NCBI GenBank assembly: GCA_031291075.1
Contig: JARLJS010000095.1
Span: forward strand, 1-64,000
DNA: 64,000 nucleotides
Origin: Nevskia sp.
GTDB lineage: Bacteria; Pseudomonadota; Gammaproteobacteria; Nevskiales; Nevskiaceae
Direction: 5' to 3'
Position numbers and translations under genes: made by a program
In this document: positions 1-64,000 of the stretch, piece after piece
Numbering within the stretch: position 1 is the stretch's first letter
Layout: each line of letters starts with the position of its first letter
Notes under the pieces: model-generated
Told to the model about the DNA's origin: nothing
Databases searched by the model: none
What the model saw: only the letters and a program-made list of their open reading frames with translations

Positions 1-1
1 G

Positions 2-1210
2 GCCATGGCCGTGCGCGAACGCGAGATCGCCGCGGCGCGCGCGGCGCAGGGGCAGGCGCAGGCCCAACTGGCGGCGGCGCAGGCCGACAACGCCGCGCTG
101 AAGACCGCGCTCGACAAGGAGCGCGAGGCGGCCGCCGAGAAGCTGCAGCTGCTGCAGCAGGTGGGCGAGGAGATGACGCTGCGCTTCAAGCAGCTCTCGC
201 AGGAGATCCTGGAGGACAAGTCGCGCCGCTTCACCCAGCAGAACCAGCAGAACCTCGACCAGCTCCTCAAGCCGCTGCAGGAGAAGATCGCCGGCTTCGA
301 GCGGCAGGTGAAGCAGGCTTACGAGCTGGAGACGCGCGACCGCGTCGCGCTGAAGGAGCAGATCGTGCAGCTGGCGCGGCTCAACCAGCAGGTCTCCGCC
401 GAGGCCAACAACCTGGCCGGCGCGCTGCGCGGCCATACCCGCACCCAGGGCGCCTGGGGCGAGCTGATCCTGGAGCGCATCCTCGAGCTGTCCGGCCTGG
501 AGAAGGGGCGCGAGTACGACACCCAGGCCTCGCACCGCGACGAGGCCGGCCACCTGCTGCGGCCGGACGCCGTGGTGCACCTGCCGGGCGGGCGCGACAT
601 CGTGATCGACGCCAAGGTCTCGCTCACTGCGTACACGCGGCTGAGCGCCGCGGCGGACGAGGCCGAGCGCGCGCTGGCGCTGGCCGAGCACGTGGCCTCG
701 CTGCGCACGCACATCCGCGCGCTCGGCGGCAAGAACTACCACGCGCTGGAGGGCATCGGCTCGCTCGATTTCGTGCTGATGTTCGTGCCCAGCGAGGCGG
801 CCTACATCGAGGCGGTGAAATGCAGCCCCGAGCTGTACGAGGAGGCGCTGGCGCAGAACATCGGCCTGGTCTGCCCCTCCACCCTGCTGCCGACCCTGCG
901 CACCGTCGACAACCTGTGGAAGATCGAGCGGCAGGGACGTAACGCGCAGAAGATCGCCGAGGAGGCCGGCCGCCTGTACGACAAGTTCGTCGGCTTCGAG
1001 CAGGACCTGAGCCGGCTCGGCCGCGCCCTCGAGGTGGCGTCGCAGGCCTACGGCGACGCGCGCAGCAAGCTGGTGGAAGGGCCAGGCAACGTGGTGCGCA
1101 AGATCGAGCAGCTGCGCAAGCTGGGCGCCAAGGCCTCCAAGCAGCTGCCGGATCCCCTGCTCGACCGGGCCCTGCCAGACAGCGACGAAGACGGCGCCGA
1201 GAGCGAATAG
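2..1210 (+). CDS. rmuC: DNA recombination protein RmuC, 5' end outside window
   Basis: RmuC-family protein, thought from E. coli genetics to limit recombination at inverted repeats and to carry a nuclease-like core. The visible part starts with a long alanine/glutamate/glutamine-rich coiled coil (about residues 1-130). The conserved RmuC core follows, with HTRTQGAWGELIL, RPDAVVHLPGG, VIDAKVSL and DFVLMFVPSE motifs, and ends in an acidic tail. The reading frame is open to the window edge and the usual N-terminal membrane anchor is missing, so the ATG at base 5 is probably internal and the gene begins upstream. It is followed by an unlinked chemoreceptor gene. The family call is secure; the start is not visible. 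Confidence 0.93.
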   Translation, partial: AMAVREREIAAARAAQGQAQAQLAAAQADNAALKTALDKEREAAAEKLQLLQQVGEEMTLRFKQLSQEILEDKSRRFTQQNQQNLDQLLKPLQEKIAGFERQVKQAYELETRDRVALKEQIVQLARLNQQVSAEANNLAGALRGHTRTQGAWGELILERILELSGLEKGREYDTQASHRDEAGHLLRPDAVVHLPGGRDIVIDAKVSLTAYTRLSAAADEAERALALAEHVASLRTHIRALGGKNYHALEGIGSLDFVLMFVPSEAAYIEAVKCSPELYEEALAQNIGLVCPSTLLPTLRTVDNLWKIERQGRNAQKIAEEAGRLYDKFVGFEQDLSRLGRALEVASQAYGDARSKLVEGPGNVVRKIEQLRKLGAKASKQLPDPLLDRALPDSDEDGAESE

Positions 1211-1336
1211 CTGGCCGTATACTGACGGCGGACTGTAAGACTGGTCTTCAGGGCGCCGCCTCCTCGGGTCCGCCCGGCAAAGCGAGCCGCGCAGCGCCCG
1301 GATCCTTCCGCGCCGACGTGGCCGAAGGAGGATGCC

Positions 1337-3418
1337 GTGTCGCTTGCGGACATGAACGTGGGGCGTCGCCTCACCCTCGGTTTCGGCGCGGCCCTGGTGC
1401 TGGTGGCCGTCGCCGCCGTCATGACCATGATCCGGCTCGCCGAGACCCGCGACCTGGTAGCCGACACCACCAAGTACTACGCCATCCTCGCCGCGGCGCA
1501 GGCGCTGGGCGAGGACGCCGCCGCCGGCGCCGCGCTGATGGACGAAATGATCCTCACCAACGACGATGCCGGCGCCAGCAAGATCGAAGCGCAGGCGGGC
1601 GCCGCCCGGCCACGCGACGACCAGGCCATGGCCAAGCTAGTCGAGCTGGTCAAGAGCGAGGAGGGCAGGAAGCAGTTGGCCGCGCTGGGCCACGGCCGCG
1701 ACGCGTACGCCGCGGCGTTCGGAGAAACGCTGCAGTACCTGCGCAACGGCCAGAGCTACCAGGCGCGGCAGAGCTTCGACGGCAAGGTGGCGCCATTGGG
1801 CAAGGCATTCCACGCCGATCTGGCGGCCTTCGCCGGCACCCAGATGCAGCACGCGCAGGTCAAGCTCAAGACCTCGGCCTCGGCGCTGGGGTTCAGCATC
1901 TGGATCCTGGCCGCCGGCCTGCTGGTGGCGGTCGCCGCCACCCTGCTGATCGGCCGCTGGACAAGGCGCAACGTCACCCTGCCGCTGGCGCGCGCCACCG
2001 AGGTTTCCGAAGCCGTCGCGGCCGGGCGACTGGACCAGACGGTGGAGCCGCACGGCTGCTACGAGGCCCGCCACCTGCTCGCCGCCTGCCGCACCATGCA
2101 GACGACATTGCGGGAGTTCGTGCGGCAGCAGCAACAGGTGGCCCGCCAGCACGCTGAAGGCTATGTCTCGCGCACCATCCAGGCCGAGCGATTCAAGGGT
2201 GTATTCGCCGAGGTGGCGCAGGCCGTCAACGGACTGATGGCGGCCCAGCTCGCCACCACCATGCGGCTGGTGGAAGTCGCCGGGTGTTACGCGGTCGGCG
2301 ACCTGTCGGCGGACATGGACCGCCTGCCCAACGAGAAGGCGCTGATCACCGAGACCATGGACCGGGCCAAGGCGAGCCTGAGCGCGATGAGCGCCGAGAT
2401 CATGTCGCTGGTGGACTCGGCGCGCAGGGGCGAGCTCGATCAGCGTGGCAATGCCCAGCGCTTCCAGCACGACTTCCGGCACATGATCGAAGGCGTCAAC
2501 CAGACCCTCGACGCCGTGGTGGCACCGATCGGGGAGGTGTCGGCGCTGCTCGCGGCACTGGCCGGTGGCGACCTCAGCCGCGTCATCGAGACCGAGCACC
2601 AGGGGGCGTTCGGCCGCCTCAAGGACGATGCCAACGCCACCGTCGCCGGGCTACGCCGGCTCACCGGCCAGATCCGCGAGGTGAGCGAGTCGATCGACAC
2701 GGCCTCCAGGGAGATCGCCACCGGCAACGGCGACCTGGCGGCGCGCACCGAGCAGCAGGCCGCCAGCCTGGAGCAGACCGCCGCCTCGATGGAAGAGCTC
2801 ACCACCACCGTCAAGCAGAACGCGGAGAACGCCCGGCGCGCCAGCCAGGTGGCGAGCGGCTCCCTCGACACTGCCCGCAGGGGCGGCGAGTCGGTCCAGG
2901 AAGTCGTCAGCACCATGCAGGCGATTCACGAATCGAGCGGCAAGGTGGTGGAGATCATCTCGCTCATCGACGGCATCGCCTTCCAGACCAACATCCTGGC
3001 CCTCAACGCCGCGGTCGAGGCCGCGCGCGCCGGCCAGCAGGGACGCGGCTTCGCGGTGGTGGCCTCGGAGGTGCGCACTCTGGCGCAACGCTCCGCCGCC
3101 GCCGCGCGGGAGATCAGGTCGCTCATCACCGCCTCGACCGAGCGGACGGGTTATGGAATGGCGCTGGTGCAGGAGGCCGGCAAGACCATGGCCGAAGTCG
3201 TGGCCGGCGCGCAGACCGTGGCGGAACTGATGAGCGAGATCACCGCCGCCAGCCGCGAGCAAAGCAGCGGTATCCAGCAGATCAACCAGGCCGTCTCGCA
3301 CATGGACCAGGCCACCCAGCAGAACGCCGCGTTGGTCGAGCAGGTCGCCGCCTCGGCCAAGTCGCTGCAGGACCAGGCCGCCGGCCTGGTGACGGCGGCG
3401 CGGCAGTTCAAGCTCTAG
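1337..3418 (+). CDS. Methyl-accepting chemotaxis protein
   Basis: Transmembrane chemoreceptor that signals to CheA/CheW. A GTG start is chosen because an AAGGAGG ribosome binding site ends 5 bases upstream; the ORF track uses the same start. A first membrane helix lies near residues 13-34, a periplasmic four-helix-type sensor near 35-180, and a second helix near 182-205. HAMP-like segments and the long cytoplasmic signalling coiled coil follow. The hairpin tip is very clear (IAFQTNILALNAAVEAARAG, then GRGFAVVASEVRTLAQRSA). Methylation-region sequence EQTAASMEELTTTVKQN is present. The protein ends in QFKL without an NWETF-type CheR tether. No other che genes are nearby and the ligand is unknown. 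Confidence 0.95.
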   Translation: MSLADMNVGRRLTLGFGAALVLVAVAAVMTMIRLAETRDLVADTTKYYAILAAAQALGEDAAAGAALMDEMILTNDDAGASKIEAQAGAARPRDDQAMAKLVELVKSEEGRKQLAALGHGRDAYAAAFGETLQYLRNGQSYQARQSFDGKVAPLGKAFHADLAAFAGTQMQHAQVKLKTSASALGFSIWILAAGLLVAVAATLLIGRWTRRNVTLPLARATEVSEAVAAGRLDQTVEPHGCYEARHLLAACRTMQTTLREFVRQQQQVARQHAEGYVSRTIQAERFKGVFAEVAQAVNGLMAAQLATTMRLVEVAGCYAVGDLSADMDRLPNEKALITETMDRAKASLSAMSAEIMSLVDSARRGELDQRGNAQRFQHDFRHMIEGVNQTLDAVVAPIGEVSALLAALAGGDLSRVIETEHQGAFGRLKDDANATVAGLRRLTGQIREVSESIDTASREIATGNGDLAARTEQQAASLEQTAASMEELTTTVKQNAENARRASQVASGSLDTARRGGESVQEVVSTMQAIHESSGKVVEIISLIDGIAFQTNILALNAAVEAARAGQQGRGFAVVASEVRTLAQRSAAAAREIRSLITASTERTGYGMALVQEAGKTMAEVVAGAQTVAELMSEITAASREQSSGIQQINQAVSHMDQATQQNAALVEQVAASAKSLQDQAAGLVTAARQFKL

Positions 3419-3420
3419 GA

Positions 3421-3456
3421 AAAAAAGAGCCCGGCACGTCTGTCGACGTGCCGGGC
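3421..3456 (-). terminator. Intrinsic terminator of the downstream-facing minus-strand lipoprotein gene
   Basis: A perfect 12-bp stem (GCCCGGCACGTC and its complement) with a 4-base loop is followed on the minus strand by TCTTTTTT. The U-run lies only on the minus-strand side, so it terminates the gene that ends at 3484. The chemoreceptor also ends here and may use the hairpin less efficiently. Confidence 0.88.
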
Positions 3457-3483
3457 CACACGGAGTAAGCGTGGTACGGTGGC

Positions 3484-5727
3484 TTACTGATTGCTCACGC
3501 AGGCCTCATAGACATCGAGCTGGCCGATCACCGACAGCAGCCCGCCGTTGCTGACCTGCACCGTGTCGAACGGCCTGCTGGCCTGGAAGCTCAGGAAGCC
3601 GCCATTGACGTTGCCGACCGGGATGGTGAGCAGGCCTACGCCGAGCGTGCCGCTGGCCAGCGTCACCGGGCCGTCCGCCGGCTTGCCGGCGAGCTCGGTC
3701 GACAGCGACACCGAGCGCAGCAGGCTGGCGGTGAGCAGCTCGTTGGGCGCCGCCACGATGAAGCCGACGGTGCGTCCGATCGGGAACACGGTCGGCGTGG
3801 TATTGCTCAGGCTCGGTCCGACGGTGAGCGTCTCCGTGCCCAGGATTCCCACCGCGTTGTTGATCACCGAGTACGGCTTGGTGGCCTGCGTCACGCCCGG
3901 GGTCACCACGTTCTGCGGCTGGCTCACCGAGCACCCCAGACAGCCGCCGGATGAGGCGTCGCTCTCGACGTAGGGCGTCGCCAGCAGGCCGGTGCTGGGC
4001 TGGCCGATGCCGCAGTCGTCCGCCACCGAGGCGCCGCTGACGGTGAGCAGGGCGTTCGCCGCGGCGCTACCCGAGGGGCCGGTGCACACCAGCGTGTACG
4101 AGTAGGCCCCGGCGTTGCTCAGCACGCCGGTGCTGGAGGTGCCGGACAGCGGTTCCGAACCGCTCCAGGAGCCGCTGGCGGTGCACGAGGTGGCGTTGGT
4201 CGAACTCCAGGTGATGATCGACGACTGGCCGGGCTGGATCGAAACCGGGTTGACCGCGATCGTCACCGTGGGCGGCGGCGGCGTGCCCACCGTCACCGTG
4301 GTCGAGCTGGAGGCGCTGCCGTTGGGGCCGCCGCAGGTCAGGGTGTAGTTGTAGACACCCGCGGTGTTGAACGGACCCACCGGGTAGCTCGGCGGCGCGT
4401 TGGCCGTCGGCTGACTGCCGCTCCAGTTGCCGCTGGCGGAGCACACGCTGACGTTGGTGCTGCTCCAGGTCAGTGACGAACTGCCGCCCACCGCCACGCT
4501 GGCCGGCGTGGCGGTGATCGTCACCGTCGGCATCAGGCTGCTCGACACGAACAGGTTGGTGACGTTGGCGCCGGAGCCGCCCGGACCGGTGCAGGACAGC
4601 ACGTAGCTGTAGGTGCCTGTGGTCGACGGCGCGGTGACGTTGAAGGTCCCGCTGGTCGGCTGGGACCCCGTCCAGTTGTCGTCGCCGTCACCGCCGGAGG
4701 CGGAGCAGGTGCTCGCGTTGGTGGTCGACCAGTACACCACGGCCACCTGGCCCGGCTGGATCGAGGACGGGCTGACGTTGATCGTCACTGTCGGCGCCGG
4801 AACCGGGCCCACCGTCACTGATGCGGTGCCCACGCCGCTGCCGGAGGCGTCGGTGCAGGTCAGCACGTAGCTATAGGTGCCGACGGTAGTGGATGCGGTG
4901 ACGCTGCCGCTGCCGCTGCCGGGCTCCGCTCCCTTCCATGGGGCCGCGCCGGTGCCGCCGGATGCCACGCAGGTCGCGCTCGGATCCGACGACGACCAGC
5001 TCAGGGTGAGCGAAGCGCCGGCCTGGACCGCTGCGGGAGTGGCGGTCAAGGTCACCGTGGGGCCGGTACCGCCGCCGCTGGAGGAGGAACTACTGCCCGA
5101 GGACGAGGAGCTGCCCGACGAACTGCTGCTCGATGACGACGAACTGCCGGATGACGAACTGCTGGATGACGAGCTGCTCGACGACGAAGAGCTGCCCGAC
5201 GAGCTGCTGCTCGAGGAGCCGCTGCTGGAAGACGAGGAGCTGCCCGACGACGAGCTGCCGCCCGACGAACTGGAGGAAGAGCCGCTGCCGCCCGTCACGG
5301 TGACCGAGGTCGTGCCGACCGCGCTGCCGCTGGTGTCGGTGCAGGTCAGGGCGTAGCTGTACTGGCCCGCCGTGCTGGGGGCCGTGATGGTGGTGCCGGC
5401 GCTGAACGCGGGCTCTGGGCCCGCCCAGCCATCGGTGCCGTTGCCGACGCCGCCGGATGCGGTACAGCTGGCACTCTGGTCGGAGGCCTGCCAGGCGAGC
5501 AGGAATGTTTGGCCGGCCGCCACCATGCTGGACGAGGCGGTGATGGTCACCGTGAGCCCGGAGCCGCCGCTGCTGCTGCCTGACGAACTGCCGCCGCTGC
5601 TGCTGCTGGATGAGCTGCCGCTGGCGTTGCCACTGTCGGCGGAGCAGCCCGCCAGCGCCAAGCCTGCGCACATCAGCAACGCACTTGCGCCGCGTGAAAG
5701 CGCTCCAAATCCGATCCTGCCTTCCAT
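3484..5727 (-). CDS. Lipoprotein with five Ig-like repeats and Ser/Gly linkers
   Basis: Predicted surface or periplasmic lipoprotein of unknown function. The N-terminus has a signal peptide ending in the lipobox LAGC. A Ser/Gly linker follows, then one Ig-like repeat, then a very long Ser/Gly tract, then four more Ig-like repeats. Each repeat begins with TVTI or TVTL, has a PGQ or AGQ turn, a W-x-S-S segment and two cysteines (for example ATCVASGG paired with YSYVLTCT). A separate C-terminal domain of about 160 residues carries CLGCS and ends in ACVSNQ. Ig-like repeats of this kind usually serve as stalks or adhesive modules, but no ligand is evident. A strong terminator follows the gene. The OmpA-like gene lies directly upstream on the same strand with about 50 bp between. 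Confidence 0.85.
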   Translation of the reverse strand: MEGRIGFGALSRGASALLMCAGLALAGCSADSGNASGSSSSSSSGGSSSGSSSGGSGLTVTITASSSMVAAGQTFLLAWQASDQSASCTASGGVGNGTDGWAGPEPAFSAGTTITAPSTAGQYSYALTCTDTSGSAVGTTSVTVTGGSGSSSSSSGGSSSSGSSSSSSSGSSSSSSSGSSSSSSSSSSSSSSSGSSSSSSSSSSGSSSSSGSSSSSSGGGTGPTVTLTATPAAVQAGASLTLSWSSSDPSATCVASGGTGAAPWKGAEPGSGSGSVTASTTVGTYSYVLTCTDASGSGVGTASVTVGPVPAPTVTINVSPSSIQPGQVAVVYWSTTNASTCSASGGDGDDNWTGSQPTSGTFNVTAPSTTGTYSYVLSCTGPGGSGANVTNLFVSSSLMPTVTITATPASVAVGGSSSLTWSSTNVSVCSASGNWSGSQPTANAPPSYPVGPFNTAGVYNYTLTCGGPNGSASSSTTVTVGTPPPPTVTIAVNPVSIQPGQSSIITWSSTNATSCTASGSWSGSEPLSGTSSTGVLSNAGAYSYTLVCTGPSGSAAANALLTVSGASVADDCGIGQPSTGLLATPYVESDASSGGCLGCSVSQPQNVVTPGVTQATKPYSVINNAVGILGTETLTVGPSLSNTTPTVFPIGRTVGFIVAAPNELLTASLLRSVSLSTELAGKPADGPVTLASGTLGVGLLTIPVGNVNGGFLSFQASRPFDTVQVSNGGLLSVIGQLDVYEACVSNQ
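5083..5288 (-). repeat. Low-complexity tract encoding a Ser/Gly linker
   Basis: Within the lipoprotein gene, repeated serine and glycine codons give about 70 residues made almost only of S and G. The opposite strand reads as a Glu/Asp/Leu-rich pseudo-ORF. Such a tract can expand or contract by slippage, so its length may vary between strains. Confidence 0.85.
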
Positions 5728-5775
5728 GACGAAAACCCTCCCTGTGCCTGACCTAAGCAGTGCGCAACCCGCGCA

Positions 5776-6873
5776 CTATTTTTCGAGTACGTGGAACTCC
5801 ACCCGGCGATTGCGCTCGCGGTCCGCCGCGGTGCGCTCCGGTTTGATCAGTGGCCGGCTCTTGCCGTAGCCGCGGGCGATCAGCTGTTCGGGTTTGGCGC
5901 CCCTGCTGATCAGGTAACGGCGCACGGCCTCCGCGCGCCGCTGGGACAGCTTCAGATTGGCCGCGGCGCCGCCGACGCCGTCGGTGTGGCCGGCGATCTC
6001 CACTTTCAGCGTGGGCTGGCCGGTGAACGCCGGCGCCACCGTGTCGAGTATGGTCTCGGCGTTGGCGGTCAGCGTGGCCTTGTTGAACTCGAAGCTCACG
6101 CCGTTCAGCGCGATCTCCTGGCCCGGGATCACGCAGCCGTGGGCATCCACCTTCAGGCCCTTGGGGGTGCCGGGGCACAGGTCGTGCTCGTCGTCCACGC
6201 CGTCGCCGTCGCTGTCCACCCAGGGACGCGGCACTTCCTTGATGACTTCCTTGACCTCCACCGGTGCGGAAGGTGCCTGCACGCTGCGCTCGATCACCCG
6301 CCCGAGCGGGATTTCGACGCCGAGCAGGGTGCGGTAGTCGTTGAAGCCGTAATGGCCCAGGTAGTGGTAGAAGTCATGCAGATAGCGGCCTTCCACGCGC
6401 ACGCGGATGCCGTGGTAGAGCGGCTGGGTCACCAGGCCGATGCCGGCGTCCGGCGCGAACGTCCCGGCCGACTGCGTCTGCGGTACCACGTCCTGGTACA
6501 TGCCGCCCACGCCGATCAGGCCGAAAGGCGTCACCGGCGCCTTGCGGCGGTCGAACAGGCTGTAGGTGAGATCGACGGTGGCGCCCCACTGGTAGAAGTC
6601 GGTGCCGCCGGTGTTGCCGGTCTCGAACACCGAGCCCTGGATATTGGCCTCGACGCCGAAATGGTCGGTGAACTGGTAGCCGTAAATCCCGGACGCCGTG
6701 AAGCCGCTGCGCAGCGTGCCGCGGCGGCGGTCCGGCAGGGCATAACCGGGGAGCACCGCGATGTAGTCGGGGGAGATGTAGCTGGTTTCCGAACGGCCGC
6801 CGGTACCGTCCTGGGCCGCGGCTGCGGATGCGAGCGCGAGCAGCGCCAACGCAAAGCATACGTGGGTACGCAT
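5776..6873 (-). CDS. OmpA-family outer membrane protein with thrombospondin type-3-like calcium loop
   Basis: Outer-membrane barrel linked to peptidoglycan. The track start at 6990 is replaced by the ATG at 6873, which begins MRTHVCFALALLALASAAAAQ, a good signal peptide, with a GGAAGGAA ribosome binding site about 9 bases upstream. That gives 365 residues. Residues about 25-210 look like an eight-stranded OmpA/OmpW-type barrel. A linker contains DSDGDGVDDEHDLCPGTP, a thrombospondin type-3 or calcium-binding loop found in OprF-like proteins. The C-terminal OmpA domain has VEIAGHTDGVGG, LSQRRAEAVRRYL and NRRVEF, the peptidoglycan-binding signature. A promoter is visible upstream. A second OmpA-family protein occurs at 43.3 kb. 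Confidence 0.93.
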   Translation of the reverse strand: MRTHVCFALALLALASAAAAQDGTGGRSETSYISPDYIAVLPGYALPDRRRGTLRSGFTASGIYGYQFTDHFGVEANIQGSVFETGNTGGTDFYQWGATVDLTYSLFDRRKAPVTPFGLIGVGGMYQDVVPQTQSAGTFAPDAGIGLVTQPLYHGIRVRVEGRYLHDFYHYLGHYGFNDYRTLLGVEIPLGRVIERSVQAPSAPVEVKEVIKEVPRPWVDSDGDGVDDEHDLCPGTPKGLKVDAHGCVIPGQEIALNGVSFEFNKATLTANAETILDTVAPAFTGQPTLKVEIAGHTDGVGGAAANLKLSQRRAEAVRRYLISRGAKPEQLIARGYGKSRPLIKPERTAADRERNRRVEFHVLEK

Positions 6874-6961
6874 TGTACGGGTTCCTTCCCTGGGCAACTC
6901 CCTGCTTATCCAGCGTAACGAAACGAATTTCGCGAGCTGTTTCCTTGGCACAACTCGGCTT

Positions 6962-6990
6962 ACTATCCGCGAGATGCGCCCGGCAGTCAA
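6962..6990 (-). promoter_or_regulatory. Sigma-70-type promoter for the OmpA-like gene
   Basis: On the minus strand TTGACT (5 of 6 consensus bases) and GATAGT (4 of 6) are separated by 17 bases. They lie about 90 bases upstream of the chosen ATG at 6873. The position supports the shorter start, because the track start at 6990 would fall inside the promoter. Confidence 0.6.
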
Positions 6991-7083
6991 CGAGCTTTAC
7001 CCGCCGTTGTCCCTGCTGCGGCGGACGCCTATGACATGAACGAATCGTCGGGTTGCGTGTTCGCGACGGCACCGCATTGAAAC

Positions 7084-7157
7084 TGGAGCGGGTGATGGGA
7101 ATCGAACCCACGTTAGCAGCTTGGGAAGCTGCAGTTCTACCATTGAACTACACCCGC
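7084..7157 (-). tRNA. tRNA-Gly (anticodon CCC), CCA encoded
   Basis: The minus strand folds as a complete cloverleaf. The acceptor stem is GCGGGTG paired with CACCCGC. The anticodon arm is GCAGC/GCTGC with the seven-base loop TTCCCAA, which reads GGG. The T-arm contains GGTTCGAATCC. The discriminator is T and the CCA tail is encoded. The gene stands alone between the OmpA-like gene and a dehydrogenase. Confidence 0.95.
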
Positions 7158-7170
7158 GCGTCCGTGGTGA

Positions 7171-7201
7171 ATTCTAGTCGATCGTTCCCCGGCTGTGTCG
7201 A
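7171..7201 (-). promoter_or_regulatory. Possible tRNA-Gly promoter
   Basis: TAGAAT lies 13 bases upstream of the mature tRNA on the minus strand, with TCGACA 19 bases further up. The -10 element is good; the spacing and the -35 are poor, so this is tentative. Confidence 0.35.
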
Positions 7202-7287
7202 CTGCAACCCGGCAGGCCCGCTCCGGTTAACTCTTGACCATCGATGTGCATCGCGGCAATTCTGACAACCCAAGAGGGAGTCCGCAT

Positions 7288-8157
7288 TTGAAAACGTTTG
7301 AGAACAAGGTTGCTGCCATCACCGGCGCCGGTTCGGGAATGGGGCGCTCGCTTGCCCTGGAGCTGGCTTCGCAACATTGCGAGCTGGCTCTGAGCGACGT
7401 CAACGAAAGTGCGTTGGAGGAGACCGTCCGGCTGGCGTCTCCCACCGGCGTCAGGATCACTTCGAAAAAGGTCGACGTGGCCGACCGTGAGCAGGTCTGC
7501 GCCTGGGCCTCCGACGTTGTGCGCGACCACGGCCGGGTCAACCTGATATTCAACAATGCCGGCGTGTCCCTGGCCTCGACGGTGGAAGGTGTGTCCTATG
7601 AGGACATGGAGTGGATCGTCGGCATCAACTTCTGGGGCGTGGTCTACGGGACCAAGGCCTTTCTGCCGCACCTCAAGGCCTCCGGCGACGGGCATATCGT
7701 CAACATGTCGAGCCTGTTCGGGTTGATGTCCGCGCCCGCCGGCAGCGCCTACAACGCCACCAAGTTCGCGGTGCGCGGCTTTACGGAAGCATTGCGCCAG
7801 GAGCTGGAGCTGGCAAATCTGCCGGTCAGCGCGACCAGCGTGCATCCGGGCGGGATCAAGACCAACATCGTGCGCTGGGGGCGCCGCGATGCGTCGGTGC
7901 GCGCGATCGGCCTGGACGAAACCCAGCCGTTCGACGAAATCGAGAAAAGATTCATGACCACTGCCGACCGCGCGGCACAGATCATTCTGCGCGCGGTGCG
8001 CAACAACAAGCGGCGCGTGCTGGTGGGAACGGATGCCGTCATCATCGACAAGCTCGTACGGATGTTTCCCGCGGGGTACCAGTGGATCATCGTGTCCCTG
8101 AGCCGCCTGAGGTTGCGTCTGTCGGGCGGCAAGCAGCGCATGGCTGATTCACCGTAG
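7288..8157 (+). CDS. Short-chain dehydrogenase/reductase (SDR)
   Basis: NAD(P)-dependent oxidoreductase of the classical SDR fold, substrate unknown. A TTG start at 7288 is preferred because AGAGGGAG lies 7 bases upstream and the protein then begins directly with the first Rossmann strand (KTFENKVAAITGAGSGMG). The track ATG at 7234 would add 18 residues without a ribosome binding site. The cofactor motif TGAGSGMG, NNAG and the catalytic S...YNATK (SAYNATKFAVRGF) are all present. A C-terminal extension of about 60 basic and hydrophobic residues could contact membrane. The ferritin-like PF10118 gene follows about 300 bp downstream on the same strand. Such pairs often occur near lipid or alkane metabolism, but that link is inference. 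Confidence 0.9.
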   Translation: MKTFENKVAAITGAGSGMGRSLALELASQHCELALSDVNESALEETVRLASPTGVRITSKKVDVADREQVCAWASDVVRDHGRVNLIFNNAGVSLASTVEGVSYEDMEWIVGINFWGVVYGTKAFLPHLKASGDGHIVNMSSLFGLMSAPAGSAYNATKFAVRGFTEALRQELELANLPVSATSVHPGGIKTNIVRWGRRDASVRAIGLDETQPFDEIEKRFMTTADRAAQIILRAVRNNKRRVLVGTDAVIIDKLVRMFPAGYQWIIVSLSRLRLRLSGGKQRMADSP

Positions 8158-8457
8158 TCAGTATTGATCGCCGCTCGTATCGTGCGCTGACCAAATCCCA
8201 ACGTCGCACCCGGCCCACGGGCCGGCATTGTTGCGCCAAGGGGGAAAATGGCCTAATCTGACAAAATGGCGCTTGTTCTGTAAATTTTGTTGTGCCGCGT
8301 CATATCCGGTCACGGCCGTGAAAGCAGGATGCGCCATGAGTTATCCCCGCAGTGAACTGGTCAAAACGGAAGACCGCGTGACGCCAACGGGCCGGAAGGC
8401 ACTGTCGCGTGGTTCGAACTGAACTGTAGTGACCAGCCCATCCAGGAGCGTAAATCG
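8158..8457. other. 300-bp intergenic region without a convincing gene
   Basis: The stretch between the SDR and PF10118 genes holds an AT-richer segment around 8250-8310 that could contain a promoter, but I could not assign -35 and -10 boxes. The 64-codon ORF at 8228-8422 has no ribosome binding site and no recognisable sequence. Confidence 0.5.
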
Positions 8458-9324
8458 ATGAGTGGTGCAGCACTACAAGGCGAGCCGGTGCCAGCCAGGT
8501 TGAGAGGCGAGGACGTCGGTATTCCGGTCAGGAAGCTGGGCCTGCAATACGGCGACAACGTGCCCGAGTTCTGGTTCGGCGACAATGCGCTCCTGACCTG
8601 CCTTTTCGCCAGCTTCTCCGCCAGCCTGCCCGGCGGCGAGGGGCAATTCATTCACAGCGTCAGGAACTATCAGGATCAGATCAAGGATCCCCTGTTGATG
8701 GCCCAGGTCCGTGCCTTTATCGGCCAGGAGGCACAACATTCCCGCGAACATGAAGCGCTGAACAAGTGCATGCAAGCCAAGGGCTATCCGATCGGCAGGA
8801 TCGAAAGGCTCTTGGAGAAGATCAATAAATCGCAGCGCGAGCATGCGGCACCCAAGCGACAGCTGGTAATGACCGTCTGCGGCGAGCACATCACGGCGTT
8901 GATGGCGGACTATTACATCAGCAAGAACCCCGAGACGCTCGGCATGGTGCATCCGAGCGTGCGGAAGATCTGGGCCTGGCACTCGATCGAGGAATCCGAG
9001 CACAAGGCCGTGGCGTTCGACGTTTATATGAAGCTGGTCGGTGACCGCAAGTACCTGTGCCGGCAGATGCGGATCAGTATCTTCATGTTCCTGCTCACAG
9101 CCCCCCTCCTGGCGCTGTACCTGCTCATGTACAGCGGGCGCTTTTTCAGCTGGAAGACCTGGAGGGAAGGCCTTCCCCTCCTGTGGCGAATGCTGAGGGA
9201 CTCCCGGCACGACTTCCGGGATTTCTACAAGCCGGACTTCCATCCGTCGCAGCACGACAACACTGAAAAACTGAACGCGGCTCGCGCACGCTACCTTGGC
9301 GAGTACGGTCCACAGCCGGGCTGA
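8458..9324 (+). CDS. PF10118-family predicted metal-dependent hydrolase (ferritin-like)
   Basis: 288-residue member of the family often labelled predicted metal-dependent hydrolase. The metal-ligand motifs FIGQEAQHSREHEAL and SIEESEHKAVAFDVY form the two E-x-x-H-type half-sites of a helical, probably diiron, ferritin-like core. A membrane-like segment near residues 205-222 (ISIFMFLLTAPLLALYLLM) suggests membrane association. The ATG has AGGAG 9 bases upstream. The real reaction of this family is unknown; neighbours in other genomes suggest lipid chemistry. Nothing is truncated. Confidence 0.88.
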   Translation: MSGAALQGEPVPARLRGEDVGIPVRKLGLQYGDNVPEFWFGDNALLTCLFASFSASLPGGEGQFIHSVRNYQDQIKDPLLMAQVRAFIGQEAQHSREHEALNKCMQAKGYPIGRIERLLEKINKSQREHAAPKRQLVMTVCGEHITALMADYYISKNPETLGMVHPSVRKIWAWHSIEESEHKAVAFDVYMKLVGDRKYLCRQMRISIFMFLLTAPLLALYLLMYSGRFFSWKTWREGLPLLWRMLRDSRHDFRDFYKPDFHPSQHDNTEKLNAARARYLGEYGPQPG

Positions 9325-9492
9325 CGCCGGTGTTGGCAGCAAGGGGCAACGCAGGGTTATCTCTGCGCTGGGTTGAAGTATTCCGGGCTACCAACGATCC
9401 AATCGCGGCCGCTGCACCACTGAGGGCGGCGTAACGCGGCATTGCGACATATTTCGGAGGCCAGCGCCCGGCGCCCGGCCGCTGTTTCCGCA

Positions 9493-10473
9493 CTACCAGG
9501 CCGGATGGACCGGACTGTCCGGCGTGTGATCCGCCGGCGCCGGATCGAACCCGCCCGCTGCCGTGCCATAAGCGGGCGCGATCCGCGGCGTGACCGCATC
9601 GATCGAACGCCTGAGGTCCGTCGCCATTGCGTTCAGCCAGTGGTAGCGCCGGGCATAGCGCGCGCGCTTCCTGGCGGGGATGTCGCCGGGCTCGCGTGGC
9701 GGCGTTGTCGCGCTCATCTCGATCCAGTCGCCGTATGCGCTGCCGCCGGCCTCGAGCCACAGTTCCTCGTAACTGCAGCGTACGTGGCCGCCGTAGCTGC
9801 GGGCGTAATGGCCGTGCTGATAGACGTGGCGCGAGTCGCGGATTCCCATCACGCTGTGTGCGCCCAGCCGGTCCGCCAGTTGCCGGCTGGCCCAGAGCAG
9901 CAGGGCCTTGGGCCGCATGCCGTGATAGTCGCGGGTGAAGTCGCGGATCAGTTCCAGGGTGTCGGCGCCATTGTCGGCGTGGATACAGCCGATGCGCAGC
10001 GCCAGCCCGCCCGGACCGGAGGGATCGATGGTGAAGGTCAGGGAGCACAGCCGGCGGCGGTCGGCGCGGCGGCGCAGGCTCAGCGTGATCTCACCTTCGT
10101 TGCCGAAGCGCGGCTCGTAGGAAAGGAACAGTTCGTAGCCCCGCTCCGATTTGTCCAGGCCGGCGAGGAACAAGCCGTCGCGGAGGTAGACCGGCACCAC
10201 GAAGGCCGTGCCCAGGTGCTGCATGACAAAGCGGTAGTGGCCGACCACAGCCTGCAGGCGACGGGCGCGGCTCCACGAGGACGAAAGATAGGGGCGGCGG
10301 GCCCGGTGCAGGATCATCGGATCCCTGCGCAGCAGCGGTTCCAGCGGAGATCCTGCCAGCAGGCGCAACAGGGGTGCGACCCAGGGCCAGCAGAGCCAGA
10401 TCCTGGCGGCGTAGCGCAACCGTTCCTTCCGGCGCGGTATGCGCGCCGATAGTTCCCACACCCTGATGCTCAT
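9493..10473 (-). CDS. VirK/YbjX (DUF535) family protein
   Basis: Matches the DUF535/VirK family by GTAFVVPVYLRDG, RFGNEGEITLSLR, IGCIHADNG, TRDYHGMRPKALLLWA and YARSYGGHVRCSYEELW. Family members have been tied to envelope functions and virulence in enterics, but the biochemistry is not known. The ATG at 10473 (MSIRVWEL) is chosen because the family homology begins there. The track start at 10608 adds 45 low-complexity residues and cannot be excluded, since the candidate promoter lies upstream of both. The protein is cytoplasmic, arginine-rich and has no signal peptide. It is transcribed away from thiS. Confidence 0.82.
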   Translation of the reverse strand: MSIRVWELSARIPRRKERLRYAARIWLCWPWVAPLLRLLAGSPLEPLLRRDPMILHRARRPYLSSSWSRARRLQAVVGHYRFVMQHLGTAFVVPVYLRDGLFLAGLDKSERGYELFLSYEPRFGNEGEITLSLRRRADRRRLCSLTFTIDPSGPGGLALRIGCIHADNGADTLELIRDFTRDYHGMRPKALLLWASRQLADRLGAHSVMGIRDSRHVYQHGHYARSYGGHVRCSYEELWLEAGGSAYGDWIEMSATTPPREPGDIPARKRARYARRYHWLNAMATDLRRSIDAVTPRIAPAYGTAAGGFDPAPADHTPDSPVHPAW

Positions 10474-10658
10474 GCCCTGATCCCAATACCCGCCCAAAAC
10501 CCGGGGGAAGGGATGGCTCGGCTGAGGCGCTGAGGCCCCGGCGCTGCCGGCCGATGCATGCCCGCCCGTGGTCGCAAACTCCCCGTAGCCTTGGACCCGT
10601 CCCTTCAACCCGCCCCGGAAATCCCGTTGGCGTGCCCCCGTGCCCCACTTGAGTACAC

Positions 10659-10686
10659 ACTATACCAAATCGTAAAGAAAGGTTAA
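10659..10686 (-). promoter_or_regulatory. Candidate promoter for the DUF535 gene
   Basis: In an AT-rich patch, the minus strand has TTAACC (4 of 6), a 16-base spacer and TATAGT (5 of 6). It lies about 190 bases upstream of the chosen ATG. The rest of the gap to thiS (10687-10793) shows no clear element, including no thiamine riboswitch core. Confidence 0.45.
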
Positions 10687-10793
10687 TTAATGTATCGAAC
10701 GGTAATGGCGGCTTCAGCCAGGGTGAACGGAAGCGGGCCCAGGCTGGGGTAGAATCGCGCGCCCGTCATATCCGGAATGCTTTCGACAATGTC

Positions 10794-10994
10794 ATGCAGA
10801 TAGTCCTCAATGGCGAGCCCGTAGCCGTTGCCGACGGCAGCTCCGTTGCCGATCTGGTGGGTGTATTGGGGCTGCAGGGGCAGCGGGTCGCCGTCGAGCT
10901 GAACGGCGACATCGTGTCGCGCAGCCGCTGGACCGAAATGCGGTTGAAGGATGGCGACCACGCCGAAATCGTGCGCGCGATAGGAGGGGGGTGA
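10794..10994 (+). CDS. thiS: Thiamine sulfur-carrier protein ThiS
   Basis: 66-residue ubiquitin-fold carrier that delivers sulfur as a C-terminal thiocarboxylate to ThiG during thiazole formation. It starts MQIVLNGEP and ends in IGGG, exposing the required C-terminal Gly-Gly. Length and the pattern of hydrophobic strands fit the family. No strong Shine-Dalgarno sequence is seen. thiG follows on the same strand after an unusual 257-bp gap containing palindromic repeats. No other thi genes are in the window. Confidence 0.92.
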   Translation: MQIVLNGEPVAVADGSSVADLVGVLGLQGQRVAVELNGDIVSRSRWTEMRLKDGDHAEIVRAIGGG

Positions 10995-11033
10995 GGGCCC
11001 TATCGAATGACTCAATGTCATTCGATAGGGCCC
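10995..11033. repeat. Perfect 17-bp inverted repeat between thiS and thiG
   Basis: GGGCCCTATCGAATGAC and its exact complement flank a 5-base loop, one base after the thiS stop codon. There is no T-run, so it may be a repeat element or RNA-stability hairpin rather than a terminator. Confidence 0.85.
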
Positions 11034-11159
11034 GAACGCCCGGCCAGGGATGGCCGAGCCGGGGGTTCAAGCGGATGCGAGGTCGCGCCATGGATGGCTT
11101 TGCCGAGGTATCAGGAGAGGGTCGAAGCGACTCCATGTCATTCGATAGCACCCGAACGC
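11009..11159. repeat. Direct repeat pair in the thiS-thiG gap
   Basis: A 31-base unit (core ATGTCATTCGATAG, then CCCGAACGC) occurs at 11009-11039 and again at 11129-11159, exactly 120 bases apart, with three mismatches. The segment between contains CCAGGGATGGC and CCATGGATGGC echoes. This is the style of an intergenic REP-like element. A further imperfect hairpin, ATGATGGGGCTG with CAGCCCATCAT, lies at about 11168-11193. Confidence 0.75.
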
Positions 11160-11251
11160 GTCTCGGTATGATGGGGCTGGCAGCCCATCATGCCGCTGCC
11201 GCATCCCTGTAAACACGGCGTCGCCCGGGCGACGCCCCAGCGAGATCAACG

Positions 11252-12058
11252 ATGAACCTGGCAGAACCGATTCAGCCCGCGGAAGACAGCCTCAGGATTG
11301 CCGGACGCACCTACCGTTCGCGCCTGCTGGTCGGCACGGGCAAGTACAAGGACCTCGAACAGACCCGGCAGGCGATCGAGGCGAGCGGCGCCGAGATCGT
11401 CACGGTGGCCATCCGCCGTACCAACATCGGCCAGAAACCCGGCGAACCGAACCTGCTCGACGTGCTGCCGCCGGATCGCTACACCATCCTGCCGAACACC
11501 GCCGGCTGCTACACCGCCGAGGATGCGGTACGCACCTGCCGCCTGGCGCGCGAGCTGCTCGACGGCCACCGGCTGGTCAAGCTGGAGGTGCTGGGCGACG
11601 CCAGGACCCTGTTCCCGGATGTGGCGGCGACCGTGGTCGCTGCGGAGCAATTGGTGAAGGAAGGTTTCGAGGTGATGGTCTATACCAGCGACGACCCGAT
11701 CGCGGCCAAGCGGCTGGAACAGATCGGCTGCGTCGCGGTGATGCCGCTGGCCGCACCCATCGGCTCCGGCCTGGGCGTGCAGAACCGCTACAACCTGCTC
11801 GCCATCGTCGAGAATGCGCAGGTGCCGATCCTGGTGGACGCGGGTGTCGGCACGGCCTCCGATGCGGCGATCGCCATGGAGCTGGGCTGCGACGGCGTGC
11901 TGATGAACACCGCCATCGCCGAAGCCAGGGACCCGGTGCTGATGGCGAGCGCCATGAAGCACGCCGTGGTGGCCGGCCGCGAGGCGTTCCGTGCCGGCCG
12001 CATGCCGCGCCGGCGTTACGCCTCGGCCTCGTCGCCGCTCGACGGCACCATCGCCTGA
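11252..12058 (+). CDS. thiG: Thiazole synthase ThiG
   Basis: Forms the thiazole phosphate of thiamine from 1-deoxyxylulose 5-phosphate, dehydroglycine or iminoglycine and the ThiS thiocarboxylate. The 268-residue TIM barrel has [10 protein letters not shown] near the N-terminus, the Schiff-base lysine in LVKLEVLGD (about K110), and the phosphate-binding end [21 protein letters not shown]. Length is normal. trmB begins 3 bases after the stop, so the two are probably co-transcribed. Linkage with thiS is weakened by the intervening repeats. Confidence 0.96.
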
Positions 12059-12061
12059 CGC

Positions 12062-12775
12062 ATGAGCGCCGCCGGCCGCCAACCGCTCACACCCGACGTG
12101 GCGCATCCCCGCGCGGTGCGCAGCTTCGTGCGTCGCGAGGGACGCATCACGCCAGCGCAGCAGCAGGCGCTACAACACCTGTGGCCGCGCTACGGCATCG
12201 AGACCACCGGCGCGCTGCTGGACCCGGCCGCCGCGTTCGGCCGCACCGCGCCGCTGGTGGTGGAGATCGGCTTCGGCAGCGGCGACCACCTGCTGGCCGG
12301 CGCGCGGGCGAGGCCGGGGGCGGACTTCCTCGGCATCGAGGTGCACCGGCCCGGCGTAGGCCGCGTGCTGCAGCAGGCCGAGAAGGATGGCCTGAACAAT
12401 CTGCGCGTGATCTGCGCCGATGCGGTGGAGGTACTGCGCGACTGCCTGCCGCCGGGATGCGTCGACGAGATCGTCATATTCTTTCCCGACCCGTGGCCGA
12501 AGAAGCGGCATCACAAGCGGCGCCTGATCCAGCCGGATTTCGCGCGTGTGCTGGTGCGGGCCCTCCGCGGCGGCGGCCGCCTGCGGCTGGCCACCGACTG
12601 GGCGGACTACGCCCGTCACATGCTGGAGGTGCTCGGCGCCGAGCCGGGCCTGCGCAACGTTGCCGGCGACGGCGCCCTGATCGAGCGCCCGGCTGACCGG
12701 CCGCTGACGCGCTTCGAGGCGCGCGGCCTGCGGCTGGGGCATGCCGTGGCCGACCTCGAATTCGTTCGCGGCTAG
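12062..12775 (+). CDS. trmB: tRNA (guanine-N7)-methyltransferase TrmB
   Basis: SAM-dependent enzyme making m7G46 in the tRNA variable loop. The 237-residue protein has the SAM motif VEIGFGSGDHLL, the GIEVHRPGVGR segment, and the family hallmark FFPDPWPKKRHHKRRL. It ends soon after FEARGLRLGHAVADLEF. It begins 3 bases after thiG and ends 6 bases before the phosphoribulokinase, consistent with a thiG-trmB-prkB transcript. Confidence 0.96.
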   Translation: MSAAGRQPLTPDVAHPRAVRSFVRREGRITPAQQQALQHLWPRYGIETTGALLDPAAAFGRTAPLVVEIGFGSGDHLLAGARARPGADFLGIEVHRPGVGRVLQQAEKDGLNNLRVICADAVEVLRDCLPPGCVDEIVIFFPDPWPKKRHHKRRLIQPDFARVLVRALRGGGRLRLATDWADYARHMLEVLGAEPGLRNVAGDGALIERPADRPLTRFEARGLRLGHAVADLEFVRG

Positions 12776-12781
12776 CCCACA

Positions 12782-13687
12782 ATGTCCGCCGAACACCCCA
12801 TCATCGCGGTCACCGGCGCCTCCGGCGCCGGCACCAGCACGGTGCGGCGTGTGTTCAAGCGCATCTTCGACAACCTTGGCCTGGAGGCGGCCTACGTCCA
12901 GGGCGACAGCTTCCACGCCTACAACCGCGAGCAGATGCGCGCCCTGGTGGAGAAGGCGCGCATCCGCGGCGAGAATTTCAGCCACTTCGGTCCGGGAGCC
13001 AACCTGTTCGACCGGCTGGAGCGCCTGTTCCGCGACTACGGCGCGCGCGGCACCGGCATGGTGAGGCAGTACCTCCACACCGAGGACGAGGCGGCGGAGT
13101 CCGACCAGCCGGTGGGCACCTTCACGCCCTGGACCAAGTTGCCGCCGGACACCGACGTGCTGTTCTACGAGGGCCTGCACGGCGGCGTGGTGACTTCCGA
13201 GGTCAACGTGGCGCGCCATGTCGACCTGCTGATCGGCGTCACCCCCATCATCAACCTGGAGTGGATCCAGAAGATCAAGCGCGACCGCGACGAGCGCGGC
13301 CAGGCGGTGGAGGACGTGACCAAGACGATCCTGCGCCGCCTGCCGGACTACGTTACCTACATCACCCCGCAGTTCTCGCGCACCGACGTCAATTTCCAGC
13401 GCGTGCCCCTGGTCGACACCAGCAACCCCTTCGTCGAGCGCGACATTCCCACCCAGGAGGAGAGCCTGGTGGTGATCAGCTTCCGCCTCAACTCGCGCGC
13501 CGAGGCCGACATCGGCAAGCTGGTCGACACCATCCCCAATGCCTTCCTGTCGCGGCCGACCACGCTGGTGGTGCCGGGCACCGAGATGGAAGTGGCGATG
13601 GAGGCGGTGCTGCGCCCGGCGGTGAAGCGCCTGGCCAAGGTGCGCCTGAAAGCGCTCAAGAAGAAGGACAAGGACGAGGACGATTAG
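12782..13687 (+). CDS. prkB: Phosphoribulokinase-like kinase
   Basis: P-loop kinase of the proteobacterial phosphoribulokinase family (ribulose 5-phosphate to ribulose 1,5-bisphosphate). Walker A is GASGAGTST. FYEGLHGG, the signature around INLEWIQKIKRDRDERG, and a C-terminal TTLVVPGTEMEVAMEAVLR follow the family order. The 301-residue length fits. No RuBisCO or other Calvin-cycle gene is in the window, and the gene sits behind trmB. E. coli PrkB shows that such orphan homologues exist without carbon fixation, so the cellular role is open. The stop codon lies in the left arm of a palindromic element. Confidence 0.88.
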   Translation: MSAEHPIIAVTGASGAGTSTVRRVFKRIFDNLGLEAAYVQGDSFHAYNREQMRALVEKARIRGENFSHFGPGANLFDRLERLFRDYGARGTGMVRQYLHTEDEAAESDQPVGTFTPWTKLPPDTDVLFYEGLHGGVVTSEVNVARHVDLLIGVTPIINLEWIQKIKRDRDERGQAVEDVTKTILRRLPDYVTYITPQFSRTDVNFQRVPLVDTSNPFVERDIPTQEESLVVISFRLNSRAEADIGKLVDTIPNAFLSRPTTLVVPGTEMEVAMEAVLRPAVKRLAKVRLKALKKKDKDEDD

Positions 13688-13956
13688 GGTCTGTTAACGC
13701 TATTTGGATCGCTGCGCCGGGGTATATTTTCGCGCAGTGCAAGGAACGAGCGACGCGGTGTACTTGAAGTACATGAGGAGCGAGAGACGTAGCAATGCGC
13801 GAAAATATACCCCGTCCCGGAGGGTTGCCCCCGGATTTGCGCCCAGGCGGCGTTGCTCGTCGCTTACGTACTCCGAGTACGCTGCGCTCCTCGCGCCTTG
13901 CCTGGACGCAAATCCGGGGGCAACGCAGCGATCCAAATAGCGTTAACAGACCCTAA
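13684..13956. repeat. 273-bp nested palindromic element (three-stem, MITE-like)
   Basis: Perfect 33-bp terminal inverted repeats (13684-13716 and 13924-13956) enclose two further hairpins. One has 18-bp arms, GGGGTATATTTTCGCGCA and its complement (13719-13736, 13796-13813). The other has 17-bp arms, TTGCCCCCGGATTTGCG and its complement (13825-13841, 13907-13923). The hairpin heads are related to each other and centred on GTACTTGAAGTAC and GTACTCCGAGTAC. The left arm includes the prkB stop codon and the right arm ends on the A of the tas ATG. Both strands carry 78-codon ORFs that are by-products of the symmetry. Confidence 0.92.
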
Positions 13957-14990
13957 TGCGTCTCAACGTGCTTGGCGGCACCGAGCTGAAAGTCAGCCGC
14001 ATCGGCCTGGGCACCATGACCTGGGGCGAGCAGAACACCGAGGCCGAGGCGCATGCCCAGCTCGACTACGCGGTGGCGCAGGGCGTCAACTTCATCGACG
14101 CCGCCGAGATGTACCCGGTGCCGCCCAAGGCCGACACGCAGGGGCGCACCGAGCAGTACCTGGGCAGCTGGCTGCGTTCGCGCGGCGGCCGCGAGCGGCT
14201 GGTGATCGCCACCAAGGTGATCGGGCCGGGCGAGTTCCCGTGGATCCGCGGCGGGCCGCGGCTGGACCGCAACAGCGTGCTGGCCGCCTGCGACGCCAGC
14301 CTCAGGCGATTGCAGCTCGACGTCATCGACCTGTACCAGGTGCACTGGCCGGCGCGCAGCACCAACTACTTCGGCCAGCTCGGCTATCGCCCCACCTACG
14401 ACCGCGCCGCCACGCCGATCGAAGAGACGCTGGGCGCGCTCGACGAGCTGGTCAAGCGCGGCAAGGTGCGCCACGTCGGCGTGTCCAATGAGACGCCCTG
14501 GGGCGTGGCGGAATACTTCTGCCTGGCGCGGGAGTCTGGCCTGCCGCGCCCGGTGTCGATCCAGAACCCCTACAGCCTGCTCAACCGCAGCTTCGAGATC
14601 GGCCTGGCCGAATATGCGCACCGCGACAAGCTGGGCCTGCTGGCCTACTCGCCGCTGGCCTTCGGCGTGCTCAGCGGCAAGTACCTCGACGGCGCCCGGC
14701 CGCCGGGGGCGCGTATCACACTGTTCGCACGCTTCGGCCGCTACAACGGCGCCCAGGCCGACGCGGCCACCGCCGAGTATGTCGCCCTGGCCCGCAAGCA
14801 CGGACTCGACCCGGCGCAGATGGCGCTGGCGTTCGTGCAGTCGCGGCCGTTCACCGTGTCCACCATCATCGGCGCGACCACGCTCGAGCAGCTGCGCTCG
14901 AACATCGCCTCACACGAGATCAAGCTGCCCGACGAAGTGCTGGCGGGCATCGAGGCGATCCACAAGCGGTATACGATCCCCTGTCCCTAA
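13956..14990 (+). CDS. tas: NADP(H)-dependent aldo-keto reductase, Tas family
   Basis: TIM-barrel aldo-keto reductase close to E. coli Tas, whose physiological substrate is not settled. The strongest signatures are LGTMTWGEQNTEAEAHAQLD, AEMYPVPPKADTQGRTEQYL (catalytic Tyr in AEMY), LYQVHWPAR and VSIQNPYSLLNRSFE. The 344-residue length is normal. The ATG overlaps the end of the upstream palindromic element, so the leader is the inverted-repeat arm and lacks a visible ribosome binding site. Translation may therefore be weak or depend on RNA folding. The 3' end overlaps the convergent subtilase gene by 4 bases. Confidence 0.93.
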   Translation: MRLNVLGGTELKVSRIGLGTMTWGEQNTEAEAHAQLDYAVAQGVNFIDAAEMYPVPPKADTQGRTEQYLGSWLRSRGGRERLVIATKVIGPGEFPWIRGGPRLDRNSVLAACDASLRRLQLDVIDLYQVHWPARSTNYFGQLGYRPTYDRAATPIEETLGALDELVKRGKVRHVGVSNETPWGVAEYFCLARESGLPRPVSIQNPYSLLNRSFEIGLAEYAHRDKLGLLAYSPLAFGVLSGKYLDGARPPGARITLFARFGRYNGAQADAATAEYVALARKHGLDPAQMALAFVQSRPFTVSTIIGATTLEQLRSNIASHEIKLPDEVLAGIEAIHKRYTIPCP

Positions 14991-17257
14991 GCCGGGCGTC
15001 TTTGCACCCGCAGGAGCGGCCGGGCCAGCAACAGCAGGCCCAGCACCAGTAGCACACTCCAGTCGAAGCTGCCGGAGGCGCATAGGCCGCCGTTGCTGCC
15101 ACTGCCGTTGCCGCTGCCGACGTTGCAGGCGGGACCGCTGCTGCCCGATGGCGTGCCGCCGGAACTGCCGCCACCGCTGCTACCACCGCCGCCGCCGCCA
15201 CTGCTGCCCGGCGGGTCGCCGGTCCCGTTGGGGGTGGTGCCCGTGAGCTGGGCCACCGCGGCGTCGGCCTGGATCAGTCCGAAGCCGCTGTCGAAATTGA
15301 CGCCGCCGCGCATGGTGGCAGCGGTGTTCTGCAGCGTCGAATAGATCTGGGCCGGCGTCACCGTCGAGTCGAGCTGCAGCAGCAGCGCCGCCACGCCGGC
15401 CGCGTGCGGAGCCGCGGCGGAGGTGCCGAAGAAGTTGGGATAGGCCGGGACGTTCTGGCACGGACCGATCGAGGACGACGGCAGGGAGCTGAACTGGCCG
15501 AAGAAGGTGGTATTGCCGCCGTCCGGCGCCACGAAGTCCGGCTTCTGCCGCGTCACCGGCACAGCCAGGCGTGTGCCGTTCGTATCGAACAGGATGGGAT
15601 CGCCGCCGGCGGACGAGAACGATTCCAGCGTCGCCGGCGAGGTGCCGCAGCGCGGGGTGACCTGGAAGAAGGCGGCGCCCACCGCCGCCGCGCCGGCCGC
15701 TCCCGGGTGGCCCTGAAGGGTCGGGCTGTTGGTCTGGAACCTGCTGATGGTAGTGCCCAGCCCGTCGTCCTGGACGATGATCTTGATCAGGTTCGGCGCG
15801 CTGCCCGACACCAGGCCTACCACCAGTCCGAGGCCTTGCGCGGCGGTCGGGCCGGAGGCGTCCGCCGGGTTGCCGACCGTCAGGAGCACCAACGGATCGC
15901 CGCCCACCGCGTTGGCGCCGCTGCACGCCTGCAGCACGCCGCTGGCGTCGGTATAGCAGAAGTCGAGGGCGCTGGCGGCTCCCGGACTGCCCGCTGCGCC
16001 GGTGACGAATGGCTGATCCCACTCGAGGATGAAGGTGATGCTCTGGCCGGGCGAGAGGGCGGGCACCGACAGCGGCAGCACCGTGCTCTGGCTGCTGCCG
16101 CTGACGTCGAAGTTCAGCAGCTTTTCGCCGGCGTTGGCGCCCTTGCCGGCGATCACCGGGAACGAAGGCGCCAGGTTCTCGTAGGAATTGCGCCCGTCGT
16201 TGCCGGCGGAGGAGAAATAGGCCACGCCGGCAGCTTCCACCTGGTTGATCGCCTGCGCCAGCAGGCCATCCTGGAACACCGGCTCGTCGGAGTAGCCGAC
16301 GTCGTCGACGATGACCTTGGCGCCGGCCCCGGCCAGGGCCACGATGCCGTTGGCGAAGTCCGCCTCGGTGTTGGCCGCGGTGTGGAACGCCAGGCTGACA
16401 CCAGGGGCGACGTCGTACACGGTCTGCAGCAGGCCGCGCCCTTCGTCGGTCAGCAGCGGCCCCTGCTGGCCGCCGCTGCCGAGGCAGGGGCCTTCTTCCA
16501 GCACCTTCACGCCGGGCGGCAGGGGTGGCAGGTCGCCGGTGGATGCATCGGTCGTGGAAGTAGTGGTGATGCCGTTGGCCGCGTACTGCTTGGCAGGGAT
16601 GCCATGCTGCTGGTAGATCGTGTAGCAGTCGAAGCTATCGGACAACACGCCCACGGTCACGCCGCCGCCGTTCGGGGTCGGGCTGGACAGATTGGTGGAG
16701 GTGCGCACGATGTCGGCGCGCACCGCGTAGTCGCCCTGCGAGGTCACCGCGCCGACGCGCGTGTGCGGACGGGCCGCGTGCATTCCGTGCAGCTCGGCCA
16801 GGGCGGCCGCGTTGCCCACCTGGTCGAGCGGCAGCCAGCCGCCGACGTCGTTGGAGAACACCGAGGGCTCCTGCAGTCCCAGCCCTACCAGCGCCTGCCG
16901 CAAGGCCTGCGGATCGCCCTTGGTCACGGCATCCACCGCAATTTGCGGCACCGCCAGGGGCGGGTTAAGACGCAGCCGCAGGGAGGGGTCGAGGCCGGAC
17001 AGCTGGTTCAGTGCGCCGGCAGGCGGGGCCTGCTGCAACCGCTGCCAGGCTTCGATCAGGCCGCCGTCGAGCTTGGCCAGACCGGTCTGCGTGCGCGCCT
17101 GCGCCGGCAGCGATGATACGCCGAACGCTCGCAGGGGCACGCCGGCGGTGGCCGTCCCTGCCGACGTCTGCAGCGCGGCACCTGCCGGCAACGCCACGGC
17201 TGCCAGGGTCAGCGCGAAGGACGATACAAACCGTGCACAGCTCCTGTTCTCAGGCAA
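14987..17257 (-). CDS. Secreted subtilase-like protein (S8) with Glu at the usual His position and a C-terminal anchor
   Basis: Large exported serine-peptidase-like protein. A TTG start at 17257 is chosen because GGGAG lies 7 bases upstream and the product then begins with a signal peptide (MPENRSCARFVSSFALTLAAVALPAGA). The track start at 17455 adds 66 basic residues. The nucleophile motif GTSAAAPHAAGVAALL (about S613) and the oxyanion AGNDG are normal. The Asp lies in GVLSDSFD (about D207). The usual HGTxVA segment is replaced by DEGRGLLQTVYDVAPG, placing Glu where His is expected. A Gly/Ser linker leads to FDWSVLLVLGLLLLARPLLR and basic residues, the layout of a CTERM-type sorting signal. 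Activity is uncertain. Confidence 0.85.
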   Translation of the reverse strand: MPENRSCARFVSSFALTLAAVALPAGAALQTSAGTATAGVPLRAFGVSSLPAQARTQTGLAKLDGGLIEAWQRLQQAPPAGALNQLSGLDPSLRLRLNPPLAVPQIAVDAVTKGDPQALRQALVGLGLQEPSVFSNDVGGWLPLDQVGNAAALAELHGMHAARPHTRVGAVTSQGDYAVRADIVRTSTNLSSPTPNGGGVTVGVLSDSFDCYTIYQQHGIPAKQYAANGITTTSTTDASTGDLPPLPPGVKVLEEGPCLGSGGQQGPLLTDEGRGLLQTVYDVAPGVSLAFHTAANTEADFANGIVALAGAGAKVIVDDVGYSDEPVFQDGLLAQAINQVEAAGVAYFSSAGNDGRNSYENLAPSFPVIAGKGANAGEKLLNFDVSGSSQSTVLPLSVPALSPGQSITFILEWDQPFVTGAAGSPGAASALDFCYTDASGVLQACSGANAVGGDPLVLLTVGNPADASGPTAAQGLGLVVGLVSGSAPNLIKIIVQDDGLGTTISRFQTNSPTLQGHPGAAGAAAVGAAFFQVTPRCGTSPATLESFSSAGGDPILFDTNGTRLAVPVTRQKPDFVAPDGGNTTFFGQFSSLPSSSIGPCQNVPAYPNFFGTSAAAPHAAGVAALLLQLDSTVTPAQIYSTLQNTAATMRGGVNFDSGFGLIQADAAVAQLTGTTPNGTGDPPGSSGGGGGGSSGGGSSGGTPSGSSGPACNVGSGNGSGSNGGLCASGSFDWSVLLVLGLLLLARPLLRVQRRPA

Positions 17258-17468
17258 GGCTATTCTCCCGTCCAGTTTCCAATTGTCGCCGCTCCCCTGT
17301 CGCGGCCCGCGCCCGCCACGCCGCCCGCCCCGGATCGGCGGCGCGCCGGGGCGAAATTGCACCGGTGGTGTCTGTTTTCGCGCCCCGCGCGTTACGTTAC
17401 GCCATCCCCGCAGCGGAAACCATGACGCCGGTCCCGTTGTCGCTACCGCTCGCATCCTGCGGGCGGAC

Positions 17469-18827
17469 TTACTCCGCTTTCGGCGCCGCCACCGAATACA
17501 GCGGCCATTTGCTCGGCACGCCCTTGAGCTCGTGGATGCCGCAGTCCTTGAAGCGGTAGCGCGAGCCGATCAGCACATCGCGCACCGTGCGCGACACCAG
17601 CACGTCGCCGCCGCGCGCCATGCCCAGCACGCGCGCCCCGATGTGCACCGCGGTGCCGCCGACGCGGCCGTCCTCGCGCAGCTCCAGCTCGCCGATGTGC
17701 AGGCCGGCGCGGATCTTGATCTTGAGCTTCTGGTCCTTCAGCGCGGCGTGGATGGCGTGGGCGCAGTCAATCGCGTTGCCCGGCGTGTCGAACATCGACA
17801 GCGCTCCGTCGCCGGCCGAATCTACCAGGCGGCCGCCGTAATGCTCGATCCGCTCGCGCACGATGTGGTCGTGGCGGTCCAGCAGGTCGCGCCAGGCGGC
17901 ATCGCCGATCTTGGCGGCGAGGCGGGTGGAGTCGACGATGTCGGTGAACAGCACCGTGGCAAGGCGGCGCTCGGTCTGGTTGCCGCGCCGATGCCCGGTG
18001 ACGAACTCCTCCAGCAGGCCCAGCACCTCCTCGCTGTTCTCCCACACCAGGTCGCCGTCTGCTCCCGGCAGCTCCACGTAACGGGCACCGGGGATGTGCT
18101 CGGCGATGTAACGGGTCTGTGCCGCGGTGAACAGCCTGGCGTCATGCCGTCCGATCGCCAGCGCGGGCACGCGGATCGACGGCAGCACGCCGCGGGCGTC
18201 GATGCCCTGGCTTTCCTGCAGGTTCTTCACCACCTCGCGCGGCGACGCCATGGCGCGCTGGAACCTGGCGTACCAGCGCGTCAGGGTCGGGTCGTTCGCC
18301 TTGCTGGGCGCCCACAGTGCCACGAACTCCTCGCTGCCCCATTTCTCCGCGATCAGCTCCAGCAGGCGGGCAGCGGCCTTGGGCGAGTGGCCCTGGGGAT
18401 ACCCCTCCGCCTGCAGCAGGCAGGAGGTGGTGGCGCCGAATACCAGGCCGGAACAGCGCTCGGGATGGCGCTCGACGAATTTCAGGATCAGCGGCCCGGC
18501 GTCGACCACGCCCGCCAGGACCGGGGCGCGGGCGCCGGTGGCTTCCAGTACGGCGAGCAGGTCCTGGATCCAGTGCTCAACGATGGAGCCGCCGTCCTCC
18601 GGCCGGCGGTCGGAGACGCCGGAGCCGCGCCGGTCGAAGCGGATCAGGCGGCAGAACGCCGCCAGGCGGCGGGTGAAGCGCGCCAGCGACGGCTCCTCCT
18701 GTTGCATGTCGACATGGCTCCACAACCCGGAGCTGAACACGAAGTCGGGCCCGTGGCCGCTGACCTGGTAGGCCACACGGTCGTTGCCGACCTTGGTGAA
18801 GCGGGTTTCCGGCTCGTTCAAGAACAA
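17469..18827 (-). CDS. Alpha/beta-hydrolase-like domain fused to class III adenylate/guanylate cyclase
   Basis: Cytoplasmic two-domain signalling protein of 452 residues. Residues about 15-270 have an alpha/beta-hydrolase fold pattern (FDRRGSGVSDRR, PALAIGRHDARL). The nucleophile elbow reads AGVVDAG instead of GxSxG, and the final His segment reads GADGDLVW, so this half is probably a non-catalytic sensor. Residues about 286-450 form a class III cyclase with metal Asp residues in LFTDIVDST (D296) and SAGDG (D340). The Asn of the transition-state motif is replaced by His in GTAVHIGARV, while the Arg is kept. Product and activity therefore need assay. The gene lies about 210 bp upstream of the subtilase gene, same strand. 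Confidence 0.88.
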   Translation of the reverse strand: MFLNEPETRFTKVGNDRVAYQVSGHGPDFVFSSGLWSHVDMQQEEPSLARFTRRLAAFCRLIRFDRRGSGVSDRRPEDGGSIVEHWIQDLLAVLEATGARAPVLAGVVDAGPLILKFVERHPERCSGLVFGATTSCLLQAEGYPQGHSPKAAARLLELIAEKWGSEEFVALWAPSKANDPTLTRWYARFQRAMASPREVVKNLQESQGIDARGVLPSIRVPALAIGRHDARLFTAAQTRYIAEHIPGARYVELPGADGDLVWENSEEVLGLLEEFVTGHRRGNQTERRLATVLFTDIVDSTRLAAKIGDAAWRDLLDRHDHIVRERIEHYGGRLVDSAGDGALSMFDTPGNAIDCAHAIHAALKDQKLKIKIRAGLHIGELELREDGRVGGTAVHIGARVLGMARGGDVLVSRTVRDVLIGSRYRFKDCGIHELKGVPSKWPLYSVAAPKAE

Positions 18828-18947
18828 GTCGCCGTCGGTTTAGTTATGACTCTAATGCTAGCGGTTCCGGGCATCCGCTGTCCCGCTGCCGTATCATTGC
18901 GCCCCGGCGCCGGGCCCGGGTCCGGTGCAAAAAAAACCTCCCGCTTC

Positions 18948-20327
18948 ATGCCGCAGTCACCCTACAGCGCCTTTCGCGCCGAGCTTCGCACCAACCTGGG
19001 CTTGGCGCTGCCCCTGATCGCCGCGCAGCTCGCGGGGGTGGGCATGGGCACCATCGATACCGTGTTCGCCGGCCGGCTCGGTCCCCAGGCCCTGGCCGCG
19101 GTCGCCGTCGGGGTCAACTTCAATGTGATTTTCTTCGTATTTTTCATGGGCTTGTTCATGGCCTGCTCGCCCATCGTGGCGCACATGACGGGCGCCGGCC
19201 GGGCGCCCGGCGAGATCGGCGCCTTCATCGACAAGGCCCGCCGCCTGTCCTGGCTGGTCGGCTTGATCTGGGTGATCCTGGTCAACGTGACGGCCCGGCC
19301 CGCCCTGACGCGGTTGCAGCTCGCGCCGGACACCGCCGCGCTGGCGGTGGAATTCGTGCGCGCCCTCTCCGGCAGCGCTTTCGGCATGTGCCTGTGGTTC
19401 ACCCTGCGCTTCTCGGCCGAAGGCCTGGGTCGCACCGGCCCGATCTTCTACGCCGGCCTCGCCGGCCTGGCCGGCAACGCCTTGCTCGACTGGCTGCTGC
19501 TGTTCGGCCACTTCGGCATGCCGCGGCTGGGCGTGGCCGGCTGCGGCGTCGCCACCACCGTCTCCAGCCTGGCCATGGCCGGCGTGCTGGCGCTGCTGTT
19601 TCGGCGCGACGCCCACCTGCGCCCCTTCGTCAGGGCCGCCGTCCCGGCGCCGCCCGAGGGCCTGCGCGAGATGTTGCGGATCGGTTTGCCGATCGGCCTG
19701 ATCCTGCTGGCCGAGGCCGGCCTGTTCGTGCTGGCGGCGCTGCTGATGGCGCGGTTCGGCGACGCCACCGTGGCCGCCTACCAGATCGCCATCAACTTCG
19801 CCGCGCTGGTGTTCATGATCCCGCTCGGTGTCGGACTGGCCACCACGGTACGGGTGGGCCATGCCGCCGGGGCCGGGGACAGTGCCGCGGTGCGCTACCG
19901 CGGTTTTGTCGGTATGGGGCTGGGGCTCGGCAACGCCGTGTCCAATGCCGCCGTGATGAGCCTCGGCGGCGGTCTGATCGCCGCCCTCTACACTGAGGAT
20001 GCCGGCATCGCCGCCACCGCCTCCCATTTCCTGTTGCTGGCCGCCGCCTTCCAGCTGTTCGACGGCCTGCAGGTGACCGCTAACGGGGCGCTGCGCGGCA
20101 TCAAGGATACCCGGCTGCCGCTGCTCATCACCCTGGTGTCCTACTGGCTGATCGGCCTGCCGGTCGCCTGGTGGCTGGGATTCCACGCCGGCGGCACCGG
20201 CATGGGGCCGGACGGGTTGTGGTGGGGGCTCACCGCCGGCCTCGGTGCGGCCGCGGCCGGCCTGTCGCTGCGGTACGCCCGGCAGACGCGGCGCCTTAGC
20301 GCGATCCGTTCTGAGCTTATCGCTTGA
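18948..20327 (+). CDS. MATE family multidrug efflux transporter
   Basis: Inner-membrane cation-coupled drug exporter of the NorM-like MATE family. The track ORF runs far upstream (16761) through antisense sequence. The real start is taken as the ATG at 18948 (MPQSPYSAFRAELR), giving 459 residues and about 12 membrane helices. Signatures include LPLIAAQLAGVGMGTIDTVFAGRLG in helix 1 and the internal repeat IGLPIGLILLAEAGLF with FVMIPLGVG-like helices. No clear Shine-Dalgarno sequence is seen upstream. The gene diverges from the cyclase fusion and is followed by the peroxiredoxin. Confidence 0.92.
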   Translation: MPQSPYSAFRAELRTNLGLALPLIAAQLAGVGMGTIDTVFAGRLGPQALAAVAVGVNFNVIFFVFFMGLFMACSPIVAHMTGAGRAPGEIGAFIDKARRLSWLVGLIWVILVNVTARPALTRLQLAPDTAALAVEFVRALSGSAFGMCLWFTLRFSAEGLGRTGPIFYAGLAGLAGNALLDWLLLFGHFGMPRLGVAGCGVATTVSSLAMAGVLALLFRRDAHLRPFVRAAVPAPPEGLREMLRIGLPIGLILLAEAGLFVLAALLMARFGDATVAAYQIAINFAALVFMIPLGVGLATTVRVGHAAGAGDSAAVRYRGFVGMGLGLGNAVSNAAVMSLGGGLIAALYTEDAGIAATASHFLLLAAAFQLFDGLQVTANGALRGIKDTRLPLLITLVSYWLIGLPVAWWLGFHAGGTGMGPDGLWWGLTAGLGAAAAGLSLRYARQTRRLSAIRSELIA

Positions 20328-20383
20328 TTAGTTGCGCCGGCGGAGCATCATAGGGGCCCCATCAGCTCTGCGAGGAATAAGCC

Positions 20384-21016
20384 ATGGCGCTCCAGCTCGG
20401 CGACACCGCACCCGACTTCGAGGCGGACACCACCCAAGGCAGGATCAGCTTCCATCAGTGGCTCGGCGATTCCTGGGGCGTGCTGTTCTCCCACCCCAAG
20501 GACTACACCCCGGTGTGCACCACCGAACTGGGCTACACCGCCAAGCTCAAGCCCGAGTTCGACAAGCGCAACGTCAAGGTGATCGGGCTGTCGGTGGACC
20601 CGCTGGGTTCGCACGAGGGCTGGTCGCGCGACATCGCGGAAACCCAGGGCCATGCTCTCAATTTCCCGCTCATCGCCGACCCCGACCGCAAGGTGTCCAC
20701 CCTGTACGGCATGATCCATCCCAAGGCCAGCGACACCTTCACCGTGCGCTCGGTGTTCGTCATCGACCCGGCCAGGAAGATCCGCCTCACCATTACCTAC
20801 CCGGCCAGCACCGGGCGCAATTTCGACGAAGTGCTGCGCGTGATCGACTCGCTGCAGCTCACCGACAAGCACAAGGTGGCCACGCCGGTGAACTGGAAGC
20901 AGGGCGAGGATGTGATCATCGTCCCCTCGGTCAAGGACGAGGATGCCCACAAGCTGTTCCCCAAGGGCTGGAAGGCGCTCAAGCCCTATCTGCGCCTGGT
21001 GCCGCAGCCGAAGTAG
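20384..21016 (+). CDS. Peroxiredoxin, 1-Cys (Prx6-type) family
   Basis: Reduces hydrogen peroxide and organic peroxides through a peroxidatic cysteine. The motif HPKDYTPVCTTE (about C45) with a PVCTTE context is typical of the Prx6/1-Cys branch. The 210-residue length and the C-terminal dimerisation region (PVNWKQGEDVIIVPSV, FPKGWKALKPYLR) agree. AGGA is present about 9 bases before the ATG. No second resolving Cys is evident, so a thiol or other reductant from outside would be needed. It lies 56 bp behind the MATE pump. Confidence 0.94.
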   Translation: MALQLGDTAPDFEADTTQGRISFHQWLGDSWGVLFSHPKDYTPVCTTELGYTAKLKPEFDKRNVKVIGLSVDPLGSHEGWSRDIAETQGHALNFPLIADPDRKVSTLYGMIHPKASDTFTVRSVFVIDPARKIRLTITYPASTGRNFDEVLRVIDSLQLTDKHKVATPVNWKQGEDVIIVPSVKDEDAHKLFPKGWKALKPYLRLVPQPK

Positions 21017-21064
21017 ACCGCGGTCGCGCCGGTCCGACGGCGAGGGCCGGGCGGCAGTGCCTGA

Positions 21065-23512
21065 TCAGACCGCCGCCTGGAGCACCTCGTGTATCTTGGC
21101 GATCAGTTCCTCCCGGCGGTACGGTTTGGTAAGGAGGCGGTTGGCGATCATGACACTGTCGCCCGGCGCGACGAAGGCGTCGGCAAAGCCCGAGGTGAAC
21201 AGGACCTTGAGACCCGGCCTCAGATTGAGCGCCCGGCGCGCCAGCTCGACGCCGTTGAGGCCGCCGGGCATGACGATGTCGGTGAACAGCAGGTCGATCT
21301 CGTCTCGCCGCGCCAGCAGCGCGAGGGCGGCATGGCCGTCGTGCGCCAGGATCGGCACGAAACCGGCGGCGGCAAGCAGCGCCCCGACCGACTGCGCCAG
21401 GGCCTCGTTGTCTTCCACCACCAGGATGCTTTCGTGCCCCGCGGTCGGTGGTTGCGCGGCGTACGGCGTGCGCACCTGGCCGGGCCCTTCCAGCGCGGAA
21501 TGCGGCAGGTACAGCTTCACCGTGGTGCCCGCTCCGACCTCGCTATAGATGCGGATGTGGCCGCCCGACTGCTTGACGAAGCCGAACACCATGCTCAGTC
21601 CCAGCCCGGTGCCCTGGCCGACGGCCTTGGTGGTGAAGAACGGGTCGAACGCCTGGTCGACCACCTCCTGCGTCATGCCGGTACCGCTGTCCGTCACCGC
21701 CACCATCATGTAGCGGCCCGGCGACACGTCGCTGAAGCGCGCGGTGTAGCTGTCGTCCAGCACCACGTTCGCGGTTTGGATCGACAGGTGGCCGCCCTGC
21801 GGCATCGCATCGCGCGCGTTGGTGGCGAGGTTGGTCAGGGCGGTTTCGAACTGCACCGGATCGATCAGCACCGGCCAGGTCTCCGGATCGAGCTTGAGTT
21901 CGATCTCGATATGCGTGCCCAGGGTCCGCCCCAGCAGCTTTGCCATGTTGCGGACCAGGTCGTTGACTTTCAGCAGTTTCGGCTCGAGGCTTTGTTTGCG
22001 CGCGAACGCGAGCATATGGGCGATCAACTCGGCGCCCCGCAGCCCCGCTCCCATCGCCGCGTCACATAGTTCCCAGGCCCTGCCGCCCGGCTGCAGGCCT
22101 TCCTGCAGCAACTCCAGGTTGGAGATGACAATGCCCAGCAGGTTGTTGAAATCGTGCGCCACCCCGCCGGTGAGCTGGCCCATGGTTTCCAGCTTTTGGG
22201 AGTGCCGGAGCTGTTCGGCCAGCGCCTTGCGCTGGGTGATGTCGTCGATCACGAATACGAAACCGCGCGGTTCTCCCTGCGCTCCGAACAGCGGCGCCGA
22301 CGAGACGCTGACCTCCACCGGCTGCCCGTCGTGGCGGCGGTGACGTAGCTCGACCCCGCGCCTGGTCCCGCCACGGCTGGCGAGCGCGATCAGCTCACCG
22401 CGCGGGCGGCCGGCTGATCCGTCCCCTTCCATCACTTCCGCCTGACGCCGGCCGATCGCTTCCGCCGCGTAGCAGCCGTAGATCTGTTCGGCGGCTTTGT
22501 TCCACGATTCGATCACGCCGTCCGGACCGGTAGCGACGATGCCGACCGGGGAGGCTTCGAGCACGCTCGCCAGCGCTTCGTTGCTGCGTCTCAGGGCTTC
22601 GGCCGAACGCCGGCGTTCTTCCGCTATGGCGGCCTGGCGCCGGGCCTCGTTGCGCGCCTCCTCCGCCCTTTTTTCGCCGGTGATGTCGCGCGCGATCTTG
22701 ACGAAGCCGGCCAGGGCGCCGGCTTCGTCGCGGACTGTGTCGATCACGACGTGGGCGAGGAAGCGGCTGCCGTCCTTGCGTACCCGCCAGGCTTGCTTTT
22801 CGAACCGGCCCTGTGCCGTGGCTGCGGCCAGCGCCTTCGCAGGTTCGCCCGCCGCACAATCCTCGTCGGTGAAGAATACCGAATAGTGGCGTCCGACGAT
22901 TTCCTCCGCGCTGTATCCTTTGATGCGCGCCGCGCCGCTGTTCCAGGTGACGACGGTGCCTTTCGCATCCAGCATGTAGATGGCGTAGTCCGTGACGCCG
23001 CTGACCAGCATGCCCAGCTGTCGTTCGCTGTCCGCCAGGGCACGTTCGATCCGACGGCGTTCGCTGACGTCGCGGATCGCGACCAGGGTTTCGACGCCGC
23101 CGGCCTGCGCCATCGGGCTTAAGTTGATCTCGACCGGGATTTCGCGCCCGTCGCGGTGCAGCGCATGGAGTTGCGGCCCGATACCCACCGCGCGCGTGCG
23201 GGGATTGGTCAGAAAATCCCGCCGGTGCGCCAGGTGCACGTTGCGGAACCGCTCCGGCAACAATGCTTCGACCGGGGTTTTGGTCAGGCCGCCGGGCGCG
23301 TAACCGAACAACTCTTCCGCCAGCGCGTTGGCATGCACGATGCGACCGTCCGCCGCCACCAGGAGCATCGCATCGGGGGCGACCGCCATGAAATCGCGGA
23401 TAGTCTGCACAGCCTGCACCGCCTCCCGCATTGCATCCGATGCGGGACTGATAGGGGGTCCGTATCGCTTTGATGTCGCTCTGTTCGTACCATAGATCCT
23501 GACCGGATGCAT
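21065..23512 (-). CDS. Hybrid sensor histidine kinase with three PAS domains and a receiver
   Basis: Probably soluble hybrid kinase. From the ATG at 23512 it is 815 residues: PAS near 36-143, PAS near 166-276, PAS near 311-430, a HisKA box with HDFNN (H about 453), and a HATPase with NARDAM, DSGTGM and [11 protein letters not shown]-terminal receiver follows (VVEDNE, phospho-acceptor in LLFTDIVMP about D745, KP near the end). No membrane helix is seen, so the signal is likely cytosolic. The HATPase N/G boxes look intact. Starts at 23611 or 23431 are possible alternatives. A 20-bp palindrome sits just upstream of the chosen start. No partner response regulator is adjacent; ilvD diverges. Confidence 0.9.
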
Positions 23513-23513
23513 T

Positions 23514-23533
23514 GACGTGACGTCCGTCACGTC
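23514..23533. promoter_or_regulatory. 20-bp palindrome between the histidine kinase and ilvD
   Basis: GACGTGACG and its exact complement CGTCACGTC are separated by TC. The site lies 1 base upstream of the chosen kinase ATG and about 140 bases upstream of ilvD. Its size and symmetry suit a dimeric regulator; which one is unknown. Confidence 0.45.
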
Positions 23534-23591
23534 TTTGCGCGGTTCCCGGCCGCTGCATTGCGCACCGGCCTTGTCGTCCGGCGCGGGCGGT

Positions 23592-23648
23592 TTGGCGCCG
23601 CAGGCGGTCACGCATAAGATATGGGCCCCGCGTTCACGGGGCTTCTTT
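23592..23648 (+). promoter_or_regulatory. Possible ilvD promoter and leader hairpin
   Basis: TTGGCG (23592) and TAAGAT (23615) are 17 bases apart, each matching 4 of 6 consensus bases. Just downstream, GCCCCG and CGGGGC around a 6-base loop (23625-23642) are followed by TTCTTT. This could be a weak terminator-like leader hairpin in front of ilvD. No leader peptide with branched-chain codons was found. Confidence 0.35.
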
Positions 23649-23671
23649 GATTATCTGCCAGGACACCGACC

Positions 23672-25349
23672 GATGAGCGACAACCGCCGCAGCCGCACCA
23701 TCACCGAGGGCGTGGCCCGTTCCCCCAACCGCGCCATGCTGCGTGCGGTCGGCTTCACCGACGCGGACTTCGACAAACCGATCGTCGGTGTGGCCAGCGG
23801 CCACTCCACCATGAACCCCTGCAACGCCGGCATCGGGCCGCTGGCCCAGCGCGCCGAGGCCGGCCTGCGCGATGCCGGCGCGATGCCGCAGACCTTCGGC
23901 TTTCCCACCGTCACCGACGGCATTGCCATGGGCACCGAGGGCATGAAGTTCTCGCTGGTGTCGCGCGAGGTGATCGCCGACGCGATCGAGACCGCGGTGC
24001 AGTCGCAGTTCATGGACGGCGTGCTGGTGATCGGCGGCTGCGACAAGAACATGCCGGGCGCGATGATCGCCATGCTGCGCATGAACATCCCCGCCATCTT
24101 CTGCTACGGCGGCACCATCAAGCCGGGGCACTGGAAGGGTCAGGCGCTGACCATCGTCTCGCCGTTCGAGGCGGTGGGCGCGTACAGCGCCGGCAGGATG
24201 AGCAGGGAGGACTTCGAGGGCATCGAGAAGAACGCCTGCCCCAGCTTCGGCGCCTGCGGTGGCATGTACACCGCCAACACCATGTCCAGCGCCATCGAGG
24301 CCATGGGCCTGTCGCTGCCGTCCTCCTCCACCATGGCCAACCCCGATCCGGAGAAGGGCGATTCGGTGGCCGAGTCCGCCCAGGCCCTGGTCGGCGCCAT
24401 CCAGCGGCAAATCCTGCCGCGTGACATCGTCACCCGCAAGAGCCTGGAAAACGCCGTGGCGGTGGTGATGGCCACCGGCGGCTCCACCAACGCCGTGCTG
24501 CACCTGCTGGCCATCGCCCACGCCGCCGGCGTGCCCTGGAACATCGACGATTTCGAGCGCATCCGCCGCAAGGTGCCGGTGCTGTGCGACCTCAAGCCCT
24601 CCGGCAAGTACGTCGCCACCGACCTGCACCGCGCCGGCGGCATCCCGCAGGTGATGAAGATCCTGCTGGAAGCCGGGCTGCTGCACGGTGACTGCCTCAC
24701 CATCACCGGCGAAACGGTGGCGGAGGTGCTGCAGGACGTGCCGGCCACGCCGGCCACGGATCAGGACGTGATCCGTCCCATCGACAACCCGCTCTACGCG
24801 CAGGGCCACCTCGCCATCCTCAAGGGCAACCTGGCGCCGGAAGGCTGCGTGGCCAAGATCACCGGGCTGAAGAACCCGGTCATCACCGGCCCCGCCCGCG
24901 TGTTCGACTCCGAGGACGCGGCGATGCAGGCCATCATGGCCGACGGCATCCGTCACGGCGACGTGCTGGTGATCCGCTACGAAGGGCCCAAGGGCGGTCC
25001 CGGCATGCGTGAGATGCTGGCGCCCACCTCGGCCCTGATCGGCAAGGGCTTCGGCGAGAGCGTCGGCCTGATCACCGACGGCCGATTCTCCGGCGGCACC
25101 TGGGGCATGGTGGTGGGGCACGTGGCGCCGGAAGCCTACGAGGGCGGCAACATCGCGCTGGTGCAGGAGGGTGATTCCATCACCATCGACGCCCGCCGCC
25201 AGCTCATCCAGGTCAACGTTTCCGACGAGGAACTGGCGCGCCGCCGCGCTGTCTGGAAACAGCCGGCGCCGCGATATACCACCGGCGTGCTCGCCAAGTA
25301 CTCACGCCTGGTGGGTTCCGCCAGCCGCGGTGCCATTACCGACGCCTGA
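23672..25349 (+). CDS. ilvD: Dihydroxy-acid dehydratase
   Basis: Iron-sulfur enzyme of valine, isoleucine and leucine synthesis that dehydrates 2,3-dihydroxy acids to 2-oxo acids. The ATG at 23672 ([22 protein letters not shown]) with AGGA 9 bases upstream replaces the track start at 23517. Cluster cysteines occur in [23 protein letters not shown] and [18 protein letters not shown]-terminal [11 protein letters not shown] and GHVAPEA are conserved. The length of 559 residues corresponds to the shorter IlvD form. ilvA lies 10 kb away, so the pathway is scattered. Confidence 0.96.
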
Positions 25350-25379
25350 CAAGGCGGATACAACAAAAGGAGTTTCAAC

Positions 25380-25880
25380 ATGGGACTGTTCAGCTTCGTG
25401 AAAGCCGTCGGCGAAAAGCTGGCCGGCGGCCAGCCGCTCAGCGTCGAGTCGCTGATCGAGCACATCAAGGCGCTCAACCTCAAGATCGACAAGCTGTTCG
25501 TGTCCTGGGACGGCTCCACCTGCATCCTGTTCGGCGAGGTGCCGGACCAGGCCGAGAAGGAGAAGGCCATCCTCGCCGTCGGCAACCTCGACGGCGTCCA
25601 CCAGGTGGTGGACAAGCTCAAGGTGGTGGAGGGCGCCGCCGCCGCCGGCACCACCGTGGCGGCCGCGGCGCCGGAAGTGGTGGATCCGGCCAAGGAGCCG
25701 CCCGGGCAGACCGAGGCGCAGTTCTACACCGTCAAGTCCGGCGACACGCTGTCCAAGATCGCCAAGGAGCACTACGGCGACGCCAACAAGTATCCGGCGG
25801 TGTTCGAGGCCAACAAGCCGATGCTGAAGAGCCCGGACCGCATTTTCCCGGGCCAGGTGCTGCGCATCCCCAAGCAGTAA
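25380..25880 (+). CDS. kbp: Potassium-binding protein Kbp/YgaU-like (BON-like plus LysM)
   Basis: 166-residue cytoplasmic protein close to E. coli Kbp (YgaU), a K+-binding protein. It starts MGLFSFVKAVGEKL, continues with a BON-like domain (about 20-85), then an Ala/Thr-rich linker. It ends with a LysM domain from QFYTVKSGDTLSKIAKEHYG to FEANKPMLKSPDRIFPGQVL. No signal peptide is present, as in Kbp, despite the LysM domain. AAAAGGAG lies 9 bases before the ATG. The gene is 30 bp after ilvD and could be read from the same transcript, or have its own promoter. Confidence 0.9.
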   Translation: MGLFSFVKAVGEKLAGGQPLSVESLIEHIKALNLKIDKLFVSWDGSTCILFGEVPDQAEKEKAILAVGNLDGVHQVVDKLKVVEGAAAAGTTVAAAAPEVVDPAKEPPGQTEAQFYTVKSGDTLSKIAKEHYGDANKYPAVFEANKPMLKSPDRIFPGQVLRIPKQ

Positions 25881-25896
25881 ACAGTCTGGTGACGGG

Positions 25897-25919
25897 GATC
25901 CGGGGCGCCGCCCCGGATC
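25897..25919. terminator. Hairpin between convergent kbp and tatD
   Basis: A 10-bp perfect stem (GATCCGGGGC and complement) with a 3-base loop sits in the 42-bp gap between two convergent genes. No U-run follows on either strand, so the terminator reading is positional. Confidence 0.5.
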
Positions 25920-25922
25920 TCC

Positions 25923-26708
25923 TCAGGAAACGATGCCGAAGAACCGGCGGGCGTTGGCCGCGGTCTGCCGCGCCAGCGCCTGCGGATCCTCGCCGCGCAC
26001 CTCGGCGATGGATCGCACCACCCAGCCCAGGTAGGCCGGCTCGTTGCGCCGGTGTTTCGGCGCCGGCTTGATAGTGCGCGGCAGCAGGTAGGGCGCGTCG
26101 GTCTCGACCAGCAGGCGCTCGGCCGGGATGCGGGGCATCAGCGCGCGCAGGCCGAGGCCGCGGCGCTCGTCGCAGACCCAGCCGGTGATGCCGATGTAAC
26201 AGTCCAGCGCCAGGTAGGCCTCCAGTGCCTCGGCGTTGTCGGTGAAGCAGTGCACCAGGCAGCCCGCCAGGCCGCGGCGGTAATCGCGCAGGATGGCGTG
26301 GAAATCGGCATGGGCGTCGCGCTGGTGCAGGAACACCGGTTTGTCCGCCTGCAGGGCCAGGCCGAGCTGGGCCACGAAGGCGCGGCGCTGGTCCGCATGC
26401 GGCGAATAGTTGCGGCAGTAGTCGAGCCCGCACTCGCCCAGCGCCACCAGCTGCGGCTCGCGCGCCAGCTCGGCGATGCGCGCGGCCAGGGTCTCGTCCC
26501 AGTCGACGGCGTGATGCGGATGCAGCCCGGCGGTGGCGTAGAGCCGACCCGGGTGCTGCCGTGCCAGCTGCAGCGCCTGCTCGTTGCTGGCGGCGCTGCT
26601 GCCGGTGATCACGATGGCCTCCAGCCCGGCATCCCAGGCGCGCTGCAGCAGCACGTCGCGGTCGGCGTCGAAACTGTCGTGCGCCAGGTTGGCGCCGATA
26701 TCGATCAT
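25923..26708 (-). CDS. tatD: TatD-family 3'-5' DNA/RNA exonuclease
   Basis: Metal-dependent nuclease of the amidohydrolase fold, 261 residues, closely following E. coli TatD. It starts MIDIGANLAHDSFDAD and has ATAGLHPHHA, GECGLDYCRN, FLHQRDAH, VHCFTDN, GITGWVCDERRGL and ETDAPYLLPR with the metal ligands. The ATG at 26708 overlaps the stop of the upstream HTTM gene in the ATGA arrangement, so the two are translationally coupled. The track ORF starting at 28415 runs through another frame of that gene. There is no tatABC operon here, so this is the stand-alone nuclease. Confidence 0.95.
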   Translation of the reverse strand: MIDIGANLAHDSFDADRDVLLQRAWDAGLEAIVITGSSAASNEQALQLARQHPGRLYATAGLHPHHAVDWDETLAARIAELAREPQLVALGECGLDYCRNYSPHADQRRAFVAQLGLALQADKPVFLHQRDAHADFHAILRDYRRGLAGCLVHCFTDNAEALEAYLALDCYIGITGWVCDERRGLGLRALMPRIPAERLLVETDAPYLLPRTIKPAPKHRRNEPAYLGWVVRSIAEVRGEDPQALARQTAANARRFFGIVS

Positions 26709-28516
26709 GGGCTGCCGACCGGGACCGCGGCTTCGATCCGCGCCGGTTCGGAGCAGTCCTGGCGCCACAGGATGCGCTGCTCCACCGTCGAGGTCTGCCC
26801 GGGCGGCGGCGAGGGTTCCAGCATGAAGATCATCTTGAAGCTCTTCAGCGCCTGCTGCGGAGGGTGGCTGCGGTTCCAGCGGCGGCACAGGTAGCGGCCG
26901 TAGTACGGCCGCTGCTCGGCGAACTGCGGCGACCACAGCTTGTCGCCGTAGTCGAGCCAGCGGCGGTTGCGATACTCGAGCGAGACGGAGGCCGGCTTGT
27001 CGTAGCTGACCGCGTCGCGCTCCGGATGCAGCACATCCACCTGCCTGCCGTCCGCCAGCTCGCCCGGGAACACGAACCAGCCGTCGTCCCGGCCGGGTGC
27101 CGGCGCGAAGTCGTTCCAGGTCTGGTCCAGGCGCAGCAGCCTGAGCGGCGGTCCCAGCACCGTACGCAGTGCGGACGGCAGCCAGCCCACCGTGGACAGG
27201 TTCCACGCCAGCAGCAGCAGCGCGCACAGCGCGGCGACGCGCTGTGCGCAGGGTCCGCTCTCGAAGGCGCGCTCGCGCCGCGCCGGCAGGGCGCCGAAGC
27301 GGGCCCGCTGGCGGCCGATGAAATCGTAGGCCGCGTTGCCCGGTACCGCCGCCCAGGCGCCGGACAACAGCCAGCCGAGCCAGCCGAGCAGCGGCGAGCG
27401 CCGCAGCAGCAGGATCAGCGCCGGCCACTTCAGGTAGGCGTGGTCGTCGTGGTCGATCACCACCCAGGAATGATTCGCCTCCAGCAGGGTGCGGGCGCGG
27501 GCCGCATCCTGCGCCGGCACCACCTCGGCGCGCGGCAACAGCAGGAAGCTGCGCAGCAGCAGGCAGCTGCGCAGGCAGAAGGCGCAGTCGCGGTCGTAGT
27601 AGATGCGCAGCGGCAGGCTGCCGCGTCGCTGCTCGCGGCGCTGTGCGCGGCGGTCGAGCGCGTCCCACACCCAGCCGCCGGTGAGGCTCAGGCTGGCGAC
27701 GATGCCGACCCAGGGCGCCAGCCCGAGTCGCAGGCTCAGCGCCAGCCCGAGCTGCAGCGCGATGAACAACAGCATCGCCAGCAGCCGCAGCGGCCGGTTG
27801 AACAGCGGGAAGAAAGCGAGCGGCGGGCCGAGCAGCTGCAGCAGGTAGATCGAGCGGGTCAGCGCCGGCAGCAGGTCCTGCTGCTGGCGCAGCCACGTCC
27901 CGGCCGGCGCCAGGTAACGGTCGAGCTGCAGGATCCAGTAGACGGCGGTGCCATCGGGCCACCACTCGCTGCCGCTCTTCAGCAGGGCGCCGAAGAAGTA
28001 CGGCGACATCACCTGCAGCAGCAGCCCGGCCGAGGCCCACGACAGGTGCCGGTTGTCCGGCGGCGGCCGGCCCAGGGCGGCGTCGACGCCGCAGCGCGCG
28101 CCCAGTGGCAGGAACATGCTCCAGAACAGCAGGCAGGTGAGCAGGACGTCGCTGTTGTCCAGCACCAGGGCGTTGCGGTTGAGCAGCGAGGCGTGCAGCA
28201 CGAAGCACGCCGCCGCTGCGGCGCGCGCGCGCCAGCCGAACGCCAGCGCCAGCGCCGCCAGCGCTTCCAGCAGCAACAGTGCCAGTGCGAACCAGTGCTG
28301 GCCGTTGGCCAGGTGCAGCGAGATGCGCCAGCGCTCCCCCGACTGCGCCAGCCAGCTGCGCGGCAGCACGCCGGCATCGCTGTAGAAGGCGCCGGCGTCC
28401 GCCATGCGGCTGCACAGGTCGAGCAGCAGCAGCCAGCCCAGCAGGATGCGGAACAGCGCCAGGGTACGCAGGTCGATGCCGAATAGCGGCGCCAGCCGCG
28501 GACGCAGCCAGTTCAT
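26705..28516 (-). CDS. HTTM membrane protein fused to a DCC (DUF393) thiol domain
   Basis: Three-part inner-membrane protein of 603 residues. Residues about 1-290 are an HTTM domain, related to vitamin K-dependent gamma-carboxylase membrane regions, with many helices (FRILLGWLLLLDL, NRNALVLDNSDVLL, YFFGALLKSG). Residues about 304-400 are a DCC domain with IYYDRDCAFCLRSC (DxDCxxC, Cys 311 and 314). The remainder is soluble and Trp/Tyr-rich (VFPGELADG, NRRWLDYGDKLW). Substrate is unknown. HTTM and DCC often co-occur; here they are one polypeptide. It is coupled to tatD by a 4-base overlap, though a functional link is not obvious. Confidence 0.85.
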   Translation of the reverse strand: MNWLRPRLAPLFGIDLRTLALFRILLGWLLLLDLCSRMADAGAFYSDAGVLPRSWLAQSGERWRISLHLANGQHWFALALLLLEALAALALAFGWRARAAAAACFVLHASLLNRNALVLDNSDVLLTCLLFWSMFLPLGARCGVDAALGRPPPDNRHLSWASAGLLLQVMSPYFFGALLKSGSEWWPDGTAVYWILQLDRYLAPAGTWLRQQQDLLPALTRSIYLLQLLGPPLAFFPLFNRPLRLLAMLLFIALQLGLALSLRLGLAPWVGIVASLSLTGGWVWDALDRRAQRREQRRGSLPLRIYYDRDCAFCLRSCLLLRSFLLLPRAEVVPAQDAARARTLLEANHSWVVIDHDDHAYLKWPALILLLRRSPLLGWLGWLLSGAWAAVPGNAAYDFIGRQRARFGALPARRERAFESGPCAQRVAALCALLLLAWNLSTVGWLPSALRTVLGPPLRLLRLDQTWNDFAPAPGRDDGWFVFPGELADGRQVDVLHPERDAVSYDKPASVSLEYRNRRWLDYGDKLWSPQFAEQRPYYGRYLCRRWNRSHPPQQALKSFKMIFMLEPSPPPGQTSTVEQRILWRQDCSEPARIEAAVPVGSP

Positions 28517-28608
28517 CGCGGCCGGTGCGTGCGCCAGCGAACGCCGGTCGACGCCAATGTCGGGACGGGCATCGGTTTCATCTGCGGGCGGAATTCGATC
28601 TCGGGCTC

Positions 28609-28635
28609 AAAAAAAAGGGGAGCCGACGGCTCCCC
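28609..28635 (-). terminator. Intrinsic terminator of the secreted protein gene
   Basis: GGGGAGCC and its complement with a 3-base loop are followed on the minus strand by eight T. It lies 22 bases after the stop of the gene ending at 28658. Confidence 0.9.
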
Positions 28636-28657
28636 TCGGGGTAGCGTACGAATCGTA

Positions 28658-29263
28658 TCATTTGGCGACGAGATCACCCATCTGGCCAGTGCCGGCGTCG
28701 AGCCAGCGGGTATCCGCGCGCTCCAGGTCGAGGCTTGCGGCCGGGCCGGTCAGGGCGGTGCGGCCGGTTGCCGCGGTAGCGGACTTGGACGTGGCCGGCG
28801 GCACATCGGGGCTGCTGTGGCCGCGCACCGCTTCGGCGATCAGGAAGCCGGCCCCGCCGACGCCGACGGCGAGCAGGGTCCAGTCGAAGAAGTTCCAGCT
28901 CGAGCCGCTGTCGGCGGAAGCGCCCGAGCTGTCGCTCTGGTTCAGCCGCAGCTTGTAGCCGGCGAACGGCAGCCCGTAGGCGGAAGCCAGGGTGGCGCCC
29001 CGGCTGTCGCGGTCGAGCTGGAACACCGCCGGCAGCGATGCCGCGGCGGTCTGCTGCAGGCGGCTGTCGCGGTCCAGGCGCAGGCCGTAGTGGAGGGGCG
29101 CCACCAGGCTGTGCTCGCCGGCGCTGCCGCCGAAGCTGTAACTGAGATAGGCGCGTGCTTCCGGCTGTTCGCGGAACTGCTGGAACTGGCCCTGGTTCGC
29201 GGCGTCCGCCCAGACCACCCCGGCGGTGCCGGCCGTGATGATGGTAACCAAAATCTTACGCAT
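28658..29263 (-). CDS. Secreted or membrane-anchored protein of unknown function
   Basis: I do not recognise this family. The start is taken at the ATG at 29263 (MRKILVTIITAGTAGVVWADA), which gives a signal peptide cleavable after WADA. The track start at 29284 adds 7 residues. The protein is 201 residues. The mature part begins with Gln-rich sequence and repeats of LDRDSR, with beta-like segments (YLSYSFGGSAGEHS, ASAYGLPFAGYKLRL). One hydrophobic stretch (WTLLAVGVGGAGFLIAEAV, about residues 126-144) may be a membrane anchor. A polar tail follows. It is monocistronic, with its own terminator, and diverges from the hydrolase operon. Confidence 0.75.
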   Translation of the reverse strand: MRKILVTIITAGTAGVVWADAANQGQFQQFREQPEARAYLSYSFGGSAGEHSLVAPLHYGLRLDRDSRLQQTAAASLPAVFQLDRDSRGATLASAYGLPFAGYKLRLNQSDSSGASADSGSSWNFFDWTLLAVGVGGAGFLIAEAVRGHSSPDVPPATSKSATAATGRTALTGPAASLDLERADTRWLDAGTGQMGDLVAK

Positions 29264-29445
29264 CCTGATCCCCCCGTCGCTCAACCGTGCCCTGTTCTTG
29301 GCCGCCGCAATGGGCGGACACTATGCTTCGCCGCACTATACGGGGGGGTGCTCCGGGCTGACAAGCCCGGCCGGGGCCGTTGCGCGGGGCGGAACACCGC
29401 GGCTGGCGGCCGGTCATAGGAGTGACCGGCCTGCCGAAGCATGCC

Positions 29446-30171
29446 ATGATGACTCCATCCGCAATGCCGCTTCCAGACTCACCGCGTACGATGTCGCCGT
29501 CCACCGCCGCCGGGATGCTGGCCCCCGGGGCCACCCGCGAACTGTTCATCGAGGGGCCCGCCGGCCGCCTCGAGACGCTCCTGGCCGCGCCACGACAGGA
29601 GTCGCCCGCCGGGGTCTGCGTGGTGTGCCATCCCCATCCGCTCTACGGCGGCGAGATGAGCAACAAGGTCGTGTACGCCCTGGCTTCCTGCGCGCTCAAG
29701 GCCGGGCTGCTGACCGCCCGCTTCAACTTCCGCGGCGTGGGCCGCAGCGAGGGGCGTTACGACGCCGCGCGCGGCGAGACGCTGGACGCGCTCGCCGTCT
29801 GCGCCTGGATGCGGCAGCAGTTGCCGGACGAGCCCCTGCTGCTGGCCGGCTTCTCTTTCGGCGCCTACGTCAGCCTGAGCGCCGCCGCCGAGGCACGGCC
29901 GGCGCTGATGGTGAGCGCCAGCGTGCCCCTGCAGCGGCTGCACGATGCCGGCGAATTCGAGCCCCCGCCGCATCCGGGTTGCCCCTGGCTGGCGGTGCAC
30001 GGCAGCGACGACGAGGTGGTGGGCTACGAGGGCACCCGCGCGGCGCTGCTGGCCTACACGCCGCCGCCCGAGCTGGTCACGCTGGCCGGCGCCGGCCATT
30101 TCTACCACGGCAGGCTGGGCGAGCTGCAGCAGGCGGTGCTGCCGTTCCTGCAGGCGCATGTCCCCGCATGA
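29446..30171 (+). CDS. Small alpha/beta hydrolase (COG2945-like)
   Basis: Predicted serine hydrolase of the CocE/esterase-like small family. It has CHPHPLYGGEMSNKVV, FNFRGVGRSEG, the nucleophile GFSFGA, an acidic residue in HGSDDEVVG and the catalytic His in GAGHFYHG. The natural substrate is unknown. The N-terminus is uncertain: the track starts at 29380, I prefer 29446 (MMTPSAM), and ATGs at 29464 or 29491 are possible, none with a strong ribosome binding site. It overlaps the next gene by ATGA and so is translationally coupled to the DUF3047 protein. Confidence 0.85.
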   Translation: MMTPSAMPLPDSPRTMSPSTAAGMLAPGATRELFIEGPAGRLETLLAAPRQESPAGVCVVCHPHPLYGGEMSNKVVYALASCALKAGLLTARFNFRGVGRSEGRYDAARGETLDALAVCAWMRQQLPDEPLLLAGFSFGAYVSLSAAAEARPALMVSASVPLQRLHDAGEFEPPPHPGCPWLAVHGSDDEVVGYEGTRAALLAYTPPPELVTLAGAGHFYHGRLGELQQAVLPFLQAHVPA

Positions 30172-30869
30172 GGAGCACCCTGCCATTGGCCTTGTTCGGA
30201 CTGTGCTGCGCCTGCGGCGCCGCGGCCGCCGGTCCGCCCCTGTTCTCCGCCGCCGGCCTGCAGGGCTGGGAGCCGGAGAGCATGTTGAACCGCAAGCGCA
30301 CCCAGTACGACGTGGTCGAGGACGGCGGCGTCCAGGTGGTCGCCGCCCGTTGCGACGACAGCGCCTCCATGATCGGCTGGGCCGGCACGGTGGACCTGCA
30401 GCGCGAGCCGATCCTGGACTGGCGCTGGAAGGTCGAGCAGCTCTATCCGGGGCTCGACGAGCGCGTCAAGGGCGGCTCCGATTTTCCGGCGCGCCTCTAC
30501 GTCGTCACCGGCAAGCGCTGGCTGCCGTGGAGCCTGAAGACCCTGATTTACGTCTGGTCCAACGGCGAGATCAAGGCCGCCTCCTGGACCAGCCCCTATT
30601 CCGGCGCCATGGGCGACGCGGTGATCGTGCCGGTGCGCTCCGGCGCCGAAGGGGTGGGGCAGTGGCGCGAGGAGCGGCGCGACGTGCGCGCCGATTTCAA
30701 GCAGTTCTACGGTCTCGACGTCGACAAGATCGGCGCGGTGGCGCTGATGACCGATTGCGATGACGCCCATCGCCGCGGCCGCGCCTGGTACGGCGACGTG
30801 CATTTCCTGCCGCGTCCGGAAAACCGTGCCCAGATCGTCGCCCCGGCCGCGGCGTCGCCTACCGACTGA
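30168..30869 (+). CDS. DUF3047 exported protein
   Basis: 233-residue periplasmic protein with a signal peptide (MRSTLPLALFGLCCACGAAAA). DUF3047 features include QYDVVEDGG, DWRWKVEQLYPG, KGGSDFPARLYVV, KTLIYVWSNGE and LMTDCDDAHRRGRAWYGDVHF. The function of the family is not known; the layout suggests a beta-rich, carbohydrate-binding-like fold. The start is fixed by the ATGA overlap with the hydrolase. The TerB-like gene follows after 12 bases, so all three are probably one operon. Confidence 0.88.
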   Translation: MRSTLPLALFGLCCACGAAAAGPPLFSAAGLQGWEPESMLNRKRTQYDVVEDGGVQVVAARCDDSASMIGWAGTVDLQREPILDWRWKVEQLYPGLDERVKGGSDFPARLYVVTGKRWLPWSLKTLIYVWSNGEIKAASWTSPYSGAMGDAVIVPVRSGAEGVGQWREERRDVRADFKQFYGLDVDKIGAVALMTDCDDAHRRGRAWYGDVHFLPRPENRAQIVAPAAASPTD

Positions 30870-30881
30870 ACCCGTCCCCTC

Positions 30882-31325
30882 ATGCTCGACCGCCTGCTTG
30901 GCCTGCTCTCAGGTACCGCCCCCGCCGCGCGCGAACAGCCGTCGGAGCAACTCTCGGTGGCGCTGCTGCTGCTGGAGCTTGCGCGAGCCGATTTCGAGGT
31001 GCCGGACGTGGAGCTGGCCAAGATCCGCGACCTGCTGACGCAAAGGTATGGCCTCGACGCGGCGCAGGCCGGCGCGCTGTTCGAGCGCGCCAGGGCGGCG
31101 GGTCAGGAGACCGTCTCCCTCTACGACTACGTGCAGACGCTCAACACCCGGCTCGATCCCGCCGGCAAGCGCGGCCTGATGGAGATGCTGTGGCAGGTGG
31201 CCTACGCCGACGGCCGCCTCGACAAGTACGAGGAGCACCTGCTGCGCAAGCTGGCCGGGCTGCTCTACGTTTCCGACGACGACTACATCCGCACCAAGCT
31301 GAGCGTGGCGGAGGGCGGTCGTTAG
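30882..31325 (+). CDS. TerB-like (tellurite-resistance family) helical protein
   Basis: 147-residue cytoplasmic all-helical protein of the TerB/DjlA superfamily. Acidic metal-binding-type motifs appear in ARADFEVPDVELAKI and AYADGRLDKYEEHLLRKLAGLL, the characteristic paired repeats. No other ter genes are present, so a role in tellurite resistance is not supported. Stand-alone TerB proteins of this kind are common near envelope genes. It is the last gene of the hydrolase-DUF3047-TerB run, followed by a palindromic repeat. Confidence 0.85.
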   Translation: MLDRLLGLLSGTAPAAREQPSEQLSVALLLLELARADFEVPDVELAKIRDLLTQRYGLDAAQAGALFERARAAGQETVSLYDYVQTLNTRLDPAGKRGLMEMLWQVAYADGRLDKYEEHLLRKLAGLLYVSDDDYIRTKLSVAEGGR

Positions 31326-31335
31326 CGTCATCCTG

Positions 31336-31454
31336 CCTCTCCCTCTGGGAGAGGCCGCGCCGTGAGGCGCGGGTGAGGGCGCTCCGCTTCAGTCGCGGTC
31401 AAGTCTTTCCGGCCGTGCGGTCCTCACCCCTGCCCCTCTCCCAAAGGGAGAGGG
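31336..31454. repeat. Palindromic intergenic repeat, copy 1
   Basis: The element begins CCTCTCCCTCTGGGAGAGG, continues through GCGGGTGAGGGC, and ends with CCTCACCCCTGCCCCTCTCC and CAAAGGGAGAGGG. The ends form hairpins with each other and within themselves. A second copy in the same orientation lies at 36381-36498. It may act as a bidirectional terminator between TerB and metW. Confidence 0.88.
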
Positions 31455-31486
31455 ATGCTGATTTTGCGCTGATGCATTTCCGGGCG

Positions 31487-32134
31487 TCACACCAAGCCCG
31501 CAGTCGCGCCCGCCACCGGCTTGCGCAGCTTGTACAGCGCGATCTCGCAGAACAGGTGCGGCAGCAGGCTGATGGCGGGGCCGCGGCGGTGGGCGCGGTC
31601 GAGCAGCACGCGGTCCAGCACTTCCCAGCCGGAGCGGCGGCACAGGTCCTCGAAGTCCGCCACCGTGCACAGGTGGATGTTCTCGGTGTTGTACCACTGC
31701 GCCGGCAGCGCCGGCGTGATCGGCATGCGGCCGTTGAGGATGGCCAGGCGCGCGCGCCAGTGGCCGAAGTTGGGGAAGGTGACGATCGCCTCGCGGCCCA
31801 CCCGCAGCATCTCCTCCACCGCCAGGTCCGGCCGCACCAGCGCCTGCAGCGCCTGCGTCATCACCACGTAGTCGAAGGAGCCGTCGGCGAAGTCGGCCAG
31901 CCCCTCGTCGAGGTCGGCCTGGATCACGTTGACGCCGGCGCCGATGCAGGCGGCCACGTTGGCGGCGTCGATCTCCAGGCCATAGCCGCGCACACTGCGG
32001 CTGCGCGCCAGGTGCAGCAGCAGGGCGCCGTCGCCGCAGCCGAGGTCGAGGATGCGGCTGTCCGGCTTGATCAGGTCGCAGATCACGGCCAGCTCGGGGC
32101 GCAGCGGCGGGATGGATGGTCCTGGTCCGCTCAT
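31487..32134 (-). CDS. metW: Methionine biosynthesis protein MetW
   Basis: SAM-methyltransferase-fold protein required with MetX in many gamma- and alphaproteobacteria for homoserine acylation. The 215-residue protein has ILDLGCGDGALLLHLA, GLEIDAANVAACI, FDYVVMTQALQAL, FPNFGHWRARL and the family-typical QWYNTENIHLCTVADFEDLC. It begins one base after the metX stop, so the two are coupled. Confidence 0.95.
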   Translation of the reverse strand: MSGPGPSIPPLRPELAVICDLIKPDSRILDLGCGDGALLLHLARSRSVRGYGLEIDAANVAACIGAGVNVIQADLDEGLADFADGSFDYVVMTQALQALVRPDLAVEEMLRVGREAIVTFPNFGHWRARLAILNGRMPITPALPAQWYNTENIHLCTVADFEDLCRRSGWEVLDRVLLDRAHRRGPAISLLPHLFCEIALYKLRKPVAGATAGLV

Positions 32135-32135
32135 G

Positions 32136-33290
32136 TCAGGTCCCCACCTCGTCCGCCACCCGGCCCAGGTAGCTGTGCAGCACGCGATGGTAATCGGGCA
32201 GCGACAGCAGGAAATCGTCGTGGCCGAGGTCCGAGTCGATCAGCGCATAGCTCACTTCCTTGCCGGCGGCGATCAGCGCCTTGACGATTTCGCGCGAGCG
32301 CTCCGGCGAAAAGCGCCAGTCGGCCTCGAACGCCACCACCAGGAAGCGCGCCTGCGCGCCGCGGAAGGCGGCGGCGAGGTCGTCGCCGTAGTCGCGGGCG
32401 GGGTCGAAGTAGTCCAGCGCCTTGGTCATCAGCAGGTAGGTGTTGGCGTCGAAGCGCTCGACGAAGCTCTGCCCCTGGTGGCGCAGGTAGCTTTCCACCT
32501 CGAACTCGACGTCGAAGTTGAAGTTGAACTGGCCGTCGCCGTCGCGCAGCAGGCGGCCGAAGCGCGCGCGCATCGCCACGTCGGACAGGTAGGTGATGTG
32601 GCCGAGCATGCGCGCCAGCTTGAGGCCGCGCGACGGCACCACGTTCTGCGCATAGTAACGGCCGTCGTGGAATTCGGGATCGGACAGGATGGCCTGCCGC
32701 GCGATCTCGTTGAAGGCGATGTTCTGCGCCGAGATCTTCGGCGCGGCGGCCACCACCAGGGCGTGGCGCACCCGCTGCGGCAGGTCGATGGCCCACTGCA
32801 TCACCTGCATGCCGCCGAGCGAGCCGCCGATCACCGCCGCCCAGCGCTCGATGCCCAGCGCGTCGGCCAGCAGCGCCTGCGAGCGCACCCAGTCGCGTAC
32901 CGTGACGATGGGGAAGTCGGGGCCATGGGGCTGGCCGGTGGCCGGGTCGACCGTGTTCGGCCCGGTGGAGCCGCGGCAGCCGCCGAGGTTGTTGAGGCTG
33001 ACGACGTGAAAGCGGCGGGTGTCGATCGGCTTGCCCGGACCGATGGCCGAATCCCACCAGCCGGGCTTGCGCTCGCCGGCCGAGTGGTAGCCGGCGGCAT
33101 GGTGGTCGCCCGACAGCGCGTGGCAGATCAGCACCGCGTTGCTGCGGTCGGCGTTGAGCTCGCCGTAGGTCTCCACCATCAGGTCGTGCCGCGGCAGGGT
33201 GCGGCCGCAGTCCAGCGTCAGCGCCGTTTCGATGCCGATCCTGCGGGGGACAACGACGCCGACCGAAGTGCCGGCCTCGTGGGCGCCCAT
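32136..33290 (-). CDS. metX: Homoserine O-acyltransferase MetX
   Basis: Alpha/beta-hydrolase-fold acyltransferase making O-acetyl- or O-succinylhomoserine for methionine synthesis. The ATG at 33290 ([13 protein letters not shown]) gives 384 residues; the track ORF runs back through yggT in another frame. Motifs are [41 protein letters not shown], the nucleophile GGSLGGMQ (about S157), and the acid/His at the C-terminus ([13 protein letters not shown]). Acyl donor specificity cannot be decided by eye. MetX of this lineage with MetW can use succinyl-CoA. It overlaps yggT by one base. Confidence 0.95.
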
Positions 33291-33844
33291 CAGCGGAACG
33301 GCCCCAGCGGCAGCAGGCGGTCGACGAACTGCAGCAGCAGCATCACCGGCACCGGCGACAGATCCAGGCCGCCGATCGGCGGCAGGATCCGCCGCACCGG
33401 CCGCAGCAGCGGCTCGTTCAGGCTCCACAGCACGTTCGCCGCCGGGTTGCTCACCCCCGGTCCGACCCAGGACAGCAGCGCCAGCGCGAACAGGCTCAGG
33501 GTGTAGAGGTTCAGCGCCAGGCTGGCGATCTTCAGCAGCGCGAACCAGAGTGCGCTGAGCCAGCCCGGGTTGTACTGGATCAGGCCGGCCACCACCTCGA
33601 CGTAGACCAGCGCGATCAGCAGCAGCACCAGCGAGGCGGCGAGGTCCAGCCGCTGCCAGCGTGGGATGGCCTTGGACAGCGGCCCCACCACCGGCTGCGT
33701 CACGCGCCACACCAGCTGCGAGATCGGGTTGTAGAAATCGGAGCGTGACAGCTGCAGCAGCACGCGCAGCAGGAACGCGCACAGCGCCAGGTCGAGCAGC
33801 GAGGTGATCAGGAACAGCAGGGCGTTGTTGGTGTTGGCAACCAT
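33290..33844 (-). CDS. yggT: YggT family membrane protein
   Basis: 184-residue inner-membrane protein with two copies of the YGGT repeat, each a pair of helices around a conserved motif ([28 protein letters not shown] and [23 protein letters not shown]-type segments). Related proteins are linked to osmotic or potassium balance and to cell division or assembly functions. The gene lies between proC and metX, the usual gammaproteobacterial order, with 26 bp to proC and a 1-base overlap to metX. Confidence 0.93.
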
Positions 33845-33870
33845 GGATATTGAGTGGATTCCGGTTCGGT

Positions 33871-34701
33871 TCAGGCGCGCGCGGCGGCCGCCTGCTGCGC
33901 CAGCTCTTCCCCGCGCAGGCGGGCACGGCTGTCGGCCGCGGCCAGCGCTTCGCGGAAGATGCGGCCGAGGCCGGCGGCTTCAAGATGGGCCACGGCGGCC
34001 TCGGTGCTGCCGCCCTTGGAGGTCACCTGCGCGCGCAGCAGCGCCACGTCCTCGCCCGCCGCGCGCGCCATCTGCGCCGCGCCGACGAAGGTGCTATGCG
34101 CCAGCCGCGCCGCCACCGCCGGGTCCAGCCCCAGCGCCGTGCCGGCGTCGCGCAGCACCTCGGTGAGCAGGAAGTAATAGGCCGGGCCGCAGCCCGACAG
34201 GGCCGTCACCGCGTCGATCTGCTCCTCGCGCTCCACCCAGCAGGTCTCGCCGACGCTGCCGAGCACGTGCTCCGCCTGCGCCCGCGCCGTCGCCGCCAGC
34301 TCCGGCGGCGCGTACAGGCCGCTGATGCCGCAGCGGAACAGGGCCGGCGTGTTCGGCATGGCGCGCACTACCGCCGCGCTGCCCAGCCACTGCGCCAGCG
34401 TGGCCACGCGCACCCCGGCGGCAACCGAGATGGTCAGGGCGCCGGGCTGCGGCCGCAGGCCGCGCACCGCTTCCGCCATCTGCTGCGGCTTCACCGCCAG
34501 CACCAGGATGTCGGCGCCGGCCGCGGTCTCGACGTTGTCGGTGCCGGTGGCCACGCCGAAGCGCTGGCGCAGGCGGGCGGCGCTGTCGGCGCTGCGTACC
34601 GCCACGCGCAGACGCTGCGCCGGATGGCCGGCGGCGAGCAGGCCGCCGATCAGGCTGGCCGCCATGTTGCCGCCGCCGATGAATGCGATAAGTGGATACA
34701 T
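33871..34701 (-). CDS. proC: Pyrroline-5-carboxylate reductase
   Basis: Last step of proline synthesis, NAD(P)H reduction of pyrroline-5-carboxylate. The ATG at 34701 ([20 protein letters not shown]) gives 276 residues with the Rossmann motif [25 protein letters not shown], and the C-terminal signature [25 protein letters not shown] and [11 protein letters not shown]. It diverges from ilvA with only 43 bp between the start codons and heads the proC-yggT-metX-metW run. Confidence 0.96.
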
Positions 34702-34744
34702 GCCCGGGAGAGTTTGCTTGATTTGAGCTAGATTACGGGCCCTT

Positions 34745-36355
34745 ATGATAAGTGACGCCGCCCCGCGGCACGATCCCGTGCACAACAAGCCAAGCCCCGT
34801 ACGCTCCCCCCGGCCCGCCGAGCGCGACCGCCTGCTGCGCCAGTACCGTGCCCGCATCGAGCAGGCGCGGGTCTACGAGGTTGCCGTGGTGAGCGCGCTG
34901 GAGCCGGCGCCGAAGCTGTCGGAGCGGCTCGGCCACAATGTCCTGCTCAAGCGCGAGGACCAGCAGAGCGTCCATTCCTTCAAGCTGCGCGGCGCCTACA
35001 ACAAGATCGTGGGATTGCCGGAGGCGCAGCGCGCGCGCGGCGTGATCTGCGCCTCCGCCGGCAATCATGCGCAGGGGGTGGCGCTGGCGGCGCAGCGGCT
35101 CGGCATCCCGGCCTGGATCGTGATGCCGCGCACCACGCCGCCGATCAAGGTGGACTCGGTGCGGCGCCTAGGCGGCCGCGCCGTGCTGCACCGCGAAACC
35201 TACGACGACGCGGCGGCGCATGCCGCCGCGCTGGCGGAGGAAAAAGGGCTTGCAGCGATCCCGCCCTACGACGATCCCGAGGTGATCGCCGGCCAGGGCA
35301 CGGTGGGCAAGGAGATCCACGAACAGCTCGGCGCCGGCCGGCTCGACGCCGTGTTCGTGCCCATCGGTGGCGGCGGCCTGGTGGCGGGTGTGTCGGCCTA
35401 CCTCAAGGCGCTGCGCCCCGGGGTCCAGGTGATCGGCGTGGAGGCGGACGACTCCGACTGCATGGCGCAGGCGCTGGAGGCCGGGCGCCGGGTCAAGCTG
35501 GCGCAGGTGGGCCTGTTCGCCGACGGTGTGGCCGTGCGCCAGGCCGGCGCCGAGACCTTCCGCGTCGCCCGCCACACCGTGGACGCGGTGATCCGGGTCG
35601 GCGTCGACGAGATCTGCGCGGCGATCCGCGACGTGTTCCAGGAAAACCGCAGCGTGCCGGAGCCGGCCGGGGCGCTGGGCGTGGCCGGGCTCAAGCGCTG
35701 GGCCGCGCAGAACCCGGGCGGCGGCAAGACCTGCGTGGCCATCGTCAGCGGCGCCAACCTCAACTTCGACCGTCTGCGCCACATCGCCGAGCGCGCCGAA
35801 CTGGGTGACGGCCGCGAGACCCTGCTGGCGGTGACCATCCCGGAGCGGCCCGGCAGCTTCAAGCGCTTCCTCAAGGAGATCGGCCGGCGGCCGATCACAG
35901 AGTTCAACTATCGCTACGCCTCGCCGGCCGAGGCTCACGTATTTGCCGGTGTGCACTTCGCCGGCGCCGAGGACCGCGACGCGGTGCTGGCCAGGCTGGT
36001 TGCCGACGGTTACCCGGTGGTCGACATGAGTGGCAACGAGATGGCCAAGACGCACGTGCGCTACATGGTTGGCGGCCGCGCGCCGGGCCTGCCCGACGAG
36101 CACCTGTTCCGCTTCGAGTTTCCGGAGCGGCCGGGCGCCTGCCTGGACTTCCTCAGCGCCGTCAGCGGCCACTGGAACATCTCGCTGTTCCATTACCGCA
36201 ATCACGGCGCCGCCTACGGCCGCGTGCTGTGCGGCCTGCAGGTACCCAAGGCGGAACGGGCCGAATGCCGGCGCGCGCTCGAGCATCTCGGCTACGAGTA
36301 CTGGGACGAGAGCGATAACCCCGCCTACGCCCTGTTCCTCGGCACCGGCGGGTAG
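34745..36355 (+). CDS. ilvA: Threonine ammonia-lyase, biosynthetic
   Basis: PLP enzyme making 2-oxobutyrate for isoleucine. The catalytic Lys is in SVHSFKLRGAYNK (about K80), the glycine loop is IGGGGLVAG, and SAGNHAQGVA binds substrate. Two ACT-like regulatory domains follow (VTIPERPGSFKRFLKEIG and FEFPERPGACLDFLSAVSG), so the enzyme should be inhibited by isoleucine. The 536-residue length includes an N-terminal extension of about 20 residues. The short divergent gap to proC means the real start could be slightly downstream. A palindromic repeat follows the gene. Confidence 0.95.
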   Translation: MISDAAPRHDPVHNKPSPVRSPRPAERDRLLRQYRARIEQARVYEVAVVSALEPAPKLSERLGHNVLLKREDQQSVHSFKLRGAYNKIVGLPEAQRARGVICASAGNHAQGVALAAQRLGIPAWIVMPRTTPPIKVDSVRRLGGRAVLHRETYDDAAAHAAALAEEKGLAAIPPYDDPEVIAGQGTVGKEIHEQLGAGRLDAVFVPIGGGGLVAGVSAYLKALRPGVQVIGVEADDSDCMAQALEAGRRVKLAQVGLFADGVAVRQAGAETFRVARHTVDAVIRVGVDEICAAIRDVFQENRSVPEPAGALGVAGLKRWAAQNPGGGKTCVAIVSGANLNFDRLRHIAERAELGDGRETLLAVTIPERPGSFKRFLKEIGRRPITEFNYRYASPAEAHVFAGVHFAGAEDRDAVLARLVADGYPVVDMSGNEMAKTHVRYMVGGRAPGLPDEHLFRFEFPERPGACLDFLSAVSGHWNISLFHYRNHGAAYGRVLCGLQVPKAERAECRRALEHLGYEYWDESDNPAYALFLGTGG

Positions 36356-36380
36356 GCTGCGCCGTCGCGCGGCAACCTCG

Positions 36381-36498
36381 CCTCTCCCTTTGGGAGAGGC
36401 CGCGCCGCGAGGCGCGGGTGAGGGCGCGGGGTATCGGTTGCGCGCAACACTTGTGGCCGTGCCGCCCTCACCCCTGCCCCTCTCCCAAAGGGAGAGGG
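36381..36498. repeat. Palindromic intergenic repeat, copy 2
   Basis: Same element and orientation as 31336-31454: CCTCTCCCTTTGGGAGAGG, GCGGGTGAGGGCGC, then CCCTCACCCCTGCCCCTCTC and CAAAGGGAGAGGG. The two copies bracket about 5 kb containing metW, metX, yggT, proC and ilvA. This copy separates convergent ilvA and the EVE gene. Confidence 0.88.
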
Positions 36499-36529
36499 GA
36501 CAATATGGCATACACCCGCATTACCGGTC

Positions 36530-36988
<459 letters not shown>

Positions 36989-37023
36989 GGAACGTGCGCC
37001 CCCGCTCGGGAAAGTGACGGCGG

Positions 37024-37647
37024 CTATTTTAATGGGCTCGGCGCGCCGTCGCGGACGTACATCACCCCCTCGCCGGTGCTCTGCACGTCGGCCAGGAATT
37101 GCAGCGCCGACTGGCGCACGATCACCGAGAACGCCTCGCCGGTCGGGTGGGGCTGGCCGCGGCTGGGGGTCGGTGTGCGGCCGGCCACCGTGATCATGGC
37201 GTGGCTGTACAGGCCGGTATGCGGCTTGGCCTGCGGGCGCTCCAGCAGGCTGTAGGCGAAGTTGTAGTTGTCGCGTGTGGATACGCCCACCAGGCCCTCG
37301 GTCAGGCCGGTGACTAGTCCGTTCATGTGCCCCCGCTCGGGGTCGGTGCGGTCGTCGACCGTGACCTTCAGCGTCGCCCCGGCCGCTGGGCCGGCCGGCA
37401 TCAGCATGCGGGTATTGCGCAACACGTTGCGCACTTCCTTGCAGACCGCCTCGTCGACTTCCGGATGCGGCTCGCCGTTGCGCTTGAATTCGCAGACGAC
37501 ATGCACCGGCGTCGGCGGATCGCGGGCCGCCAACTCCGGAAAATCGGCCTTGTCGTGCCCGTCCTCGACAAACGAGTGCACCGACACGCAGCCGCTTGCC
37601 CCCACGGCGAGCAACGGGCCCACCCATCCTGATCGAAGCAGATGCAT
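37024..37647 (-). CDS. Lipoprotein, paralogue A of a tandem pair
   Basis: 207-residue lipoprotein with lipobox GASGC. It shares long segments with the next gene upstream: VEDGHDK, ARDPPTPV, RNGEP, TLKVTVDDR, GLYSHAMITVAG and GEAFSVIVRQSALQFL. Two conserved Cys in the mature part (VVCEF and AVCKEV) may form a disulfide. I do not recognise the family. The layout, with a TLKVTVDD strand and a glycine-rich GLVTGLTEGL segment, resembles DUF4136/DUF4410-like outer-membrane lipoproteins, but this is weak. It lies about 95 bp downstream of its paralogue on the same strand. Confidence 0.82.
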   Translation of the reverse strand: MHLLRSGWVGPLLAVGASGCVSVHSFVEDGHDKADFPELAARDPPTPVHVVCEFKRNGEPHPEVDEAVCKEVRNVLRNTRMLMPAGPAAGATLKVTVDDRTDPERGHMNGLVTGLTEGLVGVSTRDNYNFAYSLLERPQAKPHTGLYSHAMITVAGRTPTPSRGQPHPTGEAFSVIVRQSALQFLADVQSTGEGVMYVRDGAPSPLK

Positions 37648-37742
37648 GCTGGCTTCTTCCAGTCCTTGGAAGAGCTAAGGACAGCGGCTCCGGCGCCGGG
37701 GTTCACACGATCCGCCGAGCGGCGGCCGGCGGCCCGCCCGGA

Positions 37743-38369
37743 TCAGGGCGGCGTCGGCGTATCGGGTACGAACATCACCGGGCCGTCCATCCCGGCGGTG
37801 GCCTGGATGTCGTGGAGGAACTCCAGCACCGACTGCTGCACGATGACGGCGAAGGCATCTCCGGCCGAGCGCGGCCGGCCGTAGCCCGGCACGGGTGCGT
37901 CGCCGGCGACCGTGATCATGGCGTGGTCGTACAGCCCCGACTGCGGTGGCGCCCCGTCCGCATTCAGCAGGCTGAGCGCGAAGCGGAAGTCGTCGCGCGC
38001 GGTGAGCCCGACCTTACCCTGGGTGGCGCCGGTCATAATGCCTTCGGAGCGGTCGCGGGCGAGGTCGGAGCGGTCGTCCACCGTCACCTTGAGCGTGGCC
38101 GCGGCATCTGTCTCCGCCGGCAGCAGCACCTGGGTTTGCTGCAGCACCCGTGCGACTTCCCTGCAGATCGTGCTGTCGACGTCCGGCTCCGGCTCGCCGT
38201 TGCGCGTGTATTCGCAGACCATCTGCACCGGCGTCGGCGGATCGCGCGGCTTGAGCTCGCGGTAGTCGGTCTTGTCGTGCCCGTCCTCGACGTAAGCGTT
38301 GACGCTCACGCAGCCGCTGCCCAGCAGCGCGAACAGGCAGCCAGCCATCCCCAATTGGCGTATCGGCAT
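37743..38369 (-). CDS. Lipoprotein, paralogue B of a tandem pair
   Basis: 208-residue lipoprotein with signal peptide and lipobox GSGC. It aligns along its full length with paralogue A (VEDGHDK, PRDPPTPV, TLKVTVDDR, GLYDHAMITVAG, FAVIVQQSVLEFL), at roughly half the residues by eye. The conserved Cys pair (MVCEY and TICREV) is kept. The tandem order suggests a local duplication. Function is unknown; both should sit in the outer membrane or periplasm. Confidence 0.82.
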   Translation of the reverse strand: MPIRQLGMAGCLFALLGSGCVSVNAYVEDGHDKTDYRELKPRDPPTPVQMVCEYTRNGEPEPDVDSTICREVARVLQQTQVLLPAETDAAATLKVTVDDRSDLARDRSEGIMTGATQGKVGLTARDDFRFALSLLNADGAPPQSGLYDHAMITVAGDAPVPGYGRPRSAGDAFAVIVQQSVLEFLHDIQATAGMDGPVMFVPDTPTPP

Positions 38370-38420
38370 GCTCCCCCCTCATCGCAGTTTGTCACGCGCC
38401 GTGCCCGCTTGACCAGCGCG

Positions 38421-39026
38421 TCAGCGGAAGCGGCGCAGTCCATGTTCGGTGACCACGGCGTCGAGACGCACGTCCCACGGATCGCGCGGGATCTCCGCTG
38501 CCTCCTGCACCGCATAGGCGTAGCCCACCAGCAGCGGCCGCCGGACCTTGCGCCTGCAGGCCAGCGCGCGGTCGTAGTAGCCGGCGCCGTTGCCGAGGCG
38601 GTGGCCGTCGCCGTCGAAACCCAGCAGCGGCAGCACGATCAGGTCGAACGCGCGGGCCCGGCGCAGCGCTCCGTCGCGCGCCGGCCGCGGCAGGCCCAGC
38701 GCGTCGCGCCGCAGCCTGGCGCCGGGGCGCAGGCAGGCGAAGCCCATCTCGCGCGGCCCGCGTGTGCGCGGCACCCACACCTCGCAGCCCCGGCGCTGCA
38801 GGCTGCGGATCAGGACCGGCGTGGCCAGTTCCGAATGCACCGACAGGTAGACCGCCACGCGGCGTGCGCGCCGGACATGCCGCCAGCGCAGCAGATGCGC
38901 GGCGGCACGGCGTTCGCAGTGGTTGCGCCGGGCGCGGCCGATGGCTTGCCGGCGCCGGCGCAGGACCAGGCGCAGCTCGCGCTTGGTCGGTGAAGGGGGA
39001 AGGGTGTCTCCCGCGTGTGCCGTCAT
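38421..39026 (-). CDS. fthC: 5-formyltetrahydrofolate cyclo-ligase
   Basis: Converts 5-formyl-THF to 5,10-methenyl-THF with ATP (YgfA/FthC family). The ATG at 39026 (MTAHAGDTLPPSPTKRELRL) gives 201 residues; the track start at 39140 would extend into the 6S RNA gene. It has KRELRLVLRRRR at the start, VYLSVHSELATPVL, and the ATP site PLLGFDGDGHRLGNGAGYYDRAL. The sequence is very arginine-rich. Position just downstream of the 6S RNA gene matches the ssrS-ygfA arrangement of E. coli, where both are on one transcript. Confidence 0.92.
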   Translation of the reverse strand: MTAHAGDTLPPSPTKRELRLVLRRRRQAIGRARRNHCERRAAAHLLRWRHVRRARRVAVYLSVHSELATPVLIRSLQRRGCEVWVPRTRGPREMGFACLRPGARLRRDALGLPRPARDGALRRARAFDLIVLPLLGFDGDGHRLGNGAGYYDRALACRRKVRRPLLVGYAYAVQEAAEIPRDPWDVRLDAVVTEHGLRRFR

Positions 39027-39040
39027 CTGTCTTCGACCTT

Positions 39041-39189
39041 GAGACAGCGTCTCAAGTGGGCGCCGCGCCACATAATCGGGCTTTCCGCTGCAAGGCGGAC
39101 CTGCGCTCCCTATGCGGGTGAGGCTCCCTTTGCATGGCAATTAGGCTCAAGGGGTTCCTGACGGACCACGAACACCGCAGGAGACACCG
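39041..39189 (-). ncRNA. ssrS: 6S RNA
   Basis: Regulatory RNA that binds sigma-70 RNA polymerase holoenzyme. Evidence is the position between zapA and fthC, the standard gammaproteobacterial site, plus similarity to E. coli 6S in the 5' part (GGTGTTCG, then CCCCTTGAGCC followed by TAATTGCCAT). The ends pair as a closing stem: CGGTGTCTC at the 5' side with GAGACGCTG at the 3' side. A promoter is correctly placed upstream. Ends are estimates; at about 150 nt it is shorter than E. coli 6S (184 nt). Confidence 0.78.
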
Positions 39190-39195
39190 GCTCGG

Positions 39196-39225
39196 AACAT
39201 AGCATCAAGCGCCGGTGGAGGCCAA
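39196..39225 (-). promoter_or_regulatory. Promoter of the 6S RNA gene
   Basis: TTGGCC and TATGTT are separated by 18 bases on the minus strand, and the expected start lies at about 39189, the first base of the closing stem. Confidence 0.5.
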
Positions 39226-39288
39226 TAGGCAGCGATGAGTGGTCGGTGCGCCGTGACCGGCGCGCGTGCGTGATGCCGAAGTCACCGG

Positions 39289-39630
39289 CTAATCGGTGCT
39301 CGTGAGCGTGTGATCGATGTCCAGCCCGAGCTGGCGCACGCGCTCGATGGCCGCCTCGTCCTGCGGCGTGACGCCGGCGTGGCCCTTGGCGGCCAGCAGC
39401 TCGCGCGCCAGGTTGAGCGCCGTCATCACCGCGATGCGCTCCGCCCCCAGGGCCTTGCCGCGGCGGCGGATCGCGGTCATGCGCTCGTTGAGGTAATCGG
39501 CGGAAGCCACCAGCGCCTCGTGCTCGTCGGGCGGGCAGGCCACGGTGTATTCGCGGCTCATGATGCGTACCGTCACCGTCAACGGATCGCTTTTGCTTGC
39601 GCTCTCCACCATGAGCGTCCTCTCCTTCAT
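39289..39630 (-). CDS. zapA: Cell division protein ZapA
   Basis: 113-residue FtsZ-associated protein that bundles Z-ring filaments. It has the ZapA beta-hairpin (TVTVRIMSREYTVACPPDE), the helix LVASADYLNERM, and the C-terminal coiled coil with AVMTALNLARELLAAK. The ATG at 39630 is kept because it overlaps the preceding stop as ATGA. The downstream 6S RNA gene has its own promoter. Confidence 0.93.
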   Translation of the reverse strand: MKERTLMVESASKSDPLTVTVRIMSREYTVACPPDEHEALVASADYLNERMTAIRRRGKALGAERIAVMTALNLARELLAAKGHAGVTPQDEAAIERVRQLGLDIDHTLTSTD

Positions 39631-39827
39631 GGTGCCTGGTCGCTTTCGAGCAGGCGGATGCGTTCGACCACGCCCTCGATGCGGCGCTTCAACTCCGCGT
39701 TGAGCGCGAGCAGGCGGTCGCGTTCCTGCAATGCGCGCTTGCGCTCCAGGCGCGCCTGCCGGTATGCCGCGATCAGGCGTTGCACGCGCTCTTCCAGTTG
39801 CGCAAGTTCGTTGTGGAGCATGGACAA
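39627..39827 (-). CDS. ZapB-like small coiled-coil protein (TIGR02449 family)
   Basis: 66-residue protein that is almost entirely one coiled coil (LAQLEERVQRLIAAYRQARLERKRALQERDRLL, split here only as a pattern). It matches the TIGR02449 family found directly upstream of zapA in Gammaproteobacteria. It probably assists Z-ring assembly like ZapB. Translational coupling to zapA is by a 4-base overlap. The start could be the first or third codon (both ATG). Confidence 0.85.
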   Translation of the reverse strand: MSMLHNELAQLEERVQRLIAAYRQARLERKRALQERDRLLALNAELKRRIEGVVERIRLLESDQAP

Positions 39828-39892
39828 GCCGGCATTGATCCTGTCGCAGTATAGCTCAGCGGCCGCCCCCCTTCGGCGGCCTCCGGGCGGCC

Positions 39893-39924
39893 AAAAAAGA
39901 ACGCCCGGCGGTGGCCGGGCGTTC
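39893..39924 (-). terminator. Intrinsic terminator of the DegQ-type protease gene
   Basis: An 11-bp perfect stem (GAACGCCCGGC and complement) with loop GGTG is followed on the minus strand by six T. It lies 18 bases after the protease stop codon. Confidence 0.92.
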
Positions 39925-39941
39925 GCCTGAAACGCCTGCCG

Positions 39942-41366
<1,425 letters not shown>

Positions 41367-41486
41367 TGTGTAATCCTTATGAAAGAACGTCCGCTATCGC
41401 AGCGGCGAGCGCTATGACCGTGCGCCGGCCGCCGAGTTTCGCGGCGGCTGCCCCGGCAGCCGCGCGCCGCCTTCGGATATTAGGGC

Positions 41487-42122
41487 TTAGCGGAGACGAA
41501 TCAAGGGGTTGAGCGCATAGCGCCCGGTGATGGCGGCGCTCGCCAGGACGTGGCCGGCAAGCGCGGCGCGGACCTGGGCGGCGGTGAACTGCCCTTCCAC
41601 CGGGCAGCGCTCCAGGTCCACCGCGTGCAGCTCGAAGCGGTAGTGGTGCGGCACGCTGTCGTTCCACGGTGGGCAGGGGCCGTCGTAGCCGAAATAGGGG
41701 CCTTCCATGTCCTTGTCGCCGGCGAACCAGCCGGTGTAGTCGTTGATGCCCTGGCGGCTGCCCGCCGGGCCGCCGGGATCGCGCTTGCCACGGGCGGTGA
41801 TGCCGCTGCTGCAGGCGCCTTCGCCGATGGCGGTATCCCCCGCCGGGATGTCGACCATCACCCAGTGCACGAACTCGCCGCGCGGCAGCCTGGCCGGCAG
41901 CACCGTGCCCGCCACGTTGACGTGCGCCGGCTTGGGCGAAGGCGCGTCGCCGTCCACGCACAGCAGCACCAGGCTGCGCGTGCCCGCGGGGACGCCGCTC
42001 CAGTGCAGTTCAGGGTTGAGGTTCCGCGACAGCGCCAGGTGCCCCACCGGGGCCTTGATGGCGAAGGCACAGCGGCCGGGGATGACGCCGCCGTGGGGGA
42101 AGCTGCGGCTGGCGAGTTTCAT
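41487..42122 (-). CDS. YbhB/YbcL family PEBP-like protein
   Basis: 211-residue phosphatidylethanolamine-binding-protein-fold protein. Family motifs are NPELHWSGVPAGTRSLVLLCVDGDAP, the ligand-pocket FVHWVMVDIPA, and the late segment YFGYDGPCPPWND with HHYRFELHAVD. No signal peptide is seen, so it should be cytoplasmic. The physiological ligand is unknown. AGGAG lies 6-8 bases before the ATG. sohB lies upstream on the same strand with about 36 bp between. Confidence 0.94.
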   Translation of the reverse strand: MKLASRSFPHGGVIPGRCAFAIKAPVGHLALSRNLNPELHWSGVPAGTRSLVLLCVDGDAPSPKPAHVNVAGTVLPARLPRGEFVHWVMVDIPAGDTAIGEGACSSGITARGKRDPGGPAGSRQGINDYTGWFAGDKDMEGPYFGYDGPCPPWNDSVPHHYRFELHAVDLERCPVEGQFTAAQVRAALAGHVLASAAITGRYALNPLIRLR

Positions 42123-42158
42123 GGAGGTCTCCTGCAGGCGGGAAGGCGGCAGGTAGTA

Positions 42159-43172
42159 TCACATTCCCGGCGGACGCCGCCACAGCGCGCCCAGGCGGCC
42201 CAGGTTGCCGACCAGCCGTTCGCGCAGGTTCTGGCGCACGCGGTAGCGCAGCTCGTACACGTCGGCGGTCCGGGCGCGCTCCAGCAGGTGGTCGTCGCTG
42301 GTGCGGATCTCGTCCACCAGCTTCAGTTCCAGCGCCTCGGTGCCGTACCAATGCTCGCCGGTGGCGACGCGCTCGAGCGCCAGCTGCGGCCGGTTGGAAG
42401 CGACGAAGGCCTTGAACAGGCCGTGCGTATGCTCAAGCTCCTCGCGGAACTTGGCGCGCCCCGCGTCGCTGTTCTCGCCGAACAGCGTCAGCGTGCGCTT
42501 GTGCTCGCCGGCGGTGTGCAGTTCGTAGTCGATGTGGTGCTGGCGCAGCAGCCGGTTGAAATTGGGCAGCTGCCCCACCACCCCGATCGAACCGACGATG
42601 GCGAACGGCGCCGCGATCACGTGGTTGGCCACGCAGGCCATCAGGTAGCCGCCGCTGGCGGCGACCTTGTCGATCGCCGCGGTCAGGCGCAGCCCGCGGT
42701 CGCGGATGCGCTGCAGCTGGGAGGCCGCCAGACCGTAGCCGTGGACCACGCCGCCGGCGCTCTCCAGCCGCAGCAGCACCTCGTCGCCGGGCCTGGCCAC
42801 CTGCAGCAGGGCGCTGATCTCCTCGCGCAGGGTGCTGACCCGGCTGGCCTCGAGGTCGCCGTGGAAGTCCAGCACGAACAGGCGGGGTCGCGCCGGGCCG
42901 CCCTTTTTCAGTGCGCGCGCCTCGGCCTTGCGCTCGCGCCTCAGACGCTTGTGCTCGAGCTTGAGCTGCTCCCGGCTGAGCAGGGCGCGATTGAGGATTT
43001 CGCCGAGCTGCCGCAGCCGGCGGTTGACGTTTTTCACTTCCAGCCGTTCGCCGCTGTCCCCGCGCGCTCCGCGCACGAGTCCGGCGGCCAGAACCCCCAG
43101 GATCGCCAAACTAGCGACCCAGGTCACGGTTTTGGCCAAAAAAAGACCATATTGAAACAAAAAATCATGCAC
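42159..43172 (-). CDS. sohB: Inner-membrane protease SohB
   Basis: S49-family signal-peptide-peptidase-like protease. A GTG start at 43172 (VHDFLFQYGLFLAKTV) is chosen because AAGGAG lies 6 bases upstream and it aligns with E. coli SohB; the track ATG adds 24 residues. It is 337 residues, with one or two N-terminal membrane helices (about 5-35), then a charged coiled region. The S49 core has VLDFHGDLEA, LRLESAGGVVHGYGLAASQL, the nucleophile segment DKVAASGGYLMACVA and the Lys-containing HTAGEHKRTLTLFGEN. It diverges from ompA. Confidence 0.94.
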   Translation of the reverse strand: MHDFLFQYGLFLAKTVTWVASLAILGVLAAGLVRGARGDSGERLEVKNVNRRLRQLGEILNRALLSREQLKLEHKRLRRERKAEARALKKGGPARPRLFVLDFHGDLEASRVSTLREEISALLQVARPGDEVLLRLESAGGVVHGYGLAASQLQRIRDRGLRLTAAIDKVAASGGYLMACVANHVIAAPFAIVGSIGVVGQLPNFNRLLRQHHIDYELHTAGEHKRTLTLFGENSDAGRAKFREELEHTHGLFKAFVASNRPQLALERVATGEHWYGTEALELKLVDEIRTSDDHLLERARTADVYELRYRVRQNLRERLVGNLGRLGALWRRPPGM

Positions 43173-43239
43173 ACACGGCTCCTTCGGGACTATCATTGGC
43201 TCCTGACGCAGACGCAGGGCTGGGCAGGGCCTGCCTAAG

Positions 43240-43268
43240 TTCAATTTGTCATGATCCTTGCGTATACT
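43240..43268 (+). promoter_or_regulatory. Candidate promoter of ompA
   Basis: TATACT (5 of 6) lies 55 bases before the ompA ATG. The -35 TTCAAT at 17-base spacing is weak. The leader then carries AAGGAAGAGG before the start codon. Confidence 0.45.
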
Positions 43269-43322
43269 AGATTCGCACGGTTTAGCGTGCTCGGGGTTCC
43301 ATAAGGAAGAGGTTAAGCTCTA

Positions 43323-44342
43323 ATGAACAACCGTTTGCATTTGCAGCTCATTCGATCCGGCCTTGCCCTGACGCTCCTCGCGGCGGCGGTTCCTTCGCAC
43401 GCCGATGACGTTGCAATGCGTCCGTACATCGGTGAAAGCTTCATGTACACCTTCTCGGACAGCAAGCGCACGTCCGACAACGGTGTCGGCGGCATGATCG
43501 GCGGCGGCGTCCCCATCAACCGCTTCCTCAACCTCGAGCTGGACGGCGCCTACTCGCATTTCAATTCGAACAACAACGCCGGCAGCCAGCCCTGGCAGCA
43601 GTACCTCGCCAAGGTGGACAGCCAGTTCTTCTTCTCGCGCAACCCCGAGTTCGCCCCGTACTTCGCGCTCGGCGCCGGCTACGACAAGGAAGTGCTGAAG
43701 ACCGTCGGCCGCAACGGCGCGTTCACCGCCGATACCGGCCTGGGCGCGATCCACTACTTCAAGCTGTTCGACACCGATTTCGGCGTGCGCGCCGATGCCC
43801 GCTACCGCTGGGACGACGTCAAGAGCTCCAAGTTCCCCGGCACCAAGGTCAGCGGCAGCTTCGGCGAGCCCGTGCTGAGCCTGGGCCTGGTGATTCCGCT
43901 GGGTGGCGGCGCCGAGGCTGTGGGACCCGGAGGAGGGGAGGGTCATCCGCCGCCGCCGCCGCCGCCGACGCAACCCGGCCTGAAGGCGAACCAGCGCTTC
44001 GACGACGTGCACTTCGCCTTCGACAAGTACAACCTGACCGAGTACGCCAAGGCCAGCCTGGACGGCGACGTCACCACCATCAACAAGCTGAGCGGCTCCT
44101 ACCCGAGCCTGAAGGTCGACATCTCCGGCCACACCGACTGGATCGGTACGGACGCCTACAACCAGGCGCTGTCCGAGCGTCGCGCCAACGCGGTCAAGGA
44201 ATACCTGGTCCGCAAGGGTGTCGACGCCGGCCGTATCCGCACCTACGCCTACGGCGAAAGCCAGCCGGTGGCGCCGAACACCACGGCCGAAGGCCGCGCC
44301 CTCAACCGCCGCGCGGAGATCCGCACCACCGACGGCAAATAA
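43323..44342 (+). CDS. OmpA-family outer membrane protein
   Basis: 339-residue major-porin-type protein. A signal peptide ends in SHA. Residues about 28-195 form an eight-stranded barrel (MRPYIGESFMYTFSD, LNLELDGAYSHF, YFALGAGYDKEV, GVRADARYRWDD). A Gly/Pro linker with seven consecutive prolines follows, then the peptidoglycan-binding OmpA domain with FAFDKYNL, VDISGHTDWIGTDAYNQAL and LNRRAEIRT. A promoter-like element and a strong terminator frame it as a single-gene unit, likely highly expressed. Confidence 0.94.
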   Translation: MNNRLHLQLIRSGLALTLLAAAVPSHADDVAMRPYIGESFMYTFSDSKRTSDNGVGGMIGGGVPINRFLNLELDGAYSHFNSNNNAGSQPWQQYLAKVDSQFFFSRNPEFAPYFALGAGYDKEVLKTVGRNGAFTADTGLGAIHYFKLFDTDFGVRADARYRWDDVKSSKFPGTKVSGSFGEPVLSLGLVIPLGGGAEAVGPGGGEGHPPPPPPPTQPGLKANQRFDDVHFAFDKYNLTEYAKASLDGDVTTINKLSGSYPSLKVDISGHTDWIGTDAYNQALSERRANAVKEYLVRKGVDAGRIRTYAYGESQPVAPNTTAEGRALNRRAEIRTTDGK

Positions 44343-44363
44343 GCGGTACGCTGCAAACCTCGA

Positions 44364-44396
44364 CCCCCGCCGCATTGCGGCGGGGGTTTTTGTTTG
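44364..44396 (+). terminator. Intrinsic terminator of ompA
   Basis: CCCCCGCCGC and its complement with loop ATT are followed by TTTTTGTTTG, 22 bases after the ompA stop. Confidence 0.95.
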
Positions 44397-44432
44397 CGCG
44401 GTGATGGATGCTTGGACCGTGACGCAGTCGCC

Positions 44433-44466
44433 GTAGCCCGTATATGGAGCGAAGCGGAATCCGGGG
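44433..44466. repeat. Short REP-like element
   Basis: GTAGCCCGTATATGGAGC, then GAAGCGGAATCCGGGG, follows the pattern of short repeats scattered through gammaproteobacterial intergenic DNA. Only one copy is in the window, so this rests on recall of the pattern. Confidence 0.5.
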
Positions 44467-44565
44467 TCGTGCTCGCAGGAGGCGCCCGGCTGCCGCCATC
44501 CATGGCGAGACAGTTCCGTGATTGCCAACCCCCGGCCCGGTCATCCTGACCGGGCGTTCGCCTGG

Positions 44566-44588
44566 GCGAATGTCCACTGGACATTCGC
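44566..44588. other. Hairpin at the 3' side of hemH
   Basis: GCGAATGTCC and its complement form a 10-bp perfect stem with a 3-base loop, 11 bases beyond the hemH stop on the minus strand. There is no U-run, so it may be an RNA-stability hairpin. Confidence 0.5.
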
Positions 44589-44599
44589 TTCATCCCGGC

Positions 44600-45688
44600 T
44601 TACCCCGAGAAGGAGGCGAAAGCCGCCTCCGCGCGCCGCTGCCGCTGGTCCGGCTCCCCGGCGTCCGCCTGCGGCGGCAGCCAGCCGCGCAGCTCGCGCA
44701 ACAGGATGCCGGCCAGGGCGTCGATGTGCGCCGGCTCGTCGTTGAGCGCGGCGATGTAGCGCAGCGCGGTCCCGCCCGCTGCGGCGAAGCTCGCCGCGTA
44801 GCGCAGGCGCACTTCCTCCAGCGTCTCCAGGCAGTCGGCGGAGAAACCGGGGCAGATCACGTCGAGCTGTTTGACGCCGCGCGCGGCCAGCGCGGCGACG
44901 GTGGCGTCGGTGTAGGGCTGCACCCACGGCAGCTTGCCGAAGCGGCTTTGGAAAGCCACGCCGTATTCGCCCTCGCGCAGCCCCAGCGCCTCGACCAGCA
45001 GGCGCGCGGTCTTCATGCACTGACAGTAGTAGGGATCGCCTTCCAGCACGTACTTCTGCGGCAGGCCGTGGAACGACAGCAGCAGATGGTCGCCGCGGCC
45101 CTGGGCCTGCCAGTGGGCCTGCACGCTGGCCGTCAGCGCGGCGATGTAGCCGGCGTCGTCGTGGTAGCTGTTGACCGTGCGCAGTTCCGGCAGCCAGCGC
45201 CGCGTGCCCAGGCAGGCGAACAGGGCGTCGAGCGCGGCGGCGGTGGTGGAGCAGGAGTACTGCGGGAACAGCGGCAGCACCACGATGCGCCGCGCGCCTT
45301 GCGCCTCCAGCTCCGCCAGGGCGGAGCCGATGTCCGGCCCGCCGTAGCTCATCGCCAGCGCCAGCGGTACGTCGCGGCCCAGCTCCTGCGCCAGGCGCGG
45401 CCGCAGCGCGGCGGCCTGGCGCCGCGAGATCGCCAGCAGCGGCGAGCCTTCCGCAGTCCAGATCGCGGCGTAGGCGTGGGCCAGGCGGCGCGGCCGCAAC
45501 GGCAGGATCAGCCCGTACAGGATCGGCAGCCACAGCAGCGGCGTCAGCTCCACCACGCGGCGGTCGGACAGGAACTGCGCCAGGTAGCGCCGGATCGCCG
45601 CTGGCGTCGGCGCGTCCGGGGTGCCCAGGTTGACCAGCAGCACGCCCGTGGCCGGCTGTTGGCGGTGCGCGCCTTGCGGAATGTTCAT
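44600..45688 (-). CDS. hemH: Ferrochelatase
   Basis: Inserts Fe2+ into protoporphyrin IX, the last step of haem synthesis. The 362-residue protein has GVLLVNLGTPDAP, YGLILPLRP, MSYGGPDI, LPLFPQYS, the catalytic His in LLSFHGLPQKY (about H207), YCQCMKTA, and the Glu-containing PGFSADCLETLEEV. A short polar C-terminal tail lacks the long membrane-binding extension of eukaryotic enzymes. A [2Fe-2S] cluster is not obvious. It is 12 bp behind the AGCS symporter on the same strand. Confidence 0.95.
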   Translation of the reverse strand: MNIPQGAHRQQPATGVLLVNLGTPDAPTPAAIRRYLAQFLSDRRVVELTPLLWLPILYGLILPLRPRRLAHAYAAIWTAEGSPLLAISRRQAAALRPRLAQELGRDVPLALAMSYGGPDIGSALAELEAQGARRIVVLPLFPQYSCSTTAAALDALFACLGTRRWLPELRTVNSYHDDAGYIAALTASVQAHWQAQGRGDHLLLSFHGLPQKYVLEGDPYYCQCMKTARLLVEALGLREGEYGVAFQSRFGKLPWVQPYTDATVAALAARGVKQLDVICPGFSADCLETLEEVRLRYAASFAAAGGTALRYIAALNDEPAHIDALAGILLRELRGWLPPQADAGEPDQRQRRAEAAFASFSG

Positions 45689-45700
45689 TGTGGGCGAATC

Positions 45701-47356
45701 TTATCTCCTGACGAGCCCTGCGCGCAGGCGTGCGAAGTAGTCGCGGTAGGCCTGCATGGCGCGCCCGCCGAGCAGCAGCATCAGCGGCAGGTTGACCAGG
45801 TACATGAAGCCCATGCCGACGGTGCTGAGCGCGTCGAGCTGCACCGAGGTGCGGATGAAGCCGAAGCAGGCCGCCGCCGCCGCGAAGCACCACAGCCAGC
45901 GGAACGGCCGCACCGCCGCGTCGCCGAACAGGTAGATCACCCCCTGCTCGCCGTAGTAGCCGTAGCTGATCACGGTGGACAGGGCGAACGCCCACACCGC
46001 CAGCGTGATCAGCCAGCGGCCGAAGCCCTCGTGCACGGTGTCGAAGGATTTCGCCACCAGGGTGGCGCCGCGGTAGTCGGCGAACAGGCCCGGCTCCAGC
46101 ATCCGCGGCGCGGTGGCGGCCGCCACCGGCTGCCAGGCGATCTCCCGGCGGTCGTGGCGGCGCTGCACTGTGCCGTAGACCCGGCTGCGCTTGCCGCCGA
46201 CGTCGGCCACCGCGAATAGCGGCGCGCCATCGCTCCAGGCGGGATCGGCCGCTGGCGGCTGGACCAGGTCGGGCGCCCATTGCCCCGGCCCGGTCTGCAC
46301 GAAGGTCGGCGGCGTTTCCCAACGCGCCGCCGGAGCGCGGTTCCATACGCCGCTGCAGAGGATCACCAGGCCGGTGACGGTGCACACGAACATGGTGTCG
46401 ATGAACGGCTCCAGCCCCGCCACCACGCCCTCGGTCACCGGCTCCGGCGTCTTCACCGCGGCGTGGGCGATGGGGGCGGTGCCGAGGCCGGATTCGCTGG
46501 AGAACAGCGCCCGTTTCATGCCCCACATGAAGGCGCTGCCCATCACGCCGCCGGTGAAGGCGCCGGCGGCCTGGGTGGCGGAGAACGCCGACACCACGAT
46601 CAGGCGCAGCAGGTGCGGCAGTTCCTGCGCGTGCAGCAGGATCACGTACAGGCCGCAGACCACGTACACGCCGCACTTCAGCGGCACCAGCAGGCGCGTC
46701 ACGCCGCCGATGCGGCGGATGCCGCCGAGCAGCACCACGCCGGCCAGCACGGCCAGGATGATGCCGCTGGCCCAGGTCGGCACACCGAAGTATTCGCGCG
46801 TGGTGTCGGCCGCGCTCCAGGTCTGGAACATGTTGCCGCCGGTGACGGCGAACAGCAGCAGCGCGCAGGCGAAGAAGCCGCCGACAAAGCGGCCGAAGCC
46901 CAGCAGGCGCGGGTAGATCCGGCCCAGGCCGTCGCGCGCCACGTACATGGTGCCGCCATGGGGATTGCCGGGCTCGGAGGTGTCGCGGTAGAGCAGCGCC
47001 AGGGTCACCTCGGTGGTCTTCAGCGCCATGCCGAGCAGGCCGACCATCCACATCCAGAACACCGCGCCGGGGCCGCCGAAGTCGACCGCGATGGCCATGC
47101 CGGCGATGGCGCCCAGGCCCACCGTGCCGGACATCGCCGTGGTCAGTGCCTGGAAGTGCGACAGTGCCCCGGCGCCGTGGCTGGTGTCGATGCCCCTGCC
47201 GGCGCACAGCGCCAGGCCGTGGGTGAGGGAGCGGTACTGGCAGAAGCCGCTCCACAAGGTGAACAGCAGGCCGATGCACAGCAGCGCCACCAGCATCGGC
47301 ACCGACAGCAGCGCGGCGTTGACGGCCTCGACCGTCTGCCAGAAACCGGCGGGCAT
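45701..47356 (-). CDS. Alanine/glycine:cation symporter (AGCS), with large extra loop
   Basis: Sodium-coupled amino-acid importer of the AGCS family. It has the family regions SLTHGLALCAGRG, MSGTVGLGAIAGMAIAVDFGGPGAVFWMWMVGLLGMALK (helix pattern), the GGPGAVFW signature and ESGLGTAPIAHAA. At 551 residues it is longer than typical members. A hydrophilic insert of about 100 residues (roughly 345-440) contains WETPPTF, WSDGAPLFAVADVGGKRSRVYG and RRHDRREIAW. The insert is in frame with normal codon use, so it is a real lineage-specific loop. The gene is 7 bp behind the amino-acid permease, suggesting co-transcription. Confidence 0.92.
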   Translation of the reverse strand: MPAGFWQTVEAVNAALLSVPMLVALLCIGLLFTLWSGFCQYRSLTHGLALCAGRGIDTSHGAGALSHFQALTTAMSGTVGLGAIAGMAIAVDFGGPGAVFWMWMVGLLGMALKTTEVTLALLYRDTSEPGNPHGGTMYVARDGLGRIYPRLLGFGRFVGGFFACALLLFAVTGGNMFQTWSAADTTREYFGVPTWASGIILAVLAGVVLLGGIRRIGGVTRLLVPLKCGVYVVCGLYVILLHAQELPHLLRLIVVSAFSATQAAGAFTGGVMGSAFMWGMKRALFSSESGLGTAPIAHAAVKTPEPVTEGVVAGLEPFIDTMFVCTVTGLVILCSGVWNRAPAARWETPPTFVQTGPGQWAPDLVQPPAADPAWSDGAPLFAVADVGGKRSRVYGTVQRRHDRREIAWQPVAAATAPRMLEPGLFADYRGATLVAKSFDTVHEGFGRWLITLAVWAFALSTVISYGYYGEQGVIYLFGDAAVRPFRWLWCFAAAAACFGFIRTSVQLDALSTVGMGFMYLVNLPLMLLLGGRAMQAYRDYFARLRAGLVRR

Positions 47357-47363
47357 CGCCGTC

Positions 47364-48860
47364 CTAGTTTTGCTGCGCCAGTTCGCTGTGGCTGCGCGAA
47401 TAGTTGAAATAGATCAACTGGCCGGCCACCAGCCAGACCAGGAACGCGGCCCAGGTGAACACCGACAGATTCAGGGTCAGGTAAAAGCAGGCCAGCGCGC
47501 CGACGATCGGCACCAGCGGGAACAGCGGTGTACGGAACGGCCGCTTCAGTTCCGGCCGGCTGCGGCGCAGCACGATGACGCCGAACGAGACGATGACGAA
47601 GGCGCCGAGCGTGCCGATGTTGGCCACCTCGACCAGCTTGCCGAGCGGCACGAAGCCGCCCAGGATCAGCATGACGATGCCGGACAACACGATGGAGCCG
47701 AACGGCGTCCTGGTCTTCGGGTGGATGGTGGCGAAGAACTTCGGCAGCAGGCCGTCGCGCGAAATGGCGAACAACACGCGCGACTGGCCGAAGAACATCA
47801 CCAGCATCACCGTGGTGAGGCCGGCGATGGCGCCGATCGAGATCAGTCCCGCGGCGGTGTGCGCGCCGACCTGCTCCAGCGCGAAGGCCACCGGGTGCGC
47901 CACGTTCAGCGCCTTGTAGGAGACGATGCCGGTGAGCAGGCCGGAGACAATGATGTAGAGGATGGTGCACAGCGCCAGCGAGGCGAGGATGCCGATCGGC
48001 AGGTCGCGCTGGGGTTTCCTGGTCTCCTCGGCGGCGGTGGACACCGCGTCGAAGCCCAGGTAGGCGAAGAAGATGGTCGCCGCGCCGCTGGCGATGCCGC
48101 TCCAGCCGTAGCGCACTTCGCCCTGGCTGTGGAAGCCCAGCAGCATCTTGAAGTAGTCGAGCAGGCTCATGTCCCAGCTGAAGCCGTTGACGCCGCCCGG
48201 CACCACTTCCTCCGGCGGCACGAACGGCTGCCAGTTCGCCGGGTTGACGTGAAACGAGGCCACGGCGATGAAGATGGCGATGGCGGTGAGCTTCACCGCC
48301 ACCATCACGCTGTTGAACTGGGCGCTGCTCTTGGCGCCGGTGGCGAGCAGCACGCCGAGCAGGGCGATGATGGTCGCCGCCGGCAGGTTGACCAGGCCAC
48401 CCGGATGCGCCGCGTCCCCCGGCGCATGCAGCAGGTAGTCCGGCAGGCCGGAGCCGAAAAACTCCAACAGGCCGCTGTTGAAGTACCCCGACCAGCCCGC
48501 CGATACCGCGGCGACCGAGACCGTGTATTCCAGCACCAGCATCCAGCCGATGATCCAGGCCGGCAGCTCGCCCAGGCCGGCGTAGCCGTAGCCGTAGGCG
48601 CTGCCGGCGCCACCGACCGAGGCGGCCAGCTCGGCGTAGGACAACGCGGCGCAGGCGCAGGCGGTGCCCGCCAGCACGTAGCTGAGCACGATCGCCGGCC
48701 CCGCGTGGGTGGCGGCGGCGACGCCGGTGAGCACGAAGATGCCGGCGCCGATGATCGCACCGATACCCAGCATGGTCAGGTCGAACGCGTTCAGGCTGCG
48801 TTTCAGCCCGGTATCGGCCTCGATGTCGTGGGCAATGGCCTTGGTGCGGAACAAGCTCAT
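47364..48860 (-). CDS. APC-family amino acid permease (cationic amino acid transporter type)
   Basis: 498-residue, 12-helix transporter of the APC superfamily, CAT branch. The ATG at 48860 (MSLFRTKAIAHDIEADTGLKRSLNAFD) has AAGGGGGG upstream; the track start at 48965 adds 35 residues. Signatures are the first helix GIGAIIGAGIFVLTG, FFAYLGFDAVSTAAEETRKPQRDLPIGI and FFGQSRVLFAISRDGLLPKFFATIHPKTRTPF. Substrate may be a basic or neutral amino acid. It precedes the AGCS symporter. Confidence 0.93.
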   Translation of the reverse strand: MSLFRTKAIAHDIEADTGLKRSLNAFDLTMLGIGAIIGAGIFVLTGVAAATHAGPAIVLSYVLAGTACACAALSYAELAASVGGAGSAYGYGYAGLGELPAWIIGWMLVLEYTVSVAAVSAGWSGYFNSGLLEFFGSGLPDYLLHAPGDAAHPGGLVNLPAATIIALLGVLLATGAKSSAQFNSVMVAVKLTAIAIFIAVASFHVNPANWQPFVPPEEVVPGGVNGFSWDMSLLDYFKMLLGFHSQGEVRYGWSGIASGAATIFFAYLGFDAVSTAAEETRKPQRDLPIGILASLALCTILYIIVSGLLTGIVSYKALNVAHPVAFALEQVGAHTAAGLISIGAIAGLTTVMLVMFFGQSRVLFAISRDGLLPKFFATIHPKTRTPFGSIVLSGIVMLILGGFVPLGKLVEVANIGTLGAFVIVSFGVIVLRRSRPELKRPFRTPLFPLVPIVGALACFYLTLNLSVFTWAAFLVWLVAGQLIYFNYSRSHSELAQQN

Positions 48861-48972
48861 GAGTCCCCCCTTGGAATTCTGGATGGTTATTGCAGGCGCG
48901 GGCCACCATCGAAGGTGCCGCCTGCCCGATGCCAGAAGTATGCCGGGGTGCCGACCCGGCCGCATAGCGCCA

Positions 48973-48996
48973 CCCCCGGAACCTGGGTTCCGGGGG
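48973..48996. terminator. Hairpin after the GGDEF gene
   Basis: CCCCCGGAAC and its complement form a 10-bp stem with a 4-base loop, a few bases after the minus-strand diguanylate cyclase stop. No T-run follows, so strength is uncertain. Confidence 0.55.
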
Positions 48997-49001
48997 GGAA
49001 G

Positions 49002-50354
49002 CTACTGCCCCAGGAAGCAGCGGTCCCGGCCGGCGCGCTTGGCCCGGTAAAGGGCCTCGTCGGCGCGCTGCAGTACCTCGTCCACCGCGTCGCCGACGTT
49101 GAACACGGCGAGGCCGCAGGAGGCGGTGAGCTTGACGTCCTTGCGCTCGAAGTGGAGGCCGAGGCTGCTCAGCGACTGGCGGATGCGCTCGACCTGGTTC
49201 ATCGCGTTCTGCCACTCGATGCCGCGCAGGATGGTGACGAACTCCTCGCCGCCGTAGCGGGCCACGAAATCGGTCTTGCGCAGGCTGCGCGCCAGGTGCT
49301 GGGCGAAGATGCGCAGCGCCTTGTCGCCGGCGGCGTGGCCGTAGGTGTCGTTGATCGACTTGAACGCGTCAATGTCCCACATCGCCACGCACAGCGGCAC
49401 GCCGGAGGCCTTCCAGTGCAGGTATTCCTCGTTCATGCGCTGGTGGAAGGCGAGCCGGTTGGGGATGCCGGTCAGCATGTCGGTGGAGGCCTTGACCTGC
49501 TCGCGGTACACCGACTCCTGCAGCGCCTCCGCCTCGTGCTCCAGCTCGTCGACGCGCGACTTCATCAGGTCGACGCGGTCCTTGTACTCGCTCAGGCGCG
49601 ACATCTCGCGCTGGCGGAAGCCGTGCAGGTGCTCGCTGATCAGGTCGATGCGCGACAGCACGTGCTCCTGCACCTGGCTCAGGTCCACCGCGGTGCGGAT
49701 GCTGGCGTCGATGGCGTCGACCTCCGCCTGCAGGCGCCGGTCCAGATCGGCGCCGTCCTCGCTCGCCGCGTCGCGCGAGGCCGTTTCCTCGGTGAGCAGG
49801 CGCGCGATCTGGTCCAGCCCGGCGGTGACGTTCTGCAGGATCGCCGCCATGCGAATCTGCTCGCGCTGCATGCCGGCAAGCTGCTGGTTGATCAGGGCCA
49901 CGATGCGGCCCGCCGCCTGCATGATCTCCATCTCGGAGCGGCTGCCGGAGATCTCCGCCTTGGCACCGGTGAGCTGGCTCAGCAGGTGCGGCGAGATCTC
50001 GATGCGGTCGAGCAGGTATTCGAACACCCGGCGGTAGGACCCATCGGTCACGGCGTCGGGCGCAACCGGGCTGGCCGTGGCCTCCAGCTCCGACGGCATC
50101 ACCTCGTTGGCGTGGCCCACCGCATCGGTCAGGTTGATCAGCAGGTGCTCCAGCTCGCCTTCGGCGCTGGGACGATGCATGGCCCGCTCGATCTCGTGGA
50201 GCTGCTCGTCGAAAAGCGGATCCTTGGAGGCCGCGGCCGAGCACAGTCGCGTAATGATGCGCCGCAACAAGAGGCGTTCATTGAAGCGCACCTGCGGTGC
50301 GGCAGGGTCAGAAAGCTCGCGGCCGCTCGGCGGCCGCGTTACGGGTTCAGTCAT
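49002..50354 (-). CDS. Diguanylate cyclase (GGDEF) with long helical N-terminus
   Basis: Makes cyclic di-GMP. Residues about 1-285 form a helical, coiled-coil-rich region without membrane segments, perhaps a cytoplasmic dimerisation or sensing module (LLRRIITRLCSAA, EYKDRVDLMKSRVDELEHEAEAL). The GGDEF domain (about 290-450) has DMLTGIPNR, DIDAFKSINDTYGHAAGD and the active site ARYGGEEF. An inhibitory I-site RxxD (RKTD, about 359-362) precedes it, so product inhibition is expected. It is the -GGEEF- form and should be active. It is divergent from the REC-EAL gene. Confidence 0.95.
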   Translation of the reverse strand: MTEPVTRPPSGRELSDPAAPQVRFNERLLLRRIITRLCSAAASKDPLFDEQLHEIERAMHRPSAEGELEHLLINLTDAVGHANEVMPSELEATASPVAPDAVTDGSYRRVFEYLLDRIEISPHLLSQLTGAKAEISGSRSEMEIMQAAGRIVALINQQLAGMQREQIRMAAILQNVTAGLDQIARLLTEETASRDAASEDGADLDRRLQAEVDAIDASIRTAVDLSQVQEHVLSRIDLISEHLHGFRQREMSRLSEYKDRVDLMKSRVDELEHEAEALQESVYREQVKASTDMLTGIPNRLAFHQRMNEEYLHWKASGVPLCVAMWDIDAFKSINDTYGHAAGDKALRIFAQHLARSLRKTDFVARYGGEEFVTILRGIEWQNAMNQVERIRQSLSSLGLHFERKDVKLTASCGLAVFNVGDAVDEVLQRADEALYRAKRAGRDRCFLGQ

Positions 50355-50562
50355 CTAGCCAGTTCCGGATCAAGCAGGCATACCCCCGGGACATAGGGTA
50401 TCCCGGCTCGGATAGCGGCGGACTGCCCCGATTTCTTGAGCGTCTGTCAGCTTATTGCCCCCTTTCGCACATCTTATTGGCAGGAGGGCCTATGCGCTGC
50501 TGGTAAATACTTCCCATGTTCGCGCGGTCGGCACCATCTATAAATGTTAAAAGGGCGAGGGA

Positions 50563-51873
50563 ATGCGCACAACTGCGGTTGTTGAAGTGAGCCAGGAGCG
50601 GAAAGGACCGGCCGTCCCCGGCGGCGTCCGCCCGGCCGCCACCCCGGCGCTGACGGCGGTCGAGTCGCGCCCGCCCCAGCGCGTCCTGATCATCGACGCC
50701 GACGACGCCGTGTGCCTGGCGATCACCGACCACCTGCGGGCGGCCGGGATCGAGGATGTGCTGACGGTCGGCGACGGCGCCCAGGCGGTGCGGCTGCTCA
50801 ACGAGAGCGCGCCCTACACCCTGATCATCTCCGACCTGCTGGTGCCGCGGGTCGACGGCATCCAGCTGATGCGGCTGATCGCGGCGCGGCAGACCGAGGC
50901 GGCGGTACTGTTCATCAGCTCGGCCGAGCGCAAGCTGCTGTCCTCGGCCGAGGACCTGGCCCGCACCCGCGGCCTGCGCGTGCTCAGCTCCCTGCAGAAA
51001 CCGTTGTCGCCTGAGGCCCTGCAAAGCTCGCTGGCCGAGCTGGAGGGGGCGGCGATGCGGCCCTCGGCCCGGGCGGCGGCGCCGATGCCCACCGCGGCGG
51101 ACCTGCGCCGCGCCATCGAGCGCGACGAGATCCGCGTCTACGCCCAGCCCCAGCTCGACGCCCGTGACGGCCAGCTGCACGGGGTGGAGACCCTGGCGCG
51201 GTGGTACAGCTCCGGCTATGGCGTGATCTCGCCCGGCTATTTCGTGCCCCTGGCGGAGAAGAGCGGCCTGATCGACGAGCTGACCGAGCTGATGCTGCGC
51301 AAGTCCTTCGCCGTGTGCGGTGCCTGGCGCCGCTCCGGCCTGATCACCCGCATGTCGGTCAACGCCCCGATCTCCTCGATGTGCCGCCTCAACCTGCCCG
51401 ACACCATTGCGGCGCTGGCCGAGCGCAACGCGCTCGACGTCTGCCAGCTCACCCTGGAAATCACCGAGAGCGGCTTCATGCAGGACCCGGTGCGCTCGCT
51501 GGACGTGCTGACGCGGCTGCGGCTGCGCGGCATCGGCCTCGCCATCGACGACTTCGGCTGCGGCTATTCGACCCTGCAGCAGCTCAAGCGCATGCCGTTC
51601 AACGAGCTGAAGATCGATTGCTCCTTCGTCATGTCGATGTTCCGCGACCGCGAGTCGCGCAGCATCGTCCGCTCCAGCCTGGATCTGGCGCACGAGCTTG
51701 GCCTGCAGACCGTGGCCGAGGGCGTGGAAACCCGCGAGCACTGGGGCGCGCTGACCGAAATGGGCTGCGACGTGGTACAGGGCTATCACATCGCGCGGCC
51801 CTTCCCGGCGGAGCAGCTGCCGAGCTGGTCGCGCCGGCAGGCGCAGGCGGGCGGTACCGCGACCGCCGCCTGA
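50563..51873 (+). CDS. Response regulator with EAL (cyclic di-GMP phosphodiesterase) domain
   Basis: 436-residue REC-EAL protein. The receiver (about 39-160) has the phospho-acceptor D91 in IISDLLVP and Lys in LQKPL (K146). The EAL domain (about 178-425) has the first motif as ETL (GVETLARW, E209) rather than EAL. The other metal and catalytic residues are present (SVNAPIS, LEITESG, IDDFGCGYS, LKIDCSFV, VAEGVE). The A-to-T change is in a non-catalytic position, so activity is likely. A TATAAA box lies 18 bases before the ATG (50539), giving a very short leader. The 208-bp divergent gap to the GGDEF gene holds no other feature I could support. Confidence 0.92.
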   Translation: MRTTAVVEVSQERKGPAVPGGVRPAATPALTAVESRPPQRVLIIDADDAVCLAITDHLRAAGIEDVLTVGDGAQAVRLLNESAPYTLIISDLLVPRVDGIQLMRLIAARQTEAAVLFISSAERKLLSSAEDLARTRGLRVLSSLQKPLSPEALQSSLAELEGAAMRPSARAAAPMPTAADLRRAIERDEIRVYAQPQLDARDGQLHGVETLARWYSSGYGVISPGYFVPLAEKSGLIDELTELMLRKSFAVCGAWRRSGLITRMSVNAPISSMCRLNLPDTIAALAERNALDVCQLTLEITESGFMQDPVRSLDVLTRLRLRGIGLAIDDFGCGYSTLQQLKRMPFNELKIDCSFVMSMFRDRESRSIVRSSLDLAHELGLQTVAEGVETREHWGALTEMGCDVVQGYHIARPFPAEQLPSWSRRQAQAGGTATAA

Positions 51874-51950
51874 AGTATCCGCCGCCGGCCCCAGGGACCC
51901 CCTGAACCGGCATAATTGCGGCCTCGCTAAGAGCCCTGGTCGAGGCAGCC

Positions 51951-52679
51951 ATGATCGTGCGCGTGATGCGGAAGGGCGGGCGCTGCGTCCTGCTGCCGGC
52001 GGCCCTGGCCTGCGCCGGGCCGGCCGGCGCGCAGGGGTGGGGCGGCTCCCTCGGCGTGTCCAGCGACAACGTCTACCGCGGCCAGACGCAGAGCCACAAC
52101 GAGCCGTCCGGCCAGGCCGACCTGCACTACTACGGCCGCTCCGGCTGGTTCGCCGGGTTGTCAGCGTCCAGCATCAAGCGCAGCCCCTACGATTCGACCA
52201 GCGCGGAGTTCGAACCCTACCTGGGCTGGCAATGGCAGCTGACCGACCCGTGGAGTGCCCGGGTCGCCGCGGTACACCACGACTATCCCTGGAACAACCC
52301 GGGCCGTCGCTACAACTACGACGAACTGACCGGTACCGTCGGCTATGCCGACCGCGCCTTCCTGACCGTGGCGGCCTCGCCGGACGTCTCGATCGACGGC
52401 CCCTACGCCAGCGCCACCGGGCGCGCCGCGCTGGTGTACGAGCTGGCCCTGCACCAGCCCCTGCAGCACGCGCTTTCGGTCAACGCCGGCGTCGGTTACT
52501 ACGACCTGCGCTGGGCGGCCGGCACCGGCTACGTCTACTGGAATGCCGGCCTGGGCTGGGACCTGGGGCGGGTCCAGCTCGACCTGTCGTACCTGGGCAC
52601 CGACGGCGTGGCCCGCCACCTGTTCTACAGCGGCGTGGCCGTCAACCGCCTGGTGGCGACCGCCCTATGGCACTTCTGA
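51951..52679 (+). CDS. TorF-family putative porin (TIGR02001-like)
   Basis: 242-residue outer-membrane barrel. An N-terminal signal peptide ends near GPAGAQG. Typical family features are SLGVSSDNVYRGQTQS near the mature start, alternating aromatic strands (FEPYLGWQWQL, YDLRWAAGTGYVYWNAGLGWD) and a C-terminal Phe (ATALWHF) for BAM recognition. The function of this porin family is not settled. The ATG at 51966 is an alternative start. It lies just upstream of the sigma factor gene but with about 120 bp between. Confidence 0.85.
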   Translation: MIVRVMRKGGRCVLLPAALACAGPAGAQGWGGSLGVSSDNVYRGQTQSHNEPSGQADLHYYGRSGWFAGLSASSIKRSPYDSTSAEFEPYLGWQWQLTDPWSARVAAVHHDYPWNNPGRRYNYDELTGTVGYADRAFLTVAASPDVSIDGPYASATGRAALVYELALHQPLQHALSVNAGVGYYDLRWAAGTGYVYWNAGLGWDLGRVQLDLSYLGTDGVARHLFYSGVAVNRLVATALWHF

Positions 52680-52800
52680 GCGCCCCGTCACCGGTTTGCA
52701 ACCTTTTGCCGTCTCCGCAGCACTCACCGACAGGAGCGACAACCCGTTCGTGAAATCTGGTGCCATGCGTGCGACAGCCGTGAGTCAAAAGGAGGGAAGG

Positions 52801-53370
52801 GTGGCCGACAACAGCCGTGAGCTGCTGCTGCTGGGCCTGACGGCCCAGGGCGACCGGCCGTCCTTCGAGACCCTCTACCGCAGCTACCATCCGCGGCTGT
52901 CGCGCTTCCTGTCGCGGCTGACCCAGCGCCAGGACCTGGTCGAAGAGGTGGTGAACGATACCTTTTGGGTAGTGTGGCAGAAGGCCGGGGAGTTCCGCGG
53001 CACCTCGCTGGTGTCGACCTGGATCATGGGCATCGCCTACCGCTGCACGCTGAAGTCGCTGCGCCGTTCCGGGAGCGCCCTGTCGGAGCCGCTTGCCGAC
53101 TACGAGGACCCGGCGGCGTCCGCGTTGCAGATCGAGCACGAGCTGCGCGACTGGATCGGCAAGGGCATGCGCCACTTGCCGCTGGAGCAGCGCACCACTC
53201 TCGAGCTGGCGTATTTCCTCGGCCACTCCTGCGAGGAGATCGCCGGGATCTTGGATTGCTCCGTAGGTACGGTGAAGGCGCGCATGTTCCACGCGCGGGT
53301 CAAGCTGCGCAACCTGCTGCCTTCGCTCGGCGGTATCAAGGAAAGGGACCGGTATGAACCACTCGGATGA
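52801..53370 (+). CDS. ECF-type RNA polymerase sigma factor
   Basis: 189-residue alternative sigma factor. A GTG start at 52801 is chosen because GGAGG lies 5 bases upstream; the track ORF starts far upstream in an unrelated frame. Region 2 has FETLYRSYHPRLSRFLSRL and LVEEVVNDTFWVVW. Region 4 has LPLEQRTTLELAYFLGHSCEEIAGILDCSVGTVKARMFHARVKLR with its helix-turn-helix. The next gene, an anti-sigma factor, overlaps by 17 bases, so the pair is co-expressed. The target promoters are unknown; the cluster downstream is the obvious candidate regulon. Confidence 0.95.
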   Translation: MADNSRELLLLGLTAQGDRPSFETLYRSYHPRLSRFLSRLTQRQDLVEEVVNDTFWVVWQKAGEFRGTSLVSTWIMGIAYRCTLKSLRRSGSALSEPLADYEDPAASALQIEHELRDWIGKGMRHLPLEQRTTLELAYFLGHSCEEIAGILDCSVGTVKARMFHARVKLRNLLPSLGGIKERDRYEPLG

Positions 53371-54025
53371 GATTGTTTCCAGCCACCGCACGACGTGGGA
53401 GCTGATCCCCTGGGTGGTGAACGGCCGCGCGTCCGCCGAGGAACGGCGGATCGTGGAGCAGCACCTGGCGGAATGCGGAGACTGCCGCGACGAGCTCGCC
53501 TTCCAGACGCGCCTGAGCAGCGCCATCGGCGCCGAGACCCAGCCGGTCGCCGACCCGGAGCCGGCGCTGCAGCGGCTGTGGCAGCGCATCGACGGCGTCG
53601 AGGTCGAGGCGCCGCCGCGTCGCCGCGTCGCCGGCCTGCCGCTGGCGCGGGGACTGCTGATGGCCGTGGTGGTGGAGGCGGTGGGCATCGCCCTGCTGGG
53701 CGGCGCGCTGTGGAACCGCACGGCGCCGCAGGGCGGGGGGCCCTACGTCACCTACAGCGAAAAGGCACCCGTGGTGCCGGGCGCCACCATTCACGCGGTC
53801 CTCGCCCCCGATCTCAAGCTGAGCGAGCTGCAGTCGCTGTTGCAGCAGTCGGGGCTGCAGATCGTCGGCGGCCCGGGCGATTCCGGCGTTTACTCGCTGG
53901 CGCCGCTGTCCGCGTCGGCGGTTGCCTCCGCCGCGACGACCCAGGCCCAGCTGGAGCGCCTGCGGGCAAACCCGGCGGTGCGCCTGGCGGAGCCGATCGA
54001 GACGGCGCCGCGACGGGGCTCGTGA
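53354..54025 (+). CDS. Anti-sigma factor with N-terminal zinc finger
   Basis: 223-residue membrane anti-sigma factor. The ZAS motif HLAECGDCRDEL (His and two Cys) near residues 37-48 binds the sigma factor. A single membrane helix lies near 97-118 (LLMAVVVEAVGIALLGGALW). The periplasmic part (about 120-223) is unusual: KAPVVPGATIHAVLAPDLKLSELQSLLQQSGLQIVGGPGDSG resembles a small peptide-inhibitor-like domain, of the type that could contact a protease. It overlaps the sigma gene by 17 bases and the next gene by 1 base (TGATG). Confidence 0.9.
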   Translation: MNHSDEIVSSHRTTWELIPWVVNGRASAEERRIVEQHLAECGDCRDELAFQTRLSSAIGAETQPVADPEPALQRLWQRIDGVEVEAPPRRRVAGLPLARGLLMAVVVEAVGIALLGGALWNRTAPQGGGPYVTYSEKAPVVPGATIHAVLAPDLKLSELQSLLQQSGLQIVGGPGDSGVYSLAPLSASAVASAATTQAQLERLRANPAVRLAEPIETAPRRGS

Positions 54026-55314
54026 TGCGGCTTTGCGCGGCGCTGCTGGCGGCGGGCCTGGCGGCCTGCTCCGGCGTGCCCGCGCGCGTGGTGGACTCGG
54101 CGCCCACGCGGCAGGACCCCGGCCGCCTGATCCTGCTCACCGTGGCCAATCCGCCGGAGATACTGGCGCTGCGTGCGGGCTCGACGCTGCGCGGCTATGA
54201 CATCTCTCCGGCCTACCGCCAGAGCGGCAGCGCCCAGGCGCTGCTGGACGGCATCGAAAGCGACTACGGCCTGCGCGAGGTGGCGGCCTGGCCGATTGCG
54301 CCGCTGCAGGTGCACTGCGTGGTGTTGCAAATCCCGGCCGGCGCCTCGCGCCAGGCGTTGCTCGAGCGGCTGGCGCGCGACGCGCGCGTGAGCCTGGCGC
54401 AGCCGCTGCAGTCCTTCGCCACCCTGGCGGGCGATTACAACGATCCTTACTTCGGCTTGCAGCGCGGCTTCGCGCAGATCGACGCCGGCGGCGCCCAGCA
54501 GTGGTCGCGCGGCGAGGGCGTGCGGGTGGCGGTGATCGACACCGGCGTCGACGGCGGCCATCCCGACCTGCAGGGGCGCATCGAGGCGCAACGCAACTTC
54601 GTCGATGACGATCCGCGCCAGTTCGGCGCCGACCGCCACGGCACCGAGGTGGCCGGCATCATCGCCGCCGACGCCAACAACCGCGAAGGCATCGTCGGCG
54701 TGGCGCCGGGCGTGCATATCCTCGCGCTCAAGGCCTGCTGGCAGGTGCAGGCGCGCGCCGATGCCGCCCAGTGCAATTCGTTCACCCTGGCGCAGGCGCT
54801 GACCATTGCGATCGAGTCCGGCGTCCGCGTCATCAACCTGAGCCTCGGCGGGCCGCCCGATCCGCTGCTCACGCAGCTGGTGGAATATGCCTTGCGGCGC
54901 GGCGCGGTGGTGGTCGGCGCCGTGCCGCCCGACGGTCGCACCGACGGCTTTCCCGTCGGCATCGCGGGCGTCATCGCGGTCGATACGCCCGAACACGTTG
55001 CATCCGGCGGCGCGGTTCTGCGCGCGCCCGGGCACGAGGTGCTCACGCTCACGCCGGGCGGCCACTACGATTTCGTCTCCGGCTCCTCGCTCGCCGCGGC
55101 GCACGTGAGCGGCGCGGTGGCGCTGCTGCTCGCGACCGATGCGCGGCTCGACGGCACCGCCGCTTACGGCCTGCTCAAGCGCACCAGCGAGGGCGGCTCC
55201 GGCGCCGACAGCATCAACGTGTGCGCGGCGCTCGCGGTGCTGCGCAGCGGCGGCGACTGCGGCGCGGTGCCGGCGTTTCCCTCGATGCCGGCGGGCTCTT
55301 CGACGCCGCGCTGA
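54025..55314 (+). CDS. Subtilisin-like (S8) lipoprotein peptidase
   Basis: 429-residue envelope serine protease. Signal peptide with lipobox LAAC anchors it to a membrane. A prodomain-like region (about 35-140) precedes the catalytic domain. The full triad is present: Asp in VAVIDTGVDGGHPD, His in DRHGTEVAGI, Ser in SGSSLAAAHVSGAVALLL. AFxxxxCW-type Cys (KACWQ, AQCNS) could form a disulfide. It begins on the anti-sigma stop codon (TGATG), so it is co-translated with the sigma/anti-sigma pair. It could be a regulated protease, or the one that releases sigma by cutting the anti-sigma domain; both are inference. Confidence 0.93.
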   Translation: MRLCAALLAAGLAACSGVPARVVDSAPTRQDPGRLILLTVANPPEILALRAGSTLRGYDISPAYRQSGSAQALLDGIESDYGLREVAAWPIAPLQVHCVVLQIPAGASRQALLERLARDARVSLAQPLQSFATLAGDYNDPYFGLQRGFAQIDAGGAQQWSRGEGVRVAVIDTGVDGGHPDLQGRIEAQRNFVDDDPRQFGADRHGTEVAGIIAADANNREGIVGVAPGVHILALKACWQVQARADAAQCNSFTLAQALTIAIESGVRVINLSLGGPPDPLLTQLVEYALRRGAVVVGAVPPDGRTDGFPVGIAGVIAVDTPEHVASGGAVLRAPGHEVLTLTPGGHYDFVSGSSLAAAHVSGAVALLLATDARLDGTAAYGLLKRTSEGGSGADSINVCAALAVLRSGGDCGAVPAFPSMPAGSSTPR

Positions 55315-55427
55315 ATCGCCTCGTCTCTTCCGCGCGCAAGATAGCCGCTTTCGACTCAACCGATCTCCGCAGGTGTGGCACTCACGCTGGCAGGACGTGA
55401 ATGCACACCCCTTCAAGGAGACACGTG

Positions 55428-56681
55428 ATGAGATCGCATTGTGGCTTGGCGAAAGAACTGGTTCTGGGTGCTGCGGTCGTCTGCGGCCTGGCGGCTTGCA
55501 GCGGCGGCGGCATGTCCGATCCCATCAGTAGCAGCAATAGCTTGAGCGGCGGCAACAGCAGCGGTGGCAGCAGTAGCAGTAGCAGCAGCGGCGGCGGAAC
55601 CGCCGCCGGCGCCTTCGCCGTCACCAACCTGGTCTCCGACGGCGCGGCCGGGTTTCCCGCCGCGCACCAGGACATGACCCATCTGGTCAATCCCTGGGGC
55701 ATCGCCTTCGAACCCAACGGCGTGGTGTGGACCGCCAACAACGGCACCCAGACGTCGACGCTCTACGACGGCACCGGTACCGCGCAGGGCCTGGTCGTCA
55801 ACCTGCTCAACACCAGCAATGGCCAGTTCGATCCCACCGGCGTGGTCTACAACGGCAGCGCCGACTTCATCGTCAGCCAGGGCGCGGCGTCCGGCGCGGC
55901 CGAGTTCATCTACGACGGCGAGGGCGGCGCGCTCGCGGGCTGGTCGTTCTCCACCGGCAGTACCGCCGTGACCGTGTACGACGACGGCGCCGGCAAGGCC
56001 GTCTACAAGGGCCTGGCGATCGCCAACACCGCCGGCGGCAACCGCCTCTACGCCGCCGACTTCCATAACAACAAGATCGATGTGTTCGACCGCGCCTTCA
56101 ACAAGATCGCCGTCAGCGGCGGCTTCAAGGACGCCACGTTGCCGGCGGGCTACGCGCCGTTCAACATCCAGGCGCTCGGCGGCATGCTCTACGTCACCTA
56201 CGCCGAGCAGATGGCGCCCGCCAACCACGACGAGGTGGACGGCGCCGGCCTCGGCCTGGTCGATGTCTACGACTACGAAGGCAACCTGCAGCAACACCTG
56301 GTTCCCGTCGGCGGCGCCCTCAACGCGCCGTGGGGCCTGGCGCTGGCGCCGGCCGGGTTCGGCTCCGTCGGCGGCGACCTGCTGGTCGGCAACTTCGGCG
56401 ACGGCAGGATCAATGTTTACAACCCGTCCAGCGGCAGCTTCGTCGGCATGCTCGCCGGCACCAACGGCAATCCCGTTGCCATCCCGGGCCTGTGGGGCAT
56501 CTCGTTCGCCAACGGCGGCAATACCCTGTTCTTCGCCGCCGGCATCAACGACGAGGCCGACGGTCTCTACGGACGCATCGACGTGTCCGCAGTCGCGTCC
56601 GGCGGCAGCAGTTCCAGCTCGGGCGGCGGCGGCTCCAGCAGTTCGAGCGGCGGCGGTTCCAGCGGCGGATACATGTACTGA
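55428..56681 (+). CDS. TIGR03118-like beta-propeller lipoprotein
   Basis: Exported lipoprotein of 417 residues. The ATG at 55428 is chosen because AAGGAG lies 7 bases upstream. The lipobox CGLAAC is followed by a Ser/Gly linker. The body (about 70-385) resembles TIGR03118 proteins, with NPWGIAFEPNGVVWTANNG, TGVVYNGSADFIV, RLYAADFHNNKIDVFD, LGLVDVYDYEGNL, NAPWGLALAPAGFG and LLVGNFGDGRINVYN, an NHL/beta-propeller-like pattern. A second Ser/Gly tract ends the protein. The family function is unknown. It lies between the protease and the cytochromes, same strand. Confidence 0.85.
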   Translation: MRSHCGLAKELVLGAAVVCGLAACSGGGMSDPISSSNSLSGGNSSGGSSSSSSSGGGTAAGAFAVTNLVSDGAAGFPAAHQDMTHLVNPWGIAFEPNGVVWTANNGTQTSTLYDGTGTAQGLVVNLLNTSNGQFDPTGVVYNGSADFIVSQGAASGAAEFIYDGEGGALAGWSFSTGSTAVTVYDDGAGKAVYKGLAIANTAGGNRLYAADFHNNKIDVFDRAFNKIAVSGGFKDATLPAGYAPFNIQALGGMLYVTYAEQMAPANHDEVDGAGLGLVDVYDYEGNLQQHLVPVGGALNAPWGLALAPAGFGSVGGDLLVGNFGDGRINVYNPSSGSFVGMLAGTNGNPVAIPGLWGISFANGGNTLFFAAGINDEADGLYGRIDVSAVASGGSSSSSGGGGSSSSSGGGSSGGYMY

Positions 56682-56777
56682 TCACGCGCCGTATCCATTC
56701 ACGGGCCCAGCCCCGGCAGCCGGAGCCGGGCCCGAACCACCCGTTCGCTGTTTGCGATTCAGCAGGAGGGTAAGCCC

Positions 56778-57104
56778 ATGCTGCGATTTCCAGCATTGAT
56801 TCTCTGCACCAGCTTGTTTTGTTCCACGCCGGCGGGCGCCGCGGGGATGGCGCAGCCCGGTGATCAGACCGTCCGCGAGGTCTGCTCCGGCTGCCACGGC
56901 AGCGGCCTGCTCGGCGCGCCGCAGATCGGCAACGGCGCCGCCTGGTCGGCGCGGCTCAAGGCCGCGGGTTCGGTCGACGGCCTGCTCGCCTCGGCCGAGA
57001 ACGGCAAGAACAACATGCCGCCGCGCGGCGGCGTACCCGATCTGAGCGACGCCGAATTGCGCGCGGCGATCGAATTCATGCTCGCCAGCAGCGGCATTCA
57101 TTGA
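56778..57104 (+). CDS. Small class I c-type cytochrome (cytochrome c5-like)
   Basis: 108-residue periplasmic monohaem cytochrome. The signal peptide ends near AGAAG; the haem-binding motif is VCSGCH (about residues 36-40), and the axial Met is probably in NNMPPRGGVPDLSD. AAIEFMLAS is the typical C-terminal helix. AGGAGGG precedes the ATG. It ends 12 bases before the fused cytochrome-porin, so it may be the soluble electron carrier that takes electrons from that protein. Confidence 0.93.
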   Translation: MLRFPALILCTSLFCSTPAGAAGMAQPGDQTVREVCSGCHGSGLLGAPQIGNGAAWSARLKAAGSVDGLLASAENGKNNMPPRGGVPDLSDAELRAAIEFMLASSGIH

Positions 57105-57115
57105 AAGGAGCAACT

Positions 57116-58471
57116 GTGTCGTACACCAATATCCGGACGATTCCGCGCGCCGCCGCGCTGTTGCTGGCCGGCTGGCTACTGAGTCCCACGGCCCTGGCCG
57201 TGCCCAGCTACGCCCAGCAGACCGGGCTGCCCTGCACCAGTTGCCACACCATCGCTTTCGGCCCGGGCCTGACGCCGTTCGGGCAGGACTTCAAGCTCAA
57301 CGGCTACGTCTGGAACGGCGGCAAGTCGGACCTGCCGCCGGTGGCTGCCATGGTCATCTCCTCCTTCACCCACACGGAAGCGGCGCAGGACGGCGGCGCT
57401 GCGCCGCACTTCAGCCCCAACGACAACGGCGCGGTGGACCAGACCAGCCTGTTCTACGCCGGCAGGATCCTCGAGCACCTGGGCGCTTTCGCGCAGTTCA
57501 CCTACGACGGCGTGGCACAGCGCCTGCACTGGGACAACCTCGACCTGCGCTATGCCGACAAGGGCAAGCTCGGCGGCACCGAGCTGGTGTGGGGCGCCAC
57601 GCTCAACAACAACCCCACCGTGCAGGACCTGTGGAACACCACGCCGGCCTGGAGCTACCCCTATGTTTCGTCTGCGCTCGCGCCGACTCCCGCCGCCGCA
57701 CCTCTGATCGAAGGCTCGCTGGCGCAAGAGGTGTATGGCCTCACCGCCTACACCATGATCGCAAACCACTACTACATCGAAGGCGGCGCTTACCGCAGCC
57801 TGCCCGACCGCGCGCTCAGCGTACTGGGCGTCGGTGCCGGCTCCGTCAACCGCTTCCACGGCGTGGCGCCGTACTGGCGGCTCGCCTATCGCTTCAAGCA
57901 AGGGCCGTCCTATGGCTCGATCGGCGCCTTCGGCATCGACGTGCACCAGTATCCAGGCAGCGACCCCAGCGCCGGCACCGACCGCTACGCCGATCTCGGC
58001 TTCGACGCGGTCTACGGTTACACGCGCGGCCGCCATGGCTTCCTGCTGCAGGCCACGCAGGTACACGAGGTGCAGAAGCTGCCCGCCTCGCTGGCCACGG
58101 GCGTCGTCGGCCAGGGTTCGAACGAGCTCAACAGCACGCGCATCAACGCGCAATACACCTGGTCGCAGACCTACGCCTTCAGCGCCGCGCTGTTCCGCGT
58201 CTATGGCGGCAGCGACCCCACGCTCTACGCGCCCGGCGCCATCTCCGGCAGCGCCAGCGGCAGCCCGGACAGCCGCGGCTACATCACGCAGGTGGAATAC
58301 GTACCCTTCGGCAAGGCCCGCTCCTGGCTGCGGCCCTGGGTCAACCTGCGGCTGGGACTGCAGTACGTCTACTACACCGAGTTCAACGGCGGCGGCGCCA
58401 ACTACGACGGCTCCGGCCGCTCCGCGCACGACAACAACACGCTGTACCTGTTCGCCTGGCTGGCGATCTGA
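57116..58471 (+). CDS. Fused monohaem cytochrome/outer-membrane barrel, Cyc2-like
   Basis: 451-residue exported protein. A GTG start at 57116 is chosen because AAGGAG lies 5 bases upstream; the track start at 57101 is a TTG inside the same ribosome binding site. The signal peptide ends TALA. The mature N-terminus VPSYAQQTGLPCTSCH followed by LTPFGQDFKLNGY has the spacing and residues of the cytochrome domain of Cyc2-type iron oxidases. The rest is a long beta-barrel with alternating strands (LRPWVNLRLGLQYVYYTEF). Cyc2 moves electrons from outside Fe(II) across the outer membrane. Related proteins of unknown function also exist, so the role is provisional. Confidence 0.85.
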   Translation: MSYTNIRTIPRAAALLLAGWLLSPTALAVPSYAQQTGLPCTSCHTIAFGPGLTPFGQDFKLNGYVWNGGKSDLPPVAAMVISSFTHTEAAQDGGAAPHFSPNDNGAVDQTSLFYAGRILEHLGAFAQFTYDGVAQRLHWDNLDLRYADKGKLGGTELVWGATLNNNPTVQDLWNTTPAWSYPYVSSALAPTPAAAPLIEGSLAQEVYGLTAYTMIANHYYIEGGAYRSLPDRALSVLGVGAGSVNRFHGVAPYWRLAYRFKQGPSYGSIGAFGIDVHQYPGSDPSAGTDRYADLGFDAVYGYTRGRHGFLLQATQVHEVQKLPASLATGVVGQGSNELNSTRINAQYTWSQTYAFSAALFRVYGGSDPTLYAPGAISGSASGSPDSRGYITQVEYVPFGKARSWLRPWVNLRLGLQYVYYTEFNGGGANYDGSGRSAHDNNTLYLFAWLAI

Positions 58472-58490
58472 GCAACTGCATGCCCGCGGC

Positions 58491-60320
58491 TCAGCCTGCA
58501 GCCGCGCGCGCGGACGGCCACAGCCGCTCGATCTTCAGCACGCGCTCGCAGTCGCGTTCCTCCTGCAGGTCCTTCAGGCGGCCCTGCAGCAGGTCCTCGA
58601 TCACGATCAGCCCGAGCACCCGGGTCGTATCCTCGCGCGCGACCACCGGCAGCGAGGATACGCGGCGGTCGGCCATGCGGTTGGCCACCTCGCGCAGGGT
58701 CTCGTCCGGGTAGGCCAGCACCGCCTCCGTCACGGCGATGTCGTGCACACTGCGGTCCGCCGGGGCGCCGGCGCCCATCAGCGCCGCATCCAGCAGCGCA
58801 CGCCGCGTCACCACGCCCAGCAGCCGGCCGGCGCCGTCCACCACCGCGTACAGGCGCTGGCGCTTGAGCCCGAGCGGGTCGTCCGCCGCGGCGGCGCCGG
58901 CGCGCTGCGCCAGCCGCTGCTCCGCGCCGAGCGCGGTGTAGTCGCGGTGCATCACCTCGGACACGAACAGCACCTCCAGCGGGTCGACCGAGTATTCGCG
59001 GCTCAGGTGCACGCCGCGCCGCGCCACCTTCTCGGTCAGCACCGAGCGGCGCAGGGTCAGCACCGACACGCCGTAGGCCGCGGTGGCGGCCACCGCCAGC
59101 GGCAGCAGGGCGCCGTAGTCGTGCGTCAGCTCGAGCGAGAAGATCACCCCGGTCAGCGGCGAGCGCATCACGCCGCCGACCACCGCCGCCAGGCCCAGCA
59201 GCGCCCAGAACCCCGGCGCCACCGCCGGGAACACCTGCGCCTCCAGGGCGCCCAGCGCCGCGCCGATCATGAAGGTCGGCGCCAGCACGCCGCCGGAGGT
59301 GCCCGAGCCGAGCGAAAGGGACCAGATCAGCGTCTTCACCACCAGGATGCCGACGACCAGGGACAGCGCCGCGCGGCCCTGGATCAGCTCGGCGATGACG
59401 TCGTAGCCCACGCCGAGCGCGCGCGGCTCCACCAGCCCGCCGACGCCGATGATCAGCCCGCCGATGGCCGGCCACCACATCCAGTGCAGCGGCAGCCGCT
59501 TGAACTGGTCCTCCGAGAAATAGACGAGCTGGGTGGCGACGATCGCCAGCCCGCCGGCCAGGATGCCGGACAGCAGGCAGCAGGCAAGTGTGCCGGGGCC
59601 CAGGTGCAGGGCGACGTCGGGCACCGGGAACACCGCGGCCGTCCCCATAAGGTAGCCGCGGCACACGGTGGCGACGATCACGGCGGCGGCCACCGGCAGG
59701 AAGCTGCGCGGCCGCCACTCGAACAGCAGCAGCTCCACCGCCAGCAGGATCGAGGCCAGCGGCGCGTTGAAAGTGGCGGCCATGCCGCCCGCCGCGCCCG
59801 CCACCAGCAGCGTCTTGCGCTCGTCGGCGGTGACGTGCAGGAGCTGGCCGATGAGCGAGCCGAAGGCGCCGCCGGTCATGATCACCGGCCCTTCCGCGCC
59901 GAAAGGACCGCCGGTGCCGATGGTGACCGCCGCCGACACCGGCTTGAGCAGCGCCACCCGCGGCGACACCCGGCTGCCCTTGCGCAGGATGGCGTCGATC
60001 GCCTCCGGCATGCCGTGGCCGCGGATCGCCTCCGAGCCGTAGCGCGCCATCAGGCCCACCACCAGCCCGCCCGCCACTGGCGCCAGCAGGATCAGCCAGG
60101 CGCTGTGCGCTGTCCCGCCCGGCGCCACCAGCGCGGTGGACCAGCGCTGGTAGAACACCAGGTTGGTGATCAGCCCGATCAGGAGCTGCAGCGCCTGCGC
60201 CAGCGCGGCGCTGAGCGCGCCCACGCCCAGGGCCAGGGCGCACACCAGCAACACGCGGGGCGAAGTGGAGAAGTCGCCCAGGCGGGTGAGCGCGCGGGGA
60301 TGATCGTCGGACGTGGACAT
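58491..60320 (-). CDS. clcA: ClC chloride channel/antiporter with C-terminal CBS pair
   Basis: Membrane Cl-/H+ antiporter or channel, about 609 residues from ATG 60320 (MSTSDDHPRAL). The selectivity segments are GHGMPEA, GGPFGAEGP (gating Glu kept) and GSGTSGGVLAPTFMIGA, with the internal ASILLAVELLLFE acid. A soluble CBS pair ends the protein (about 470-600; AVVDGAGRLLGVVTRRAL and LPVVAREDTTRVLGLIVIEDLL), which often senses nucleotides. The track start at 60371 would add 17 residues. It is convergent with the Cyc2-like gene, 19 bp apart. Confidence 0.93.
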   Translation of the reverse strand: MSTSDDHPRALTRLGDFSTSPRVLLVCALALGVGALSAALAQALQLLIGLITNLVFYQRWSTALVAPGGTAHSAWLILLAPVAGGLVVGLMARYGSEAIRGHGMPEAIDAILRKGSRVSPRVALLKPVSAAVTIGTGGPFGAEGPVIMTGGAFGSLIGQLLHVTADERKTLLVAGAAGGMAATFNAPLASILLAVELLLFEWRPRSFLPVAAAVIVATVCRGYLMGTAAVFPVPDVALHLGPGTLACCLLSGILAGGLAIVATQLVYFSEDQFKRLPLHWMWWPAIGGLIIGVGGLVEPRALGVGYDVIAELIQGRAALSLVVGILVVKTLIWSLSLGSGTSGGVLAPTFMIGAALGALEAQVFPAVAPGFWALLGLAAVVGGVMRSPLTGVIFSLELTHDYGALLPLAVAATAAYGVSVLTLRRSVLTEKVARRGVHLSREYSVDPLEVLFVSEVMHRDYTALGAEQRLAQRAGAAAADDPLGLKRQRLYAVVDGAGRLLGVVTRRALLDAALMGAGAPADRSVHDIAVTEAVLAYPDETLREVANRMADRRVSSLPVVAREDTTRVLGLIVIEDLLQGRLKDLQEERDCERVLKIERLWPSARAAAG

Positions 60321-60432
60321 GGATCGGCAGGCGTCGAAACGGAGGGCGAAACCTAGCATACTCAGTACCATGTAACGACCAGCGGCTTCCGGGCCGGTAG
60401 GCCCCCGGCAGTCGCCGGCCCGCTTCCCCCTC

Positions 60433-60461
60433 TTGAATTCCGCCCGTCCGTCCTCAAGAAT
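60433..60461 (+). promoter_or_regulatory. Candidate groESL promoter
   Basis: TTGAAT and AAGAAT are 17 bases apart. The overlapping CTTGAA also fits the -35 of a heat-shock (sigma-32) promoter. Transcription would start inside the CIRCE operator. Confidence 0.5.
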
Positions 60462-60487
60462 TAGCAGCCTCCGCTGGGGAGTGCTAA
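60461..60487 (+). promoter_or_regulatory. CIRCE operator (HrcA binding site) of groESL
   Basis: TTAGCAGCC, a 9-base spacer and GAGTGCTAA match the CIRCE layout (TTAGCACTC-N9-GAGTGCTAA). The right half is perfect; the left half differs at its last three positions (GCC instead of CTC). HrcA repression of the operon is inferred. Confidence 0.88.
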
Positions 60488-60560
60488 CAGGGCTTGCGCG
60501 CCTGTTGCGGTATCCCAGGGAAAATCACTGTGAAGTCAATCCCTTAGAGGAGTTTCAACT

Positions 60561-60851
60561 ATGAAGCTGCGTCCTTTGCACGATCGCGTGATCGTGAAGC
60601 GCCTGGAAGAAGAGAGGAAATCGGCCGGCGGCATCATCATCCCGGATCAGGCTGCGGAAAAGCCGCTCAAGGCCGAAGTGGTCGCGGTCGGCCCCGGCAA
60701 GATCACCGACGACGGCAAGCTGCAGGCCCCCGACGTCAAGAAGGGCGACACTGTCCTGATCGGCAAGTACTCCGGCACCGAGGTCAAGGTCGACGGCGAG
60801 GACCTGGTGGTCCTGCGCGAAGACGACATCATGGCCGTCTTTACGAAGTAA
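60561..60851 (+). CDS. groES: Co-chaperonin GroES
   Basis: 96-residue lid of the GroEL chaperonin. It starts [21 protein letters not shown], has the mobile loop ([16 protein letters not shown]) and ends IMAVFTK. AGAGGAG precedes the ATG. It is the first gene of the groES-groL operon, 33 bp before groL, under CIRCE control. Confidence 0.98.
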
Positions 60852-62525
<1,674 letters not shown>

Positions 62526-62556
62526 GCAGCGCTTCCCACGCAGCAACGTAGTACCG

Positions 62557-62587
62557 CAAGGCCCCGGCAACGGGGCCTTGTTTTTTT
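62557..62587 (+). terminator. Intrinsic terminator of groESL
   Basis: A 10-bp stem CAAGGCCCCG with GCAA loop and complement is followed by TTTTTTT, 31 bases after the groL stop. Confidence 0.96.
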
Positions 62588-62659
62588 GTCACGCCGCCGT
62601 CGGTTTGTTTCATTTATGATCGGCCGGCATAACGATATTCCGCCAAACAGGAGCTTGCC

Positions 62660-63028
62660 ATGATCGGTTACGTCACGCTGGGGACCAACAACCTGGAGCG
62701 CGCCGCCGCGTTCTACGACGCGCTGCTGGGCGAGATGGGCGCCAAGCGCATGATGGACTACCCCACCTTCATCATGTGGGCCACCAAGCCGGGCGCCGCC
62801 GGCCTGTGCGCGATCAAGCCGCATGACGGCAAGCCGGCCACGGTGGGCAACGGCGTGATGGTGGCGCTGATGGCGGGCAGCAAGGAGCAGGTGGACGCGC
62901 TGTACAACAAGGCGATCCAGCTCGGCGGCACCGACGAGGGCAAGCCGGGCCCGCGCGGCGACGGTTTCTACGCCGCGTACTTCCGTGACCTTGACGGCAA
63001 CAAGCTGAACTTTTTCTTCATGGGGTGA
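62660..63028 (+). CDS. VOC (glyoxalase/bleomycin-resistance fold) protein
   Basis: 122-residue single VOC module, probably a dimer. It starts MIGYVTLGTNNLERAAAFYDALLGEMGAKR, with the late Glu/Asp segment YFRDLDGNKLNFFF, the VOC signature. Substrate is unknown. AGGAG precedes the ATG. It has its own start after the groESL terminator, and a palindromic repeat follows. Confidence 0.9.
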   Translation: MIGYVTLGTNNLERAAAFYDALLGEMGAKRMMDYPTFIMWATKPGAAGLCAIKPHDGKPATVGNGVMVALMAGSKEQVDALYNKAIQLGGTDEGKPGPRGDGFYAAYFRDLDGNKLNFFFMG

Positions 63029-63060
63029 GGTTCCGAACGCTCGGCCGTTGATTAATTTTT

Positions 63061-63145
63061 CGTCATTCCCGCGAAGGCGGGAATCCATTTTTCGTTTGCA
63101 CGAAGCCTGAAGCAGAACTGGGTCCCCGCCTTCGCGGGGACGACA
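63061..63145. repeat. Common intergenic inverted repeat (GTCATTCCCGCGAAGGCGGG type)
   Basis: GTCATTCCCGCGAAGGCGGG and the partner CCCCGCCTTCGCGGGG flank a short spacer. Each half is itself a hairpin, and the halves also pair with each other. This type is widespread in proteobacterial intergenic regions. It separates the VOC gene from the convergent oxidoreductase. Confidence 0.85.
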
Positions 63146-63163
63146 GGGCGAGCAGGGCTGCAC

Positions 63164-64000
63164 TCACGCCGCGAACCGCAGCGGGTTGTAAGGCGCCGGG
63201 TCGAGGCTCGGCGCCCGCCCGGTCAGCAGCTCGGTCACCATCTGCGCGGTGACCGCCGACAGGCTCACCCCCAGCATGCCGTGCCCGGTGGCCAGCCACA
63301 GGTTCTGCAGGCGCGGGGCGCGGCCGATGATCGGCAGGTCGTCGTAGGTCATCGGCCGCCAGCCGTACCACTGCTCCTCCTCGCGCGGGCCTTCCGGCTC
63401 CTCCAGGTATTCGGCGGCGCCGCGCCGCAGGGCCTGCAGCCGCGTCGGATTGAGCGTGTCGTCGTAGCCGGAGAACTCCATCGTACTGCCCAGCCGGTAG
63501 CCGCTGCCCCAGGCGGTGACGCACACACCGCGCTCCTTCAGCACCAGCGGCACCGACGGCGCGCGCTGCGGGCGGGCGTAGGTGATGCTGTAGCCCTTGC
63601 CGGGCTGGATCGGCAGCTTGAGCCCGAGCTGCCGGCCGAGCTGCGGCGACCAGGCGCCGAGCGCGAACACCACCTCGCCGGCCTCGAACTCGCCCTTGGC
63701 CGTCACCGTGCCGGCCAGGCGCTCGCCGTCGACGCGGAAGCCCTGCACCGCGGTGTGCTCCTCGATGCGGCCGCCGCCGGCCAGCACCGCCCGCCGCAGT
63801 TCGGCCACGTAGCGGTCCGGCCGCAGGCGGGCGTCGCCCGGGTGCCAGTGGCCGCCGGCCATGCCGGGCTTCAGCGCCGGCTCCTTCGCCTGTACGGCGG
63901 CGCCGTCGAGCCGCTGCGCCGGCACGCCGACCTCGCGCAGCATGTCGTATTCCGCCTGCGCCCGCTCGAAGGCCCGCGCCTCGCGCCAGACGTAGAGCAT
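63164..64000 (-). CDS. FAD-dependent D-amino-acid dehydrogenase (DadA-like), 5' end outside window
   Basis: C-terminal two-thirds of a DAO/DadA-family flavoenzyme. Visible parts include EPALKPGMAGGHWHPGDARLRPDRYV, FALGAWSPQLGRQLGLKLPIQPGKGYSITY, WYGWRPMTYDDLPIIGRAP and NLWLATGHGMLGVSLSAVTAQMV. The N-terminal GxGxxG Rossmann motif is missing, so the ATG at the window edge is an internal Met and the gene continues beyond base 64000. A D-amino-acid or related amine substrate is likely, not certain. Confidence 0.88.
   Translation of the reverse strand: MLYVWREARAFERAQAEYDMLREVGVPAQRLDGAAVQAKEPALKPGMAGGHWHPGDARLRPDRYVAELRRAVLAGGGRIEEHTAVQGFRVDGERLAGTVTAKGEFEAGEVVFALGAWSPQLGRQLGLKLPIQPGKGYSITYARPQRAPSVPLVLKERGVCVTAWGSGYRLGSTMEFSGYDDTLNPTRLQALRRGAAEYLEEPEGPREEEQWYGWRPMTYDDLPIIGRAPRLQNLWLATGHGMLGVSLSAVTAQMVTELLTGRAPSLDPAPYNPLRFAA

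Follow-up and report, generated by a model that had tools for sequence, protein, structure and literature searches.

What does an alpha/beta-hydrolase domain do once it has been joined to a nucleotidyl cyclase and no longer carries the residues of a hydrolase? The question is raised by a gene within a 64,000-nucleotide stretch of a Nevskia sp. contig, hereafter the window. An earlier note on its sequence had taken the product for what looks like a small-molecule-gated cyclase with altered chemistry, in which the hydrolase half likely binds rather than cleaves a ligand. The family of LipJ-type fusions offers three sorts: those with both halves intact, those with a dead hydrolase and a kept cyclase, and those with a dead cyclase and kept Ser and His. 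Comparing the three would bear on the sensor role of the hydrolase domain.

A hydrolase–cyclase fusion of the LipJ kind

17469..18827, minus strand: gene for a fusion of an alpha/beta-hydrolase with a class III cyclase, 452 aa from a TTG start
17988..18794, minus strand: N-terminal alpha/beta-hydrolase-fold domain without nucleophile Ser and His, about residues 12-280 (Pfam; solved-structure alignments)
17490..17969, minus strand: class III cyclase catalytic domain, about residues 287-446 (Pfam; match to a solved cyclase)

The open reading frame fills 17469-18827 on the minus strand exactly, has no internal stop, and contains a second in-frame TTG at 18821, two codons past the start TTG. In profile searches, the protein matched Pfam Abhydrolase_1 over residues 59-263 (E 3.7e-11) and Pfam Guanylate_cyc over residues 290-440 (E 8.6e-8); with 32.4 bits against a cut-off of 21.9 for PF00211, it falls within the class III nucleotidyl cyclase profile. 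The closest solved cyclase is Rv1900c (PDB 1ybt/1ybu), with E 1e-44 over the cyclase domain. The best full-length family is NCBIfam NF058673, LipJ, aligned over residues 5-445; the score of 382.9 bits lies below the curated cut-off of 800 and leaves the protein outside the LipJ equivalog, and five other relatives scored 263-436 bits. It does belong to the broader LipJ/Rv1900c-like fusions, in which a hydrolase domain is followed by a class III cyclase in one chain that can be aligned end to end.

Relatives and the tree of the family

A scan of the genome collection returned a sole relative, from a Nevskia MAG (L011, 76% identical). Matches were found in 14 of the 18 genomes of the genus, the genome of the window included, one match being a fragment that lies at the end of a contig, and in 27 of the 85 genomes of the order. 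Full-length relatives at 31-43% identity are carried by plasmids of Bradyrhizobium, Sinorhizobium, Paraburkholderia, Nitrosomonas and others, and further families of the phylum have them too. In Sinorhizobium medicae, a plasmid (L058, 1-2231) carries another cyclase-domain gene ahead of the fusion gene.

Residue states were read from a family alignment of 49 rows. The protein encoded in the window and 25 relatives, all from its order, lack both Ser and His of the hydrolase and keep both metal-binding Asp residues and the Arg of the cyclase. Ser and His are intact alongside both metal Asps in 11 rows, whereas the metal Asps are lost in 11 further rows with Ser and His present; in one row (L061), Ser and the metal Asps are lost and His is kept. 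Judged by these residues, some lineages of the fusion family appear to have lost the function of the hydrolase half and others that of the cyclase half. In the tree, a single branch (support 100/100) separates the 26 rows of the order without Ser and His from the rest; the state with kept Ser and a dead cyclase requires three changes. The simplest reading, for a tree whose root is not fixed, is that the loss of Ser and His happened once in the order clade. As this clade has a single origin, the co-occurrence of its traits counts as one event and not as repeated evidence. The relatives L042-L053 (families f223 and f227), with hydrolase Ser and His intact and both cyclase metal Asps lost, show the reverse of what is seen in the clade of the window gene.

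The cyclase half and its base-reading pair

17940..17942, minus strand: Asp296, first metal-binding Asp (family alignment)
17820..17822, minus strand: Asp336, at the substrate-specifying Lys place (family alignment)
17808..17810, minus strand: Asp340, second metal-binding Asp (family alignment)
17664..17666, minus strand: Arg388, at the substrate-specifying Asp place (family alignment)
17643..17645, minus strand: His395, at the transition-state Asn place, common to Rv1900c (family alignment; Rv1900c match)
17631..17633, minus strand: Arg399, transition-state Arg, kept (family alignment)

The C-terminal half has both metal Asps and the transition-state Arg of a class III cyclase. The earlier note had seen the metal Asps, and also His395 where Asn is usual, and both observations were borne out; its view of this His as a mark of altered chemistry has to be given up. 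His stands at the Asn place in 35 of the 37 rows that keep the two metal Asps (the exceptions being Asn in L059 and Thr in L060), and the known cyclase Rv1900c carries it too, in the motif AVHIGARV. The comparison of key residues in homologues thus upheld the loss of Ser and His and the kept metal Asps, found nothing distinctive in His395, and brought out the real departure, which the note had missed: the pair Asp336/Arg388.

In the class III scheme, which we take to place the substrate-specifying Lys three positions ahead of the G in GDG and the Asp seven ahead of the Asn, the pair falls on positions 336 and 388; the latter, where the alignment has gaps, was read across the family by counting back from His395. 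A canonical adenylyl cyclase would have Lys/Asp (or Lys/Thr) with Asn in place of Asp336/Arg388/His395, and the classical guanylyl cyclase pair is Glu/Cys (PMC2576301) rather than Asp/Arg. Within the subclade of the window (15 rows), the pair is Asp/Arg in 14 rows and Glu/Arg in one (L062). Its 11 sister rows carry Asp/Ala (5), Asp/Ser (5) or Thr/Gln (1); where Ser/His are intact and the cyclase is live (11 rows), the pair is Lys/Asp (9), Arg/Asp (1) or Ala/Gly (1). No pair of an acidic residue and Arg was found among the readable PF00211 domains sampled from its own genome and from the phylum, a sample that favours high-scoring domains, in which the pair was read by motif and several domains were unreadable. 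Two cyclases of the same genome with unknown substrate (L005 and L006) have Asp at the substrate Lys place (DFAGDG), and Thr or Ala at the second place; an acid at the Lys place is therefore no proof of GTP use by itself.

For Bacteroidetes proteins with a Glu-Lys/Arg pair, it was argued that the pair reads guanine, with the basic residue bonding O6, and guanylyl cyclases were predicted (PMC4886424). This published prediction makes GTP use plausible for the Asp336/Arg388 protein as well, and it is our reasoned guess that the protein may use GTP over ATP. An appreciable possibility, which we would nevertheless not put on an even footing, is that it is an ATP-preferring adenylyl cyclase with a pseudo-hydrolase regulatory domain, in which Asp/Arg merely reshapes base binding, much as Asn is tolerated at the Lys place of Rv1900c. 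That protein has Asn at the Lys place, does without the transition-state Asn, which has been taken as evidence that the Asn is dispensable, and is still a cyclase, purportedly both adenylyl and guanylyl (PMC4886424); many sampled class III domains, moreover, have K/T instead of K/D, which also speaks for ATP preference. The change seen here is, however, larger than that in Rv1900c, as the charge is reversed at both places of the pair in every row of the subclade. The fullest form of the GTP reading, a guanylyl cyclase lineage that would read guanine via Asp (or Glu)/Arg, not Glu/Cys, and would be gated by a small molecule in the dead hydrolase pocket, is put forward only tentatively.

The hydrolase half

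18495..18512, minus strand: former nucleophile elbow G106-V-V-D-A-G111, with Val108 at the Ser place (family and solved-hydrolase alignments)
18141..18143, minus strand: Asp229, possible acid-residue remnant, GRHD (family and solved-structure alignments)
18054..18056, minus strand: Gly258, at the catalytic-His place (family alignment; 1a7u alignment)

The catalytic places were located by alignment with the solved hydrolases 2xua, 8v16, 6eb3 and 1a7u and by the family alignment. Where the solved hydrolases have G-x-S-x-G, the elbow reads G-V-V-D-A-G. Val108 and Gly258 agree with the missing nucleophile Ser and the changed His region of the earlier note, and Asp229, perhaps the acid, is one residue off the acid place in register (family and solved-hydrolase alignments). 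The Ser-His-Asp triad of an active alpha/beta-hydrolase is thus not present and, by residue, classical Ser hydrolysis has almost certainly been lost. The best inference for this half is a role as a ligand-binding sensor. The idea that it binds rather than cleaves fits the absence of Ser and His in every full-length relative found in the order, with both metal Asps kept.

A triad-less hydrolase fold could instead serve as a dimerisation or docking module that has no ligand, with a cyclase that is constitutive or otherwise regulated, and the faster divergence of this half (about 72% identity to L014, compared with about 85% for the cyclase half) fits such a module. We regard this as rather unlikely; pocket-side motifs, D109-[AS]-G-P-L after the elbow and G-x-D257, are kept in the genus, and a mere scaffold does not obviously need them. 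It is improbable that the hydrolase half keeps some other, Ser-independent activity via Asp109 or Asp229: the genus conserves Asp109, the residue right after the Ser place, and a weak profile match (E 0.044) leads to haloalkane dehalogenase, an enzyme with an Asp nucleophile, but Asp109 sits one position away from where the nucleophile belongs, and the His, too, is missing.

Conservation of the gene and its neighbours

18948..20327, plus strand: MATE efflux gene, divergent neighbour of the fusion gene across a 120-bp gap (window reading; flank comparison)
20384..21016, plus strand: 1-Cys peroxiredoxin gene, next after the MATE gene (window reading; flank comparison)

The MATE gene stands beside the fusion gene in all ten other genomes of the genus with flanks read (L066-L075, L066 being the same stretch as L011), and the peroxiredoxin gene lies nearby in seven of them. 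In other genera (L076-L079), only low-identity frame matches were obtained, confined to the fusion gene itself. The 120-bp gap between the divergent genes (18828-18947), an arrangement kept in the genus, may be a shared promoter region. A gene for a subtilase-family (S8) protein (14987-17455) lies directly downstream of the fusion gene on the same strand, and a PAS-rich hybrid histidine kinase with a receiver domain is encoded at 21065-23611. In the genome itself, PF00211 is matched ten times and cNMP-binding domains fifteen times, so that possible cyclic-nucleotide effectors exist, none of them linked to the fusion gene.

Among sampled pairs, dN/dS (Nei-Gojobori) ranged from 0.04 to 0.40 for the hydrolase half and from 0 to 0.24 for the cyclase half, values of which only the order of size counts, since synonymous sites at 70% GC are a rough clock. 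According to the earlier note, homologues with an intact triad and a full cyclase active site would make the gene merely a decaying copy. Relatives with intact Ser and His and a live cyclase do exist elsewhere in the phylum (rhizobial, burkholderial and other), yet decay of an intact LipJ-like enzyme is very improbable, because 26 sequences on one branch all share the loss, their frames are open, dN/dS stays below 0.41 and, within the genus, the neighbouring genes are conserved. The gene is a conserved variant of the LipJ-like fusion, with a predicted pseudo-hydrolase half joined to a cyclase, and not a decaying copy. This form is lineage-specific; the fusion type itself is already known from tuberculosis bacteria.

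Proposed working

We consider it probable that the protein is a soluble class III cyclase of the LipJ/Rv1900c fusion kind in which the hydrolase domain has turned into a non-hydrolytic, pseudo-hydrolase regulatory domain; a shift toward GTP through Asp336/Arg388 is the less certain part. The cyclase would work as a homodimer, its active sites lying where the two subunits meet. A small molecule would occupy what was once the substrate pocket, and its binding there would alter cyclase output. With less certainty, Asp336/Arg388 would change the choice of base, most likely toward GTP, the Asp pairing with guanine N1-H/N2-H and the Arg with O6, and the product would then be cGMP. For base choice, the Asp/Arg pair thus makes a clear-cut prediction. 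To our knowledge, few bacterial guanylyl cyclases are known.

Comparison with known systems

Receptors with a hydrolase fold that do not hydrolyse exist, for example plant GID1, likewise a signalling protein with a broken triad; the likeness to GID1 is one of general description. The predicted guanylyl cyclases of Bacteroidetes (PMC4886424) share an acidic residue for Lys and a basic one for Asp in the pair; they are other proteins, themselves only predicted, with Glu-Lys/Arg, whereas here Asp (Glu in one row) is combined with Arg, and His stands at the Asn place. The plasmid fusions of Bradyrhizobium, Microvirga, Sinorhizobium, Paraburkholderia and Nitrosomonas are the same fusion, at 38-43% identity over the full length, but have intact Ser and His (GxSEG, DH) and, in most, the pair Lys/Asp. 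The Mycobacterium tuberculosis protein Rv1900c / LipJ (NF058673; 1ybt, 1ybu) differs in its pair, Asn/Asp instead of Asp/Arg, and the fusion protein reaches 383 bits against the cut-off of 800 for that family; nevertheless, the two have the same domain order and length, a profile match along the full chain, AVHIGARV with His for Asn, the metal Asps and the Arg.
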